A DNA stretch of 64,000 nt from Mycobacterium sherrisii (GTDB lineage Bacteria; Actinomycetota; Actinomycetes; Mycobacteriales; Mycobacteriaceae). The translations under genes and the position numbers were made by a program. Positions within the stretch are counted from its first letter, which is position 1; every line of letters starts with the position of its first letter. The notes below the pieces were generated by a model. That model searched no databases. It was not told where the DNA came from and saw nothing but the letters and a program-made list of their open reading frames with translations. The stretch is from NCBI RefSeq assembly GCF_002102355.1, contig NZ_LQPT01000040.1:1-64000 (forward strand). Direction: 5' to 3'. Positions 1 through 64,000 of this stretch are shown piece by piece.

Positions 1-86
1 GCCACGTGAGCGATCGGACGATCAGCGCAACGGGCCACGAGTCGACGACGGCCTTCAACGGACAACGGGGCATTACCGTGGGTCAC

Positions 87-156
87 GGACGGGTTCCTTC
101 GGTAGTCAGGACGAGGGGTTTGGCGATTTCTCATCCTGCCGCCGAAGAACCCGTCC
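87..156 (-). ncRNA. Long two-tier hairpin downstream of recX (terminator or structured RNA)
   Basis: Bases 87-102 pair with 142-156 (15 base pairs, one bulged C at 97). Inside this, 107-115 pair with 130-138, leaving a 14-nt loop. In the inner stem, positions 112/133 are a C-A mismatch if the plus strand is read but a G-U pair if the minus strand is transcribed, so I place it on the minus strand. It lies about 60 nt beyond the recX stop codon. It may be the recA-recX transcription terminator or an independent structured RNA; no U-tract follows it, which is normal for mycobacteria. The rest of 1-217 holds no gene I can support. Confidence 0.45.
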
Positions 157-217
157 CCCGAACACCTCAACCCGTGTCGGCGTCTACAACCTCATGACCC
201 GCAGCTAGAACTCCCCG

Positions 218-745
218 TCAGACTCGGCGGCGTTCCCGTTCGGCGGCGAGCTCGGCAAGAACGACCTCGCAGGCTAGGTTCTGGCTGTAACCGCGGCGGG
301 TCAGCAGGCCCACCAGCCGGCGGGTGATCCGCGCCTCATCGTTGCCGTCGCCGCTGAGCGCCTCGCGGCGCAGCTTGGCCCGGACCAGTTCTTCGGCCCG
401 CTCTCGCTCGGCGGTCGCGTCGATGTCGGCCAGCGCCGCGGCGATGACCTCTTTGCCGACGCCTTTGGTGTGCAGCTCGGCAGCCAACGCCCGCTTGCTT
501 TTTCCCGCCCTGGAATGCCCCGACCGCACCCACTGTTCCGCGAAATCCCGGTCGTCCACGAGCCCGACGGCGGTCAGCCGGTCGAGCACGCGCGCACTGA
601 CGTCGCCGGGGTATCCGCGCTTGGCCAGCTGATCGGACAGCTCGGCCCGGGTACGCGACCTCGCGGTGAGCAGGCGCAGGCACAACGCCCGTGCCTGCTC
701 TTCGCGGGCGGGCTCAGAAGTCGACGGGGGCTGGCAAGACGTCAT
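218..745 (-). CDS. recX: RecX, regulator of RecA
   Basis: 175-residue RecX family protein, built of repeated three-helix modules, which binds RecA filaments and limits RecA recombinase and ATPase activity. The sequence is Arg/Ala-rich and helical and ends in a basic tail (ERERRRV), as in other mycobacterial RecX proteins. The start lies inside recA: the two frames overlap by about 32 bp, the usual mycobacterial arrangement, which implies translational coupling and a single SOS-induced transcript. A second in-frame ATG lies at 748; the inner one was chosen because it matches the M. tuberculosis N-terminus as I remember it. Confidence 0.93.
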
Positions 746-1754
746 CATCGGTCACCACCGCACCAATGCCGAGCTTCTCCTTGATCTTCTTTTCGATCTC
801 GTTGGCGATGTCGGCGTTCTCCATCAGGAAGTTGCGGACGTTCTCCTTGCCCTGCCCGAGCTGCTCGCCCTCGTAGGTGAACCAGGAACCGGACTTGCGG
901 ATGAAGCCCTGGTCCACGCCCATGTCGATCAGCGAGCCTTCCCGGCTGATGCCCCGGCCGTAGAGAATGTCGAACTCGGCCTGCTTGAACGGCGGCGACA
1001 CCTTGTTCTTGACGACCTTGACCCGGGTGCGGTTACCCACCGCGTTGGTGCCGTCCTTGAGCGTCTCGATCCGGCGCACGTCCATGCGCACCGACGCGTA
1101 GAACTTCAAGGCCTTTCCACCCGTGGTGGTTTCCGGGCTGCCGAACATCACCCCGATCTTCTCGCGAAGCTGGTTGATGAAGATCGCCGTGGTTCCCGAA
1201 TTGTTGAGCGCGCCAGTCATTTTCCGCAGCGCCTGGCTCATCAGCCGGGCCTGCAGACCGACGTGGCTGTCACCCATCTCGCCCTCGAGTTCCGCGCGCG
1301 GCACCAGTGCGGCCACCGAGTCGATGACCAGGATGTCCAGCGCACCGGAGCGGATCAGCATGTCGGCGATCTCCAGGGCCTGCTCGCCGGTGTCCGGCTG
1401 GCTGACCAGCAGCGAATCGGTGTCGACGCCGAGCTTCTTGGCGTAATCCGGGTCCAGGGCATGCTCGGCGTCGATGAACGCAGCGACGCCGCCGGCCGCC
1501 TGGGCGTTGGCCACCGCATGCAGCGCGACGGTCGTCTTACCCGAGGACTCCGGGCCGTAGATCTCCACGACCCGGCCGCGCGGCAGGCCGCCGATGCCCA
1601 GGGCCACGTCCAGCGCGATGGATCCGGTCGGGATGACCGAGATCGGCTGCCGCATCTCGTCGCCGAGACGCATCACCGAGCCTTTGCCGTAGCTCTTTTC
1701 GATCTGGGCCATCGCCAGTTCGAGAGCCTTCTCGCGGTCGGGGGCTTGCGTCAT
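714..1754 (-). CDS. recA: Recombinase RecA, without intein
   Basis: 346-residue RecA, the ATP-dependent strand-exchange protein and co-protease for LexA cleavage. The Walker A motif GPESSGKTT lies at about residues 67-75, and the loop with [19 protein letters not shown] is intact. M. tuberculosis and M. leprae RecA are interrupted by an intein; here the reading frame is continuous at normal RecA length, so no intein is present. The ATG at 1754 is preceded by an AGGAGAGG ribosome binding site. recX follows with an overlap. The upstream region carries a LexA box and a PafBC-type promoter, giving the two-track DNA-damage control known for mycobacterial recA. Confidence 0.98.
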
Positions 1755-1808
1755 GGTGCCTCTCCTATAGCAGTGTGTTCGATGACCGGTTTCGGTCGGT
1801 TGGCCGTG

Positions 1809-1831
1809 ACACTAGGCGCGGGGTCCGACAA
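1809..1831 (-). promoter_or_regulatory. RecA-NDp (PafBC-type) promoter of recA
   Basis: Read on the minus strand, TTGTCGGAC (1831-1823), eight bases and TAGTGT (1814-1809) match the mycobacterial LexA-independent DNA-damage promoter pattern TTGTCRGTG-N8-TANNNT, with two changes at the end of the upstream element. It is about 55 bp upstream of the recA start. This class is activated by PafBC in mycobacteria. The spacing and the TANNNT element support the assignment. Confidence 0.75.
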
Positions 1832-1857
1832 TTCCGCTTCAGCGCTCCCCACAGTAG

Positions 1858-1873
1858 CCGAACACCTGTTCGA
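1858..1873. promoter_or_regulatory. LexA (SOS) box between recA and the riboswitch gene
   Basis: The 16-mer CCGAACACCTGTTCGA matches the mycobacterial SOS box TCGAAC-N4-GTTCGA at all but its first base. It is palindromic and sits about 104 bp upstream of recA, just ahead of the PafBC-type promoter. It is also only some tens of bases upstream of the cobalamin riboswitch on the other strand, so LexA bound here could affect both divergent units. Confidence 0.8.
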
Positions 1874-1889
1874 TTCAAGTTCGACACGC

Positions 1890-2035
1890 CGCTCGTGTGG
1901 CAACATCGGCTACCGAAAAAGGGCGGCGACGGGCCCGCGTTCACGCTGAGGAAACCGGTGCGAATCCGGTGCGGTCCCGCCACTGTGATCGGGCACTTCC
2001 CACCCGAGAGCCAGATACTCACCGTCGGCGCCTGC
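1890..2035 (+). promoter_or_regulatory. Cobalamin (B12) riboswitch
   Basis: The conserved core of a cobalamin aptamer is readable: GAGGAAACCGGTGCGAATCC at 1948-1967, then GCGGTCCCGCCACTGTGA at 1970-1987, then the B12-box-like GAGCCAGATACTC at 2008-2020. Outer limits are approximate. A GC-rich hairpin and ribosome binding site lie immediately downstream, followed by the FhuF-like gene at 2084. In mycobacteria such riboswitches are known before metE and a PPE-cob operon; the gene controlled here is different. Confidence 0.88.
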
Positions 2036-2045
2036 TCACCAGACA

Positions 2046-2070
2046 CCGGGGCGGATCTCCCCGGGGAGGG
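2046..2070 (+). promoter_or_regulatory. Candidate expression-platform hairpin overlapping the ribosome binding site
   Basis: CCGGGG (2046-2051) can pair with CCCCGG (2059-2064) across a 7-nt loop. The 3' arm shares bases with the purine-rich GGGGAGGG (2063-2070), which is the only plausible ribosome binding site for the ATG at 2084. This arrangement fits riboswitch control of translation by sequestering the binding site. It is an inference from pairing alone. Confidence 0.5.
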
Positions 2071-2083
2071 CGGTCGCACAGGC

Positions 2084-2767
2084 ATGGACATCTCGGGCGA
2101 GCTTGCCCAAATAGCTTCGTACAAAGGGTTTTTCGCCTTACCGGTGGGCGGCACCGCGAACGGATGGCATCCGGTCCGACGGGACTACGACGCCGGCTTC
2201 GCCGATTTGATCGATGCCACCGCCCGCCGCTACCGCACCGGCGATCTACGGATCGCCGCCTCGCTGGTGCAGCTGGGCCATGCCAGCCGGTTGTGGTCAC
2301 CGGCGCTGGCCTGCGCGGTGGCCCACCACGTCGTCCCGAACCTGGAACAGCTCGACCGCGCCGACGACGGGGCGCGGCTGCGCCTACCCGAGCCCGTCGG
2401 ACAGGCCGTTTCCGCCGACCCCGACGCCGCGGCGAGGGCGCTGTACGACGCCGTGGTGCGGCAACACCTGCAGCCGTTGGCGGCCGGGTTGCGGGTCAAG
2501 CTGGCCCCGGGGCTGCTGGCCGGCAACCTCGGGTCCGCCCTCGCCGGCGCAGCGCGAGCGCTGCTCTCGGCACGGCCGGACCTGCGCGGGCCGATCCTGC
2601 AGATCACCGACTCGCTGCTGAACACCGGCGTGCTGTCGGGCACCGGTGTCGTCACCGACGCGCATCTGGGCTTCCGGCGCGGCAGCTGCTGCCTGTTCTA
2701 TCGGCTGCCGGGGCAATCCGTCTGCGCCGACTGCGTGTTTCGGGCGCACGGGTCGGCCCGTTGGTGA
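2084..2767 (+). CDS. FhuF-like [2Fe-2S] protein under B12 riboswitch control
   Basis: 227 residues. The C-terminus carries Cys202, Cys203, Cys214 and Cys217, the CC-x10-C-x2-C pattern of the FhuF family of ferric-siderophore reductases, which binds an unusual [2Fe-2S] cluster. The N-terminal two thirds is helical and resembles the IucA/IucC/FhuF-like fold only loosely. No signal peptide or membrane segment is seen, so it is probably cytosolic. The start is the first ATG after the riboswitch; the frame is open much further upstream, but that part overlaps the aptamer. In M. tuberculosis this place holds only the small Cys-containing Rv2737A, possibly a remnant. Regulation suggests a role in cobalt or corrinoid reduction or uptake rather than iron, but this is inference. 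Confidence 0.82.
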   Translation: MDISGELAQIASYKGFFALPVGGTANGWHPVRRDYDAGFADLIDATARRYRTGDLRIAASLVQLGHASRLWSPALACAVAHHVVPNLEQLDRADDGARLRLPEPVGQAVSADPDAAARALYDAVVRQHLQPLAAGLRVKLAPGLLAGNLGSALAGAARALLSARPDLRGPILQITDSLLNTGVLSGTGVVTDAHLGFRRGSCCLFYRLPGQSVCADCVFRAHGSARW

Positions 2768-2788
2768 GCCCGCGCTGAGCCGGCCGTC

Positions 2789-2983
2789 TCACCACTGGTC
2801 GCGGGGCACGTCGAAGTCGACGCACAACGCCCGCCAGACCTCACGCGGGTCGACGCCATCCTCGATCGCCTGCGCGGCGGTCCGGCCGCCGAAATCCGCC
2901 AGCACGTGATCGACCAGCACCGATGCGCCGTAAGCGGCACCGAAGCGCAACACCACCCGTTCGTTGAACTCCGTCAGACGCAC
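2789..2983 (-). CDS. DUF3046 family protein
   Basis: 64-residue acidic protein beginning MRLTEFNERV, typical of DUF3046, a short actinobacterial family found beside recA. It corresponds by order to Rv2738c. The length is normal for the family, and no catalytic motif or membrane segment is seen. The function is unknown. It lies between the FhuF-like gene (convergent) and the glycosyltransferase gene upstream on the same strand, with a 22-bp gap that suggests one transcript. Confidence 0.85.
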   Translation of the reverse strand: MRLTEFNERVVLRFGAAYGASVLVDHVLADFGGRTAAQAIEDGVDPREVWRALCVDFDVPRDQW

Positions 2984-3005
2984 ACCGCCAACATACTGGG
3001 ACCGG

Positions 3006-4172
3006 TCAGCCGGTCAGGGCCAGCGCCTGATGGCAGACCCGCACCGGGTCGGCGACCCGATGGATGCCGGCCGCGGCGGTGCGGGCGGCCTCGCGGTAGC
3101 GCGGCGACGACAAGACGTCGTTGACCGCCTCCGCCAGCGCGTCGGCGGTCAACGGCCGGACCAGCCGGGCGCTGCCCTGCCGCGACACCCGGTTGGCGAT
3201 CTCCCATTGGTCGCCCCCGCCGGGCACCACCACCAGCGGCACGCCGGCCAGCAGCGTCTTGGCGACCATGCCGTGCCCGCCGCCGCAGATCACCAGGTCG
3301 GCGTGCGCCAACAGCTCGTCCTGGCGGCCCAGCCCGACCGTTGCCCAGGCGGGCACGGTCAGCTCCGCCCCGCCGAGCCGCGACACCAGCAGCCGGGACC
3401 CGGCCGGCAACGTCTCCCCCGGCGTCAGGCACGCCAGGGCGACCTCGGCGAGACCTTCGGTCCCGATCAACGCGGTCGACGGCGCGACCACCACGACCGG
3501 GCCCGAGCCGTCCGGGACCTCGAGGATGCGGTCGGTCGGCTCGAAGTGCAGCGGACCCACCACGACGGCCTCCGCCGGCCAGTCCGGTCGGGGCACCTCC
3601 AGCGCCGGCAGGGTGGCGATCAGCCGGCGCAGCGGCCCGGGATCGTGGGCCGGCAGGCCGATCTCCGCGCGTGCCAGCGCTCGCTGCCGTAGCCCGGCCC
3701 GCCACGACCGCGCCGTCAGAGCGCGCATGGTGGCATCGCGTAGCCGTCCCCGGACGCCGGTGCCCGGCGCCAGCCCGCTGCCGATCGGCGGCAGTCCCTT
3801 CGACGGCAGGTACAGCGGATGCGGGTTGAGCTCGATCCACGGGACGCCCAGCAACTCGGCGGCCATGCCACCGCCGGCGGTGATGACGTCGGACACCACC
3901 AGGTCGGGTTGCAGCTCGCGCAATGCCGGCACGTTGAGCACCGCCATCCGCGCCGCCCGCCGGTGAATGCGGGCACCGGCGTCGAGGTCTTCATCGGTGG
4001 CCGCCAGGCCGTCGAGCGGCAGCGCCACGATGCCGACGGCGCCCGAGGCCGCAACCCACTGCTCGCCGGTGAGCAGGGTGGGCTCGTCACCCGCATCGCG
4101 GAACCGCAGGCACAGCGCGATCGCGGGAAACGTGTGCCCGGGATCCGGGCCGGCGACGACGGCGACTCGCAC
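3006..4172 (-). CDS. UGT-type glycosyltransferase
   Basis: 388 residues of the GT-B, UDP-glycosyltransferase/MGT kind. The N-terminus reads VRVAVVAGPDPGHTFPAIAL, the usual nucleotide-fold start with a His after the first loop. The C-terminal half contains VICGGGHGMVAKTLLAGVPL, the donor-binding segment of the family. It corresponds by order to Rv2739c. The GTG at 4172 was preferred over the GTG at 4193 because the domain starts there and a GGGTAAGG-like site precedes it. Acceptor and sugar cannot be told from sequence. Divergent from ephG. Confidence 0.85.
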   Translation of the reverse strand: MRVAVVAGPDPGHTFPAIALCLRFRDAGDEPTLLTGEQWVAASGAVGIVALPLDGLAATDEDLDAGARIHRRAARMAVLNVPALRELQPDLVVSDVITAGGGMAAELLGVPWIELNPHPLYLPSKGLPPIGSGLAPGTGVRGRLRDATMRALTARSWRAGLRQRALARAEIGLPAHDPGPLRRLIATLPALEVPRPDWPAEAVVVGPLHFEPTDRILEVPDGSGPVVVVAPSTALIGTEGLAEVALACLTPGETLPAGSRLLVSRLGGAELTVPAWATVGLGRQDELLAHADLVICGGGHGMVAKTLLAGVPLVVVPGGGDQWEIANRVSRQGSARLVRPLTADALAEAVNDVLSSPRYREAARTAAAGIHRVADPVRVCHQALALTG

Positions 4173-4221
4173 CGCCTTACCCTGCCACAACACCCCGCCG
4201 GCACGCGCCTACGCTGGCACC

Positions 4222-4653
4222 ATGACCGAGCCGACCCAGACAGCCGTCGCGAACACGCGCACGGTCGAACGATTTCTCAACGCGCTGCAGGACGTGGACC
4301 TCGACGCCGCGGAGGCCGCGCTGGACGAAAACCTCGTCTACCAGAACGTCGGACTGCCCACGATCCACGGCCGGCGCCGGGCCATGCAGTTGTTCCGCCG
4401 GATGGACGGCCGGGCGGGTTTCGAGGTCAAGATCCACCGCATCGCCGCCGACGGCGCCGCGGTGCTCACCGAGCGCTCCGACGCGCTGATCTTTGGGCCG
4501 CTGCGTCTGCAGTTCTGGGTGTGCGGCGTGTTCGAGGTGCACGACGGCCGAATCACGTTGTGGCGGGATTACTTTGACTTCTTCGACATGACCAAGGCGT
4601 TGCTGCGCGGCCTGGCCGGACTGATTATTCCGTCGCTCAAAGCGTCGTTTTAG
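4222..4653 (+). CDS. ephG: Limonene-1,2-epoxide hydrolase-type epoxide hydrolase
   Basis: 143 residues of the limonene-epoxide hydrolase fold (SnoaL/NTF2-like barrel), which adds water to epoxides in one step using an Asp-Arg-Asp triad. Candidate triad residues are in LTERSDAL and in LWRDYFDFFD near the C-terminus, the family's typical pattern. It corresponds to EphG (Rv2740), reported to act on bulky lipid or steroid epoxides. The gene ends with a 4-bp convergent overlap with pspM. Confidence 0.9.
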   Translation: MTEPTQTAVANTRTVERFLNALQDVDLDAAEAALDENLVYQNVGLPTIHGRRRAMQLFRRMDGRAGFEVKIHRIAADGAAVLTERSDALIFGPLRLQFWVCGVFEVHDGRITLWRDYFDFFDMTKALLRGLAGLIIPSLKASF

Positions 4654-5459
4654 CGCGGCAAGCCGCCGAGTTCGTCGAACGCCTTGGCCCAACCCGTAAG
4701 CCGATCAGTGGCCTCGGTCAACTCGGCCCGGTAGCGCTGGTGGGCCGCCGCCAGACCGGCGTCGCCGTTGGCCGAAGAGACCAATTGCGCGGCGGCGGTG
4801 ACCATTTCGTTGTACTGCCGAACCCCGGAGCTCAACTGCGCGGTGAACGCGTTGATGGTGGGCACCAGGTAGGACCGGGAGGATTCGGAGTTCTGCGCCG
4901 CCCGCTCCATCGACACCACCTCCGCCGCGGTGGCGGCCATGGCGGCCGAGGTCCTGGTGACTGCCGCGGTCAGGTCGCCGATTTCGTCCGGCGGCAGCAG
5001 GGCGCCCCGCTCGATGACGCCCAGCAGCGAGGAGAACCCCCGCTCGGAAGCGCCGAGGGCGTACATCGCCGGGCGTGCCGCAGAACCGGGCGGCGGCAAC
5101 CGGCGGGCCGCGGCGGGCCGGCTCGCCGGTAGCGGCTCCGACTTCAGCCAGTGGTAGCGGAAGAACAGCAACGTCGCGGGGATCACCTCGAGCACGGCGA
5201 TCCCGCCGGTGACCTGAAGCAGCAGCGCGAACCAGCCCCACCAGGCGAGCACCGCGGTCAGCACGGCCCAAAACACCGCCCCCAGGGTGAAGATCCACGC
5301 CCAGCGCAGGGCGCGCCGGCGGCGGCGCAACAGCCGGGCCCGCGGATCGGCGGCGGCGCTGATCTTGTGGGCGAGGAAGCCGAGCAGGTCGGCGGCGGTG
5401 TCCAGCCCCTGCTGCAGCAGGTTGCGCCAAAGTCCGCCCTGGCTGGCTTTCACCGCCAT
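4650..5459 (-). CDS. pspM: PspM, membrane partner of PspA
   Basis: 269 residues corresponding to Rv2743c. Two closely spaced membrane helices lie at about residues 53-73 and 77-100, after an Arg-rich segment (RARLLRRRRRALR) that should stay cytosolic. A long helical tail follows. In M. tuberculosis PspM recruits PspA to the membrane in the ClgR-PspA-PspM-PspN envelope-stress system. The gene follows pspA by 18 bp. The next gene in M. tuberculosis, pspN, is missing; ephG follows directly. Confidence 0.88.
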   Translation of the reverse strand: MAVKASQGGLWRNLLQQGLDTAADLLGFLAHKISAAADPRARLLRRRRRALRWAWIFTLGAVFWAVLTAVLAWWGWFALLLQVTGGIAVLEVIPATLLFFRYHWLKSEPLPASRPAAARRLPPPGSAARPAMYALGASERGFSSLLGVIERGALLPPDEIGDLTAAVTRTSAAMAATAAEVVSMERAAQNSESSRSYLVPTINAFTAQLSSGVRQYNEMVTAAAQLVSSANGDAGLAAAHQRYRAELTEATDRLTGWAKAFDELGGLPR

Positions 5460-5477
5460 GTCACACCGGCCGTCGGT

Positions 5478-6305
5478 TTACTGGCCGAACGGCTTCTCGG
5501 CGACCTGGCCGCCGGCGCCCTCGGCGGAAGCGGGAGTGGCCGGCGTCGCGCCGGGAGCGCCTGCCCCGCCGGTCGGCAGGGCCTCGCCGCGCATCGACGC
5601 CCGGATCTGTTCGAGGCGGGAATGGCCGGCCATCTGCACGCTGGCCTGCTGAACCTCGAGCATGCGGCCCTGCACCGAGCCCTGGGCTAGTTCGGCCGCC
5701 CCGACCGCGTTGGCGTAGCGGCGTTCGATCTTGTCGCGCACCTCGTCGAGGCTGGGCGTGTTGCCCGGCGCGGCGATCTCGCTCATCGAGCGCAGCGACG
5801 CGCTGACCTGTTCCTGCATCTTGGCCTGCTCGAGCTGGCTGAGCAGCTTGGTTCGCTCGGCGATCTTCTGCTGCAGCACCATCGAGTTCTGCTCGACGGC
5901 CTTCTTCGCTTGCCCGGCGGCCTGCAGCGCCTGGTCGTGCAGGGCCTTGAGGTCTTCAACGCCCTGCTCGGCGGTCACCAGCTGGGCCGCGAACGCCTCG
6001 GCAGCGTTGGTGTACTCGGTGGCCTTGGCGGCGTCGCCGGCCGCGGTGGCCTGGTCGGCCAGTGTCAGTGCCTGACGCACGTTGACCTGAAGCTTCTCGA
6101 TGTCGGCGAGCTGCCGGTTGAGCCGCATCTCCAGTTGCCGCTGGTTGCCGATCACCTGCGCGGCCTGCTGGGTCAGCGCCTGGTGGGTGCGCTGCGCTTC
6201 CTCGATGGCCTGCTGGATCTGGACCTTCGGGTCGGCGTGCTCGTCAATCTTCGCGTTGAACAGCGCCATGACGTATTTCCACGCTTTGACGAACGGATTG
6301 GCCAT
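5478..6305 (-). CDS. pspA: Phage-shock protein A homologue (35-kDa antigen)
   Basis: 275 residues of the PspA/IM30/Vipp1 family: an almost continuous coiled coil from about residue 25 to 220, starting [20 protein letters not shown] with an amphipathic N-terminal helix that binds stressed membrane. The C-terminal tail is Ala/Gly/Pro-rich and low in complexity. It assembles on damaged membrane and holds ClgR in check. Corresponds to Rv2744c. It lies between clgR and pspM on one strand. Confidence 0.96.
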
Positions 6306-6418
6306 GAGTTAGCTCCACCTTCGGTTCTGTGTACTCAAGGACCCCCGATAGGCCCCAGCGATCACCTTGTCGCCCAATTTATCGGGTCGGCGCCCTTCGC
6401 CCTACCCTTAACGGGCAC

Positions 6419-6736
6419 TCAGGCCACCGCAAGCGAGGCCACCGGCGGGATGACCACCTTGGTGCTGGCGTCGATGTTCGCCGCGCCGGAGGCGGCGCGC
6501 TCCTCAATCGCCATCCGCTCACCGGCGTCGGTGAGCACGGTCGACAGCGGGACGTCCAGAGCGTCGCAGATGGCATTGAGCAGCTCGCTGGAGGCTTCTT
6601 TGCGGCCGCGCTCCACTTCCGAGAGGTAGCCGAGGCTCACCCGCGCCGTGTCCGACACCTCGCGCAGCGTCCGGCCCTGCGAGGTGCGGGCCACGCGCAG
6701 CACCTCGCCGATGACTTCGCGCACCAGTGGCGGCAT
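6419..6736 (-). CDS. clgR: ClgR, Clp protease and psp operon activator
   Basis: 105-residue Cro/CI-type helix-turn-helix regulator ([20 protein letters not shown] as the DNA-binding core). It activates clpP1P2, clpC and its own clgR-psp operon during envelope stress. The C-terminus ends in SLAVA, the hydrophobic tail through which ClgR is itself degraded by Clp protease. The ATG at 6736 has an AAGGAG site 8 nt upstream; an ATG at 6751 lies on top of that site and is less likely. Confidence 0.93.
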
Positions 6737-6798
6737 TCTGCTCTCCTTCATCTCCAGCGCCGAGCGCCTTCACTCCGCTCAACGCCGGCCGCCGGGGT

Positions 6799-7398
6799 CT
6801 AGGTTCCCGTCCGGCGAATTTCCCTGACGGTCGAAGCGACATAGTCGATTCCGGTGACGACCGTTAGCACGATCGCGGCGCCCATCACCACCGAGGCCGC
6901 CGTCAGCAATGCGCCCGGCAGAGCATCCAAAGGCAGCACGAACAACCCGATCGCCACCGCCTGGACGAAAGTCTTGAGTTTGCCGCCCCAGCTGGCCGGG
7001 ATGACGCCGCGGCGAATCACGGCCAGCCGCAACAACGTCACCCCGATCTCGCGGACCAGGATCAGCACCGTGACCCACCAGGGCAGTTCGGCCAGCATCG
7101 ACAGGCCCACCAGCGCGGACCCGATCAGCATTTTGTCGGCGATCGGATCGACGAACGCGCCGAATTCGGTCGCCATGCCGTAGTTGCGGGCCAGCAGGCC
7201 GTCCAACCGATCGGTGACACATGCCACCGCGAACACCACGAAAGCCACGATGCGGGCGACGGTTTCGTGGCCGCCCCCGGCAAACAACGCGAGCAGGAAG
7301 ATCGGCACCAGTACGAGCCGCAGCAGCGTCAGGACGTTGGCCAGGTTGGCGATGCTGACACGTCCTGCCGCAGGTCCAGTCTGCGGCTGCCCCGACAC
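6799..7398 (-). CDS. pgsA3: CDP-alcohol phosphatidyltransferase (PgsA-type)
   Basis: 199-residue integral membrane enzyme with the complete CDP-alcohol phosphotransferase motif, D-x2-DG-x2-AR-x8-G-x3-D-x3-D (DRLDGLLAR followed by GAFVDPIAD). It joins a CDP-diacylglycerol phosphatidyl group to an alcohol, probably glycerol-3-phosphate for phosphatidylglycerol and cardiolipin synthesis. About four to six hydrophobic helices are seen. The GTG at 7398 gives a normal N-terminus; a longer frame to 7470 would run into argA. Corresponds to Rv2746c. Confidence 0.9.
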   Translation of the reverse strand: MSGQPQTGPAAGRVSIANLANVLTLLRLVLVPIFLLALFAGGGHETVARIVAFVVFAVACVTDRLDGLLARNYGMATEFGAFVDPIADKMLIGSALVGLSMLAELPWWVTVLILVREIGVTLLRLAVIRRGVIPASWGGKLKTFVQAVAIGLFVLPLDALPGALLTAASVVMGAAIVLTVVTGIDYVASTVREIRRTGT

Positions 7399-7454
7399 CG
7401 CATCAGAATAACGGTTGACCAGCGCAACCGCCCCGGATGTCAATACTGTTACCC

Positions 7455-7973
7455 GTGACCCAAAGCCCACGGGGAAGCCAGCAGGTTGTCGTCCGGCGTG
7501 CCCGGACCTCCGACGTCCCCTCGATCAAGCACCTCGTCGACACCTACTCGGGCAAGATCCTGTTGGAGAAGGCCCTGGTGACGCTGTACGAGGCGGTCCA
7601 GGAGTTCTGGGTTGCCGACCTGGACGGCGCGGTGGTCGGCTGCGGCGCGTTGCACGTGTTCTGGTCGGATCTCGGCGAGATCCGCACCGTCGCGGTCGAT
7701 CCCTCGGTCACCGGCCACGGGGTCGGCCACGCCATCGTCACCAAGCTGATCGAGGTGGCCCGCGAACTGCAGCTGCAGCGGATCTTCGTGCTCACCTTCG
7801 AGACGGAGTTCTTCGGCAAGCACGGGTTCACCGAGATCGAGGGCACCCCGGTGACCGCCGAGGTGTTCGAGGAGATGTGCCGCTCCTACGACATCGGTGT
7901 CGCCGAGTTCCTGGACCTCAGCTACGTCAAGCCGAACATCCTCGGCAACACCCGGATGCTACTCAAGCTCTAG
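7455..7973 (+). CDS. argA: N-acetylglutamate synthase, GNAT type
   Basis: 172-residue GNAT acetyltransferase corresponding to Rv2747, the short stand-alone N-acetylglutamate synthase that starts arginine biosynthesis. The acetyl-CoA loop is VTGHGVGHAIVTKL, at about residues 86-99. The GTG at 7455 was chosen because the conserved VVRRARTSDVPSIKHLVDTY begins about 11 residues later; an ATG at 7437 is possible. It is divergent from pgsA, with 56 bp between the starts, and ends just ahead of a palindromic repeat. Confidence 0.92.
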   Translation: MTQSPRGSQQVVVRRARTSDVPSIKHLVDTYSGKILLEKALVTLYEAVQEFWVADLDGAVVGCGALHVFWSDLGEIRTVAVDPSVTGHGVGHAIVTKLIEVARELQLQRIFVLTFETEFFGKHGFTEIEGTPVTAEVFEEMCRSYDIGVAEFLDLSYVKPNILGNTRMLLKL

Positions 7974-7986
7974 CCGTTAGTCGCGC

Positions 7987-8042
7987 CGAACGTGCTCTGG
8001 TGGCGAGAATTCTGCGAAAAGCCCGCCACCAGAGCACGTTCG
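7987..8042. repeat. 56-nt palindromic repeat, copy A
   Basis: A perfect 19-bp inverted repeat: CGAACGTGCTCTGGTGGCG at 7987-8005 and its complement at 8024-8042, separated by 18 nt containing AGAATTCT. It lies between the convergent argA and ftsK genes and ends 4 bp before the ftsK stop codon. A related element of the same 19-18-19 layout occurs at 54423-54478. It could act as a two-way terminator, but the repetition points to a REP-like dispersed element. Confidence 0.8.
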
Positions 8043-8045
8043 CCG

Positions 8046-10547
8046 TTAATCGGTTCCGTCATCCGCGTCGGCCGATCCAGTCCCAGAGCCGCGGATCAGC
8101 GCCAGCGTCCCCGCCAGCTCGTCGGGCTTGATCAGCACCTCGCGAGCCTTGGAGCCTTCGGATGGGCCGACGATGCCGCGCGTCTCCATCAGGTCCATCA
8201 GCCGGCCGGCCTTGGCGAAGCCGACGCGCAGCTTGCGCTGCAGCATCGAGGTCGAGCCGAATTGCGACGACACGACGAGCTCGACGGCCTGCAGGAAGAC
8301 TTCCATGTCGTCGCCGATGTCGGGGTCGACATCGGTGCGCTCGCCGGCGGGCTTGGCCGTGGTGACGCCCTCGGTGTACTCGGGTTCGGCCTGGTCCTTA
8401 CAGGCGGTGACGACGGCGTGGATCTCCTCGTCGGTGATGAACGCCCCCTGCAGCCGCAGCGGCTTGCTGGCGCCCATCGGCAGGAAAAGCCCGTCGCCCA
8501 TGCCGATCAGCTTCTCCGCGCCCGCCTGGTCGAGGATGACGCGGCTGTCGGTGAGCGACGACGTCGCAAACGCCAGCCGCGACGGCACGTTGGTCTTGAT
8601 CAGCCCGGTGACGACGTCGACGGACGGACGCTGGGTGGCCAGCACCAGGTGAATGCCTGCGGCGCGGGCCTTTTGGGTGATGCGCACGATGGCGTCCTCG
8701 ACGTCGCGCGGGGCGGTCATCATCAGGTCTGCCAGCTCGTCGACGATCGCGACGATGTAGGGGTACGGCCGGTATTCGCGCTGACTGCCCAGCGGTGTGG
8801 TGATCTCGCCGGAACGCACCTTCGCGTTGAAATCGTCGATGTGGCGCACCCGGGACGCCTGCATGTCCTGGTAGCGCTGCTCCATCTCCTCGACCAGCCA
8901 GGCCAGCGCGGCTGCCGCCTTCTTCGGCTGGGTGATGATCGGGGTGATCAGATGCGGAATGCCTTCGTACGGCGTCAGTTCCACCATCTTCGGGTCGATC
9001 AGGATCATCCTGACCTCGTCGGGCGTGGCCCGCGTCAACAGCGAGACCAGCATCGAGTTGACGAAGCTGGACTTACCGGAGCCGGTGGAGCCGGCGACCA
9101 ACAGGTGCGGCATCTTCGCGAGATTCGCGGAGATGAAATCGCCTTCGATGTCCTTGCCCAGCCCGATGACGAGCGGGTGGTGGTCGCGACGGGTCGACGG
9201 GGCGGTGAGCACGTCGGCCAGCCGCACCATTTCCCGGTCGGTGTTGGGCACCTCGATACCAACTGCCGACTTGCCCGGAATCGGGGCCAGCATCCGGACG
9301 CTCTCGGTGGCCACCGCGTACGCGATGTTCTTTTGCAGCGCAGTGATTTTCTCGACCTTGACACCGGGCCCCAATTCCACCTCGTAGCGGGTGACGGTCG
9401 GTCCGCGGGTGCAGCCGGTGACGGCGGCGTCAACCTTGAATTGGGTCAGCACCTCCCCGATGGCCTCGGCCATCTGCGTGTTGGCCGCGCTGCGCTTCTT
9501 GGGCGGGTCACCGGCGACGAGCAACTCGAGCGGCGGCAGGTGGTACGGCCCTTCGACGACCCGGTCCAGCACCTGGGTGTCCTGTTTCTTGGCGCCGCCC
9601 CGGCGCCTTTTGGCCGCCTCGTCTTTGAGGGCCGGAACGGTCGGCGTTTCGTCGGCGGGTGGTTCGTCGAGCGAGACGGGCGCCGGCGTCGACGGCCACG
9701 CCCGCGGCTGGTCGTCGGAGACGTCGTCGTCGTAGTAACCATCGGAAAAGTCTTCGCGCGGTTGGTCGTCGGCGTAGTCGTCGTCGTAGTAGTCGTCGTA
9801 GTCGTCGTCGACGAACCGGGTGTGGAACATGGCGCGCATGGCCTCGGGCAGCTCACGGATCGTGGTGCCGGTCAGCAGCAGCAACCCGAACAGCGCGCCG
9901 ATGAACAGCAGCGGCGCGGCGATCCAGGAGGTCAGCCCCTCCGACAGCGGACCACCGATGGCGAAGCCGATGAATCCTGCGGCGCGACGGCGCAATTCGG
10001 GGTCGCCCGGCGAGCCGGACCACAGATGCCGCAGGCCCAGCAGCGACAGGCTGACCATGCTGGCGCCCAGGATCAGCCGGGGCCGCGCCTCGGGGTTGGG
10101 CTCGGTGCGCATCAGCACCACCGCCACCGCACCGAGGATCGCCGGCAGGGCCAGCACACCGGCGCCGATGAAGGTGCGCAGCACCGCGTCGACCCAGGCT
10201 CCGATCGGCCGGGCGGCGTTGAACCATGAGCTGGCGGCGACCACGACGGCCAGGCCGAGCAGTACCAGCGCGATGCCGTCGCGGCGGTGCCCCGGTTCGA
10301 TGTCGCGGGCGCGCCCGATCGACCTGGCGGCCCCGCCGGTGCCCCGCGCCGCCATCAACCAGGTGGCCCGCAGGGCGCGGCCGCAGGTCACTCCGGTAGC
10401 AACCAGCAGCGAACGGTTTCGCCGCTTCGCGGGCCTGCTTGGCCTTTTGCGGGGAGCCCGGCGCGCACTTCGTGACCCGCTGGCCCGCGAAGGGCCCTTT
10501 GACCTGCTCGTTCGGGTTCCGGAGCGGGCGGCGGTCTTACTAGCCAT
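8046..10547 (-). CDS. ftsK: DNA translocase FtsK
   Basis: 833 residues. A basic N-terminus leads into about four membrane helices (roughly residues 90-230), then an acidic linker, then the RecA-like motor with Walker A AGSTGSGKSSFVNSML and the C-terminal winged-helix gamma domain that reads KOPS sites. It pumps chromosome termini across the division septum and activates XerCD at dif. The ATG at 10547 was preferred to the upstream GTG at 10592 because the basic MASKTAARSG start resembles other mycobacterial FtsK proteins; neither has a clear ribosome binding site. The linker is unusually rich in Asp and Tyr. Confidence 0.95.
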   Translation of the reverse strand: MASKTAARSGTRTSRSKGPSRASGSRSARRAPRKRPSRPAKRRNRSLLVATGVTCGRALRATWLMAARGTGGAARSIGRARDIEPGHRRDGIALVLLGLAVVVAASSWFNAARPIGAWVDAVLRTFIGAGVLALPAILGAVAVVLMRTEPNPEARPRLILGASMVSLSLLGLRHLWSGSPGDPELRRRAAGFIGFAIGGPLSEGLTSWIAAPLLFIGALFGLLLLTGTTIRELPEAMRAMFHTRFVDDDYDDYYDDDYADDQPREDFSDGYYDDDVSDDQPRAWPSTPAPVSLDEPPADETPTVPALKDEAAKRRRGGAKKQDTQVLDRVVEGPYHLPPLELLVAGDPPKKRSAANTQMAEAIGEVLTQFKVDAAVTGCTRGPTVTRYEVELGPGVKVEKITALQKNIAYAVATESVRMLAPIPGKSAVGIEVPNTDREMVRLADVLTAPSTRRDHHPLVIGLGKDIEGDFISANLAKMPHLLVAGSTGSGKSSFVNSMLVSLLTRATPDEVRMILIDPKMVELTPYEGIPHLITPIITQPKKAAAALAWLVEEMEQRYQDMQASRVRHIDDFNAKVRSGEITTPLGSQREYRPYPYIVAIVDELADLMMTAPRDVEDAIVRITQKARAAGIHLVLATQRPSVDVVTGLIKTNVPSRLAFATSSLTDSRVILDQAGAEKLIGMGDGLFLPMGASKPLRLQGAFITDEEIHAVVTACKDQAEPEYTEGVTTAKPAGERTDVDPDIGDDMEVFLQAVELVVSSQFGSTSMLQRKLRVGFAKAGRLMDLMETRGIVGPSEGSKAREVLIKPDELAGTLALIRGSGTGSADADDGTD
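9771..9815. repeat. GTC/GTA trinucleotide tract inside ftsK
   Basis: A run of imperfect GTC and GTA triplets encodes an Asp/Tyr stretch (VDDDYDDYYDDDYADD on the minus strand) in the FtsK linker, at about residues 246-261. More Asp/Tyr clusters follow in GYYDDDVSDD. Triplet runs of this kind can change length by slippage while keeping the frame. Confidence 0.7.
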
Positions 10548-10738
10548 GGGGTCCAGCCTAATCGCAATCGCCCCATATTCACCATCTGCCACACTGGTTA
10601 CAAAACGGTGTCGGTTCGGTCATCCGGGCACCCGCCCCCCGAGACCGGCCGCTGCGAGGGCCGCAACCAAGACACCAGCAGGGACGGCGGTGTGAGTAGG
10701 GTGACAGCCATCCCGCCCGCTACCCGCAAGGAGCCCCG

Positions 10739-11053
10739 ATGCCCGTCGTCGTCGTCGCCACCCTGACAGTGAAACCCGAGTCGGTCGACACCGTCCGCGA
10801 CATCCTCACGACCGCCGTCGAGGAAGTGCACGAGGAGCCCGGATGCCAGCTCTACTCGGTGCATCAGAGCGGCGAGACCTTCGTCTTCATCGAGCAGTGG
10901 GCCGACGAAGCCGCGCTCAAGGTGCACAGCACCGCACCCGCGATCGGCAAGCTGTTCGCGGCGGCCGGCGACCACCTTGCCGGACCGCCCGACATCAAGA
11001 CCCTGCAGCCCATCCCCGCCGGCGACCCCGACAAGGGGCAATTGCGCAAATGA
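10739..11053 (+). CDS. Antibiotic biosynthesis monooxygenase (ABM) domain protein
   Basis: 104 residues forming one ABM (dimeric alpha-beta barrel) domain: [20 protein letters not shown], then [11 protein letters not shown] and [14 protein letters not shown]. This fold includes cofactor-free quinol monooxygenases and haem-degrading proteins. The haem ligand pattern of MhuD is not evident, so a small oxygenase is likelier. The ATG follows AAGGAG. It lies 10 bp before the SDR gene, suggesting a shared transcript. Corresponds to Rv2749. Confidence 0.85.
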
Positions 11054-11063
11054 CCCGCCAATC

Positions 11064-11885
11064 ATGAAGGCCGGGCCCCTGACCGGAAAGGTCGCGCTGA
11101 TCACCGGCGCGGCCCGTGGGCAGGGTCGCGCACACGCGCTTCGCCTGGCCGCCGACGGCGCCGCCATCATCGCGGTCGACCTGTGCGAGCAGATTGCCAG
11201 CGTCCCCTACCAACTGGCCACACCGCAGGACCTGGCGGCCACGGTCAAACTCGTCGAAGACGCCGGTGCCCGCATCGTGGCCCGACAGGGCGATGTGCGT
11301 GATCGCGCCTCGCTGGCGGCCGCCGTCCAGGCGGGTCTGGACGAGTTCGACCGCCTGGACATCGTGGTGGCCAACGCCGGGATCGCACCGATGCAGTCCG
11401 GTGACGACGGCTGGCGCGACGTCATCGACGTCAACCTCACCGGTGTCTACAACACCATCAAGGCCGCGATCCCGATCCTGGTCAAGCAGGGCACCGGCGG
11501 CTCGATCGTGCTGATCAGCTCGAGTGCGGGACTGGCGGGGGTGGGCAGCGCCGACGCCGGGTCCGTCGGCTACGCCGCCGCCAAGCACGGCGTCGTAGGG
11601 TTGATGCGTGTGTACGCGAACCTGCTTGCGGGGCAGATGATTCGGGTCAACTCGATTCACCCGTCCGGGGTGGACACCCCGATGATCAACAACGAGTTCA
11701 CCCGGGAGTGGCTGGCCAAGATGGCCGCCGCGACCGATGCACCCGGCGCAATGGGCAACGCCATGCCGGTGGAGGTACTCGACCCCGAAGACGTCGCCAA
11801 CGCGGTGGCGTGGCTGGTATCCGATCAAGCCCGCTACATCACCGGCGTCACGCTGCCGGTCGATGCGGGCTACTTGAACAGGTAG
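11064..11885 (+). CDS. SDR oxidoreductase, mycofactocin-associated type
   Basis: 273-residue short-chain dehydrogenase. The cofactor loop is [16 protein letters not shown] (about residues 12-27), an insertion-bearing form typical of mycofactocin-linked SDRs that keep their NAD bound. NNAG-like ANAG and the catalytic YAAAK follow. The substrate is probably an alcohol or ketone. Five bases separate it from the downstream methyltransferase gene, so both are probably cotranscribed with the ABM protein. Corresponds to Rv2750. Confidence 0.88.
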
Positions 11886-11890
11886 CGGCC

Positions 11891-12763
11891 ATGGCACGAA
11901 ACCCTGCGGCACAGACTGCTTTCGGCCCGATGGTGCTGGCCGCGGTCGAGCAAAACGAACCGCCGGCGCGCCGGCTGGTCGACGACGATCTCGCGGACCT
12001 GTTCCTGCCGGCTCCGCTGCGCTGGCTGGTCGGCGCGTCGCGGGTTACTGCGTTGCGCCGGTTGCTGATTCGCGGGTCGGAGTGGGCGGGGCCGGGTTTG
12101 TGGGCCACCCTGGCGTGCCGGAAGCGGTTCATCGCCGACAAGATCGCCGAGGCGAGCGACGACATCAACGCGGTGGTCATCCTGGGCGCCGGGTTGGACA
12201 CCCGCGCCTATCTGCTGAACCGGCAGATCCGCATCCCGGTCTTCGAAGTCGACCTGCCGGTGAACATCGCTCGCAAGGCCAAGACGGTGCGACGGGTGCT
12301 GGGTGGGCCGCCGCTGTCGGTTCGGTTGGTGGCGTTGGATTTCGAGCGCGACGATCTGCTCACCGCGCTGGCCGAGCACGGCTATCTGCCCGACTATCGA
12401 GCGTTCTTCATCTGCGAGGGGGTGACCCAGTACCTCACCGAGGACGGGGTGCGACGCACGCTCGACGGATTGCGCGCGGCGGCGCCGGGCAGCCGGCTGG
12501 TGTTCACCTACGTCCGCCGCGATTTCATCGACGGGACCAACCGCTACGGTACCCGCACGCTGTACCGCAATGTTCGTCAGCGCAAGCAACTGTGGCATTT
12601 CGGTCTGCAGCCGGGCGAGGTCGCCGACTTCATCGGCGAGTACGGCTGGCGGCTGATCGAACAGGCCGGCCCGGACGAACTGATGGCGCGCTACGTGCGG
12701 CCCACCGGCCGCAAACTCAAGGCGTCGCAGCTGGAATGGTCTGCTTATGCCCAGAAAATCTAG
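11891..12763 (+). CDS. SAM-dependent methyltransferase (leucine carboxyl methyltransferase family)
   Basis: 290 residues of the LCM/PPM1-like methyltransferase family that is expanded in mycobacteria. The SAM-binding signature VVILGAGLDTRAYLL lies at about residues 97-111, followed by a conserved acidic segment (VFEVDLP). Members methylate carboxyl or hydroxyl groups; the acceptor is unknown. The gene ends with a 4-bp convergent overlap with the RNase J gene. Corresponds to Rv2751. Confidence 0.88.
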   Translation: MARNPAAQTAFGPMVLAAVEQNEPPARRLVDDDLADLFLPAPLRWLVGASRVTALRRLLIRGSEWAGPGLWATLACRKRFIADKIAEASDDINAVVILGAGLDTRAYLLNRQIRIPVFEVDLPVNIARKAKTVRRVLGGPPLSVRLVALDFERDDLLTALAEHGYLPDYRAFFICEGVTQYLTEDGVRRTLDGLRAAAPGSRLVFTYVRRDFIDGTNRYGTRTLYRNVRQRKQLWHFGLQPGEVADFIGEYGWRLIEQAGPDELMARYVRPTGRKLKASQLEWSAYAQKI

Positions 12764-14436
12764 ATCTCGATGACGGTCGGCACGATCATGGGCTGCCGGC
12801 GATAGGTCTCGCCCACCCATTTGCCGACGGTGCGCCGCACCCCCTGCGCGATCCGGATCGGGTCGGTCACATTGGCGGCGAGCAGCGCTTCCAGCTCCTC
12901 CTCGACTTTGCGGACGACCGGTTCGAGCGCCTTGGGATCCTCGGAAAAACCCCGCGAGTGCAGGTGCGGCGTGGTCGCCGAGCGGCCGGTGCCGCGATGC
13001 AGCACCACGGTCACCGCGACAAAGCCCTCGGACAGAATCAGCCGCTCGCCCAGGGTGATGTCGCCGACGTCGCCGGTGACCAAACCGTCGACGAACATCT
13101 TGCCGACCGGTACCGCTCCGGCGATCGATGCCCGGCCGCCCACCAGGTCGACGCTGACGCCGTTCTCCGCCAACAGGATCGAGGATTCGGGCACTCCGGT
13201 GCTGGCGGCCAGCTTGGCGTTGGCACGCAGCATGCGCCAGGTGCCGTGCACCGGCATCACGTTGCGCGGCCGCACCCCGTTGTACAAGAACAGTAGTTCC
13301 CCGGCGTAGGCGTGTCCCGAAACATGCACGCGCGCTTGGGCATTGGTGACCACGCGGGCACCGATCTTGGACAACGCGTCGATGACGCCGTAGACCGCCT
13401 CCTCGTTGCCGGGGATCAGCGACGACGACAACACCACGAGATCACCGGCGGTCAGCGTGATGCTGCGGTGCTCGCCGCGGGACATCCGCGACAACGCCGA
13501 CATCGGCTCGCCCTGGGTGCCGGTGGTGATCAGCACCACGCGTTCGGGCGGCATCATCTCGGCCGCGCCGATGTCGATCAGATCGGAATCGGCGACACGC
13601 AAGAAGCCCAACTCCCGGGCGATGCCCATGTTGCGCACCATGGACCGGCCGACAAACGACACCCGCCGCCCCAAAGCCACCGCGGCATCAATGATTTGCT
13701 GCACCCGGTCGACGTTGGAGGCGAAGCACGCCACGATGACCCGGCCGTCGGCGCCCCGGATAAGCCGGTGCAGTGTGGGGCCCACCTCGCTTTCCGAGGG
13801 GCCTACCCCGGGGACTTCAGCGTTGGTCGAGTCGCACAGGAACAGATCCACGCCGGTGCCGCCGAGCCGCGACATGCCGGGCAGATCGGTGGGCCGGCCG
13901 TCCAGTGGTAGTTGGTCGAGCTTGATGTCGCCGGTGTGCAGCACCGTCCCGGCTCCGGTGGACACGGCGATGGCCAGCGCATCGGGGATGGAATGGTTCA
14001 CCGCGAAGTACTCGCACTCGAACACCCCGTGCCGGGTCTGTTGACCCTCCTTGACCTCGACGAACACCGGCTTGAGGCGGTGCTCGCGGCATTTGGCGGC
14101 GACCATCGCCAGGGTGAATTTGGAGCCGACGACCGGGATGTCGGGCCGCAGCTTGAGCAGGAATGGGATCGCCCCGATGTGGTCCTCGTGGGCGTGGGTC
14201 AACACCAGCGCGTCGATGTCGTCGAGCCGGTCTTCGATGTGCCGCAAATCGGGCAGGATCAAGTCGACGCCGGGTTCGTCGTGGGTGGGAAACATCACGC
14301 CGCAGTCGATGATCAACAGTCGGCCGAGATGTTCGAAAACGGTCATGTTACGGCCGATTTCGCTGATTCCGCCCAGCGCGGTCACCCGCAACCCACCGGC
14401 GGTCAACGGACCGGGCGGGCTGAGAGCTTCGTCCAC
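12760..14436 (-). CDS. rnj: Ribonuclease J
   Basis: 558-residue metallo-beta-lactamase/beta-CASP nuclease. The zinc motif HAHEDH lies at about residues 81-86, with further ligands in FAVNHS and LHTGD. The beta-CASP segment and the C-terminal dimerisation domain follow. RNase J has both 5'-3' exonuclease and endonuclease activity in mRNA decay and rRNA maturation. The GTG at 14436 (VDEALSPPGPL) reproduces the 558-residue M. tuberculosis protein Rv2752c; the frame is open to 14502. It lies 19 bp after dapA. Confidence 0.96.
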   Translation of the reverse strand: MDEALSPPGPLTAGGLRVTALGGISEIGRNMTVFEHLGRLLIIDCGVMFPTHDEPGVDLILPDLRHIEDRLDDIDALVLTHAHEDHIGAIPFLLKLRPDIPVVGSKFTLAMVAAKCREHRLKPVFVEVKEGQQTRHGVFECEYFAVNHSIPDALAIAVSTGAGTVLHTGDIKLDQLPLDGRPTDLPGMSRLGGTGVDLFLCDSTNAEVPGVGPSESEVGPTLHRLIRGADGRVIVACFASNVDRVQQIIDAAVALGRRVSFVGRSMVRNMGIARELGFLRVADSDLIDIGAAEMMPPERVVLITTGTQGEPMSALSRMSRGEHRSITLTAGDLVVLSSSLIPGNEEAVYGVIDALSKIGARVVTNAQARVHVSGHAYAGELLFLYNGVRPRNVMPVHGTWRMLRANAKLAASTGVPESSILLAENGVSVDLVGGRASIAGAVPVGKMFVDGLVTGDVGDITLGERLILSEGFVAVTVVLHRGTGRSATTPHLHSRGFSEDPKALEPVVRKVEEELEALLAANVTDPIRIAQGVRRTVGKWVGETYRRQPMIVPTVIEI

Positions 14437-14455
14437 TTCTAGGCCAGCCTTTGGG

Positions 14456-15595
<1,140 letters not shown>

Positions 15596-16357
15596 TCAGG
15601 CTTCGGTCGCTAGCGGACTGGTCGCGACCTCGGAGCCGTCGGCCAGCGTGGAAATCTCGAAATCGGCGAATACCGCCGGCGCCACCCGACTCAACTGACG
15701 CAGACATTCGACGGCCAGCCGACGGATCTCCACGTCGGCATGTTCGCTGGCGCGCATCGCGATGAAGTGCCGCCAGGCCCGGTAGTTCCCGGTCACGACG
15801 ATGCGGGTCTCGGTGGCATTCGGCAGCACGGCGCGGGCGGCCTGCCGCGCCTGCTTACGCCGCAGCACCGCATTGGGCTGGTCGGCGAACTTGGCTTCCA
15901 ACTTGGCCAGCAGCTCGATGTAGGTCGCCCGGCTGGCGTCGGCGGCGGCGGACAGGATCTGCCGCAGCTCGGGATCGTCCTCCATACCGGGCGGCACCAC
16001 GATCTGCGCCTCAACCTCGGGCACGTAGCGCTGGGAGAGCTGAGAGTAGGAGAAGTGCCGGTGCCGTATCAGCTCATGGGTCAACGACCGCGAGATGCCG
16101 GTGATGTAAAACGAGACGCTCGCGTGCTCTAGCACCGAGAAGTGGCCGACGTCGATGATGTGCTTGATGTAGCCGGCGTTGGTCGCGGTCTTGGGGTTGG
16201 GCTTCGACCAGCTCTGGTAGCAGGCCCGCCCGGCGAACTCGACGAGCGCCGACCCGCCCGGAACGTCGGGGCCGTCGGTGCTCCACGGCACGTCCGGCGG
16301 CGCCAGGAACTCGGTCCTGGCGATCAGTTGCACGCGCAGCGGCGCGGTTTCGGCCAC
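15596..16357 (-). CDS. thyX: Flavin-dependent thymidylate synthase
   Basis: 253 residues. The ThyX signature RHR-x7-S is present as [11 protein letters not shown] at about residue 95. The enzyme makes dTMP from dUMP using FAD and methylene-tetrahydrofolate, releasing tetrahydrofolate. The window also has thyA, so both routes coexist, as in other mycobacteria. The GTG at 16357 matches the N-terminus of Rv2754c and lies 10 bp after the hsdS stop. A hairpin follows the stop codon. Confidence 0.97.
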
Positions 16358-16367
16358 GGCGCTTACC

Positions 16368-17441
16368 TTAGCCGGGCGATCGGCCCCGCCGGACTCGGAC
16401 ATCACCCGAGATCAGCGACGGCAGCACGGCGTCGCGCAGCGCCGACAGCCGCACGGATTCGTTGCGCCGCAGGTGGCACAACGCCCCCAGACCGGCGAGT
16501 GTCCGCGTCATGCGGCCGGTCAGCTGCCGAACGTCACGCACCGCGACGGTCATCAGGTCGTCGCGCCGGATCCGCTGGTGGCTGCCCGAGGTCCCGCCGA
16601 CCTGCTGCTGCAGGCCATCGACGACGTCGCGCTGCCGCAGCGCCGCCCACAACGCCGAGGTGCCCACAGCGATCGGCGTCAGTACGACGAATTCGGGGCT
16701 GGCCACAGCCATTTCGGTGGGCAACCGCGTCACGTTCCAGATCCGCGGGATTCGTGGATTCAGCTTGGCGAACAACACACACGGCCGGGACAGCACGAAC
16801 TTGCCGCTCCGCACGGCTGACCGCCGCACGAGTCGCGGCGTGGCGCCGTCGTCGAAAGCGGGCAGGCTGAAGTGGGCGACCACGTCGTCGAATTGTCCCG
16901 GATCTCGCAGCGCCGTGCGGTGTTCGGCCAGGCGCGACAACGGCACCCGATCGGTGACCGTCTCGACGAGCGCGACCATCAGCTGCTCGGCCGCCGCGAT
17001 CACCCGGCGGTTGGCGGCAATCTTGTCGTCGAAAGCGCCGAGCAGTTCGGCGATTCGTTGGCGCTGACCTTCCGGCACCGTCCGCACCGACACGTCACGC
17101 AGAATCGCCTGGTTCAGCAGCGGTTGCCCCGACCCGGCCCGGTACTCATTGAGGCGGCAGGTCTGCAGCGCGTAATACCAATATCGCGTCTCGGCGGGCT
17201 GCTTGGCGCGGCACGCCAGCGCGTTGTCGGTGACCCACACGTCGGTCTCGCAGTAGTGCAGGCTGCCGCAATGGGATCCGACGCGGCCGAGCACGATCAG
17301 CGGGCCGCGCGCGTTGGGCCGGGCCGTAAAGCCAATGGCGCCGTTGGCTCCGTACACCGGAAAAGGCCCGTCCGGCACCCGTACCGGTGCGCCGCTGCCG
17401 GCGTGGAAGTCGAGGTGTTCGCCAAGCGTCGCGGTCAGCAC
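16368..17441 (-). CDS. hsdS: Type I restriction-modification specificity subunit HsdS
   Basis: 357 residues with two target-recognition domains. TRD1 contains [13 protein letters not shown] and [20 protein letters not shown], followed by a helical spacer ([20 protein letters not shown]). TRD2 contains [14 protein letters not shown], then a second helical spacer. Each TRD reads half of a split target. The GTG overlaps the hsdM stop as GTGCTGA. In M. tuberculosis the gene in this place (Rv2755c, hsdS.1) is a short fragment; here both halves are present. No hsdR is in the window. Confidence 0.9.
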
Positions 17442-18811
17442 AGTCGCCGCACCTGTTCGCGCACCGCCGTCTCCAGTCGTGCGGACTCGTCGAGCGCGTG
17501 CAACAAATCCTTGGTGAGCCGGGTGATCTTCGCGGCGGCCGGCTGCGCGTCGCTCTCGGCCACCGCAGTGCCGACGTAACGTCCGGGCGTGAGCAGATAG
17601 TTTGCGGCCGCGATCTCGTCTGTGGCAACCGATCGGCAAAACCCCGGAACATTTTGGTAATCAATGCCTTTGGCCGAGGCAGCGCCGCTCCAGGCATGAT
17701 AGGTATCGGCGATGCGGGTCACCTCGGCGTCGGTCAGCACGCGTTCGGTGCGATCGACGAGGTGGCCGAAGCCGCGGGCGTCGACGAACAGTACCTGCCC
17801 GGCCCGTCGGCCCTTGTCCTTGGCGAAGAACCACAGGCACACCGGGATGCTGGTGCTGCGAAACAGCTGGGTGGGCAATGCGACCATGCAGGAAACCAGG
17901 TCCGCATCGACGATTCGGGATCGAATAGCGCCCTCCCCCAGCGTGTTCGACGATATCGATCTGTTGGCCATCACCACGCCGGCCTTGCCGCCCGGGGCCA
18001 GCTTCGCCAGGATGTGTTGAATCCAGCCGTAGTTGGCGTTGCCCGCCGGGGGAACACCGAAGCGCCATCGCCCGTCATTCTCGGCGCGGGCCCAATCCTT
18101 GATGTTGAAGGGCGGATTGGCCATCACGTAGTCCATCTGCAGTCCGGCGTGCGCGTCTTCGGCGAGCGTGTCGCCACGCGCCAGGCCGGTGTTGTCGATG
18201 CCGTGAATCGCGAGGTTGAGCTTCGCCATTCGCCAGGTCTGTTCGATGCTTTCCTGGCCGTAGATGCGGACACCGGTGCGATCACCGGCGTGCCGGGTGA
18301 TGAAAGTCCCTGTCTGAACGAACATTCCGCCCGATCCACAGCACGGGTCGTACACCCGTCCGCCGGTCGGCTCCAACACCTCCACCATCAGCCGCACCAC
18401 GCTGGGCGGGGTGAAGAACTCGCCGCCTCGTTTGCCCTCGGCGCGGGCGAAACGGCTCAGGAAGTATTCGTACACCTCGCCCAACGCATCCCGGGGATGC
18501 TGGCCGGTCGGCACGCCGTCGAGCAGTCGCACGAGCTCCCCGAGTCGGCGCTGATCGAGGTTTGCGTACAACCCGGGCGGCACGCCCAACGCGTGGTCGG
18601 CAACCGTCGCGTCGATGATCGCAGCATCCAGCATTCGGCCGATGCTGTCGTTATCGGCATTCGCGGCCAACATGTTCCAGGTCGACTCGCGGATGTGCTT
18701 GAGGAACACCAAACCCAATACCGCATCCTTGTACTGGCTGGCTGACAGCGACCCGCGCAATTTCTCGGCCGCCTTCCACAGCGTGGACTTGAGTTCTTTG
18801 GGCGGCGCCAT
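17435..18811 (-). CDS. hsdM: Type I DNA methyltransferase subunit HsdM, shortened N-terminal domain
   Basis: 458-residue N6-adenine methyltransferase. The SAM motif DPCCGSGGMF lies at about residues 155-164 and the catalytic NPPF at 232-235. The N-terminal helical domain is short: VLGLVFLKH (32-39) is followed at once by STWNMLAANADNDSIG, whereas HsdM proteins of about 540 residues, including Rv2756c, have roughly 75-80 extra residues there. The frame is intact. With hsdS it should form a modification-only complex, since no hsdR is nearby. Adjacent to the YcaQ-like glycosylase gene with a 1-bp overlap. Confidence 0.92.
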   Translation of the reverse strand: MAPPKELKSTLWKAAEKLRGSLSASQYKDAVLGLVFLKHIRESTWNMLAANADNDSIGRMLDAAIIDATVADHALGVPPGLYANLDQRRLGELVRLLDGVPTGQHPRDALGEVYEYFLSRFARAEGKRGGEFFTPPSVVRLMVEVLEPTGGRVYDPCCGSGGMFVQTGTFITRHAGDRTGVRIYGQESIEQTWRMAKLNLAIHGIDNTGLARGDTLAEDAHAGLQMDYVMANPPFNIKDWARAENDGRWRFGVPPAGNANYGWIQHILAKLAPGGKAGVVMANRSISSNTLGEGAIRSRIVDADLVSCMVALPTQLFRSTSIPVCLWFFAKDKGRRAGQVLFVDARGFGHLVDRTERVLTDAEVTRIADTYHAWSGAASAKGIDYQNVPGFCRSVATDEIAAANYLLTPGRYVGTAVAESDAQPAAAKITRLTKDLLHALDESARLETAVREQVRRLC

Positions 18812-20034
18812 CAGCCGACTCTCTGGACGGCCCCGCGCAGTTCGGCAGCCAGGTCGCCGCGGCCGGCCACGCTGACGCCACCCAGCCCGAGCCAGGACGC
18901 CATGGACGCGAGTTCGCCCGCCAGGGTGTCGGCCACCTTCGGCCGCGGCGCCCCGGGCTCGGCGAACGCGCCGACGACCCGCAGCGTGTCGGCGGTGCGG
19001 TCGGCCTTGAGATCGACCCGCGCCATCAGCTCACCGTCGACCAGCAGTGGCCAGACGTAGTAGCCGTACTTTCGTTGCTTCTCGGGCACGTAGATTTCGA
19101 TGCGGTAGTGGAAGCCGAACAGCCGTTCCACCCGGGGCCGGAAGAAGATGAGCGGGTCGAAGGGGCACAGCAGCGCGGTGCCGCGATCCTGCCGCGGCAC
19201 CGACCGGCCCGCCCGCAGATACGCGGGCGCCGACCACCCGTCGACCTGCACCCGCTCGATCTCACCGGCGGCCACCAGGTCCGCCAGCGCCGGCTTGACC
19301 TGCTGCGGCGACAGCCGAAAGTAGTCGCGGATGTCGGGCTCGGTGCCCACCCCCAGCGCGCTGGCCGCCCGCGCCACGAGCTCGCGGACGGCCTCGGCGT
19401 CGTCGACCTCGCGGGCCAGCACGCTCGCCGGTAGCACCCGTTCCACGAGGTCGTAGTGGCGGGCGAAGCCCACCCGGGTGGCCGTGGTGAGCACGCCGGA
19501 GGCGAACAGCGCCTCGGCGACCCACTTGGTGTCGCTGCGGCTGCCCCACCAGCTGCCTCTGGGGCCGCGCGACTGTGTCTCGAGGTGAGCCTCGATCTGT
19601 CCGGCGGTACTCGGGCCCAGCTCGCCGACGGCGGCGACGATCTTGTCGGCGAGCTCCGGATTGGCCTTGACGATGTGCGTGCCCCATCGGCCGTGCCGGT
19701 ACTGGCGCATCCGCCAGCGCAACAGCGGCCAATCGTCGACCGCCATCAGCGCGGCCTCGTGCGCCCAATACTCGGCCAGCAACCGTGCCGAACGGGGCCC
19801 CCAGGCGGCACGGTCCAGCACGTCGCGGTCGTACGGGCCGAGCCGGCTGAACACCGGGGCGTAGTGAGCGCGCACCGCTACCGAGACCGAATCCAGTTGC
19901 AGCACTTGAATTCTGGAGATCAACCGACGAAGGTGCCCGCGGTTGATCGGGCCGCCTGGGTGCGGCTCGTTAAATCCTTGGGCCGCAACGGCTATCCGCC
20001 GGGCCTGAGCGACGGTCAGCGTCGGAGTCGACAC
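18811..20034 (-). CDS. YcaQ/AlkZ-like DNA glycosylase (HTH_42 family)
   Basis: 407 residues of the winged-helix HTH_42 family that includes E. coli YcaQ (AlkX) and Streptomyces AlkZ, glycosylases that unhook interstrand crosslinks and remove bulky N7 adducts. The catalytic motif of YcaQ is Gln-x-Asp, that of AlkZ Gln-x-Gln; here residues 46-48 are QLD, placing it with YcaQ. The conserved SWWGSRSDTKW segment and the C-terminal PFDPLIFFRPR are present. The stop overlaps the hsdM start by 1 bp, so cotranscription is likely. Confidence 0.82.
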   Translation of the reverse strand: MSTPTLTVAQARRIAVAAQGFNEPHPGGPINRGHLRRLISRIQVLQLDSVSVAVRAHYAPVFSRLGPYDRDVLDRAAWGPRSARLLAEYWAHEAALMAVDDWPLLRWRMRQYRHGRWGTHIVKANPELADKIVAAVGELGPSTAGQIEAHLETQSRGPRGSWWGSRSDTKWVAEALFASGVLTTATRVGFARHYDLVERVLPASVLAREVDDAEAVRELVARAASALGVGTEPDIRDYFRLSPQQVKPALADLVAAGEIERVQVDGWSAPAYLRAGRSVPRQDRGTALLCPFDPLIFFRPRVERLFGFHYRIEIYVPEKQRKYGYYVWPLLVDGELMARVDLKADRTADTLRVVGAFAEPGAPRPKVADTLAGELASMASWLGLGGVSVAGRGDLAAELRGAVQRVG

Positions 20035-20075
20035 CCGCCGAGAATACCGGTCGGCGCGCCACGATCAGCGAAGGC

Positions 20076-20774
20076 TCACCCCGCGCCGACCTTCTCGTCC
20101 GCCGGCGCCGCCGCGCCGTCTTCTTGCGGTTGCGTTTGTTCTCGGTAGGCCGCCTCGAGTGCGGCCGGAATCGAGTCGAGGTCGCGATGCACGGCCAGCA
20201 GTTGCTCCAACACCTTGACCCGCTGTTCCCGGGCGGCGGCGACGGCGCGTCGGGCCTCCGCGCGCTCGCGGTCCATTTGCTCCTTCGCGTCGGCCAGCAG
20301 CTGTTCACGCGCCCGTCGGGCGTCGTCGTGCATGCCGGTCAGTTCGGCCTCGAGTGCCTCCTTGGCTTCGCGGTACTCGCTCTCCATGGCCTGTTGCCGC
20401 GACGCCAGCTCCGCCAACGTCTTTTCGTGCTTGCGCCGCTCGGCCTCGATCTCCGCCTCGGCCGCCGCGATCGTCGCCTCCGCCTCGGCCCGCGCCTCGG
20501 CCTGCATCTCCGAGATCTCGTCGACCGCGCGGCGCAGCATCTTGGCCATCCGTTGCTGCATCGCGTGGGGCGTCGGCGAGGTGTCGGTGAGCGAGGCGAC
20601 CTCCTTGCGCAGCGCGGCCACCTCGTCGGCGGAATCCTTCAGCCGCGCCCGCAGGCTTTCGACGTCGTCCAGCAACAATTTCTGCTTGGCGGTCAGCATC
20701 TCGATGTGAGCATCGACCGCGGCCGGCTCGTAGCCCATGAACTTGCGGTTGAACGTCTTGGTGGGTTCGGTCAT
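20076..20774 (-). CDS. DivIVA-domain coiled-coil protein
   Basis: 232 residues. FNRKFMGYEPAAVDAHIEML at about residues 7-26 resembles the N-terminal module of DivIVA/Wag31-like proteins, which dock at curved membrane. It is followed by about 190 residues of Glu/Ala/Arg-rich coiled coil. It probably has a structural or scaffold role at the cell pole or septum, but it is not Wag31 itself. The ATG at 20774 is the first residue of the recognisable domain; the frame is open to 21029 across dfrA and is not coding there. 103 bp follow dfrA. Confidence 0.8.
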   Translation of the reverse strand: MTEPTKTFNRKFMGYEPAAVDAHIEMLTAKQKLLLDDVESLRARLKDSADEVAALRKEVASLTDTSPTPHAMQQRMAKMLRRAVDEISEMQAEARAEAEATIAAAEAEIEAERRKHEKTLAELASRQQAMESEYREAKEALEAELTGMHDDARRAREQLLADAKEQMDRERAEARRAVAAAREQRVKVLEQLLAVHRDLDSIPAALEAAYREQTQPQEDGAAAPADEKVGAG

Positions 20775-20877
20775 CACTCCACTTTCCCTCCCCGGAAACG
20801 TGATAAACCCCGTCGCGCCGACCCCAACCGACTCCTCGAGTATGTCAGGTCGGGCGGTCGGTGCCGAGACGAGCGCG

Positions 20878-21375
20878 TCAGCCCCGACGATAGCTGTGGA
20901 AGCGGTACCGCACCCCGGACCGGCTGACCTGCCAGTCCCCCGTCTCGCCCAGCCACGCCTCGTCGAGCACCGGAGCCAGTGCGTCCTCGTCGTCGCGCAC
21001 CAGGTCGACCTCGATCTCGGTGACCTCACAGCGCGTCGCCAGCGGCAACGCCTGTGCGTAAATCTGGGCGCCGCCGATCACCCACGCTTCGGGCTCGGTC
21101 AGGGATTCGACGGCGGTCTCCAGCGAGCGGGCCACCTCGGCCCCGTCGGCGGTGAAATCGGCCTGCCGGGACAGCACGATGTTGCGGCGGCCGGGCAGCG
21201 GCCGCACCCGGGCCGGCAACGAATCCCAGGTCCGCCGTCCCATGATCACGGTGTGGCCCACCGTCACCTGTTTGAACCGGGCCAGGTCTTCGGGCACGTG
21301 CCACGGGATGTCGCCGTTGCGGCCGATGACGCCGGAGGTGGACTGAGCCCACACCAGACCGACGGCATGCCTCAT
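20878..21375 (-). CDS. dfrA: Dihydrofolate reductase
   Basis: 165 residues. The conserved [20 protein letters not shown] (about residues 15-34), [13 protein letters not shown] and WVIGGAQIY segments form the folate and NADPH sites. It regenerates the tetrahydrofolate consumed by ThyA, whose gene it overlaps as ATGA, so the two are translated together. Corresponds to Rv2763c and is the target of antifolates. Confidence 0.97.
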
Positions 21376-22172
21376 ACAGCGACGGGCGCCTTGATCGCCG
21401 GGTGCGGATCGTAGTTCTTCACGACGATGTCGTCGTAGGTGTAGTCGAAGATCGAATCCCGTTGGGCGAGAAGGAGTTCCGGGTACGGGCGCGGCTCGCG
21501 GCTGAGCTGGGTCTGGACCTGGTCGACATGGTTGTCATAGATGTGACAGTCGCCGCCCGTCCAGATGAACTCGCCGACGTCCAGGCCGGCCTGGGCCGCC
21601 ATCATGTGGGTGAGCAGTGCGTAGCTGGCGATGTTGAACGGCACGCCCAGGAACAGGTCCGCGCTGCGCTGATAGAGCTGGCAGCTCAGCCGCCCCTCGG
21701 CGACGTAGAACTGGAAGAAGGCGTGGCACGGCGGCAGCGCCATCTGCGGGATGTCGCCGACGTTCCACGCCGACACGATGTTGCGCCGCGAGTTCGGGTC
21801 GGTGCGCAGCAACTGCAGGGCGGCGCTGATCTGGTCGATGTGCTCCCCCGACGGGGTGGGCCAAGACCGCCACTGCACGCCGTAGATGGGCCCCAGATCG
21901 CCTGTGTCGCTGGCCCACTCATCCCAGATGGTGACGCCGTGTTCATGTAGCCAGTCAACGTTGGAGTCGCCGCGCAAGAACCACAGCAACTCATAGACCA
22001 CCGATTTCAGGTGTACCTTCTTGGTGGTCAGCAGTGGGAAGCCGGCCGACAGGTCGTAGCGCAGCTGTTGGCCGAACAGGCTGCGAGTTCCGGTGCCGGT
22101 GCGGTCCGCCTTGGCCGATCCCGTTTCCAGGACCAGGCGTAACAAGTCCTCGTAGGGCGTGGGGATGAGCAC
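21372..22172 (-). CDS. thyA: Thymidylate synthase ThyA
   Basis: 266-residue classical thymidylate synthase. The catalytic Cys is in [23 protein letters not shown] and [14 protein letters not shown] form the dUMP and folate sites. It converts dUMP to dTMP with oxidation of methylene-tetrahydrofolate to dihydrofolate, which the overlapping dfrA product reduces. The window also encodes ThyX. Corresponds to Rv2764c. Confidence 0.98.
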
Positions 22173-22236
22173 GCGGCCAGCTTAGCGGGTCGATACCGAA
22201 AATCCGGTGTTCAACGCCGCGGAGTACAACGGTGCC

Positions 22237-22986
22237 ATGCCGAACATCATCGACACCATCACCACCGCCGACGGAAGCTGCACCGTCCACCTGCTCACCC
22301 CCAACGGACACGAGGCCCGGGTCCCGTGGCCGGGTGTGGTCATGTATCCCGACGCCGGCGGACTGCGCGACACCTTCCAGCACATGGCGGCCAAACTGGC
22401 CTCGTACGGCTACACCGTGTTGCTGCCGGATGTGTACTACCGCAGCGGCGATTGGGCACCGTTCGACATGGCCACCGTGTTCGGCGACGAGAGCGAACGC
22501 AAGCGGCTGTTCGGCATGATCGGGACCCTGACCCCGGACAAGGTGGCCAGCGACGCGCGCGCGTTCTTCAACTACCTATCGGACCGCCCCGAGGTCTCCG
22601 GCGAACGCTTCGGCGTGTGCGGCTACTGCATGGGCGGGCGAATCTCGCTGTTGGTGGCCGGTCGGGTTCCCGACCGCGTCGCCGCCGCCGCCTCGTTCCA
22701 CGGCGGCGGACTGGTGACCGACGCCGCGGACAGCCCCCATCTGCTCGCACATCGCATGACGGCCACGATCTACGTCGGCGGCGCCCAGGACGACGCGTCG
22801 TTCACCACCGACGACGCCGAACAGCTCGACAAGGCGCTGACGGCGGCCCAGGTGCCGCACACCATCGAGTGGTATCCGGCCCGCCACGGCTTCGCGGTTC
22901 CGGACAACGCCCCCTACGACGAGGCGGCCGCCGAGCGGCACTGGACGGCGATGACGGAGGTCTTCGCCGCCGCACTGCCGCGTTAA
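22237..22986 (+). CDS. Dienelactone hydrolase family protein
   Basis: 249-residue alpha/beta hydrolase of the dienelactone hydrolase type. The nucleophile is a Cys in GVCGYCMGGRISLL, with the Asp in QDDASF and the His in ARHGF completing the triad. It may hydrolyse cyclic or small esters in the cytosol; the substrate is unknown. The ATG at 22237 was preferred over an upstream start at 22207 because the family's N-terminus begins there. Corresponds to Rv2765. Convergent with the glycosyltransferase gene at a 5-bp gap. Confidence 0.87.
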   Translation: MPNIIDTITTADGSCTVHLLTPNGHEARVPWPGVVMYPDAGGLRDTFQHMAAKLASYGYTVLLPDVYYRSGDWAPFDMATVFGDESERKRLFGMIGTLTPDKVASDARAFFNYLSDRPEVSGERFGVCGYCMGGRISLLVAGRVPDRVAAAASFHGGGLVTDAADSPHLLAHRMTATIYVGGAQDDASFTTDDAEQLDKALTAAQVPHTIEWYPARHGFAVPDNAPYDEAAAERHWTAMTEVFAAALPR

Positions 22987-22991
22987 GCGCG

Positions 22992-24221
22992 TTACGGCGT
23001 TGCGCCGCTCACCGCCTTGAGGAGCAGCCTTGCGGCCACCGCCGCGCCGTCCGCGGCGATGTTGCGGCCCACCGCGGCGGCGCAGGCGCGGGTCTCGTCG
23101 GCCAGTGCGACCTCCAGCGCGGCCGGCAGTGCCCCCGCGGGCGGGGTGGGTCCGTCGCACGCGCTGCCAATCCCCAGCTCGATCACCCGCAGCGCCCAGT
23201 ACACCTGGTCGGCGCCCTGCGGCACCACCACTTGCGGCACGCCGGCTCGGGCGGCGGTCGTCGTGGTGCCCGCCCCGCCGTGATGTACGACGGCGGCCAC
23301 CCGCCCGAACAGCGCCTGCTGGTTGACCTCCCCGATCGCGAAGCAGTCGTCGGCGTCGCCGTCGACCGCCAGGTCCGCCCAGCCACGGGACAGCAGTACC
23401 CGCCGGCCCTGGGCGCGGATGGCCGCGATCGCCATCGGCACCACCTCCTTGGCACCCCACAGCGGCATGCTGCCGAACCCGAGGTACACCGGCGGCGGAC
23501 CGGAGGCGAGGAACTCCTGCAGGTCGGGCGAGAGCGAACGGTCGTCGGCTAGCAACCACGCGCCCGTTTGCACGACGTCGAGGCCGGCCAGCCGTTGCCA
23601 CGGGCCCAAGGTCGGGTCGGCGGCCAGCCACGGCCGGTTGGTGTAAGCGTAGCCGCGCACATCGCTCACCGGCGGCAGGCCGATCGATGCCCGACGGCTG
23701 TTCAGCGTCGGTCCGAACAACGCATTGGCGTTGCGGGCGTTGTGATTCCACATCACCCGGTTGTCGATTTCGCTGCTACCGGTCGCCCGGCCGACGTACT
23801 CCGGCGGCGGGTGATACGGCGACGGCAGGTGCGTCGGGTGGTAGCTGGCGTAGACGTAATGGATGCCCAGCTTGTCGGCGACGGACCGCGCGCCGGCCGC
23901 GGTCCACACCAGCGCGGTCGACACCAGCGCGTCACACCCCTGTGCCGCCGCCGCGACCGTGTCGAACTGGGCATCGATCAGGCCGAGCACATGACTGCGC
24001 AGCTGCTCCTCCGAGGAGTGTGTCGCCGCGGTGGTCACCGCACGCACCGATGGGCCGAAGGCCACCATGGGAATGCCGAAATCTGCTGCGCGCCGGGCGA
24101 ATTCCTCGTCCGGCGGGGCCGCCACCACAGCCTGCGCCCCGAGCGCGTGCAGCTGCACCGCGACGGCCAGCAGTGGCTCGACACCGCCGCGCGAATCGTA
24201 GGTAGACAGCAACACGCGCAT
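22992..24221 (-). CDS. Glycosyltransferase of the mycobacterial glycolipid GT1 type
   Basis: 409 residues beginning MRVLLSTYDSRGGVEPLLAV, the start typical of the GT-B enzymes that decorate mycobacterial glycopeptidolipids and related lipids (Rv1524/Rv1526c and Gtf enzymes). The donor site is VVHHGGAGTTTTAARAGVPQ, at about residues 312-331. It transfers a sugar from a nucleotide donor to a lipid or peptide acceptor. The place where most relatives have SRGD reads SRGG. It lies 23 bp after the decayed acyl-CoA dehydrogenase gene and is absent from this spot in M. tuberculosis as I remember it. Confidence 0.87.
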   Translation of the reverse strand: MRVLLSTYDSRGGVEPLLAVAVQLHALGAQAVVAAPPDEEFARRAADFGIPMVAFGPSVRAVTTAATHSSEEQLRSHVLGLIDAQFDTVAAAAQGCDALVSTALVWTAAGARSVADKLGIHYVYASYHPTHLPSPYHPPPEYVGRATGSSEIDNRVMWNHNARNANALFGPTLNSRRASIGLPPVSDVRGYAYTNRPWLAADPTLGPWQRLAGLDVVQTGAWLLADDRSLSPDLQEFLASGPPPVYLGFGSMPLWGAKEVVPMAIAAIRAQGRRVLLSRGWADLAVDGDADDCFAIGEVNQQALFGRVAAVVHHGGAGTTTTAARAGVPQVVVPQGADQVYWALRVIELGIGSACDGPTPPAGALPAALEVALADETRACAAAVGRNIAADGAAVAARLLLKAVSGATP

Positions 24222-24244
24222 TGCGCTTACTCCGTTCCCGGGGC

Positions 24245-24808
24245 TTAGGAGGCCGGGCGGTCGACGAGCTCGCCGATGATCCCACCCACCGGACCGAGCC
24301 GATTCGCGTCCGGCACCCGCACGTCGGTGCGAAACACCTCGTTGAAGTCCGCCTCGCCGGTGATTTGGCGCGGCGGTCGGACGTCGACCCCGGGCTGGGG
24401 CATGTCGCACAAAACGTAGGTCAGCCCCGCCAAGTCGGATCCGGTACCCGGTTCACTGAACAGCTGGCGATACACTTGCTCACCGGTGAACAACGGGCGC
24501 AGGAACTTTCGCTTTTGTTCGTCGGTGCCGAACGCGGCGATGGTCGGGGCGGCCATGCCCATCCCGATGAGGTTCTGCGGGGTTCCGCCGACCGGCGCGC
24601 CGGCGGACGACAGGCGTGCGTTCACCGCTTGCTGCGCCTGGCGCGGCAGACCCAGACCGCCGAAGCCTTCCGATAGATCCACCCGGGCGAGTCCGGCATC
24701 ATATTGCGCGCCAAGGAATTCGGGGGGATCGGTGGTTGCGGGGTCGTGAGAGTCCAGTAGCGCCTGGATCCGGGCATCCAAGTCGACCGCGAGATCGGGG
24801 GTGCTCAC
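24245..24808 (-). pseudogene. Remnant of an acyl-CoA dehydrogenase
   Basis: An open frame of 187 residues starts VSTPDLAVDLDARIQALLDS and matches the N-terminal and middle parts of a FadE-type acyl-CoA dehydrogenase (FSEPGTGSDLAGL, QITGEADFNEVF). After SDLAGL about 40 residues normally holding the substrate-site strand are missing, although the frame continues into YVLCDMPQPGVDV. The C-terminal helical domain with the catalytic Glu region is gone: the frame ends at ELVDRPAS, about 200 residues short. The GTG lies 2 bp after the SDR stop, so it was once the second gene of that operon. It could be expressed but should not be an active dehydrogenase. Confidence 0.78.
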
Positions 24809-24810
24809 GG

Positions 24811-25587
24811 TTAGCTCTGCGGCCGCATTTGGAAGCCCTGCGCGCCGCCGAGCAGCAGACCGCCGTCGATCACCATCGTCTCGCCGGTGATCCAGCTCGC
24901 GGCGTCGGAAACCAAGAAGGTCACCGCGTTTGCCACGTCGATGGGCTCGCCGATGCGCCCGAGCGCGATCGACTCCCCGAGTGGATCCTCGTTTTCCTTC
25001 CACAACGCCTCGGCCAGCCTGGTGCGAACCACGCCGGGCGCGATGGCGTTGACGCGGATGCGCGGTGAAAGTTCGAGGGCCAGTTGCTTGGTGACGTGGA
25101 TCAGCGCGGCCTTGGTGGCGTTGTACATGCCCATCGCCGGCGATTGGTGCAGTCCGCCAATCGAGGCGGTGTTGACGATCGAGCCGCCATGCTCGCCCAT
25201 CCACGCCTTGACAACCAACGATGTCCACAGCAGCGGCGCCCACAGGTTGACGTCGAAGATCTTGCTGAAGCGCGCGTGGTCCTGTTCGATCAGCGGGCCG
25301 AAGGCCGGGTTGGTGCCGGCGTTGTTGATCAGAATGTCGACGCTGCCGAACTTGTCCAGCGTCAAGTCCACACACCGCCGCGCGGCGTCCTCGTCGACGG
25401 CGTGCGCCCCTACGCCGACGGCCCCCGCACCCACCTGCGCGGCGGCGGCGTCGGCGGCCTCCTGCTTGCGGGCGGTGAGCACCACGTTGGCCCCGGCGGC
25501 GGCGAGCTGCTGCGAGATCGCCAACCCGATGCCGCGGGAGGCTGCCGTGACGATCGCGGTGCGGCCGGTCAAATCCAATGTGGTCAT
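24811..25587 (-). CDS. fabG5: SDR family oxidoreductase (FabG5-like)
   Basis: 258-residue classical SDR. The cofactor loop TAASRGIGLA (about residues 15-24), INNAGTN, a catalytic Tyr in MYNATKAAL, and the final VIDGGLLLGG are all present. It is an NAD(P)-dependent oxidoreductase, probably of a fatty-acyl or alcohol intermediate. The ATG at 25587 gives the normal N-terminus MTTLDLTGRTAIV. It leads an operon whose next gene is the broken acyl-CoA dehydrogenase. A short inverted repeat (GTTCGAC at 25614-25620, GTCGAAC at 25637-25643) lies upstream. Corresponds to Rv2766c. Confidence 0.88.
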   Translation of the reverse strand: MTTLDLTGRTAIVTAASRGIGLAISQQLAAAGANVVLTARKQEAADAAAAQVGAGAVGVGAHAVDEDAARRCVDLTLDKFGSVDILINNAGTNPAFGPLIEQDHARFSKIFDVNLWAPLLWTSLVVKAWMGEHGGSIVNTASIGGLHQSPAMGMYNATKAALIHVTKQLALELSPRIRVNAIAPGVVRTRLAEALWKENEDPLGESIALGRIGEPIDVANAVTFLVSDAASWITGETMVIDGGLLLGGAQGFQMRPQS

Positions 25588-25701
25588 CGTTGAACGCCTT
25601 TTGTTGTGTGAGAGTTCGACGTCGCCAACGGTGAGTGTCGAACGCAATTAATCTTTCGTCGAGAGGTTTTGTCGACGCATGCGCGTGGTATGCGTTGACG
25701 C

Positions 25702-26052
25702 ATGTTAGCGAAATTCACCCTCCTCAAACCACTGGTGGTCGGTGGCGCTGTTGCTGCCGCGATCGCCGCCGCACCGATGGCCGCTGCGGATAGTTTTGCG
25801 ACCGGCCCGGCGATGACCGGACCCACCCCCACCCACATCGTGTTCAAGGACGACCCGGGTGGCGGCGGCTGCGACGCCAACGGCAACTGCGGTTCCGGCG
25901 GCCAAAACAACGGTCCCGGCGGCGGTCCGGGCGGACAGGGTTGCGTCCCCGGCGTCGGTTGCGGTTCGGGCGGCCAGTTCGCCGGTCCGGGCGGTGTTCC
26001 CGGTGGCACCGGCTGTCTGCCGGGCGTCGGCTGCGGATCCGGCCACGCCTGA
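25702..26052 (+). CDS. Secreted Gly/Cys repeat protein
   Basis: 116 residues. A signal peptide (residues 1 to about 29, hydrophobic LVVGGAVAAAIAAAPMAAA) is followed by a short linker and a Gly-rich tail. The tail holds three repeats with exact 24-residue phase: Cys57/Cys63, Cys81/Cys87 and Cys105/Cys111, each a C-x5-C pair followed by GSG. The even pairing suggests three small disulfide loops outside the membrane. I do not recognise a family. The ATG is preceded by GACGCATG repeats but no clear ribosome binding site, so a leaderless mRNA is possible. Confidence 0.72.
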   Translation: MLAKFTLLKPLVVGGAVAAAIAAAPMAAADSFATGPAMTGPTPTHIVFKDDPGGGGCDANGNCGSGGQNNGPGGGPGGQGCVPGVGCGSGGQFAGPGGVPGGTGCLPGVGCGSGHA

Positions 26053-26064
26053 TAAATCCTCGGC

Positions 26065-29000
26065 TTAGACCCCTCGGACTTCCGTCAGCCTGGCGATCCA
26101 CGCCCGGGAGTCCGAGGGGTCTATTACATCGTCGAGTTCGAAGGTCGTTGCGGCACGTAGCGCCTTGCCGTGCTGATACGCCGCGGCGACCAAACGGCCG
26201 AACAGATCCTCTTGCTCGGCTGGGCTGCCCGCGGCGGCCAGTTCTTTGCTGAAGCCCAGCCGTACCGCCCCTTCCAATCCCATGCCGCCGATCTCACCGG
26301 TCGGCCAGGCGACGGTGAACTGCGGGGCGTGAAACGATCCGCCCGCCATGGCCATCGCGCCCAGGCCGTAACCCTTGCGCAGGATGATCATCCCCATTGG
26401 CACCGTCAGGCGCGCGCCCACCACGAACAGCCGGCCGAACCGACGCACTGCCGCGTGTTTCTCAGCGTCCGGCCCCACCATGAATCCCGGTGTGTCGCAC
26501 AACGAAATCACCGGCAGCCGAAACGATTCGCACAGCGTCAGGAAGTCGGCGGCCTTGTCCGCCGCGTCGGCGTCGATCGCGCCGCCCAGATGGTGGCTGC
26601 TGTTGGCGAGCAGGCCGAATGCCACCCCCTCGACACGGACCAGTGCGGTGACGATGCCCACGGCGTAGTCGGACCGCAGCTCGAGGACAGAGCCGACGTC
26701 GACGATCGACTCGATGGCGCGCCGCACGTCGTAGGCCCGTAATCGGTTCTCCGGCACCACGTGTCGGGCCAGTCGTGGATCGGGTGCGGACCAGTCGGCG
26801 ACGCGACCCTGGAAATACGACAGATACTGCTTGGCCAGCGACACCGCGTGGGCCTCGTCGCGTGCCACAAGGTCCACCACACCGTTGCGGCGCTGCACCT
26901 CGACCGGCCCGATCGCTTCCGGCGGGTAGACCCCCAGCCCGCCGCCCTCGATCATCGCCGGACCACCCATACCGATGTTGGCATCGGGCGTTGCGATGAT
27001 CACGTCGCATACCCCCGCGAGGGCAGCGTTGCCGGCGAAACACCGCCCCGAAACGATCGACACCAACGGCACCCGGCCCCGCAGAGCCGCCAGTACGCGG
27101 AAGGTCGGCACGTCCAGTCCGGCCGCGCCGCCGACATCGGTGTCGCCGGGGCGGCCTCCGCCGCCCTCGGCGAAAAGCACTACGGGCAAACGCTTTCGGG
27201 CGGCCAGCTCGAAGACGCGGTCGGTCTTGGCGTGATTGCGCATGCCCTGGGTCCCGGCGAGCACGGTGTAGTCGTAGGACACCACCGCCGCCTCGGCGGC
27301 CGGTCCGAACCGTTCGGCGCCGATCGTGGCCAGGCCGGCGACCAGGCCGTCGGCCGGAGTGTTGGCGATGAGGTCCGCCTCGGAGCGGCGACTGCGCTGC
27401 GCGGCGACGGCCAAGGCGCCGTACTCGACGAAGCTGCCGGCGTCTACCAAATCGGCGATGTTCTCCCGAGCGGTGCGCCGGCCCTGCTGGTGCCGTTTGG
27501 CCACCGCCGCCTCTCTGCCCTCGTCGAGCGTCAGCAAATGGCGCTGCCGGACCTCGTCGAGATCCGGCCGGGGCCGATCCAGATCGACCGCCGCGCTGTC
27601 CGACTCGCCGGCCGGACCGGCGCCGGTGCGGACGAACACCAGCAGCGGATCGCCGGTGCCGACGACCTGACCCGGTGTCACCAGATTGCGGACGGTGCGC
27701 ACCGCATCCGGCGCGACGAGCACGTGCTGCATCTTCATCGCTTCGAGTACGACCAACTGTTCGCCGGGGCCGGTTTCGCTGCCCTCGGCCGCGATCTCGA
27801 TCACCGTGCCGGCCAGCTGCGCGCGCAGCGCTTCCTCCCCCGGATGCAGCTCGACGGCGGCCACCCTGGCGTCGAGCTCGGGGGTCAGCGCCGCGGCGGC
27901 CAGCTCGGGAAGCTTGCGGTCGAGGAAATCCGTTGCCACCGCGCCCGACTGAATATCGCTGTCAGACAACAACTCCCGTAGGAAACTCAGATTTGTGCGG
28001 ACACCCTCGATGCCGAACTCCGCCAATGCGGTACGCGATTTGCGCAGCGCCGCCGGGAACGATGACCCGTGCACGTGGGTGATCACCTTGGCCAACAAGG
28101 AGTCGTATCGAGCGGTCACATCCAGGCCGGTCCGTCCGTAGGTGTCAACCCGCACCCCCGGGCCGCTCGGCGGGGAGAACAGGGTCAGAGTTCCCGACGC
28201 GGGCGAAACAGTGCCGTGCGCCGACACCGTTTCGGTGTTGACCCGGACCTGTACGGCAATACCTCGGCGCGCGGCGGGCTCGCCGATGACCTCGTCACCG
28301 TCGGACGCTATTCCCGACGGCAGGCCCAGCTGATAGTAGGACGCGCCCCCAGCGATCGCGAGCTGCGCGGCTACCAGGTCGACGCCGGTGGTCTCCTCGG
28401 TGATCGTGTGCTCCACCTGGATGCGCGGGTTGATCTCGAGGAAGACGAATTCATCGCCGCGGACCAAAAACTCGACCGTGGCCAGGCCGCGGAGGCCGAC
28501 TCGGCCGCACAACCGGGCCGCGGCCACATGCAACTCCCGCCGCAACGCGTCCGAAAGCCCTTGCGCGGGTGCGATTTCGACGACCTTCTGATAGCGGCGC
28601 TGAATGCTGCAATCACGGTCGCCCAGGGCCAGCGCATGTGTGCGGGGCCCGGCCGGCGCCGCGACGAGCTGGACCTCGATGTGCCGCGCGCCCGCAAGCA
28701 GCGCCTCGGCGAACACCGCGGACGTGCCGAACCCCAACTGCGCCTCCGACGCGCACTGGCGGTAGGCGTCGTCGATCTGCTCGGCACTGTCCACCCTGCG
28801 CAAGCCCCGCCCGCCGCCACCGGCCAGCGCCTTGATCAGCACCGGTCCGGCCTGGGCGGCGAAGAACGCGTGCACGTCCTGGACCGAACTCGGCCCGTCG
28901 GTCGCGGGCAGCACCGGCACACCGGCGGCGCCGGCGGCGGCGCGCGCCGAGGCTTTGTTGCCGACCATGTCCAGGACGTCGGCATCGGGTCCCACGAACG

Positions 29001-29292
29001 TATGCCCGGCCGCGACGCACGCGCGGGCGAAATCGCCGCTCTCGGAGAGGAAGCCGTAGCCCGGATGGATCAGCTGTGCCCCCGCCTTGTCGGCCGCCGC
29101 GAGGATTGACGACTGATCCAGATAGGCCTGCGCCCCGACTCCCGGCAGCCCGATCACTTCGTCCGCCGCGTGTACATGCGGGCTTTCGGCGTCGTCCTCG
29201 GCATAAATCGCGACCGTCGGCAGTCCCACCTCGGCGGCGGTGCGGATGATTCGCAGGGCGATTTCGCCGCGGTTGGCGATCAGCACGGTCAT
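26065..29292 (-). CDS. Single-chain long-chain acyl-CoA carboxylase (LCC)
   Basis: 1075 residues that fuse all parts of a biotin-dependent carboxylase. Biotin carboxylase fills about residues 1-445, with ALAGGGGRGL and EINPRIQVEH. A biotin carrier domain carries EAMKM, with the biotinylated Lys near residue 520. A carboxyltransferase spans about 585-1075 and includes SGRCFAGNAALAG and a C-terminal GGSFHAPQFTVAWPTGEIGG. This layout is that of the hexameric LCC described from M. avium subsp. paratuberculosis, which carboxylates acyl-CoAs from short to long. The ATG at 29292 overlaps the stop of the acyl-CoA ligase gene as ATGA, so ligase and carboxylase are made together. Confidence 0.93.
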   Translation of the reverse strand: MTVLIANRGEIALRIIRTAAEVGLPTVAIYAEDDAESPHVHAADEVIGLPGVGAQAYLDQSSILAAADKAGAQLIHPGYGFLSESGDFARACVAAGHTFVGPDADVLDMVGNKASARAAAGAAGVPVLPATDGPSSVQDVHAFFAAQAGPVLIKALAGGGGRGLRRVDSAEQIDDAYRQCASEAQLGFGTSAVFAEALLAGARHIEVQLVAAPAGPRTHALALGDRDCSIQRRYQKVVEIAPAQGLSDALRRELHVAAARLCGRVGLRGLATVEFLVRGDEFVFLEINPRIQVEHTITEETTGVDLVAAQLAIAGGASYYQLGLPSGIASDGDEVIGEPAARRGIAVQVRVNTETVSAHGTVSPASGTLTLFSPPSGPGVRVDTYGRTGLDVTARYDSLLAKVITHVHGSSFPAALRKSRTALAEFGIEGVRTNLSFLRELLSDSDIQSGAVATDFLDRKLPELAAAALTPELDARVAAVELHPGEEALRAQLAGTVIEIAAEGSETGPGEQLVVLEAMKMQHVLVAPDAVRTVRNLVTPGQVVGTGDPLLVFVRTGAGPAGESDSAAVDLDRPRPDLDEVRQRHLLTLDEGREAAVAKRHQQGRRTARENIADLVDAGSFVEYGALAVAAQRSRRSEADLIANTPADGLVAGLATIGAERFGPAAEAAVVSYDYTVLAGTQGMRNHAKTDRVFELAARKRLPVVLFAEGGGGRPGDTDVGGAAGLDVPTFRVLAALRGRVPLVSIVSGRCFAGNAALAGVCDVIIATPDANIGMGGPAMIEGGGLGVYPPEAIGPVEVQRRNGVVDLVARDEAHAVSLAKQYLSYFQGRVADWSAPDPRLARHVVPENRLRAYDVRRAIESIVDVGSVLELRSDYAVGIVTALVRVEGVAFGLLANSSHHLGGAIDADAADKAADFLTLCESFRLPVISLCDTPGFMVGPDAEKHAAVRRFGRLFVVGARLTVPMGMIILRKGYGLGAMAMAGGSFHAPQFTVAWPTGEIGGMGLEGAVRLGFSKELAAAGSPAEQEDLFGRLVAAAYQHGKALRAATTFELDDVIDPSDSRAWIARLTEVRGV

Positions 29293-30821
29293 CGAAGCGG
29301 CTCGCCCCATTGCACTTCACCACGCAGCTTGGCCTTCAGCAGCTTCCCACCGGCGTTGCGCGGCAACGCTTCCGATACGACCGAGACATACTGCGGGACC
29401 TTGAAGTCGGCGAGCTGCCCGCGGCAATGCTCGAGCACGGCGCTCACATCGACGGGCGTTTCGCCGCCGAACAGCACGGCTCCGACCTTCTCGCCCAGCA
29501 CGTCATCGGGCACGGCCAGCACACAGGCGTCGGCGACCGTCGGCGCGGCCATCAGCACCGCTTCGACTTCGACGCTGGATACGTTCTCGCCGCCGCGATT
29601 GATGATGTCCTTGAGCCGGTCGACGATGCACACGCGGCCCGCGTCGTCGACCCGCACCACGTCGCCGGTATGCAGCCAGCCGTCCACGATGGTGTCCGCG
29701 GTGGCCTGCGGCCGGTTCCAATACCCGGTGGTCAGATTGGCGCCGCGGGCCACCAACTCGCCCACGCAGGGGTCGTCCCCGTTCGGGATCAGGCCGAGGT
29801 CGACCGAGGGCACCGCGTAGCCCACCGAGTCGGCGTGGTCGATGGCGTCCCGATCGGGTAGCACCGTCATCAGGGACGCGGACTCGGTCATGCCGTAGCC
29901 GTTGAACACCTCGGCCCGCGGAAAAGCGTCCTTCACCGCCCGCACCAGCGACGGCGCGATCGGCGCGCCGCCGTATCCCACCCAGCCCACGCCGGACACG
30001 TCGGTATCGCCAAACTCCTTGTGCCGCGAGAGCAAGGCATAAACGGCGGGAACGGTGACCATCAGCGAAACACGCTCGGCCGTCAGCGTGGCGACCAGCA
30101 GGTCCAGGTTGAGAGTCGGCATGATCACCGCCGTTCCCCCGAGCCGGACGGCGACCAAAAGCTGTGAGTTGCAACCGGTCACGTGAAACAGTGGCACCGA
30201 GATCAGGGTGCGCAGGTCCTCGCCGCGGTCGGTGGCGACTCCCACGCACCGAATCGTGTTCTCGGTGTTGGTGACGAACGCCTCGTGCGTCGTCGGTACG
30301 CCCTTGGGATGCCCCGTCGTCCCCGATGTGTAGAACAGTGCGGCCGTGTCCGCGCGTGCGTGCCGCTCGGTCACGAACGGTCGATCGTCGGGCAGCGATG
30401 TACCCGGGGCCAGATCTACCCGGGCACCCGCGTCGGAAAGCACGAACTCGACCTCCGGCCGCGCCGACCGGGTATTGACCGCCACCACAACGCCGCCGGC
30501 CATCACCGCGCCCCAAAACGCCAGCACCCACTCGATTCCGGCCGGGTAGCGCACCGCCACCCGGTCCCCGGGCCGCACCCCGGCCGCGCGCAGGCCTCCG
30601 GCGACTCGCGCGGCGCGGTCCCACAGCTGCCGGTAGGTCAATCGGCCGGCGCCGACCTCCACCACCGCCTCCCGATCGGGATGGCTCGCCACGTGTTCGG
30701 CAAGCATGTCCAGCAACGTGGCCGGCACCTCGTCGTAGCGGGGAATGCCGTCGCGATCTCGGGACACGCCCGCCGTCGAGAACGGGTTCTGGCGGCGCGG
30801 AATCTCAATCACTGGCGGCAT
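29289..30821 (-). CDS. Fatty acyl-CoA ligase (AMP-binding)
   Basis: 510-residue adenylate-forming enzyme. The phosphate loop YTSGTTGHPKGV lies at about residues 163-174, then NGYGMTES, GWLHTGD, and a C-terminal Lys in PRNAGGKLLK. It activates a carboxylic acid to its CoA thioester through an acyl-AMP. The 4-bp overlap with the LCC gene suggests that it supplies the carboxylase's acyl-CoA substrate. It is divergent from a thioesterase gene, which would do the opposite reaction. Confidence 0.92.
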   Translation of the reverse strand: MPPVIEIPRRQNPFSTAGVSRDRDGIPRYDEVPATLLDMLAEHVASHPDREAVVEVGAGRLTYRQLWDRAARVAGGLRAAGVRPGDRVAVRYPAGIEWVLAFWGAVMAGGVVVAVNTRSARPEVEFVLSDAGARVDLAPGTSLPDDRPFVTERHARADTAALFYTSGTTGHPKGVPTTHEAFVTNTENTIRCVGVATDRGEDLRTLISVPLFHVTGCNSQLLVAVRLGGTAVIMPTLNLDLLVATLTAERVSLMVTVPAVYALLSRHKEFGDTDVSGVGWVGYGGAPIAPSLVRAVKDAFPRAEVFNGYGMTESASLMTVLPDRDAIDHADSVGYAVPSVDLGLIPNGDDPCVGELVARGANLTTGYWNRPQATADTIVDGWLHTGDVVRVDDAGRVCIVDRLKDIINRGGENVSSVEVEAVLMAAPTVADACVLAVPDDVLGEKVGAVLFGGETPVDVSAVLEHCRGQLADFKVPQYVSVVSEALPRNAGGKLLKAKLRGEVQWGEPLR

Positions 30822-30850
30822 GCCCGCTCCTTACTATCCGGTGTCCTATC

Positions 30851-31693
30851 GTGAGAGCGGTGACGATCGCGGATTCCGCCATCATGCCCGAGGCATTCTT
30901 CACTGTCGATGGGGGCTCCTTCCTGCCCGGGCCGATGACCCGTGGCCCTTGGGGCGCGGCGATGGGCGGGCAGATCGTCGGCGGTTTGTTGGGTTGGGGC
31001 ATAGAACAATCGGGTTTCGATCCCGATTTTCAGCCCGCCCGTCTGACGGTCGACCTGCTGCGGCCGGTGCTGCTGCTGCCGGTGCAGATTCGGGTTTCGG
31101 TGGTGCGCGAAGGGCGGCGGATCAGGCTGGTCGACGCGAGCCTGATCCAGCGCGACACCGTCGTCGCCCGCGCCAGCGCATTGTTGCTGCGCCGCGGTGA
31201 ACATCCCGATGGCCAGGTCTGGTCCGCTCCGATCGAGATGCCACCCCTGCCGACCCGCTCTGGCCGCTTCCCGGCGGACATGCCGTTTCACATTTGGGGG
31301 TATGGCGCCTCGCGCGAAGGTAGTCCCGGCATCTCCGCCGGGGAGTGGGAACAGTCCCATGCCCGGAAGTTCGCCTGGGCCCGGCTGTTTCGCCCGATGG
31401 TGCAGGGCCACCCGCTGACAGCGTTCACCCGCCTCGCATTCGCCGGCGACATCACCAGTTCGGTCACGCATTGGGGGACAGGCGGATTGCGCTACATCAA
31501 CGCCGACTACACCGTCACCGCCAGCCGATTGCCCGACGGCGAATTTGTCGGGTTGGCCGCGCAAAGCCATTACGGCACGGCCGGTGTGGCCACCGGCACC
31601 GCAACCCTGTTCGACCGCCACGGCCCGATCGGGACCAGCTTCGCGACGGCCGTCGCCCAGCCCGCCGACGCATTCCAGCCGACCCACGCCTAG
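30851..31693 (+). CDS. Acyl-CoA thioesterase family protein (double hotdog)
   Basis: 280 residues with the tandem hotdog layout of TesB-like thioesterases: MGGQIVGGLLGWG in the first half, and a second half ending in GLAAQSHYGTAGVATGTATL. It probably hydrolyses acyl-CoA. The GTG at 30851 is 29 bp from the divergent ligase gene; a GTG at 30860 or ATG at 30884 are alternatives, and the conserved part begins at MPEAFFTVDG. Its position beside the ligase and LCC suggests a shared acyl-CoA pathway. Confidence 0.8.
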   Translation: MRAVTIADSAIMPEAFFTVDGGSFLPGPMTRGPWGAAMGGQIVGGLLGWGIEQSGFDPDFQPARLTVDLLRPVLLLPVQIRVSVVREGRRIRLVDASLIQRDTVVARASALLLRRGEHPDGQVWSAPIEMPPLPTRSGRFPADMPFHIWGYGASREGSPGISAGEWEQSHARKFAWARLFRPMVQGHPLTAFTRLAFAGDITSSVTHWGTGGLRYINADYTVTASRLPDGEFVGLAAQSHYGTAGVATGTATLFDRHGPIGTSFATAVAQPADAFQPTHA

Positions 31694-31736
31694 CCGCCGG
31701 CAACCGGCGCGTCCGGCGCTGGACGGCCAACGGGTC

Positions 31737-32188
31737 TCACTCCATCAGTGCAGCGGCGACGGTGGCACCGAGGTTCCAGCACGCCTCGACGTCGTCCTTG
31801 CTCGGCTTGCCCGACACCACCACCGTCTGCGCGGCTTGCACCCACCCCAGCCCGGTCGTGATGGCATCGAGTCCCCGTTCGGCGCCCTCGGTACCTTCGT
31901 TGCCGTGCAGGTAGACGCCGAACGGGCGGCCGCGTGTCGTATCAAGCAATTGGTAATACGCGCAGTCGAATGCGTGCTTGAGTGCGCCGGAGATGTAGCC
32001 GAGGTTGGCCGGCGTGCCGAGCAGGTAACCGTCCGCCTGCAACATCTCCACGGGTGAGACCACCAACGCCGGCCGCCGAATGACTTGCACGCCTTCGATT
32101 TCGGGGTCGATGGCACCAGCCAGCACCGCCTCGAACATCTCCTGCGTGTGCGGTGACGGTGTGTGGTGGATGATCAACAGCGTCTTGG

Positions 32189-32192
<4 letters not shown>
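31737..32192 (-). CDS. Flavodoxin-like FMN reductase family protein
   Basis: 151 residues with a flavodoxin fold: TLLIIHHTPSPHTQEM as the phosphate-binding loop and LLGTPANLGYISGALKHAFD as the flavin-contact loop. It resembles NAD(P)H-dependent FMN reductases. Its ATG overlaps the stop of the upstream membrane-protein gene as ATGA, making it the third gene of the dapB operon. Corresponds by order to Rv2771c. The electron partner is unknown. Confidence 0.85.
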
Positions 32193-33411
<1,219 letters not shown>

Positions 33412-33477
33412 TTATGCACAGTTCGGCATTGCTCCACAGGTGACGCTTCGTGCCGCGACCCGAGGCCCGAATTTCCA

Positions 33478-33499
33478 TAGCATTCGAACATGCATTCGA
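33478..33499 (+). promoter_or_regulatory. LexA box over a leaderless promoter of the 13E12 gene
   Basis: TCGAACATGCATTCGA at 33484-33499 matches the SOS box TCGAAC-N4-GTTCGA with one change. It covers the ATG at 33490. A TANNNT element, TAGCAT, lies at 33478-33483, about 7 bp before that ATG, so transcription would start at or next to the start codon. LexA bound here would cover the transcription start. Members of the 13E12 family are known LexA targets in M. tuberculosis. Confidence 0.72.
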
Positions 33500-34849
33500 T
33501 TCAGCTGCCGACGGAGGTGACCGATGCCCTGGACGGACTGGACGCGGCCGATGCCACCGTCCGGGGCTTGAGCTTCGACGGGCTGAGCCCCGCCGCCCGG
33601 CTGCACGTGTTGGCTCGTATGGAGGCCTCGCGCCGCAGGCAGATTGCGGTGAGTCACGACGTGATCGCAAGCCTCGCTCGAGAGGAGCCCGCCGCAGTCG
33701 GCGGACCGGTCCAGAAGGTGATTGCCGACCGGTTGCGGATCAGCTATGCGGACGCCCGCCGACGCACCAGAGAAGCCGAACAGCTGTCGAAGCGGCTGAC
33801 TCTCACCGGCCAGGAGTTGCCGCCGGAGCTGCCTGCGACCGCCGATGTCTGGCGTAAAGGTCTCCTCGATGCCCAGCACCTGCGCGTGATCCAGGCATTC
33901 GCCCGCGACCTTCCCGACGCGACACCGCCTGCCACGGTTGCCGACGCCGAGCGCTTCCTCGCCGAGCAGGCCACCAAGCTGCGGCCCGACCAACTGGAAC
34001 GGGCCGCGCACCGAATCGCTCTGCACATCAATTCCCGACGGCAAGTTCTCCGACACCGACCGCGCGCGCCAGCGCGGGTTCTCCTGGTGCGGTCAGCGCC
34101 GTGACGGAATGAGCATCGGAAAGCTTGTCGCGTCTGCGGAACTGCGCGCCAATATCGACGCGTGGCTAGGGCGATTCGCCGCTCCGGGCATGTGCAATCC
34201 GGACGATGAATCTCCCTGTATTACAGGCGAACCCAATGAGGAATCTGTCGGGAACGACACGCGAACACCGGCCCAGCGTCAACACGACGCTCTCAATGCC
34301 CTGGTTCGGGGCCAGCTGGGCGACCCCAAGCTCGGCCAGCACAATGGGCTGCCGGTGACCGTCATCGTCTCGACCACGCTGCGCGAGCTGACGACGGGTG
34401 CGGGACGGGCGGTGACGGGCGGGGGCACGCTGTTGCCGATTCCGGTTCTGATCCGGATGGCCCGCCATGCCTACCACTACCTGGCTGTGTTCGACGAACA
34501 TCAAAACCGGCCACTGTATCTCGGGCGGTCGCGTCGCGTCGCCTCACCGGACCAGCGTGTCGTCCTCTACGCCAAGGATCGCGGCTGCACGCATCCCGGC
34601 TGCGACGTACCGGGCTATTGGTGTCAGGTCCACCATGTTGACGACTGGGCGGCGGGCGGCGGCACCGACGCCGACGCGCTGACATTTGCCTGCCGACCGC
34701 ACCACAAGCTCGTCGGCCTGGGTTGGCAGACCCGAAAACTCGCGAACGGGCGAACCGAATGGATCCCGCCGCCCGAACTCGACATCGGTGCACGGACCAA
34801 CGATTACCACCACCCGGAACGGCTTGTGGAGGACGACGAACCATGCTAG
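33490..34849 (+). pseudogene. 13E12-family DUF222/HNH endonuclease, frameshifted
   Basis: Two overlapping frames make one protein of about 450 residues. The first (from ATG 33490) holds the DUF222 helical domain through AAHRIALHIN. The second resumes as PDGKFSDTDRARQRGFSWCG and ends in the HNH nuclease motif (CTHPGC, CQVHHVDDWAAGG, CRPHHKLV). The break lies at AATTCCCGAC (34030-34039), where one extra T at 34032/34033 would restore the expected NPDGKFSD junction if removed. The upstream frame continues to 34104 out of phase. It is likely inactive unless the extra base is an assembly error. It carries a LexA box at its start. Confidence 0.85.
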
Positions 34850-34899
34850 CTCTTCATCGGCACGCCAAGCGATCATCCGGCGCAGGCGCCGCAGCGTGG

Positions 34900-35910
34900 T
34901 CAGGCGGTCGGTTTGGCGGTCTTGTCGGCTTCCAACGTCAAAACACGCGGATACCGAGAACGCCGCAAGGTTTGTGCCGGGTTCTCGCCGTAACGAGCGG
35001 CATGCACGGCAGCAAAACGCCCCGCATTGGTGAAACCCCAACGCAGCGCGATCGATTCGACCGTCTTCGACGACGGGTCGGATTCCAGCAAATCCTGATG
35101 CGCGCGCCGCAACCGGACCTGGCGCAGATAGTTCATCGGGGACATACCGACGTGGCGCTGGAAGCCCTGCTGCAACGCTCGTGCGCTGACCTGGGTGCGC
35201 GCAGCCAACGAGGAGACCCGCAGGGGCAGATGCGGTTCCGCCTCGATGATTTCGACCGCAGTCCGGATCGTATGGGGCGCCACGTGTTTCACCTCGGCGC
35301 CCAGCAGTTCCCGGTAGGGATGATCGGCGGCCACCAGCAAGGCGTGCACGAAGCTCTCGACAAACGGGCCGGCGACGAGCGGTCGGCAAAGCGCGTTGTC
35401 AACCTTGAAGATTTCGTGATTGAGCATCAACAGCATCTGGACCAAGCTGCGCGCCGAGCCTTGGGTGGTCGCCAATGAAGGCTGGAACGCGATCTGTGAC
35501 GTCATCTGCCGACCGAGCGCGTCACTGAGTGCATCCTCGATGACACTGCGGTCGATGCGAAGCGTAATGGTCCGCCCGCCACCGGCCCACCGCGAGACGA
35601 AGAGCTCGCCTTCCGGCAGACACAACGAGGCATGCCCGGGCGCGACATCGAGCGTTGTTCTCCTGTGTATCAGTTCTATTCGACCGGCGACCGGGAGGCT
35701 GACCATGTAGTAAGGACGTTCGTCGAGACACCGGACCCAGGTGTCGGTGCCAAACGCCAAGTCGAGGACGGTCAGCGGTCCGAGCTGCCCGGCACGCTGG
35801 GTCAGCGAGAACCGGCTGTCCTCGTCGACCACTCCCAATGCGTCCTGAAACGGGAACACGCTACGCGTCTGATCAACCGCATAAAGTGTGACTCGGTCAT
35901 GGGATGGCAT
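34900..35910 (-). CDS. AraC family transcriptional regulator
   Basis: 336 residues. An N-terminal AraC-binding-like sensor domain spans about residues 20-190, and a C-terminal pair of helix-turn-helix motifs includes LRVSSLAARTQVSARALQQG and ESIALRWGFTNAGRFAAVHA. Such proteins usually activate nearby catabolic genes in response to a substrate. The ATG at 35910 follows a GGGAGGGAAG site; the frame is open to 36291 across a tetR gene and is not coding there. It is divergent from that tetR gene by 120 bp. Confidence 0.9.
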   Translation of the reverse strand: MPSHDRVTLYAVDQTRSVFPFQDALGVVDEDSRFSLTQRAGQLGPLTVLDLAFGTDTWVRCLDERPYYMVSLPVAGRIELIHRRTTLDVAPGHASLCLPEGELFVSRWAGGGRTITLRIDRSVIEDALSDALGRQMTSQIAFQPSLATTQGSARSLVQMLLMLNHEIFKVDNALCRPLVAGPFVESFVHALLVAADHPYRELLGAEVKHVAPHTIRTAVEIIEAEPHLPLRVSSLAARTQVSARALQQGFQRHVGMSPMNYLRQVRLRRAHQDLLESDPSSKTVESIALRWGFTNAGRFAAVHAARYGENPAQTLRRSRYPRVLTLEADKTAKPTA

Positions 35911-36030
35911 GTAATCACTTCCCTCCCTTCGTCTTTGTCGTCGTCGCTTGGACAGTCGCCGGTTCGGGCCGGTGGCGCCGTCCCGGCGAAGATGGCTGCG
36001 CATCCCAACCCTGGCGTAGGGTGGGGAAGC

Positions 36031-36666
36031 ATGACTCCGGAGTCTGAGTCGAAAAAAATGGACTCGCAAGTCCAGAAATTCACTAGAAAGGGCGCGGCCA
36101 CCCGCCGCCGGATCATCGAAGGCGCGGCCGAGGAGATCCGCACCAACGGTGTCGTCCTCACGACACTGGACAACATTCTTGCCCGTACCCAAACATCGAA
36201 GAGCCAGCTGTTTCACTACTTCCCGGGAGGACGGGAAGACTTGCTGCTGGCGGTCGTTCAGTACGAGGCAGACTTGGTGATGGCCGAGCAACAGCCCTAT
36301 CTCGGCGAGCTGACCTCATGGGCCGGGTGGCAGCGGTGGCGCGACGCGGTCGTCGAGCGCTACCGTTACCGGGCTCGATGTCGTCCGAACGCGGTCCTCA
36401 TGTCCGATCTGGGCCGGACCTCACCGGACGCGCAGGCGATCATCGCCGCAGCGGTCCGGCAATGGCGCGGCGAGGTGGCCAAGGGCATTCGAAACATGCA
36501 GGACCAGGGCAAGATCGATCGTCGCGTCGACGCCGAACGCAGCGCGGCCGCCCTGCTGGCCGGCATTCAAGGTGGCGCCGGCATGCTGTTGACCATCGGC
36601 GACGCGACCTTCCTCGAAGCGGCCATCGACGGTGCCATCAACGCACTGCGAACGGCCGGTACATAA
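36031..36666 (+). CDS. TetR family transcriptional regulator
   Basis: 211 residues. The N-terminal helix-turn-helix is within ATRRRIIEGAAEEIRTNGVV and LDNILARTQTSKSQLFHYFP. The C-terminal TetR_C-type ligand domain ends with AALLAGIQGGAGMLLTIGDA and FLEAAIDGAINALR. The ATG at 36031 is preceded by GTGGGGA. It is divergent from the araC gene and followed 163 bp later by a gene that copies only its ligand domain. The ligand is unknown. Confidence 0.88.
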   Translation: MTPESESKKMDSQVQKFTRKGAATRRRIIEGAAEEIRTNGVVLTTLDNILARTQTSKSQLFHYFPGGREDLLLAVVQYEADLVMAEQQPYLGELTSWAGWQRWRDAVVERYRYRARCRPNAVLMSDLGRTSPDAQAIIAAAVRQWRGEVAKGIRNMQDQGKIDRRVDAERSAAALLAGIQGGAGMLLTIGDATFLEAAIDGAINALRTAGT

Positions 36667-36829
36667 CCGTCTCGGGGCCGTCTCGGGCCGGAATCGTTCG
36701 CAATAAGTACAGTCGGCTGCCGAGTCTGTCTCGACAGCTAAGCCGCCACCCCGGCTGCCTGTAGCTTCAGCGTTGATGAATGGCCATCCGCAGCAGTCAG
36801 CGACGTCGGGGAAATGACGTGGATCCCCC

Positions 36830-37153
36830 ATGAGCGACGAGGGTGTGCCGCCCGAACCGACGGATCTGCGAATTTGGGCGTCGCTGCTCGAGGCTGCCAC
36901 GACGGTGTCGCTGGGGAAGCACGCCGTCACGCCGGCGCGCGTTCGGCGTTGGCACGATCAAATCGCCACGGCTATTCACCGCTTGCAACGTGACGGCAAG
37001 ACCGACCGCGCGATCGACGCGGTCCAAACCGCGGCGGCGTTGTTGGCCGGTGTTCAGGGCGGAGCCGAAATATTGCTGGCCACCGGCGATCCGAGTTTTT
37101 TGGAAGCCGCGATCGACGACGCCGTCAACATGCTTCGGCTCACTCGGGAGTAG
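36830..37153 (+). CDS. TetR ligand-domain fragment without DNA-binding domain
   Basis: 107 residues, of which the last 65 or so align with the C-terminal part of the TetR just upstream: AALLAGVQGGAEILLATGDP and FLEAAIDDAVNML here, AALLAGIQGGAGMLLTIGDA and FLEAAIDGAINAL there. No helix-turn-helix is present. The frame is intact and opens with an ATG. It is either the remains of a duplicated tetR gene or a free-standing partner that could form mixed dimers with the full-length regulator. Confidence 0.6.
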   Translation: MSDEGVPPEPTDLRIWASLLEAATTVSLGKHAVTPARVRRWHDQIATAIHRLQRDGKTDRAIDAVQTAAALLAGVQGGAEILLATGDPSFLEAAIDDAVNMLRLTRE

Positions 37154-37156
37154 TCG

Positions 37157-38239
37157 CTATTTCTTGAACCGGCCCGCAAACGCGCGCAGCGGAAGGTCGC
37201 CGCTGGTGATCAGGCCCGGCGGCGCCGCCACGACCGACCTGATCGCCGCCAGGGCGGGCATACCCGTGACGGTCATGCCGATCGAGGCGAAGTTCTCGGG
37301 TCGGGACAGGTCCACACCGGGCTTGGGAAAGATCATGTGCTTGTTGTAGATGCACGGGTCACCCTTGATTTGAGTGATGTAGCAACCCTTGATGTCCCAA
37401 TGCGGATCGGTGTGCGGCGTCATCTGCCATTCCAGATGCGTCTCGACCCGCGGCACCCCGTCTACCATGCCCTGGTACTTGATGTAGTTGCCACCCAGCG
37501 AACCCTTCGGCAGGGTGTACCAGCCCAGGTCGACATCCTTTGTGCAGGCGCCCAACTCGTAGCTGAACTTGACCTCGTCGAGTTCCAGATCGAAGCAGTC
37601 GGCCATCATCAGCACACTGTCGGCGAACACCCGCGTGTACTTCTCCAGCTTCCCTCCGATCTCCGGATGATCCACCGGCAGGCCGTAACCCACCTCGATC
37701 CAGGTGTCCTTGGAGTGGTGACACGACACGTCGACGGATTCGATGGTGGTGACGTTCTCGATCTCGGCGACGTCGGCCGAGCACACGACGCCGAGAATCT
37801 GGTTGAGGCCCGGGTTCATCCCGGTTCCGTAAAAGGTGGCCCCGCCTTTTTCGCACGCTTCGGCCAACAGCTGAGTCACCAGTTTGCCGGACGGGTGCGG
37901 ATGATTGGTGTCGCGGTGCCATCCGGTTATCCAGTCGGCGGTGGTGACGATGTCGATTCCCGCCTCGAGCACTTTGACGTAGAGGTCCTCGTCGGGAAAG
38001 ACGCCGTGAAAGGTCAGCACGTCGGGCTTGGCGGCGATGATCTCCTCGATGGTTCCGGTGAATTTCACCCCGCTGGCCGGTAGGCCGGCGAACTCGCCGG
38101 TGTCCTTGCCCACTTTTTCCGGCGAATAGCAGTGCACGCCAATCAATTCGAGGTCGGGCTGGGTGGCGATCCGCCTGATCATCTCCGAGCCCACGTTGCC
38201 GCTGCCAACCTGGAAGACGCGTATCGGTGCTGTACTCAT
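37157..38239 (-). CDS. NAD(P)H-dependent amine dehydrogenase-like protein (DapB-like fold)
   Basis: 360 residues. The Rossmann start IRVFQVGSGNVGSEMIRRIA lies at about residues 6-25, followed by the dimerisation region seen in the family of dihydrodipicolinate-reductase-like and 2,4-diaminopentanoate dehydrogenase-like proteins (GMNPGLNQILGVV). True DapB catalytic residues are not present in the same form. The reaction is probably NAD(P)-dependent on an amino or keto compound. The ATG at 38239 overlaps the stop of the Rieske oxygenase gene as ATGA, so the two likely serve one pathway. Confidence 0.8.
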   Translation of the reverse strand: MSTAPIRVFQVGSGNVGSEMIRRIATQPDLELIGVHCYSPEKVGKDTGEFAGLPASGVKFTGTIEEIIAAKPDVLTFHGVFPDEDLYVKVLEAGIDIVTTADWITGWHRDTNHPHPSGKLVTQLLAEACEKGGATFYGTGMNPGLNQILGVVCSADVAEIENVTTIESVDVSCHHSKDTWIEVGYGLPVDHPEIGGKLEKYTRVFADSVLMMADCFDLELDEVKFSYELGACTKDVDLGWYTLPKGSLGGNYIKYQGMVDGVPRVETHLEWQMTPHTDPHWDIKGCYITQIKGDPCIYNKHMIFPKPGVDLSRPENFASIGMTVTGMPALAAIRSVVAAPPGLITSGDLPLRAFAGRFKK

Positions 38240-39243
38240 TGCCTCAAGCCCTCCTGCGTTGCGAATGCCTCGGGATAAAACTGCTTGGCCCACTTGCGAA
38301 TTGCGGTGAAACCCGCATACTCATCGGTTGCCAGGGCGGGTGGATCGGAGTAGCGCTGATGCTGCCAGATTTCGATGTCCTGCTCGAACTGCCTGATCAC
38401 CTCGCGGCCGAACTCGGCCGCCTTGCGCTGGGCGCGGTCCGGGTCTTTGCCCGGCATCCGACCGATGTAGACCATGAATCGGACGTCGGAGGTGAACTCG
38501 TCGACCGGCGTGACCGCCGAAATGGTGCGGTTGTCGATCATGCCCCAGCTCTTGGTCACGGCGATGCCCAGCCCACCGTTGATCGCCTCCACGCCGCTGT
38601 TGACGTCCTCGATCTTCTGACCGTCGTCGCCCTCGAAGGTGATGGTGAAGTCGACGAAGGACACCGGCCCGCCGAAGTCGTGGCGGGTGAAGACCGGAAC
38701 GATGGGCGTGTTGTGCACGAACTTGAAGTGCGCGAAGTCGACGCCGTTCTCCAGCACGTACTGCGGGTGCAATTCCAGCCCCGCCCGGTACAACCGCTGC
38801 TGCGGGTGGTAGCCGTCTGCGCTGCTGTCGTCGCGAAAGGCGGCGAACACGTCCGGTGGATCGAAGAACGGTTCGCGCCGATCGACGTCGTGCCAAATGT
38901 AGACCGAGTCGTTGCGCTCCGCCACGGGATAGGTGCGTATTCGCCGGCCGCGGTTGGGGCGGTCCTGGTACGGGATGCAGACATTGCGGCCCTCACTGCT
39001 CCACTGCCAGCCGTGGAATGGGCACTGCAACACCTCACCGACGACCTTGCCGCCGTATCCCAGGTGCGCCCCCAGGTGCTCGCAGTAGGCGTTCATCACG
39101 GTGAGTTGGCCCGACTCCGCCCGCCACCCGACCATTTCCTGGTCGAAATACTTCATCTTGACGACGTCGCCGACGCCGATCTCGTCGGACCAGGCGACCT
39201 GGAACCATCCGGTCGGCTTCATCGACAACGGCGGCTTAACCAC
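38236..39243 (-). CDS. Rieske non-haem iron oxygenase, KshA-like
   Basis: 335 residues. Rieske ligands C54-x-H56-x17-C74-x2-H77 are complete. The mononuclear iron site reads D169-x2-H172-x4-H177 within VDFAHFKFVHN. This is the layout of oxygenase components such as KshA (3-ketosteroid 9-alpha-hydroxylase), though the protein is shorter. It needs an external reductase; a ferredoxin-type reductase is encoded at 40059-41141. It heads a two-gene unit with the amine-dehydrogenase-like gene and is divergent from a tetR gene. Confidence 0.9.
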   Translation of the reverse strand: MVKPPLSMKPTGWFQVAWSDEIGVGDVVKMKYFDQEMVGWRAESGQLTVMNAYCEHLGAHLGYGGKVVGEVLQCPFHGWQWSSEGRNVCIPYQDRPNRGRRIRTYPVAERNDSVYIWHDVDRREPFFDPPDVFAAFRDDSSADGYHPQQRLYRAGLELHPQYVLENGVDFAHFKFVHNTPIVPVFTRHDFGGPVSFVDFTITFEGDDGQKIEDVNSGVEAINGGLGIAVTKSWGMIDNRTISAVTPVDEFTSDVRFMVYIGRMPGKDPDRAQRKAAEFGREVIRQFEQDIEIWQHQRYSDPPALATDEYAGFTAIRKWAKQFYPEAFATQEGLRQ

Positions 39244-39385
39244 GGAACTCAGCCATAAAGCTCAGCCATCTAAGCCGTCCTCCTCGCGAACGAATCATAG
39301 CGACCCCGCCGAATAATAAGAGTACCTTCTATGAAAAGATAATTGGTCCCCGCGCCGCACGCAAGAAATCGACTACGATCGGCCG
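39244..39385. promoter_or_regulatory. AT-rich divergent control region between oxygenase and tetR
   Basis: The 142-bp spacer contains an AT-rich stretch at about 39311-39350 (AATAATAAGAGTACC, then ATGAAAAGATAATT), striking in a GC-rich genome. It should hold both promoters and probably the operator of the adjacent TetR. I could not define a clean palindrome. Confidence 0.4.
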
Positions 39386-40051
39386 ATGGCGCAGCGGGCT
39401 ACCCAGCACATTTCGAAGGCGGGCATCGTCGGTCGCCGTCCCAACCGGCGCGGCAGCGCGACGCGGGAGAACATGCTCGAGGCCGCGTTGCGCTCGCTGG
39501 CTTCGGGTGAACCGGGATCGGTGTCGGCCAACCGCATTGCCAAGGAGATCGGCGCGACATGGGGCGCCGTGCAGTACCAGTTCGGCGACACCGACGGTTT
39601 CTGGGCGGCGGTGCTGCATCGCACCGCCGAGCGGCGCCGGGCCACGTTCTCGGCACTGTCGACTCCGGTGTCATCGGATACGCCGCTGCGTGAGCGGGTC
39701 AGCGTGATCATCGAGACCCTCTACCGCGGCCTGGCGTCGGCGGATTCTCGCGCGATCGAGAATCTGCGTGCGGCGTTGCCGCGCAACCCCGACGAACTCG
39801 AGCGGTTGTACCCGCGGACCGCCGCCGAATTGTTCTCTTGGGGCAAAAGCTGGCTGGAAACCTGCCAGCACGCCTTCGCCGGTCTCGATGTGGACCCGGA
39901 CCGGGTGGCCGAGGTGGCGGCGCTGATCCCGGGTGCGATGCGCGGTCTGGTCTCGGAGCGCCAGCTGGGTTCTTACGTCGATCTGGACGTGGCGCGCCGC
40001 GGACTGATCAACGCCCTGGTCACCTATCTCGAACAGTCACCCCGGCCGTAG
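39386..40051 (+). CDS. TetR family transcriptional regulator
   Basis: 221 residues with an N-terminal helix-turn-helix (MLEAALRSLASGEPGSVSAN, then IAKEIGATWGAVQYQFGDTD) and a helical C-terminal domain. It lies divergent from the Rieske oxygenase gene and convergent, 7 bp apart, with the reductase gene, which makes it the obvious candidate repressor of this cluster. The ligand is unknown. A second TetR and an AraC regulator lie 3 kb away. Confidence 0.88.
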   Translation: MAQRATQHISKAGIVGRRPNRRGSATRENMLEAALRSLASGEPGSVSANRIAKEIGATWGAVQYQFGDTDGFWAAVLHRTAERRRATFSALSTPVSSDTPLRERVSVIIETLYRGLASADSRAIENLRAALPRNPDELERLYPRTAAELFSWGKSWLETCQHAFAGLDVDPDRVAEVAALIPGAMRGLVSERQLGSYVDLDVARRGLINALVTYLEQSPRP

Positions 40052-40058
40052 GCCGACC

Positions 40059-41141
40059 TCAGACGTCAATGACGAGCCGGCCGCATTCGGCGCGCGACAC
40101 GCACACCAGCATTTCGTCGCCACCGACCGCCCTCCGGCCGCGGTGATCGACCTGTCCGGCAAGCACTTTGACCGTGCACGTCCCGCAGAACCCTTGCTGG
40201 CAGGAGTACGGGGTGCTCGGATCGTGGTCGCGCATCACGTCTAATGCCGAGCGGTTGGCGGGCACCTGGAGCACGCGTTGCGACCGCGCCAGCTCGAGTT
40301 CGAACGGCGTCCCGTCGACGACGGGCGGCGGGCTGAACCGCTCGTAATGCAGCGGGGCGTCGGCGTGTTCGCTACGCGCCTTGCGTACCGCCTCGAGCAT
40401 GCCCGACGGCCCACACACGTAGACGGCCGTCGTCGGTCCGGCACCGCTCAACAGATCGTCGACCGCGGCGCACCGGCCGTGTTCGTCGTCGGCCCAGACT
40501 CGCACCCGCTCCGGGGCCACCGACACCACCTCGTCCAGCAGCGGCATGTACTCGCGGCTGCGCCCGGCATAGACGGCGCGCCAGCTGATTCCGCGCTTTT
40601 GGGCCACCCGCATCATGGGCAGGATCGGCGTCACGCCGATGCCGCCGATCACGAACATCACGTCGCGCTCGGCCGTGCCGAGATAGAACGCATTGCGCGG
40701 ACCTTCGAACGTCAGTCGATCGCCCACCCGGAATGCATCGTGCATTTCGATCGAACCGCCCCCGCCGTCGGCGATGCGGCGGATCGCGATCCGGTAGTCG
40801 GTGCGCCGCCCGGGTGGGCCGCACAACGAATACTGCCGGCGCCGCCCCGAGGGCAGCACCACGTCGATATGCCCGCCGGGCGTCCACGACGGCAACAGCC
40901 CGCCGTCCGGGTCGGCCAGCGTCAGGGCGACCACGTCGGGCGCCACGAGCTCGCGTCCGGTGACGAGGACGGACAGGGTCCGTCGCACGGCAGTGATGCG
41001 GGATGGCTCCCACCGCGACACGGAGTTGAAGCCGTCGAACACCTTCCGGATGCCCCACAGCAGCGAGCCCAGCCGGTCACGGTCTCGCCGCCCATAGAGG
41101 TCGGCGGGCCTGCTATCCCAAAGGCTTTCTCGCACAGTCAA
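40059..41141 (-). CDS. Ferredoxin reductase with C-terminal [2Fe-2S] domain
   Basis: 360-residue phthalate-dioxygenase-reductase/KshB-like protein. It has a flavin domain (RRQYSLCGPP), an NAD domain (IGGIGVTPILPMM), and a plant-type ferredoxin domain with C314-x4-C319-x2-C322 and Cys347. It passes electrons from NAD(P)H to an oxygenase, most likely the Rieske protein encoded at 38236-39243. It is last of a same-strand run after the monooxygenase, metal hydrolase and EphD genes, 10 bp behind EphD. Corresponds by order to Rv2776c. Confidence 0.9.
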   Translation of the reverse strand: MTVRESLWDSRPADLYGRRDRDRLGSLLWGIRKVFDGFNSVSRWEPSRITAVRRTLSVLVTGRELVAPDVVALTLADPDGGLLPSWTPGGHIDVVLPSGRRRQYSLCGPPGRRTDYRIAIRRIADGGGGSIEMHDAFRVGDRLTFEGPRNAFYLGTAERDVMFVIGGIGVTPILPMMRVAQKRGISWRAVYAGRSREYMPLLDEVVSVAPERVRVWADDEHGRCAAVDDLLSGAGPTTAVYVCGPSGMLEAVRKARSEHADAPLHYERFSPPPVVDGTPFELELARSQRVLQVPANRSALDVMRDHDPSTPYSCQQGFCGTCTVKVLAGQVDHRGRRAVGGDEMLVCVSRAECGRLVIDV

Positions 41142-41151
41142 TCCCCTGAAT

Positions 41152-42900
41152 CTACTTCGGGCGGATGTCCACCCGCGCGAGTAGCCGGATCAGCGACGGG
41201 CTGATCCGGCGCATCGCGTAGCCGATCCTGGCTTCGGCGGCGATCGGCGCGACGGCGGGACCGGTCTTGATGGCCTTGACGATTGCGGCGGCGGTGGCTT
41301 CGGGTGTGTAGTTTCGTCGCCGGTAGCCGGCTGCGGCCTTGGTCCGGGCGCGCTCCTGTTCATCGTCCGACGTCCCAGCGTAGATGGTGTTCTTGGCGAT
41401 ATCGGTGTTGACGAAGCCGGGGCAGACCGCGGTGACGGTGATGCCCTCGTCGGCGAAGTCGGCGCGCAACGATTCACTGAACGCGAGCACTGCCGCCTTG
41501 GTGGTGCTGTAGGCGATCATCGATTTCGACGGCAGGTACGCCGACGCGGACGACACGTTGATGATCGTCCCGCCCGCCCCGCGCTCGACCATCTGCGCAC
41601 CGAACGCCCTGCTGCCGGCGATCACCCCGCGCAGGTTGACCCCGATGATGTCTTCCCAGTTTTGCGGACTGGTCTGAAGGAACCGACCGGCCATGCCGAT
41701 CCCGGCGTTGTTCACCAGGATGTCTACCACGCCGTGATCGTTGAGTACTTGTGCGGCAAGCGTATTCATCTTCTCTTCGTCGCTGACATCGGCCTGGTAC
41801 ACCGCGGCCTCGGCGCACGCGGCGCGGACGGCGTCCGCGGTGTCATTGGCCGCGAGCACGTCTCGGTCGACGACGATCACCTTGCGCGCACCGTGGCGGG
41901 CCAGTTCCACCGCCGTTGCGCGGCCGATGCCGGCACCCGCCCCGGTGATCAGCGCGAGCTTGCCCGCTATCTCGCCGGGAGCACCGAGCCCCGTCACCAC
42001 GCCGGTGTCGCGATCGATCCATTCACTGGTCAACCGGGCGATGACGTCGGGCCGCGATGTCACCACCCAGTGCCCGCCTTCGATCGAAACGACCCGACTG
42101 TCGGGCGGGATCGCGCCGGTGAACCGTTGCAGTGCCGGGGTCACGAACAGGTCTTTGCGGGGCACCAGCACCTGGACCGGCACGTCGGTCTTCGGCAACT
42201 CGCGCCCGGGCCGCAACATCGGCGCAGGCATGTTGGCCCGATATAGGTTGAGCCCGTTGACGTAGTCGCCCATCGACCGTGGCGTCGTACGCCGTTGACT
42301 GCGGGTGCTCGATCGCCCGATACGCTCAATCGCCTCAACGACTTTCACCCCTACCCGGGAGCGAAACACCACCTCCGGCAGACCGGGGCACAAGAACAGG
42401 CCGATGTAGGTCGACCCGAGCAACTGCCCGGCGACCCGGGCCAGAGCTCGCGGAGTACGCGCCGAACGCAAAAAGGCGCCGGCGTATTGCAGATGCGGTC
42501 CCGAGATCGAGGTCAACGAGGCGACTCGGCCCATCACCGATTCGTCGGTGATGGCCGCCCAGGCCTGAAGCGAGCCCCAGTCGTGCGCCAGCAGGTGGAC
42601 GCGCTCCACGCCCAGTTGCTCGATCACCGCGCCCAGGTCCGCGATCAGCTGCGCAAACTCGTACCCGGATCGCTTTGCGGGAGTTGACGATTCGCCTGAG
42701 CCACGGACATCGTAGGCGACCACGTTGTACCGGCCGGGGTAATTGCGGGCGAATTCCTCGGCGACCGGGTCCCACACGTGGTGGTTGTCCGGCCAGCCGT
42801 GGATGGCCAGGATGGTCGGCCGGGCGGCGTCGATCTCCGTGTAACGATGGACGGCCAGCACAACGCCGTTGGACGACATGAATCCGGAATCGGTGGCCAT
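41152..42900 (-). CDS. ephD: EphD: alpha/beta-hydrolase fused to short-chain dehydrogenase
   Basis: 582 residues, two enzymes in one chain. Residues 1 to about 300 are an epoxide-hydrolase-type alpha/beta hydrolase: HGWPDNHHVW near the oxyanion hole, nucleophile Asp in LLAHDWGS, His in GGHW. Residues about 310-582 are an SDR: TGAGAGIGRA, NNAGIG and YSTTK. It resembles EphD (Rv2214c), implicated in mycolate epoxide metabolism, but sits in a different neighbourhood here, so it may be a paralogue. An epoxide would become a diol, then a ketone. Metal hydrolase gene 3 bp upstream. Confidence 0.9.
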   Translation of the reverse strand: MATDSGFMSSNGVVLAVHRYTEIDAARPTILAIHGWPDNHHVWDPVAEEFARNYPGRYNVVAYDVRGSGESSTPAKRSGYEFAQLIADLGAVIEQLGVERVHLLAHDWGSLQAWAAITDESVMGRVASLTSISGPHLQYAGAFLRSARTPRALARVAGQLLGSTYIGLFLCPGLPEVVFRSRVGVKVVEAIERIGRSSTRSQRRTTPRSMGDYVNGLNLYRANMPAPMLRPGRELPKTDVPVQVLVPRKDLFVTPALQRFTGAIPPDSRVVSIEGGHWVVTSRPDVIARLTSEWIDRDTGVVTGLGAPGEIAGKLALITGAGAGIGRATAVELARHGARKVIVVDRDVLAANDTADAVRAACAEAAVYQADVSDEEKMNTLAAQVLNDHGVVDILVNNAGIGMAGRFLQTSPQNWEDIIGVNLRGVIAGSRAFGAQMVERGAGGTIINVSSASAYLPSKSMIAYSTTKAAVLAFSESLRADFADEGITVTAVCPGFVNTDIAKNTIYAGTSDDEQERARTKAAAGYRRRNYTPEATAAAIVKAIKTGPAVAPIAAEARIGYAMRRISPSLIRLLARVDIRPK

Positions 42901-42903
42901 GGG

Positions 42904-43875
42904 TCAGCGCGACGCCCGCGCCGCCGGCGAGACGGCCAGGTAATCGACCGCCAGCCCGACCCCGCCCAGTTGGGAGGGATGGAACCCCGGCCGGTAGTAG
43001 TTCGCGATACCCCGCACGAATCGCAGCGGCCCCGGTAACAGGCCCCGGCGGGCGGCCCGGAAGTAGTCGCGCCAGCGCGGCTTGGCGCCCGGAGCCAACC
43101 GGGGGTCCACCGAATACAGATAGCGCACGCCGCGAATCCACAACAACAACATGGCCGGCGAGACGACCAGCTGCGCCCGGACCCGCCGCCAGTAGCCGGC
43201 CCGCAGGTGTTTCATGGTGTCGAAGGCAACCGCCTTGTGTTCGACTTCCTCGGCGCCGTGCCAGCGCAGCATGTCCAGCATCACCGGGTCGGTGCCGATC
43301 GCATCGTGCGCCGGGGTGTTGAGGATCCACTCGCCCAGGATGGCGGTGTAGTGCTCGATCGCCGAGATGAACGACACCTGTTCGACCAGCCAGCTGCTCT
43401 GTCGGCGCGCGCTCCACCCGGGCCGATTGCCGAGCACCTTCTCGAACATCCACCTGACCTGGTCGGTGTAGGGCGTCACGTCGATGCCCTGGGCCTCGAA
43501 GCGGTCCAGCACACCCGAATGCGCCCGCGAATGCACCGACTCCTGGCCGATGAATCCCTGCACGTCCAGACGCAACTGGTCGTCCCTGATCAACGGCAAC
43601 GCCTTCTTGAACACCTCGACGAAGAACTCTTCGCCCGCGGGCAACAGCAAATGCAGGACGTTGAGCATGTGGGTGGTGAAGGGTTCGTCGGGCACGTAGT
43701 GGACCGGGAGTCGGGCCCAGTCGAATGCGACATCGCGCGCCTCGAGCACCAGACGCTCATGCTTGGGTGGCGTCCCGGACCTGCCTGAATGCGGGCCTAC
43801 CGCCCGGTCGTCGACAGTGAACATTCGGCCCCCTACCTCAGCGTCTACGTCGACCTCAAGGTCGTCGGTGAACAT
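42904..43875 (-). CDS. Metal-dependent hydrolase family protein (PF10118 type)
   Basis: 323 residues. His/Glu-rich helices with EEFFVEVFKKA, GQESVHSRAHSG and EEVEHKAVAFD recall a ferritin-like di-metal centre, as in this family often named predicted metal-dependent hydrolases. Activity is unproven. The ATG at 43875 was chosen; the frame is open to 43977, overlapping the monooxygenase gene. It lies between the monooxygenase and ephD genes on one strand. Corresponds by order to Rv2777c. Confidence 0.78.
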   Translation of the reverse strand: MFTDDLEVDVDAEVGGRMFTVDDRAVGPHSGRSGTPPKHERLVLEARDVAFDWARLPVHYVPDEPFTTHMLNVLHLLLPAGEEFFVEVFKKALPLIRDDQLRLDVQGFIGQESVHSRAHSGVLDRFEAQGIDVTPYTDQVRWMFEKVLGNRPGWSARRQSSWLVEQVSFISAIEHYTAILGEWILNTPAHDAIGTDPVMLDMLRWHGAEEVEHKAVAFDTMKHLRAGYWRRVRAQLVVSPAMLLLWIRGVRYLYSVDPRLAPGAKPRWRDYFRAARRGLLPGPLRFVRGIANYYRPGFHPSQLGGVGLAVDYLAVSPAARASR

Positions 43876-43933
43876 CGGGCATGGCAAGTATAAGTTGGCA
43901 GGCGAATATGCGAAACCGCCGGTACCGGGTTCT

Positions 43934-45427
43934 TCAGCGAGTGGGCACCCGGCGGCGCAGGTCGTACTGGCCGGCATCGGGGCGCGACAACATGCTGCGG
44001 TGTTCGGCCGGCGTCAGCGGCCACACCTCCGGCACGCCGTCCTTGTTGAGGTACCAACTGTTGCAGCCGGTCGTCCACACCGTGTTCGGCATCGCCGCCC
44101 GCAGCTTGTCGTTGAAGCGCTCGGTCGCCGCTGCGGTGGGTTCGATCGTGTCGAATTCGCCGCGGCGCCAGCGCTGGATCCAGCCTACGATGTGGTCGGC
44201 CTGCGATTCCGCGACGGTGGTCAGGGCGAGGTTCCCCACCGGGCTGTGCGGGCCCAGCATCATGAAAAAGTTGGGAAAGCCGGTCAACGCCACGGCCTGG
44301 TAGGCGTGTGGGCCGTCGCGCCAGACGTCGTCGGCCGCGATCCCATCGCGGCCGATCAGCTGTAGCGGGCGGAAGAACGCGTGCGTGTCGAATCCCGTTG
44401 CCAGCACGATGATGTCGACCTCGTGCAGCACGCCGTCGTCGGTCACGATGCCACTTCGCTGCACATGATCGATGCCGGCGGTGACCAGCTCGACGTCGTC
44501 GCGTTGGATGGCCCGGTAGAAGCCATCCGACATCACCAGCCGCTTGCACGCCGGTGTGTAGTCGGGGGTCGGGGCCCGGCGCAGCTGGCGGTCGCGCACC
44601 TCCCAGAGGCTGGCGCGGCATAGCGCCGCCATGATCCACCGCCGCAATCCGGGTTTGGTCAGGCCCACCGCGAAGAAGTCGTAGCCCAGGCTGTACATCC
44701 GGTACGCCGCCCGATCGAGCCACGGCAGCCGTCGCCGGGTCAGCGCGGTGAATTTGCTGTAGCGGGGATTCGCCAGCCGCAACACCCATTGCGCCGTGCG
44801 CTGGAACGTCAACACCGTGCCTGCCACCCCGGCGAGACCGCACACGAGTTGGACACCGGTGGATCCGTTGCCGATCACCGCGATACGGCGGCCGCGCAAC
44901 GGCACGTCGTGATCCCAGCGCGCGGAGTGGAAAACGGGTCCGTGGAACTCATCCAGTCCCGGGATCGACGGAAGCCGCGGGTGGTGCAGCACGCCGGTCG
45001 CCGAGATGAGAAAGTCGACGCGCGATTCGGATCCGGCGTCGGTGCGCAGCAGCCATCGGCCGTCGTCGAAACGGGCATGGGTGATCGCGGTGCCGAACCG
45101 GATCCGGTCCCGCAACCCGAATTGGTCCGCCACGGCGCAAAAGTAGGCCTGGATCTCGTCTCCGGGCGAAAATAGGTGGGACCAATTCGGATTCCTGGCG
45201 AAGCTGTATTGGTAAACCCGCGACGGGATGTCGCAGACCAGACCCCGATAAGTGTTTTCCCGCCAGGTGCCGCCCACCTCGTGGGCCTTTTCGTAGATGG
45301 TGATGTCGTCAATACCGCTGCGCAGCAAGGCTATTGCGACACACAGCCCCGACATGCCGGCCCCGACGACGGCTACGGCGGGATCGCGTCTCGTCGGCGG
45401 CGGGCCCACTACGCACGGGTCGCCCAT
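43934..45427 (-). CDS. Flavin-containing monooxygenase, Baeyer-Villiger type
   Basis: 497 residues. FAD site VGAGMSGLCVAIAL is near the N-terminus; a second nucleotide site, IGNGSTGVQLV, lies near residue 188. Between them FHGPVFHSARWD matches the Baeyer-Villiger fingerprint FxGxxxHxxxW(P/D). It would insert oxygen beside a ketone or oxidise a heteroatom, using NADPH. It is the first gene of the run monooxygenase - metal hydrolase - ephD - reductase. No membrane segment is seen. Confidence 0.9.
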   Translation of the reverse strand: MGDPCVVGPPPTRRDPAVAVVGAGMSGLCVAIALLRSGIDDITIYEKAHEVGGTWRENTYRGLVCDIPSRVYQYSFARNPNWSHLFSPGDEIQAYFCAVADQFGLRDRIRFGTAITHARFDDGRWLLRTDAGSESRVDFLISATGVLHHPRLPSIPGLDEFHGPVFHSARWDHDVPLRGRRIAVIGNGSTGVQLVCGLAGVAGTVLTFQRTAQWVLRLANPRYSKFTALTRRRLPWLDRAAYRMYSLGYDFFAVGLTKPGLRRWIMAALCRASLWEVRDRQLRRAPTPDYTPACKRLVMSDGFYRAIQRDDVELVTAGIDHVQRSGIVTDDGVLHEVDIIVLATGFDTHAFFRPLQLIGRDGIAADDVWRDGPHAYQAVALTGFPNFFMMLGPHSPVGNLALTTVAESQADHIVGWIQRWRRGEFDTIEPTAAATERFNDKLRAAMPNTVWTTGCNSWYLNKDGVPEVWPLTPAEHRSMLSRPDAGQYDLRRRVPTR

Positions 45428-45457
45428 TCGTGGATCATAGCCACAGCAAATCGCCGG

Positions 45458-45973
45458 TTAAATAGGCGCGGCGCCGCGCAGATGTTCGAAGATCAGCGAG
45501 GTTTGGGTGCCGGCCACATCGGCGTCGGCGTTGAGGTTCTCGACCACGAACGACCGCAGGTCCTCGGTGTCGCGCGCCGCGACGTGGAGCAGGAAATCGT
45601 CGGCACCGGCGAGGAAATACACGTCCATCACCTGCCGCCTGGTCCGGATCTGGTGGATGAAGCCGCGGATCTTGCCGCGCGCATTGGAGTGCAGGTTGAC
45701 CGAGATCATCGCCTGCAGCGGCATGCCCACCGCGACCGGGTCGATGTCGGTGTAGAAACCGCGAATGACCCCGAGGTCCACCAAGCGGCGCACCCGGCCG
45801 TGACACGTCGACGGGGCGATCCCGACGGCCTCGGCAAGCGCGTTGTTGGCGATGCGCGCGTCGGCGTGCAACAGGCTCAGGATCTTGTGGTCGACGGCGT
45901 CGAGATCGGGGGGCCGAACATTCTTCGGCGCCCCGCCTCCGGTATCGACGATATCCGTGGACTTATCGGTCAC
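45458..45973 (-). CDS. aldR: AldR, Lrp/AsnC-type regulator of ald
   Basis: 171 residues. An N-terminal winged helix (DHKILSLLHADARIANNALA, then VGIAPSTCHGRVRRL) is followed by the RAM effector domain (MISVNLHSN, VYFLAGADDFLLHV). It corresponds to Rv2779c, AldR, which controls the divergent alanine dehydrogenase gene in response to amino acids. The GTG at 45973 was chosen; an ATG at 46003 is an alternative. The 67-bp spacer to ald contains the AT-rich CATATAGAATTAACATC, a likely operator. Confidence 0.9.
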   Translation of the reverse strand: MTDKSTDIVDTGGGAPKNVRPPDLDAVDHKILSLLHADARIANNALAEAVGIAPSTCHGRVRRLVDLGVIRGFYTDIDPVAVGMPLQAMISVNLHSNARGKIRGFIHQIRTRRQVMDVYFLAGADDFLLHVAARDTEDLRSFVVENLNADADVAGTQTSLIFEHLRGAAPI

Positions 45974-46040
45974 GCAGGAATCATATAGAATTAACATCAG
46001 CATGTTTGCCGCTTCATCGAAGTTTCTTCACACTGGTGGC

Positions 46041-47156
46041 ATGCGAGTCGGCATTCCTACCGAGACCAAGAACAACGAATTCCGGGTGGCCATCACGCCG
46101 CCGGGGGTCGCCGAACTGACCCGGCGCGGCCACGAGGTGCTGGTCCAGGCCGGCGCCGGAGACGGTTCGGCGATCGCCGACACGGAGTTCAAGGCGGCGG
46201 GCGCCCAGCTGCTCAGCTCCGCCGATCAGGTCTGGGCCGACGCCGACCTGCTGCTCAAGGTCAAGGAGCCGATGCCATCCGAATACGGCCTGCTACGGGC
46301 CGGTCAGGTGCTGTTCACCTATCTGCACCTGGCCGCCTCCCGCGCCTGCACCGACGCGCTAATCGCCTCCGGCGCAACGTCCATCGCCTATGAGACCGTC
46401 CAGACCGGCGACGGTGCGCTGCCCCTGCTGGCGCCGATGAGCGAGGTCGCCGGCCGGTTGTCCGCCCAGATCGGGGCGTACCACCTGATGCGCACCCGCG
46501 GCGGGCGCGGGGTGCTGATGGGCGGTGTGCCGGGCGTCAAACCCGCCGATGTGGTGGTCATCGGCGCCGGAACGGCCGGCTATAACGCGGCCCGGGTGGC
46601 CAGTGGCATGGGAGCCAGCGTGCGGGTGCTCGACCTCGACATCAACAAGCTGCGGCTGCTCGACGCCGAGTTCGCCGGCCGCATCCAGACCCGTCACTCA
46701 TCGGCCTATGAGCTCGAGGGCGCCGTCAAGCTGGCCGACCTGGTGATCGGCGCGGTCCTGGTGCCCGGCGCCAAAGCACCCAAGCTGGTCACGAATTCTC
46801 TTGTGGCGCAGATGAAACCCGGTGCCGTCCTGGTCGACATCTCGATCGATCAGGGTGGCTGCTTCGAAGACTCGCGACCCACCACTCACGACGACCCGAC
46901 GTTCCCGGTGCACGACACGGTGTTCTACTGCGTGGCGAACATGCCCAGCGCCGTTCCGAAGACCTCGACCTACGCGCTGACCAACGCCACCATGCCCTAC
47001 GTGCTCAAGATCGCCGAGCAGGGCTGGCAACAGGCCTGCCACTCGGATCCCGCTCTGGCGAATGGGCTTTCGACGCACCGGGGCGCGTTGTTGTCCGAAC
47101 GGGTGGCCGCCGATCTGGGTTTGCCGTTCGCCGACCCGGCGAGCTTGCTGGGCTGA
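46041..47156 (+). CDS. ald: L-alanine dehydrogenase
   Basis: 371 residues, the normal family length. [20 protein letters not shown] with the substrate-binding residues opens the protein; the NAD loop is [20 protein letters not shown] (about residues 172-191), and [10 protein letters not shown] lies near the active site. It interconverts alanine and pyruvate plus ammonia and can reduce glyoxylate. The frame is intact. The 45974-46040 spacer upstream is shared with aldR. Corresponds to Rv2780. Confidence 0.97.
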
Positions 47157-47159
47157 GCC

Positions 47160-48185
47160 TCAGTCGGGCGTCAGATCCGCAACGATATCCGCGACGGGGC
47201 CGGGCTGCGCCTCGCGGAAAGACGTTCCCGCCCACAGGTTCATGCCGTTGGGATCTTCCCGCTCGGCGGCGGCCTCCCGGATCGGCAGCGTCATCTGGTT
47301 GACCTCGGGATAACCCAGCGGCGCGATGTTGTCGAAGTGGCGGATGAATTCGTTCTCCAGGCTGCGCGCATAACGGCCCGAGAAGGCGCGCGTGACGATG
47401 GTCTTGGCGAACAGCTGGTTCTTCATCGCGCCGCGATGCGCCGGGCTGGTGCCCGCCTCGTCGCTGAGCAACAGCGCGGTGCCGACTTGCGCGGCCACCG
47501 CTCCCCTGCGCAACACCCCGGCGACGTCCTCGGCGGTGCCCAGCCCGCCGGCCGCGATGATCGGAACGTCGCGATGCGCCCGATGGATGCGGTCGATCAG
47601 TTGATGCAGCGATTCGCTCCCGGGTTCCATGTCGGGTGCGAAGGTGGCACGGTTGCCGCCGGCGTCGGGGCCCTGGACCACCAGGCTGTCCGCACCCGCG
47701 GCGACCGCCACGCCCGCCTCATACAACGAGGTCACGGTGACCATCACCAGCAATCCCAGCGCGCCGAACCGGCGGATCACGTCCGGTGAGGGGACGCCGT
47801 AGGTGAAGGACACCAGTTCGGGACGCAAATCGGCGACCACCTCGAGCTTGCGTGCCCAATCGTCGTCGTGACCGTACTCGGGGCGCCCGACGTGCACCTG
47901 GTAGTGCTCGGCGACCCCTTCGAGTTCGTCGGCGTAGAAGTCCAGTGCCACCCAGTCCGCGACGCTGGGTTGCGGCACCAGCAAGTTCACCCCGAGCGGA
48001 CCGGTGGTCGCGGCACGCGCCGCGGCGACATCGGCGGCGAACTGTTCGGCGCTCAGGTAACCGGCGGGCACGAAGCCGAGGCCGCCGGCGTTGGACACCG
48101 CCGCCGCCAATGCCGGGCTGCCGGGCCCGCCCGCCATCGGTGCACCCACGATCGGGACCGGGATGTCCCAAAAACCCAGTACCAT
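47160..48185 (-). CDS. Nitronate monooxygenase family protein
   Basis: 341-residue FMN-binding TIM barrel of the nitronate monooxygenase/2-nitropropane dioxygenase family. [20 protein letters not shown] opens the barrel; [20 protein letters not shown] and [10 protein letters not shown] hold the FMN phosphate. It oxidises nitronates, which protects from alkyl nitro toxins. It is convergent with ald, separated by 3 bp. Corresponds to Rv2781c. Confidence 0.9.
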
Positions 48186-48245
48186 CCGGCTACTCCATTG
48201 ACGACCAGCGCCAGCAGGACGCGAGCAACGAGGCAGACATTTGAA

Positions 48246-49631
48246 CTACCGTACCATCGCCCGAAGTTGTTGCGGCAGTGATCGTTTGGACGCATACGGA
48301 CCCATGACAGCCGCACCGTAACGCTTGGTCAGCAACCGGTTTGCCACGGCATTGACCTCGTCGACGGCGACGGCGTCGATCTTGCGGAGAGTGTCCTCGA
48401 TACTGCGATGCTTGCCATAGTTCAACTCGCTGCGACCGATGCGGCTCATACGAGAACTGGAGTCTTCCAGCCCCAGGACGATCCCGCCACGCAACGAGCC
48501 TTTGGCGATGCGGCATTCCGCCTCGGTGATGCCGTCGCGCGCCACCGATTCGAGCACCGCGCTGGTGACCCGCATGACGTCGGCGAACCGCTCGGGCAGG
48601 CACGCGGCGTACACCGACAGTGCGCCGCTGTCGGAGAACGTGTCGACCGACGAGAACACGGAGTAGGCCAGCCCGCGTAATTCGCGAACCTCTTGAAACA
48701 ACCGCGAGCTCAGCCCACCGCCGAGCGCGGTGTTGAGCACCGACAGCGCCCAGCGGTGCTCCCAGCCGCGGCCGGGCGTACGCACACCGAGCGACACGTG
48801 GGTCTGCTCGGCGTCACGCTTGGCTACCGTCAATGCCGGCCGGCCGGCGATCCGCCCGCTCCCTTTGCGCGGCGCGATGGGTGGGCGCCCGCGCACCAGG
48901 TGCGACCCGAAGTGCTGGCGGACCAACGCCACCACCTCGTCGTGGTCGACGTTACCGGCGACCGCCACAACCATCCGTTCCGGTGTGTAGCGCCGGACGT
49001 GAAACGAGTGCAGCTGGGCGCGGGACATCGCCGACACCGATTGCGCGGTCCCGATAACCGGCCGTCCGACCGGATGGTCCCCGAACAGTGCCGAAAGGAA
49101 CATGTCCCCGAGCGCGTCCTCCGGGTCGTCGTCGCGCATCGCGATTTCTTCCAGCACGACGTCGCGTTCCACCTCGACGTCGTCGGCGGCGCAGCGGCCG
49201 TTGAGGACGACGTCGGCGACCAGGTCGACGGCCAGCGCCAGATCGGTGTCGAGCACGTGCGCGTAGTAGCAGGTGTGCTCTTTGGCGGTGAACGCGTTCA
49301 GCTCGCCACCGACGGCGTCCATCGCCTGGGCGATGTCCACCGCGGTGCGGGTCGGCGTCGACTTGAACAGCAGATGCTCGAGGAAGTGCGCCGCGCCCGC
49401 CACGGTGGCGCCTTCATCCCGCGAGCCCACGCCCACCCATACCCCGACCGACGCGGACCGGACGGCGGGCAGGTACTCGGTGACCACCCGCAGACCGCCC
49501 GGCAATGTGGTGCGCCGCAACGTGTCCTGCGGCCCCGGCGACGCCTTGACGACCTGCTTACCCCGCCGCAAGGCCCCCACGCGAGGCGAGCGCGCGCCGG
49601 CCGCGTCGTCAGCTGCTGGCTGTCGCGGCAT
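48246..49631 (-). CDS. pepR: M16 family zinc protease PepR
   Basis: 461 residues. The inverted zinc motif HFLEH (HxxEH) lies in [14 protein letters not shown] at about residues 83-96, with the third ligand Glu in the following helix. The C-terminal half is the M16 companion domain with [14 protein letters not shown]. It resembles mitochondrial processing peptidase beta. The ATG at 49631 is inside gpsI (23-bp overlap), so translation is coupled. Corresponds to Rv2782c. The substrate is unknown. Confidence 0.92.
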
Positions 49632-51900
49632 CGGATGGCGCGGTCTCCGGGGAATCTGCCGCGGGTGCTGCGCCGTCTGCTGAGTCCTCTTCGGCGACCA
49701 GGACCAGCGAGATCTTGCCCCGCTTGTCGATGTCGGCGATCTCCACACGCAGTTTGTCGCCGACGTTGACCACGTCCTCGACCTTGGCGATGCGCTTGCC
49801 CTTACCGAGCTTGGAGATGTGCACCAGCCCGTCGCGACCAGGCAGCAGCGACACGAAAGCACCGAAATCCGTTGTCTTGACTACGGTTCCGAGGAATCGC
49901 TCGCCGACCGTCGGCAACTGCGGGTTGGCGATCGCGTTGATCTTGTCAATCGCGGCCTGGGCGGAGGGGCCGTCGGTCGCGCCGACGAAGACGGTGCCGT
50001 CGTCCTCGATGGAGATCTGCGCGCCGGTCTCCTCGGTGATCGCGTTGATCACCTTGCCCTTGGGTCCGATGACCTCACCGATCTTGTCGACCGGAACCTT
50101 GATGGTGGTCACACGCGGGGCGTACGGGCTCATCTCGTCGGGCGCGTCGATGGCCTCGGCCATCACCTCGAGGATGGTCAGGCGCGCGTCCTTGGCCTGG
50201 GCGAGAGCACCGGCGAGCACCTGCGACGGGATGCCGTCGAGCTTGGTGTCCAGCTGCAGGGCGGTGACGAAGTCCTTGGTGCCCGCGCACTTGAAGTCCA
50301 TGTCGCCGAACGCATCCTCGGCGCCCAGGATGTCGGTGAGGGTGACGAACCGGCGCTCGGACTTGCCGTCCAGCTCGACGTCATCGGACACCAGGCCCAT
50401 CGCAATGCCGGCCACCGGAGCCTTCAGCGGCACACCGGCGTTGAGCAGCGCCAGCGTGGACGCGCAGACCGAACCCATCGAGGTCGAACCGTTGGAGCCC
50501 AGCGCTTCCGACACCTGGCGGATGGCGTAGGGGAATTCGTCGACGCTGGGCAGCACCGGAATCAGCGCCCGCTCGGCGAGGGCCCCGTGCCCGATCTCGC
50601 GGCGCTTGGGTGAGCCCACCCGGCCGGTCTCACCGGTCGAGTACGGCGGGAAGTTGTAGTGGTGCATGTAGCGCTTGGTGGTCTCGGGTCCCAGCGAATC
50701 GATCTGCTGGGCCATCTTCATCATGTCCAGTGTGGTGATGCCCAGGATCTGGGTCTCGCCGCGCTCGAACAGCGCGCTGCCGTGCGCCCGCGGGACGACG
50801 GCGACCTCGGCCGCAAGCGCCCGGATGTCGGTGACACCGCGGCCGTCGATGCGGAAGTGGTCGGTCAGGATGCGTTGGCGCACCAGCTTTTTGGTGAGCG
50901 AACGGAAGGCCGCCGAGATCTCCTTCTCCCGGCCCTCGTGGGCCCCGTTGTCTCCCGCGAGCCGCGCCAGCACTTCCGCCTTGAGCTCGTCGGTGCGCGC
51001 ATCGCGCTCAGCCTTGCTCCCGATGGTCAGGGCCTTGGCCAGCTCGTCGGTGGCCACCGAGGCGACCGAGTAGTAGACGTCCTCGGCGTAATCGGGGAAC
51101 GTGGGGTACTCGCCGGTGGGCTTGGCGGCGGCGCCGGCCAGCTCCTGCTGCGCGGTGCACAGTGCGGCGATGAACGGCTTGGCGGCCTCAAGTCCTTCGG
51201 CCACAACGGTTTCCGTCGGGGCCTGAGCGCCGCCCTCGACGAGCTCGATGACGTTCTCGGTGGCCTCGGCCTCGACCATCATGATCGCGACGTCCTGGTG
51301 GTCGCCTTCGCCGACGATGCGACCGGCCACGACCATGTCGAACACCGCGCGCTCGAGCTGCTCGACGGTCGGGAACGCGACCCACTGGCCGTCGATCAGC
51401 GCGACCCGCACACCCCCGATCGGGCCCGAAAACGGCAGGCCGCTGAGCTGGGTGGACGCCGACGCGGCGTTGATCGCCAGCACGTCGTACAGGTCGTTGG
51501 GGTCCAGGCTCAGGATCGTCACCACGATCTGGATCTCGTTGCGCAGGCCGTCGACGAACGACGGACGCAGCGGCCGGTCGATCAGTCGGCAGGTCAGGAT
51601 CGCGTCGGTGGAGGGACGTCCCTCCCGGCGGAAGAACGAGCCGGGAATGCGGCCCGCGGCGTACATCCGCTCCTCGACGTCGACCGTCAGCGGGAAGAAG
51701 TCGAAGTGCTCCTTGGGTGACTTGCTTGCGGTCGTCGCCGACAGCAGCATGTTTTCGTCGTCGAGGTAAGCGACGACGGAACCGGCGGCCTGCAGGGCCA
51801 GCCGACCGGTCTCGAAACGAATGGTTCGGGTACCAAAGGACCCGTTGTCGATCGTGGCGGTCGCTTCGAACACGCCCTCATCAATTTCAGCTACAGACAT
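49609..51900 (-). CDS. gpsI: Polyribonucleotide nucleotidyltransferase (PNPase)
   Basis: 763 residues: two RNase PH domains, a KH domain ([12 protein letters not shown], about residues 600-660) and an S1 domain ([20 protein letters not shown]), with an acidic C-terminal tail. It degrades RNA 3' to 5' with phosphate and can also add tails. It forms part of the mycobacterial RNA-decay machinery with RNase J, also encoded in this window. The ATG at 51900 follows an AGAGAGG site. rpsO is upstream and pepR overlaps downstream. Confidence 0.97.
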
Positions 51901-52216
51901 GGGTGTCCGTACAGCCTCTCTGGGTTATTCAGCTATTTCGCGTCGTCATGCGCGAGTACCCCGAGAGCTACCCGAGAGGAGAGTCTGAATGCGGCTACGG
52001 CCGTCGATCGAAGCAGCCGACCTGCCCCAGATCCGGAGAGCCCGGCTGCCACTACCGAAGACCGCCCGATGCAGACTGGGCTGCTCTGACGAACAGGCGT
52101 AGTGACACGCTGGAACGGAACGCGCGGATCTGCGCGGACCGCACCGTTTGCTCGGGCCAGACGGCCCAGAACGCTCTTACTCTACACGGGCGAACGTCGC
52201 CCGACGGAACCGTGCG
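51901..52216 (-). other. rpsO-gpsI spacer, 316 bp
   Basis: No gene is supported here, although one plus-strand frame stays open across it. It holds the gpsI leader and promoter region. A short hairpin, GGGCGA (52188-52193) with TCGCCC (52197-52202), lies 15 nt beyond the rpsO stop codon on the minus strand and could terminate or process the rpsO transcript. PNPase leaders are autoregulated in other bacteria; no specific element is recognised here. Confidence 0.4.
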
Positions 52217-52486
52217 TCAGCGACGCAGGCCCAAACGGTCGATCAACGAGCGGTACCGCTCGACGTCGATCTGTGAGATGTACTTGATCAACCGGCGGCG
52301 GCGCCCCACCAGCAGCAACAGACCGCGCCGCGAGTGGTGGTCGTGCTTGTGCACCTTGAGGTGCTCGGTCAGGTCGGCGATGCGCTTGGTCAGCAGCGCG
52401 ATCTGCGCCTCCGGCGAACCGGTGTCGGTGTCATGCAGGCCGTATTGGCTCAGAATTTCTTTTTTCTGCTCGGCAGTAAGCGCCAC
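52217..52486 (-). CDS. rpsO: 30S ribosomal protein S15
   Basis: 89 residues, exactly the usual size. The rRNA-binding segment [20 protein letters not shown] is conserved. The GTG at 52486 ([12 protein letters not shown]) was chosen over longer starts because S15 proteins begin there; a GGAGA site precedes it. S15 binds 16S rRNA early in 30S assembly. A TTGACA-like element (minus strand, 52528-52523) lies upstream. Confidence 0.97.
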
Positions 52487-52618
52487 GAAGAGATCTCCAT
52501 CAATTGGTCCGCGATCGTTACTTGTCAAGGCCCGGCCACCGCGAACCGCAGCACGCGCCGATGTCGTCCGGCAGTTTAGCAGCGGTTCGGCGCGGGAGCT
52601 AACCGCCGGGGCGGCGGA

Positions 52619-53590
52619 TTAGTCCGAGAGCAGGGCGCGGGTCCGTTCGGTGTCGGCGCCGATCTCGTCGACGAGATCCTGCACCGAGTCGAACCTGCGC
52701 TGGCCGCGGATGCGCGCGACGAAGTCGAGGGCGACGTGCTGGCCGTACAGGTCGGCGCTGGTGTCCAGGACGAACGCCTCGACGGTGCGGGTGCGGCCCG
52801 AAAATGTCGGGTTGGTTCCGACGGATACGGCGGCCTGGTAGCGCTCACCTGGGATTACGGTGCCGGTGGCCGGGCCGTGACCGAGGACGGTGAACCATGC
52901 GGCGTACACGCCGTCGGCCGGGATGGCCGAGTACATCGGCGGTGCCACGTTGGCGGTCGGGTAGCCCAGCTCGACTCCCCGGCCGTACCCCCGCACGACG
53001 ACACCTTCGACGCGGTGCGGGCGTCCCAGCGCCTCGGCGGCCGCCGCCATGTCGCCGGCGTCGACGCAGGAGCGGATGTAGGTGGAGGAGAACGTCACGG
53101 TCTCGTTGCTGTGATGTTCGGAGAGCAGGGACATCGACTCCACCGAGAACCCGAACCGGTCACCGGCCTTGCGCAGGGTGTCGACGGTGCCAGTCGCCTT
53201 TTTGCCGAAGGTGAAGTTCTCCCCCACCACGACCTCGACGACGTGCAGGTGCTCCACCAGCAGCTCGTGGACGTACCGCTCCGGGGTGAGCTTCATGAAA
53301 TCGGTCGTGAACGGCATCACCAGGAAGACGTCGATACCGAGTTCCTCGACCAGCTCGGCGCGCCGGGTCAGGGTCGTCAGCTGGGCGGGATGGCTGCCCG
53401 GATAGACCACTTCCATCGGATGCGGATCGAAGGTCATCAGCACGGACGGCACGCTGCGCGCCCGGGCGGACTTCACCGCGTGGGCGATCAATTCGGCATG
53501 ACCGCGGTGCACACCGTCGAACACCCCGATCGTCAGTACACATCTGCCCCAGTCAGTGGGGATCTCATCTTGGCCGCGCCACCGCTGCAC
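52619..53590 (-). CDS. ribF: Bifunctional riboflavin kinase/FAD synthetase
   Basis: 323 residues. The N-terminal FAD synthetase domain begins VLTIGVFDGVHRGHAELIAH with the nucleotidyltransferase HxGH-like motif; ETVTFSSTYIRS follows. The C-terminal flavokinase domain has GYPTANV and VSVGTNPTF. It makes FMN and FAD from riboflavin and ATP. The GTG at 53590 matches the start of Rv2786c; the frame is open upstream but overlaps the sirR promoter. Many flavoenzymes in this window depend on its product. Confidence 0.95.
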   Translation of the reverse strand: MQRWRGQDEIPTDWGRCVLTIGVFDGVHRGHAELIAHAVKSARARSVPSVLMTFDPHPMEVVYPGSHPAQLTTLTRRAELVEELGIDVFLVMPFTTDFMKLTPERYVHELLVEHLHVVEVVVGENFTFGKKATGTVDTLRKAGDRFGFSVESMSLLSEHHSNETVTFSSTYIRSCVDAGDMAAAAEALGRPHRVEGVVVRGYGRGVELGYPTANVAPPMYSAIPADGVYAAWFTVLGHGPATGTVIPGERYQAAVSVGTNPTFSGRTRTVEAFVLDTSADLYGQHVALDFVARIRGQRRFDSVQDLVDEIGADTERTRALLSD

Positions 53591-53680
53591 GATCGCAAGC
53601 CTACGGTGCACGGCCGCTCGATGCGCCGATGGATGCCGATTCCGCCCATCGGCGGCCCGTCCGGCCACCGGATCAGAGAT

Positions 53681-53694
53681 AGTTTGCCTAAACT
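53681..53694 (+). promoter_or_regulatory. Palindromic operator and leaderless promoter of sirR
   Basis: AGTTTGCCTAAACT is a 5-4-5 inverted repeat just before sirR. Its right half contains TAAACT, a TANNNT-type -10 element ending 8 bp before the GTG at 53703, so the mRNA probably begins at the start codon. DtxR/MntR-type regulators bind AT-flanked palindromes like this, so autoregulation is plausible. Confidence 0.5.
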
Positions 53695-53702
53695 TTGCGG
53701 TT

Positions 53703-54407
53703 GTGAGTGCTGACGACGAGGCTGGCGGTCTCACCGCGGTGGGCCAGGACTACCTCAAGGTCATCTGGAATGCCCAGGAGTGGTCTCCGGACGGCACTCC
53801 GCAGAAAGTCAGCACCAAGATGCTGGCCGACCGGATCGGCGTATCGGCCAGCACCGCGTCGGAGTCGATCCGCAAACTCGCCGAGCAGGGGTTGGTCGAC
53901 CACGCGAAGTATGGCGCGGTCAGCCTGACCGAAGCGGGTCGGCGGGCGGCGCTGGCGGTGGTTCGCCGGCATCGGTTGCTGGAAACGTTCCTGGTCAACG
54001 AGCTGGGTTACGGCTGGGACGAGGTGCACGACGAGGCCGAGGTGCTCGAGCACGCGGTATCGGAGCGGCTGGTCGCGCGCATCGACGCCAAGCTGGGATT
54101 CCCTCAGCGCGACCCGCACGGCGACCCCATCCCGGCCTCCGACGGCCAGATACCCACCCCACCGGCGCGGCAGCTGTGGGCGTGTGATGACGGCGAGAGC
54201 GCAACGGTGGCGCGCATTTCCGACGCCGACCCCGAAATGCTGCGCTACTTCTCCAGCGTCGGGATCAGCCTGGACTCGCGGCTGCGGGTGCTGACCCGGC
54301 GGGAATTTGCCGGGATGATCTCGGTCGCGATCGAATCGTCCGATGGCGCCGAGACCACCGTCGATCTGGGCAGTCCGGCAGCCCGGGCGGTCTGGGTCGT
54401 GGCCTAG
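53703..54407 (+). CDS. sirR: DtxR/MntR-family metal-dependent repressor
   Basis: 234 residues. The winged helix (VSTKMLADRIGVSASTASES, then IRKLAEQGLVDHAKYGAVSL) is followed by the dimerisation and metal-binding domain (RHRLLETFLVNELGYGWDEV, with EVLEHAVSERLVARID) and an SH3-like FeoA domain at the C-terminus. It corresponds to SirR/MntR (Rv2788), an iron or manganese sensor. Divergent from ribF. A palindrome overlaps its promoter. Confidence 0.92.
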   Translation: MSADDEAGGLTAVGQDYLKVIWNAQEWSPDGTPQKVSTKMLADRIGVSASTASESIRKLAEQGLVDHAKYGAVSLTEAGRRAALAVVRRHRLLETFLVNELGYGWDEVHDEAEVLEHAVSERLVARIDAKLGFPQRDPHGDPIPASDGQIPTPPARQLWACDDGESATVARISDADPEMLRYFSSVGISLDSRLRVLTRREFAGMISVAIESSDGAETTVDLGSPAARAVWVVA

Positions 54408-54422
54408 CTTTTCCGCTCGCGC

Positions 54423-54478
54423 CCAACGTGTTCTGGTGGCGACATTTCGCCCGATTTTCCACCCTCAGAGCACGTTCG
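54423..54478. repeat. 56-nt palindromic repeat, copy B
   Basis: The arms CCAACGTGTTCTGGTGGCG (54423-54441) and CACCCTCAGAGCACGTTCG (54460-54478) flank an 18-nt centre. The 19-18-19 layout and most arm bases equal those of the copy at 7987-8042; the pairing here is imperfect. It lies between the convergent sirR and fadE21 genes. Confidence 0.75.
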
Positions 54479-54488
54479 GCGCGACAGC

Positions 54489-55739
<1,251 letters not shown>

Positions 55740-55745
55740 GGCGTC

Positions 55746-56936
55746 CTAACGCTCGGCCCGCTGGTAGGCGGTGACGACGGCGGCCCCGCCCAGCCCGATG
55801 TTGTGTTGCAGCGCGGCGTTGACGTTGTCCACCTGACGCTTGTCGGCCTGTCCGCGCAGCTGCCAGTTCAGCTCGGCGCACTGCGCCAGCCCGGTCGCGC
55901 CCAGCGGGTGGCCCTTGGAGATCAACCCGCCGGACGGGTTGACCACCCAGCGCCCGCCGTAGGTGGTGTCGCCGTTGTCGATCAGCTTGGGCGCCTCACC
56001 CGCACCGCACAGCCCGAGGGCTTCGTAGAGCAGCAGTTCGTTGGCCGAGAAGCAGTCGTGCAACTCGATCACCTGAAAGTCCTCCGGGCCCAACCCGGAC
56101 TGATCGTAAACCCGTTGCGCTGCTTGCACATTCATGTCGTAGCCGATGAGGCCCTTGGCGCTGCCGTCAAAGGTGGACTTGAAGTCGGTGGTCATGGCCT
56201 GCCCGACGATCTCCACCGCCTGGCCGGCCAGCCCGTGGCGGTCGACGAATCTTTCCGAGGCCAGGATCGCGGCACCGGACCCGTCCGAGGTCGGCGAGCA
56301 CTGCAGCTTGGTCAGCGGGTCGTAGATCATCTTCGCCGCCAGGATGTCGTCGAGGGTGTACTCGTCCTGGAATTGCGCGAACGGGTTGTTCACCGAATGC
56401 TTGTGGTTCTTGTAGCCGATCTTGGCGAAGTGTTCCGCGCTGGTTCCGTACTGCTTCATGTGCTCGCGGCCCGCCGCGCCGAACATCCACGGCGCCGCCG
56501 GGAAGGCGAACTCGCTGATCTCGGCCATCGCCTTGACGTGCTTGTCCATCGGGTTGGTGCGGTCTTCGTAAGTCGTGGCCAGCGATCCGGGCTTCATCTT
56601 CTCGAAGCCCAGGGCGAGCGTGCAGTCGGCCAGCCCGCCCCGAATCGCCTGTGCTGCCAGAAACAGCGCAGTGGATCCGGTCGAACAGTTGTTGTTGACG
56701 TTGACGATTGGGATGCCGGTCAACCCCAGTTCGTAGAGGGCGCGCTGCCCGGCGGTCGACTCGCCGTACACGTAGCCGACGTAGCCCTGCTCGATTTTGC
56801 TGTAGTCGATGCCGGCGTCGGTCAGCGCATTGGTGCCCGACTCCCGTGCCATGTCCGGGTAGTCCCAACCCCCGCGACGACCCGGCTTCTCGAACTTGGT
56901 CATGCCGACGCCGATGACGTAAACCTTGTTGGACAT
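55746..56936 (-). CDS. ltp1: Thiolase-like lipid-transfer protein Ltp1
   Basis: 396 residues of the SCP-X/thiolase type. The nucleophilic Cys is in [15 protein letters not shown] (about residue 85), and [15 protein letters not shown] holds the C-terminal His. A second catalytic Cys of true thiolases is not at its usual place, so cleavage of branched or sterol-type acyl-CoA (thiolase or retro-aldol) is likely. The ATG at 56936 was chosen ([15 protein letters not shown]). Corresponds to Rv2790c; cotranscribed with fadE21. Confidence 0.9.
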
Positions 56937-57098
56937 GCGCGCACCTCCGGGCCATGGGGTTGTTGACACCCGTCTAGTCGGCAGCTTAGCCGTGCCGCGT
57001 TGGTTGCTGGAACCCCCACTAGCGACGTCGGGATCCGGTGCTTATCGCTCGCCGTTTGCGTAGGCTCGAACCAATACCGACGACGAAGGATGCACGAC

Positions 57099-57899
57099 AT
57101 GAAGGCAACGGTGACTCCCCAAGCCGCCACCGCTATCGCCGACATCGCCGCGCGCCACGGGCTCGCACAAGAGTCGGTGCTGGCCATGCTGGTTGCCCTT
57201 CGCGCCGGTGGCGGCACCATGGCCCAGTTCAGCATCCCGGAACTCGGCGGGAACGGGCAATGGATGCGCGGGGGAATGACGATGGTCGGCGACATGTTCG
57301 ACAACGCGCTCAAGGCGCGCGTCGACGCGCTGTGCAACGAGTTGGTCCAGCTACTGTCCAGCACCGAGGTGTTTCCCCCTGCGGCCGCCCCGCCGCTGGG
57401 CGGACTCGGCTCGAACAACTGGTGGCCGGCCGAGCTCGGGGTGCCGAGCGCGGTCGGCGGGCAAAACGACGTGCGCTACGCGTTCTTCCCGGGCACCAGA
57501 CGTCTCGTAATCGAAACCAACGGTGTCACACGGATTTTCGACACCGCCGAGCATCGAATCGCAGGTGTGCAACAGCAACAGGGGGGGGCGGGCGGCTCGG
57601 TGATTTTCACCAGTCAGTTGGGCAGCTTTGGCGTTTCGAGTTTGCGTGAGGTGGGCGGGCAGCCGGCGGCCGCAACGCCGCCTGCCGCGCACCAGCCGCA
57701 TTTTCAGTCGCAGTACCAGTCCGGCCCGCCGCCGCAGGCCGCGCCCGAACCGCCGGCACCCAGGCCGGCTTCCGGCGGTGCCGAAGACCCCGCGGCGATC
57801 GTCGCTGCAATCGAATCACTGGCCGGGCTGCATCAGCGCGGCATCCTGTCCGACGAGGAGTTCGCGACCAAGAAAGCCGAACTGCTGGGCCGACTCTGA
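57099..57899 (+). CDS. SHOCT-domain protein
   Basis: 266 residues. A helical N-terminus resembles a DNA-binding or adaptor fold, and a central beta-rich part contains VRYAFFPGTRRLVIETNGVT, reminiscent of the PH-like domains often paired with SHOCT. A Pro/Gln-rich linker follows. The C-terminal SHOCT motif (ESLAGLHQRGILSDEEFATK) is clear. The function is unknown. The ATG at 57099 has a GAAGGA site 8 nt upstream. Convergent with truB. Confidence 0.8.
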   Translation: MKATVTPQAATAIADIAARHGLAQESVLAMLVALRAGGGTMAQFSIPELGGNGQWMRGGMTMVGDMFDNALKARVDALCNELVQLLSSTEVFPPAAAPPLGGLGSNNWWPAELGVPSAVGGQNDVRYAFFPGTRRLVIETNGVTRIFDTAEHRIAGVQQQQGGAGGSVIFTSQLGSFGVSSLREVGGQPAAATPPAAHQPHFQSQYQSGPPPQAAPEPPAPRPASGGAEDPAAIVAAIESLAGLHQRGILSDEEFATKKAELLGRL

Positions 57900-57902
57900 G
57901 CG

Positions 57903-57994
57903 CTCCTCAGCACTTCCAGTCCTGCATCGTCGCGGGGCCCCACCCCATTGCCCCACTCCTCCTCAGCACTTCCAGTCCTGCATCGTCGCGGGGC
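57903..57994. repeat. 36-bp direct repeat at the 3' end of truB
   Basis: The 36 bases at 57903-57938 recur exactly at 57959-57994, with 20 bp between them. The second copy contains the last residues and stop of truB (PATMQDWKC on the minus strand). The first copy therefore duplicates the truB end in the spacer before the SHOCT gene. Confidence 0.85.
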
Positions 57995-58880
57995 GGAGGA
58001 CCACCGCTGGCTTTGTCCGCGACCCTTCGTCGCGCAGCAGTGCAATCACCCGGTCTTCGGGATCGACGGCGGCATAGACCCCGTCGATTCCCGCCGACGA
58101 AAGCGGCCGGCCGTGCCGGGTCGCCTCGACTTCCTCGGGCGTGAGGACCCGCCGCGGGAACACCAGCAGGCACGCCTCATCCAGCGTCCAGCTCAGCTGC
58201 GGCCGTTCGGCCAACTCGTCGAGCGACCGGGCCCGGTCCAGCTCGAAGCGCCCCACCCGGGTGCGCCGCAACACCCGCAGGTGCCCACCCACGCCGAGCG
58301 TGCTGCCGAGGTCGCGGGCCAGCGCCCGGATGTAGGTGCCCGCCGAACAGTCAACCTCGACCTCCAGATCTATCAGTCCCCCGTCGCGGCGGATCGACAA
58401 AATCTCGAACCGGTCGACCCGCACCGGACGCGCCTTGAGTTCGACCTGCTGACCGTCGCGGACCAATTGGTAGGCGCGACGACCCCCGACCTTGATCGCG
58501 CTGACCGCTGACGGCACCTGTTCGATGTCGCCGCGGAGCCCGCCGACGGCGGCGGCGATCTGCTCATCTGTGACATGCGTGGCCGAAATGGTTTGCCGGA
58601 GTTCACCTTCGGCATCCTCGGTGGAGGTGGTCTGGCCCAGCCGGATGGTGGCCGAATACGACTTCGCCGAGGCCGTCAACAACCCGAGGATCTTGGTGGC
58701 CCGGTCGATCCCAATCACCAGCACACCGGTGGCCATCGGATCCAACGTCCCGGCGTGTCCCACCCGCCGGGTCGCAAAGATGCGGCGGCAACGGCCCACG
58801 ACGTCATGGCTGGTCATACCGGCCGGCTTGTCCACGACTACTAACCCCGGGCCGCAGGGCCCGCCGGAGTTTTCGGTCAT
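57963..58880 (-). CDS. truB: tRNA pseudouridine-55 synthase
   Basis: 305 residues. The catalytic Asp is in [14 protein letters not shown] at about residues 43-56; [19 protein letters not shown] and the [14 protein letters not shown] segment are conserved. It makes pseudouridine 55 in the T loop of tRNAs. The ATG at 58880 overlaps the pptT stop as ATGA. A 36-bp repeat covers its 3' end, duplicated downstream. Corresponds to Rv2793c. Confidence 0.96.
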
Positions 58881-59557
58881 AGCACGATCGCGGTGAGCAC
58901 AAGCCCACGCTCGACCGACCAACGTCCGCTCAGCTCGGTCAGCGGCGGCCCCGACAACGCCTCCGGGTCGATCAAAATCCGGGAGACGAACGTACCGGTC
59001 CTCGCGCCAGGGCCGTCGGCCTCGAAGCTGATGTGGGCATCCTCGAAACCCAACCACCGCTTGGTCAGCGGAAACCATGTCTTGTACGTTGCTTCCTTGG
59101 CGCAGAACAGGATTCGATCCCAATGCACACCGGCCGGCATGGCCCGCGGAATCTCGCCGCGCTCCGCGGGAAGGCTGACCGCGTCCAGCACACCGTGCGG
59201 CAACTCGTCGTGCGGTTCGGCGTCGATCCCGACCGAACGCACCGAACTGCTGCGCCCCACCACGGCACCCCGATACCCCGTGCAATGGGTCAGACTGCCC
59301 ACCACACCGTCTGGCCAGCACGGTTCGCCCTTGTCGCCCTTGAGAATCGGGACCGGCGGCAGGCCCAGCTCACCGAGCGCGACCCGGGCACAGTGCCGCA
59401 CGGTGACGAACTCGTTGCGCCGCTTGGCCACCGACTTGGCGATCAACGGCTCTTCTTCGGGCAACGGGGTCAGTCCGGGCGGATCGGAGTACGCCTCCGA
59501 ATACGCCATGTCCTGCATAACCGGTAGCACCGACGACACCAGCATGTCGGCGGTCAT
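58877..59557 (-). CDS. pptT: 4'-phosphopantetheinyl transferase PptT
   Basis: 226 residues of the Sfp/EntD class. The Mg/CoA motifs [11 protein letters not shown] (about residues 112-122) and [14 protein letters not shown] are intact. It activates carrier proteins of polyketide synthases and siderophore synthetases, needed for mycolate and mycobactin assembly. The ATG at 59557 overlaps the pptH stop as ATGA. Corresponds to Rv2794c. It is paired with the hydrolase that reverses its reaction. Confidence 0.96.
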
Positions 59558-60543
59558 CGGGACTGCCGTTGCTGCAACCGCTCCCGGAACTTCGCGGACT
59601 GCTCGCGCATCTCCTGGGTGATGGTGAAGTGTCCCCCGAACTCGTTGAGGTAACCCGGGGCGTACCGCGGATCGGGCAGCACCTGCCGCAGCCAACTGAA
59701 CGGCTTGCGGCGGCGCCACTCCCGGGGGTAGCCCACCGAAACCTCCTCGAAGCGCACGTCGTCATACCAGGTGGTGCGTGGGATGTGCAGATGACCGTAG
59801 ACCGAGCAGATCGCGTTGTATCGCGTGTGCCAGTCGGCCGTCTTGGCGGTGCCACACCACAGCGAAAACTCCGGGTAGAACAACGCGTCGCAGGGTTGGC
59901 GCACTAGCGGGAAGTGGTTCACCAGAACCGTGGGCGTCATCCAGTCGAGTTGCTCGAGGCGGGCGCGGGTGATGTCCACACGTTCCCGGCACCACGCGTC
60001 GCGGGTCGGATAGGGCTCCGGCGACAGCAGAAACTCGTCGGTGGCGACCACGTTGCGATCGCGCGCGATCTGCAGACCCTGGGCCTTACTGAGCGCCCCG
60101 TCCGGCAAGAAGGTGTAGTCGTAGAGCAGAAACATCGGCACGATCGTGGCCGGGCCGCCGCGCTCGGTCCATACCGGAAACGGATGTTCCGGGGTGACGA
60201 TGCCCATCTCGTCGCACATGTTGACCAGATAGTCATAGCGCGCCTTGCCGAAAACCTGGTTGGGATCGCGATTGGTCGTCCACAGCTCGTGGTTGCCCGG
60301 CACCCAGATAACCTTGGCGAACCGGCGTCGCAGCAGGTCAAGCGCCCAGCGGATCTCGTCGGTGCGTTCGGCGACATCACCGGCGACGATCAACCAGTCG
60401 TCCGGAGAGGACGGATACAGCGACTCGGTGACCGGCTTGTTGCCCAGATGACCCGTGTGCAGATCCGAGACCGCCCACAGCGTTGGTTGGGAGGTTGGTT
60501 GGGAGGCCTGCTGGCCTCCGTCGGTCGAGTCCCGGGTCACCAC
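59554..60543 (-). CDS. pptH: Phosphopantetheinyl hydrolase PptH
   Basis: 329-residue metallophosphoesterase. The metal motifs DLHTGHLGN, GDVAERTDEI, GNHELWT and a later GHLHIPRT form a two-metal site. In M. tuberculosis PptH (Rv2795c) removes phosphopantetheine from carrier proteins, opposing PptT. It is the first gene of pptH-pptT-truB, all with ATGA overlaps. Near the start a short repeat encodes QPTSQPT. The upstream 158 bp hold the divergent promoters. Confidence 0.93.
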   Translation of the reverse strand: MVTRDSTDGGQQASQPTSQPTLWAVSDLHTGHLGNKPVTESLYPSSPDDWLIVAGDVAERTDEIRWALDLLRRRFAKVIWVPGNHELWTTNRDPNQVFGKARYDYLVNMCDEMGIVTPEHPFPVWTERGGPATIVPMFLLYDYTFLPDGALSKAQGLQIARDRNVVATDEFLLSPEPYPTRDAWCRERVDITRARLEQLDWMTPTVLVNHFPLVRQPCDALFYPEFSLWCGTAKTADWHTRYNAICSVYGHLHIPRTTWYDDVRFEEVSVGYPREWRRRKPFSWLRQVLPDPRYAPGYLNEFGGHFTITQEMREQSAKFRERLQQRQSR

Positions 60544-60701
60544 GAATAACCAGCCTAACGACTCGGCGGCCCGCGCCCGGTCCCGCCGGCCCGTTGGACA
60601 CCGCCCCGGGCGGGGCCAAGCACCCCGGCTCGGGTTTAGCTGTGACCCCGCGCACGTGACTTGTACACTCCCGGCAAGGACCGCCGAGGGTAGGGGGTGT
60701 C

Positions 60702-61280
60702 ATGTTCACCAAGGTGCGCCTGATCGGGGCGCTCGGCGCGGTGACGACAGCGGTCGTGCTGGGTTGGCAGGCTGCGCCGCCCGCACCGACCGGCGGCGGC
60801 AACACCTTTCAGCTGCGGTCGACCGCGCTGCCGCTGGAAACCACGATGAAGAGTCCGATCATCGCCACGACCGACCCGCGGCCGTTCGACGCGTGCGAGG
60901 ACATCCCCTTCGACGTGCTGCAGCGGCTGGGCCTGGCCTTCACCCCGCCCGAACACGAGGACGGTCTGCGCTGCCACTTGGACGCGGGCAACTACCAGCT
61001 GGCCGTCGAGCCGATCATCTGGCGCACCTACGAACAATCGCTGCCGCCCGACGCGCTGGAGACGACGATCCAGGGACACCGGGCCGCGACGTACTGGGTG
61101 CTCAAGCCGACCTACCACAACAGCTACTGGTACTTCTCCTGCATGGTGGCGTTCAAAACCAGTTACGGCGTGCTGCAGCAGGCCCTGTACTTCTCGACGG
61201 TCTACTCCAACCCCGAGGTCGACTGCCCGTCCACCAATCTGCAACGGGCCAACGATCTCATCCCGTATTACAAGTTCTGA
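60702..61280 (+). CDS. DUF3558-like secreted protein
   Basis: 192 residues. A hydrophobic N-terminal segment (residues 7-25) acts as signal peptide or anchor. No Cys lipobox is evident, unlike many DUF3558 lipoproteins. The body contains FDACEDIPFDVLQRLGL, the typical DUF3558 opening, and paired cysteines (for example YFSCMVAF and VDCPST). It is probably exported with disulfides. The ATG follows AGGGGGTG. The function is unknown. Confidence 0.78.
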   Translation: MFTKVRLIGALGAVTTAVVLGWQAAPPAPTGGGNTFQLRSTALPLETTMKSPIIATTDPRPFDACEDIPFDVLQRLGLAFTPPEHEDGLRCHLDAGNYQLAVEPIIWRTYEQSLPPDALETTIQGHRAATYWVLKPTYHNSYWYFSCMVAFKTSYGVLQQALYFSTVYSNPEVDCPSTNLQRANDLIPYYKF

Positions 61281-61328
61281 CCCTCCCGGAACAGCAAACG
61301 CTCCGGCCTTAACCTGGTGGGCGTGAGC

Positions 61329-63026
61329 ATGACTTCGACGCGTCCCGGTGAACCGGCGCTGCGCACCCTCGGCCAATTCGGCGGCAACGCGTTGGGCCGG
61401 GTGCTGGGTCTGCGCCCGGCCACCACCGGCTACACGGTGAACCGGGTCGAAGTGCCGATGCGTGACGGGGCGCGCCTGGTCGCCGACCACTACGCGCCCA
61501 CCACCTCCAGTCCCGCCGGGACCGTGTTGGTGCGCGGTCCGTACGGCCGCGGGTTTCCGTTCTCGCTGCTGTTCGCCCGGCTATATGCCTCGCGTGGATA
61601 CCACGTCGTAATGCAAAGCGTGCGTGGGACTTTCGGGTCCACCGGGCAATTCGAGCCGATGGTCCACGAGGCCGAGGACGGGGCGGACACCGTGGCGTGG
61701 CTGATCAATCAGCCCTGGTTCACCGGCCGATTCGCCACCCTTGGACCGTCGTATCTGGGCTTCACGCAGTGGGCGATCTTGCAGAACCCGCCGCCGCAGT
61801 TGGCCGCGGCCGTCATCACGGCCGGTCCCCACGATTTCGCCGCCTCGGTGTGGGACACCGGATCCTTTGCGGCGGGCGACTTTTTGGGCTGGAGCGACAT
61901 GGTGGCCCATCAGGAAGATCCGGTGCGCCTCAAGTCCGGCCTACGCCAGCTGCGGGCGCCGCACCGGGTGGCGCGCACGGTGGCCGAGGTGCCCTTCGGG
62001 GCGGCGGCCCGTCGCATGCTCGGCAGCGGGGCTCCGTGGTTCGAGTCGTGGGTGGAAAACACCGACCCGGAACTTCCGTTCTGGGAGCGGTTGCGGTTCG
62101 GCGCGTCGTTGGACCGCGTCGAGGTCCCGGTGCTGTTGCTGGGCGGCTGGCAGGACATCTTTTTGCGCCAGACCGTTCGGCAGTACCGCCACCTGCGCGG
62201 GCGCGGCGTCGACGTGGCGATGACCATCGGCCCGTGGACGCATACCCAACTGCTCACCAAGGGACTGTCCACCGGCGTGCGCGAATCGCTGGACTGGCTG
62301 GACACCCACCTGGCCGGGATCTCAACGCTGCGGCGACCGAGCAGGGTTCGGGTGTGCGTAACCGGCCAGGGCTGGCGAAACCTGCCGGACTGGCCACCGG
62401 TCACCACGCAGCGCGCGTTGTATCTGTGGCCCGGCCGCCATCTGCACGACGCGCCACCCGACGGTGCCGGGCTGGCACCGGTGACCTTCCGCTATGACCC
62501 CGCCAACCCGACGCCCACCATCGGTGGTGCGCTGTTGGCCCCGGTCGGCGGGTACCGCGACGACAGCCGGCTGGCCCGGCGCGACGACGTGTTGACATTT
62601 GACACCGCAACACTTTTGGACGACTTGTGCGTATACGGCAACCCGGCGATCGAACTGCAGCATAGTTCCGACAAGCCCAATGTCGACGTGTTCGTCCGAG
62701 TCAGCGAGGTCGACGCCAAGGGCCGATCTCGCAATGTGAGCGACGCCTACCGCCGGCTGGGCACCCCGGCCGAGCTCGTCCGCATCGAACTCGACCCGGT
62801 CGCGCACCGTTTCCGCGCCGGCTCCCGCATCCGAGTGCTGATCACCGGCAGCTGGTCGCCGCGGTACGCGCCGAACCTCGGCACCGACGAGCCGCCGCTC
62901 ACCGCCCGCCAGGCAAAGCCGGCCACCCACGCCATCGCCTACGGACGCTCCCGGCTGCTGCTTCCGGTCGGCCCGGCGGAGCTGTCAGCCAACGGCGGCG
63001 CGGACCCGGGCGGCCACCCCGGCTAA
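61329..63026 (+). CDS. CocE/NonD family hydrolase
   Basis: 565 residues. The N-terminal alpha/beta hydrolase starts MRDGARLVADHYAP; the nucleophile Ser is in LGPSYLGFTQW at about residues 140-150, and the His region is GPWTHTQ. The C-terminal jelly-roll domain (DVFVRVSEVDAKGRSRNVSD) is that of X-Pro dipeptidyl-peptidase/CocE esterases. It cleaves esters or acyl groups; the substrate is unknown. The ATG at 61329 was chosen over the GTG at 61323 and the upstream 61317 start. Corresponds to Rv2800. Confidence 0.88.
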   Translation: MTSTRPGEPALRTLGQFGGNALGRVLGLRPATTGYTVNRVEVPMRDGARLVADHYAPTTSSPAGTVLVRGPYGRGFPFSLLFARLYASRGYHVVMQSVRGTFGSTGQFEPMVHEAEDGADTVAWLINQPWFTGRFATLGPSYLGFTQWAILQNPPPQLAAAVITAGPHDFAASVWDTGSFAAGDFLGWSDMVAHQEDPVRLKSGLRQLRAPHRVARTVAEVPFGAAARRMLGSGAPWFESWVENTDPELPFWERLRFGASLDRVEVPVLLLGGWQDIFLRQTVRQYRHLRGRGVDVAMTIGPWTHTQLLTKGLSTGVRESLDWLDTHLAGISTLRRPSRVRVCVTGQGWRNLPDWPPVTTQRALYLWPGRHLHDAPPDGAGLAPVTFRYDPANPTPTIGGALLAPVGGYRDDSRLARRDDVLTFDTATLLDDLCVYGNPAIELQHSSDKPNVDVFVRVSEVDAKGRSRNVSDAYRRLGTPAELVRIELDPVAHRFRAGSRIRVLITGSWSPRYAPNLGTDEPPLTARQAKPATHAIAYGRSRLLLPVGPAELSANGGADPGGHPG

Positions 63027-63545
63027 CACCGCATCGTCGTGGATCGGCGTCCCCAATGCCGGCCGGGCGGGCAGCCGCACCCAGCTGGTGCAACCCCCGT
63101 ACTCCGGGCTGCGGGTCAAATGTATCGGTTCGAGCAGCGCGGACACCGAGACCACCAGTGCGGCGACCTTGTGCTTGGGCCGGAAGTCGAGCCGGTCGGC
63201 CCGCACCGACTCCGCTGTCCAGATGTGCAGGTCCTCGATCTCCCCGAGCCGTTCCGGTCGGTTAACCGCCACTGCGGCAACCACTTTCGCAGCAGCTCGG
63301 ATCACCAGCCGGTCTTCGGTGCTGTCGGCGGCCGCAGGTGCCAGCAGATCGCGATGCTCGGGCCGCACCCGCTCTTCGTGGCTGTGGGCCACCGTGGGGA
63401 ACAACAAGAACTCCGGTGCGGCCACCTCGAACCGCTTCTCTGCGATCCCGCCCTTGCGCAACAGCACATATTGCCGACCGTCCAAAAGCGCGTGCACGGC
63501 CGCGCTCCACTCCTTGAGGGCGGGAGTCGTTGCGGTGAGCGTCAT
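62985..63545 (-). CDS. DUF1802 family protein
   Basis: 186 residues. LKEWSAAVHALLDGRQYVLL and RKGGIAEKRFEVAAPEFLLF at the N-terminus are typical of DUF1802. The function is unknown. The ATG at 63545 overlaps the stop of the DUF2277 gene as ATGA. The 3' end overlaps the hydrolase gene by about 40 bp in convergent orientation, so the two transcripts are complementary there. Confidence 0.82.
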   Translation of the reverse strand: MTLTATTPALKEWSAAVHALLDGRQYVLLRKGGIAEKRFEVAAPEFLLFPTVAHSHEERVRPEHRDLLAPAAADSTEDRLVIRAAAKVVAAVAVNRPERLGEIEDLHIWTAESVRADRLDFRPKHKVAALVVSVSALLEPIHLTRSPEYGGCTSWVRLPARPALGTPIHDDAVLAGVAARVRAAVG

Positions 63546-63811
63546 TTCGATGCGGCCAGCCGGGCCCGGACCTCGGGCCGACGCAACGGCGGGACGGTCT
63601 TGGGCGGTTGCCGCCGCGGCGGCAGCGCCTCGAGCAACCGCGTCGTGGTCTGGGTGACCTCGGCGACGGCGGCCTCGAACGCCTCGGCGTTGGTCGCGGA
63701 CGGGTGGTCGATGCCGCTGACCTTCCGCACATATTGGCGCGCCGCCGCCGCGATCTCTTCCGCGCTGGCCGCTGGCTGCAAACCGCGCAGTTCGGTGATG
63801 TTCCGGCACAT
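63542..63811 (-). CDS. DUF2277 family protein
   Basis: 89 residues beginning MCRNITELRGLQP, the signature of DUF2277, a small family of unknown role common in actinobacteria. It is linked by a 4-bp overlap to the DUF1802 gene. The sequence is Ala/Pro-rich and helical, with no membrane segment. Confidence 0.85.
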   Translation of the reverse strand: MCRNITELRGLQPAASAEEIAAAARQYVRKVSGIDHPSATNAEAFEAAVAEVTQTTTRLLEALPPRRQPPKTVPPLRRPEVRARLAASK

Positions 63812-63883
63812 GGTTCCACGATAGGCGGGTTTTCCCGTTCAGTCGGATCGGCCCGGCCCGGCCCAGCAACATATGAATTTTAT

Positions 63884-64000
63884 ATGAGTGGGCTTCGGAA
63901 CCGCCGCCGCCAGTGGCCGAATGAATACTGTATACAACGTTGCGCCCGAGGCGCTATGAGATCGGCGACATATCGCAAGACCACAAGCGAGGCAGGCATG
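63884..64000 (+). CDS. Possible 5' end of a plus-strand gene, cut by window edge
   Basis: An ATG at 63884 opens 39 codons without a stop to the window end (MSGLRNRRRQWPNEY at the start). A later in-frame ATG lies at 63956. The region before it is AT-rich (CATATGAATTTTATATG), promoter-like for this genome, and CTGTATACA at 63929-63937 is a palindrome inside. The frame is too short to recognise, and it may be chance. Nothing else is seen in 63812-64000. Confidence 0.2.
   Translation, partial: MSGLRNRRRQWPNEYCIQRCARGAMRSATYRKTTSEAGM

Follow-up and report, generated by a model that had tools for sequence, protein, structure and literature searches.

Several proteins are known to reduce cobalamins, CobR and PduS among them, and together with BtuM they share the job that we propose here for a FhuF-like protein, the reduction of corrinoid cobalt; we take BtuM, CobR and PduS to be proteins distinct from it. 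According to passages of a 2025 review of M. tuberculosis cobamides (PMC12713380), BtuM reduces corrinoid cobalt with decyanation, and in M. tuberculosis BtuM is missing and the decyanation step is unconfirmed; FhuF does not occur anywhere in that review. E. coli FhuF is described, in part of another paper, as a ferrisiderophore reductase (PMC7689651). We analysed a 64,000-nt stretch of Mycobacterium sherrisii DNA (the window), in which a cobalamin riboswitch precedes a FhuF-like gene, whereas the riboswitch targets given for M. tuberculosis in the same review passages are metE, ppe2 and rpfB (PMC12713380). The riboswitch and the FhuF fold are themselves of known kinds. Within the open-access PMC literature searched, no link between FhuF and cobalamin control was found, and searches with FhuF and ferric iron reductase returned no FhuF-type protein for cobalamin reduction; most subscription journals lay outside this scope, so priority is unproven.

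The fhuF-like gene lies between a divergent recA and a small gene on the opposite side, for which we presume the name Rv2738c (Table 1). A recX-like frame, seen by eye, is located to the left of recA on the reverse strand. The open reading frame list and the Rfam scan placed fhuF alone behind the riboswitch, with no btuFCD at the window locus, and hence outside any riboswitch-controlled btuFCD operon there. This setting is shared by the mycobacterial orthologs: among the best 80 of at least 553 confirmed relatives, which comprise 48 mycobacterial recA-site orthologs and 32 others and are hereafter the named loci, recA adjoins 47 of the 48 orthologs, the last (L096) being on a short contig that carries the Rv2738c-like neighbour, and an Rv2738c-like gene was matched beside 46 of the 48 (not L100 or L113).

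Table 1. Features of the riboswitch-fhuF locus, in window coordinates
Feature	Position	Strand	Basis or remark
recA, divergent neighbour, locus marker	714..1754	-	ORF and Pfam RecA; start at 1754
Palindrome CGAAC-N4-GTTCG, LexA/SOS-type box, between recA and the fhuF leader	1859..1872		Exact pattern match
Cobalamin riboswitch aptamer	1913..2040	+	Rfam RF00174, 53.1 bits, E 2.2e-10
Aptamer loop L5 GGTCC, 5' kissing-loop partner	1973..1977	+	Pairs with 2053-2057
Expression-platform hairpin (P13-like) CCGGGG-CGGATCT-CCCCGG	2046..2064	+	Sequence; loop 2052-2058
Ribosome-binding sequence GGGGAGGG	2063..2070	+	Sequence; AGAGAGG-like in relatives
fhuF-like gene	2084..2767	+	ATG at 2084, stop ends at 2767, 227 aa
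Small Rv2738c-like gene, locus marker on the opposite side	2789..2983	-	ORF

The first-pass annotation had claimed a cobalamin aptamer core and a hairpin able to mask the ribosome binding site, and both were borne out. The RF00174 match spans model positions 1-189 and clears the gathering cut-off of 31.5 bits. The pentamer GGATC inside the hairpin loop is complementary to L5, and the 3' arm of the hairpin shares two bases with the ribosome-binding sequence, so that the leader agrees with RF00174 riboswitches in its aptamer core, its L5-L13 kissing loop and its hairpin at the ribosome-binding site. By the Rfam end, 44 nt separate the riboswitch from the gene. The fold energy of 1913-2100 alone was no better than that of shuffled sequences (z -0.34, with 70 of 200 shuffles as good). 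Because single-sequence fold energy was unremarkable, an alignment was used as evidence, composed of 30 leaders from Mycobacterium, Mycolicibacterium, Streptomyces, Actinomadura, Streptosporangium and kin. Across these 30 leaders, pairing is seen in 100% of cells for the kissing loop, in 96.1% for the hairpin and in only 68.7% for the outer helix, and the closing pair of P4 is A-U in 14 leaders and G-C in 15. A similar platform, in which GGGG-CGGAUYU-CCCC precedes a purine-rich stretch, was found in leaders of Mycobacterium, Mycolicibacterium, Streptomyces, Actinomadura, Nonomuraea, Spongiactinospora and Streptosporangium. Compared with the Streptomyces and Actinomadura fhuF leaders, the window aptamer is of a short form from which their long arm is absent.

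The encoded protein carries a [2Fe-2S]-type motif, C202 C203 x10 C214 x2 C217. The cysteine pattern CC-x10-C-x2-C noticed at first reading was thereby confirmed: all four residues are invariant across 54 aligned relatives, and FhuF_C (PF11575) scored 33.6 bits against a cut-off of 20.5. The FhuF main domain PF06276 fell below its threshold (16.1 bits against 25.2). The predicted structure has a FhuF-like fold, and a VIA-align comparison ranked E. coli FhuF (PDB 7qp5) first, at 12% identity to the window protein. A profile search against PDB sequences also retrieved 7qp5 (E 6e-8); single-sequence phmmer against the same sequences gave one chance-level match only, and Foldseek alone found no PDB match at E 0.001, with the synthetase IucC at the top of its list. 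Identification as FhuF thus stood for cluster motif and fold and failed for the siderophore-iron reductase equivalog model TIGR03951 (22.2 bits against 63.85). The dN/dS of the window gene was 0.31-0.49 against six orthologs, and 0.21-0.31 in five closer pairs; the gene is under constraint, though not strong constraint. In-frame stops flagged in four of the 30 fetched orthologs (L020, L027, L030 and L031) proved by eye to be natural stops just after the last cysteine, and these genes are not broken.

Motif and fold are what would be expected of an ordinary ferric-siderophore reductase that stands behind a riboswitch by chance. The equivalog score speaks against this explanation, which we consider quite unlikely, and the relatives of the window protein, unlike E. 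coli FhuF, are linked to B12 in their neighbourhoods, as described below.

The pairing of riboswitch and FhuF-like gene was sought across Mycobacterium, and it recurs. Neither a missing covariance-model hit nor absence of the pair from all related species, either of which would have refuted the first-pass annotation, was thus observed. Two models were available for this, Rfam RF00174 and our model R1, which was partly derived from recA-site leaders; R1 matches at the recA site therefore lean on themselves, and the Rfam matches are independent of that. By R1, a riboswitch with E below 1e-8 precedes the gene in 28 of the 48 recA-site orthologs among the named loci (best 80 of at least 553), weak traces are found in two (L103 and L126), and in the other 18 nothing matches at E up to 1. 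Where a riboswitch is present at the recA site, 38-69 nt separate it from the gene. In a separate genus sample, FhuF relatives were present in 99 of 148 genomes. Of the best 30 matches in this sample, with the window among them, 15 carry an upstream riboswitch that exceeds the Rfam cut-off, and the number rises to 18 when E up to 1 is admitted. Three aptamer-less leaders (L013, L018 and L022) retain both aptamer ends, which by eye is the mark of a deletion. In a quick tree supported by SH-aLRT only, the riboswitch is absent from early-branching recA-site rows (gordonae, asiaticum, helveticum, attenuatum, persicum and ostraviense) and present in a 39-row clade with several losses within it; the history of the recA-site riboswitch may accordingly have involved either early loss or later gain.

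Since the 18 orthologs without a riboswitch and the two with a trace keep the gene, B12 control is dispensable at those loci. The same 20 of 48 named orthologs (best 80 of at least 553) could also mean that the recA-site gene is a dispensable remnant of a vanishing B12-uptake operon with little present function, and four genomes (L169-L172) in which the copy next to recA is partial or broken point the same way, a picture that assembly faults could also give. Retention of the four cysteines in 54 of 54 aligned relatives, a dN/dS of less than 0.5 in all 11 pairs, and an intact aptamer core and kissing loop in the window all argue against decay, and we regard a remnant of this kind as very improbable.

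Outside the recA site, the riboswitch-fhuF pair often belongs to a transport operon. Among the 32 non-recA relatives in the best 80 of at least 553 (Streptomyces, Actinomadura, Mycolicibacterium and others), a same-strand riboswitch lies upstream in 27 and is absent in five (L134, L149, L154, L157 and L161). Between riboswitch and fhuF, 18 of these 27 have btuF, btuC and btuD, and eight have no btu match; the order is btuF-btuC-btuD-fhuF in 17 of the 18 and btuC-btuD-btuF-fhuF in L133, with fhuF last in all. In Mycolicibacterium brisbanense the four operon genes overlap end to start, Pfam identified a periplasmic binding protein, a FecCD permease and an ABC ATPase, and a CobW protein and a nitroreductase-family gene lie near the operon. 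The window locus thus shares with the BtuFCD-type B12 transporter operons of Actinomycetota a riboswitch leader of one type and, unlike them, has a solitary fhuF beside recA. In Actinomadura sp. J1-007 (L158:4637-6645), only btuF and btuC remnants separate riboswitch and fhuF; this is a further point for the remnant explanation. B12 and siderophore ABC transporters form one family whose members are hard to distinguish, as stated in part of an earlier study (PMC2667541), which favours a siderophore reductase to that extent.

Several of these loci showed other features. In L134, L149 and L157, fhuF has neither riboswitch nor btuFCD and by eye lies directly behind genes for alternative (zinc-regulated) ribosomal protein-like products, and a full operon stands behind similar ribosomal protein-like genes in Mycolicibacterium L135. 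In Actinomadura craniellae, a small cysteine-containing open reading frame (L132:2408-2767) with no Pfam match is first after the riboswitch of a btuFCD-fhuF operon.

We then considered mycobacterial FhuF paralogs of about 25-42% identity, for which 20 regions were picked by hand from the genus sample. A same-strand upstream riboswitch at the Rfam cut-off was identified in 12 of these hand-chosen regions. In seven of the 20, FhuF and a B12-type transporter ATPase occupy one open frame as an apparent fusion (L066, at 5718-7463, L068, L073, L074, L078, L079 and L083); four of the seven were checked with Pfam (L066, L068, L073 and L079), and five carry a riboswitch at the Rfam cut-off (all except L068 and L078). 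In L065 (7393-8901, reverse), one of the 12, the riboswitch is followed by a mycobacterial-type methylenetetrahydrofolate reductase gene, with FhuF 725 nt downstream. Four further paralogs (L072, L076, L081 and L082) lie without a riboswitch inside adenosylcobalamin-dependent diol dehydratase clusters, which encode the large and medium dehydratase subunits and a reactivase, together with a cobalamin adenosyltransferase in L072 and an HbpS-like protein in L076. No B12-related match was found in two of the 20 regions (L070 and L080).

A sample that was not chosen for B12 was drawn from the class. FhuF was found in 36 of 118 class genomes by profile search, and 32 outside the genus were taken, one locus each. 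Pfam was run on 11 of these loci, the remaining 21 being assigned by the profile search; FhuF_C passed in nine of the 11 (L179, L180, L183, L186, L192, L193, L200, L207 and L210), L208 passed PF06276 only, and L209 had no Pfam match at all. Counting both strands, Rfam identified 12 cobalamin riboswitches in nine of the 32 loci, and 11 of the 12 exceed the cut-off. The same search gave 133 riboswitches in about 202.5 Mb (rounded sizes of the same genomes), a density that predicts 0.24 for the 0.368 Mb of loci, so that the excess is about fiftyfold; the related genomes are not independent, so computed probabilities overstate the enrichment. With this caveat, the excess counts against a siderophore reductase placed behind a riboswitch by chance. 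R1 identified a riboswitch in 11 of the 32 loci, and 21 had none by R1 or Rfam. Most of the riboswitches in these loci serve neighbouring genes, and riboswitch and fhuF form one same-strand unit only in L179, L192 and L207, the last including btuFCD.

The neighbours in this sample also bear on a cobalt-supply role, in which the reductase would act on Co(III) chelates or siderophore-like carriers to free their cobalt, and B12 control would mirror cobalt demand. FhuF-fold proteins act on metal chelates. Pfam CbtA, a putative cobalt transporter, adjoins FhuF in at least six class loci (L183, L187, L188, L192, L197 and L202), and in L192 (4459-6414, reverse) a riboswitch identified by R1 only is followed by cbtB, cbtA and fhuF, with cbtA and fhuF overlapping. 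Against this reading, the btuFCD operons and ATPase fusions that follow cobalamin riboswitches speak for corrinoids, and FhuF paralogs occur in diol dehydratase clusters, whose enzyme needs the finished cofactor and not free cobalt. We therefore judge cobalt supply to be unlikely. Other Pfam neighbours were a chelatase and CobO in L180, CobN and ribonucleotide reductase in L200, and CbiJ/CobK in L182; by eye, FhuF lies near glycogen-like genes in L184, L186 and L195.

Elsewhere in the window genome, cobalamin riboswitch matches number three, at metE, at the fhuF leader and at cbtB-cbtA, the last being weak and below the Rfam cut-off (24.9 bits; L166:4360-5523, contig C82). A separate riboswitch-controlled btuFCD was considered for this genome and rejected, because there are only these three matches and the lone FecCD operon lies elsewhere. 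No riboswitch precedes its sole FecCD permease, which matches a BtuC at 156 bits, where the operon relatives score much higher. One ABC_membrane_2 protein, of what we take to be the family of BacA-like B12 importers, and CbiC/CobH were also identified, and in this genome the FhuF-like protein would act on cytoplasmic corrinoids.

On these observations, the protein is probably a corrinoid Co(III) reductase made under B12 scarcity. Plentiful B12, presumably as the cofactor, would bind the aptamer, and the L5-L13 kissing loop would then lock the hairpin and hide the ribosome-binding site; when B12 is scarce, fhuF would be translated. The translational metE riboswitch in passages of the 2025 review (PMC12713380) is the analogy from which we expect B12 to shut translation off. 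The cytoplasmic FhuF-fold protein, with a putative [2Fe-2S] cluster, may accept an electron from a donor of the ferredoxin or flavin type and use it to bring corrinoids that are incoming or oxidised from Co(III) to Co(II), a step that would also free an upper ligand such as cyanide. The resulting corrinoids would be usable by adenosyltransferase and methionine synthase.

A role in corrinoid or cobalt acquisition had been guessed from the window, and it gained support from the riboswitch-btuFCD-fhuF operons, the ATPase-FhuF fusions, the riboswitch-cbtB-cbtA-fhuF unit and the FhuF genes in diol dehydratase clusters. The presence of relatives in B12-uptake, cobalt-uptake and B12-enzyme clusters suggests that the family may help cells to reduce B12 for use. 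Redox chemistry of corrinoid cobalt is common to B12 transport, de novo synthesis and diol dehydratase, and its reduction is the reading that covers most of the gene contexts. The transport operons alone could suit a siderophore-type reductase and cbtBA a cobalt reductase; we prefer corrinoid reduction because the diol dehydratase clusters use finished cofactor. More tentatively, we propose that among the FhuF-fold [2Fe-2S] proteins of Actinomycetota there is a widespread corrinoid reductase family, with cobalt reduction and possibly decyanation in B12 uptake, in de novo synthesis (beside CobN, CobO and CbtBA) and in diol dehydratase reactivation, which would fill the reductase step of mycobacterial B12 assimilation. 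Counting against corrinoid reduction by the window protein, decyanation in M. smegmatis was argued in 2021, in the part of that paper concerned, to need no dedicated enzyme (PMC8088520). The described ferrisiderophore reductase activity of E. coli FhuF, the recA-site orthologs and class-sample loci that lack a riboswitch, the glycogen-like neighbours, the two paralog regions free of B12-related matches and the low BtuC score of the window genome's FecCD permease count against it as well. How imported B12 is reduced and decyanated in actinobacteria could be put to a direct test with this candidate, which is conserved, is linked to a B12 riboswitch and has a structural relative already solved. 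Corrinoid reduction would also caution annotators that the name FhuF need not imply iron.

Finally, the palindrome between recA and the fhuF leader, which we take to be a LexA box, was also noticed by eye in other leaders. As this SOS-type palindrome sits between both genes, fhuF may have DNA-damage control in common with recA. Far from this locus, an Actino-pnp RNA was identified on the reverse strand of the window (51996-52066, 55.9 bits).
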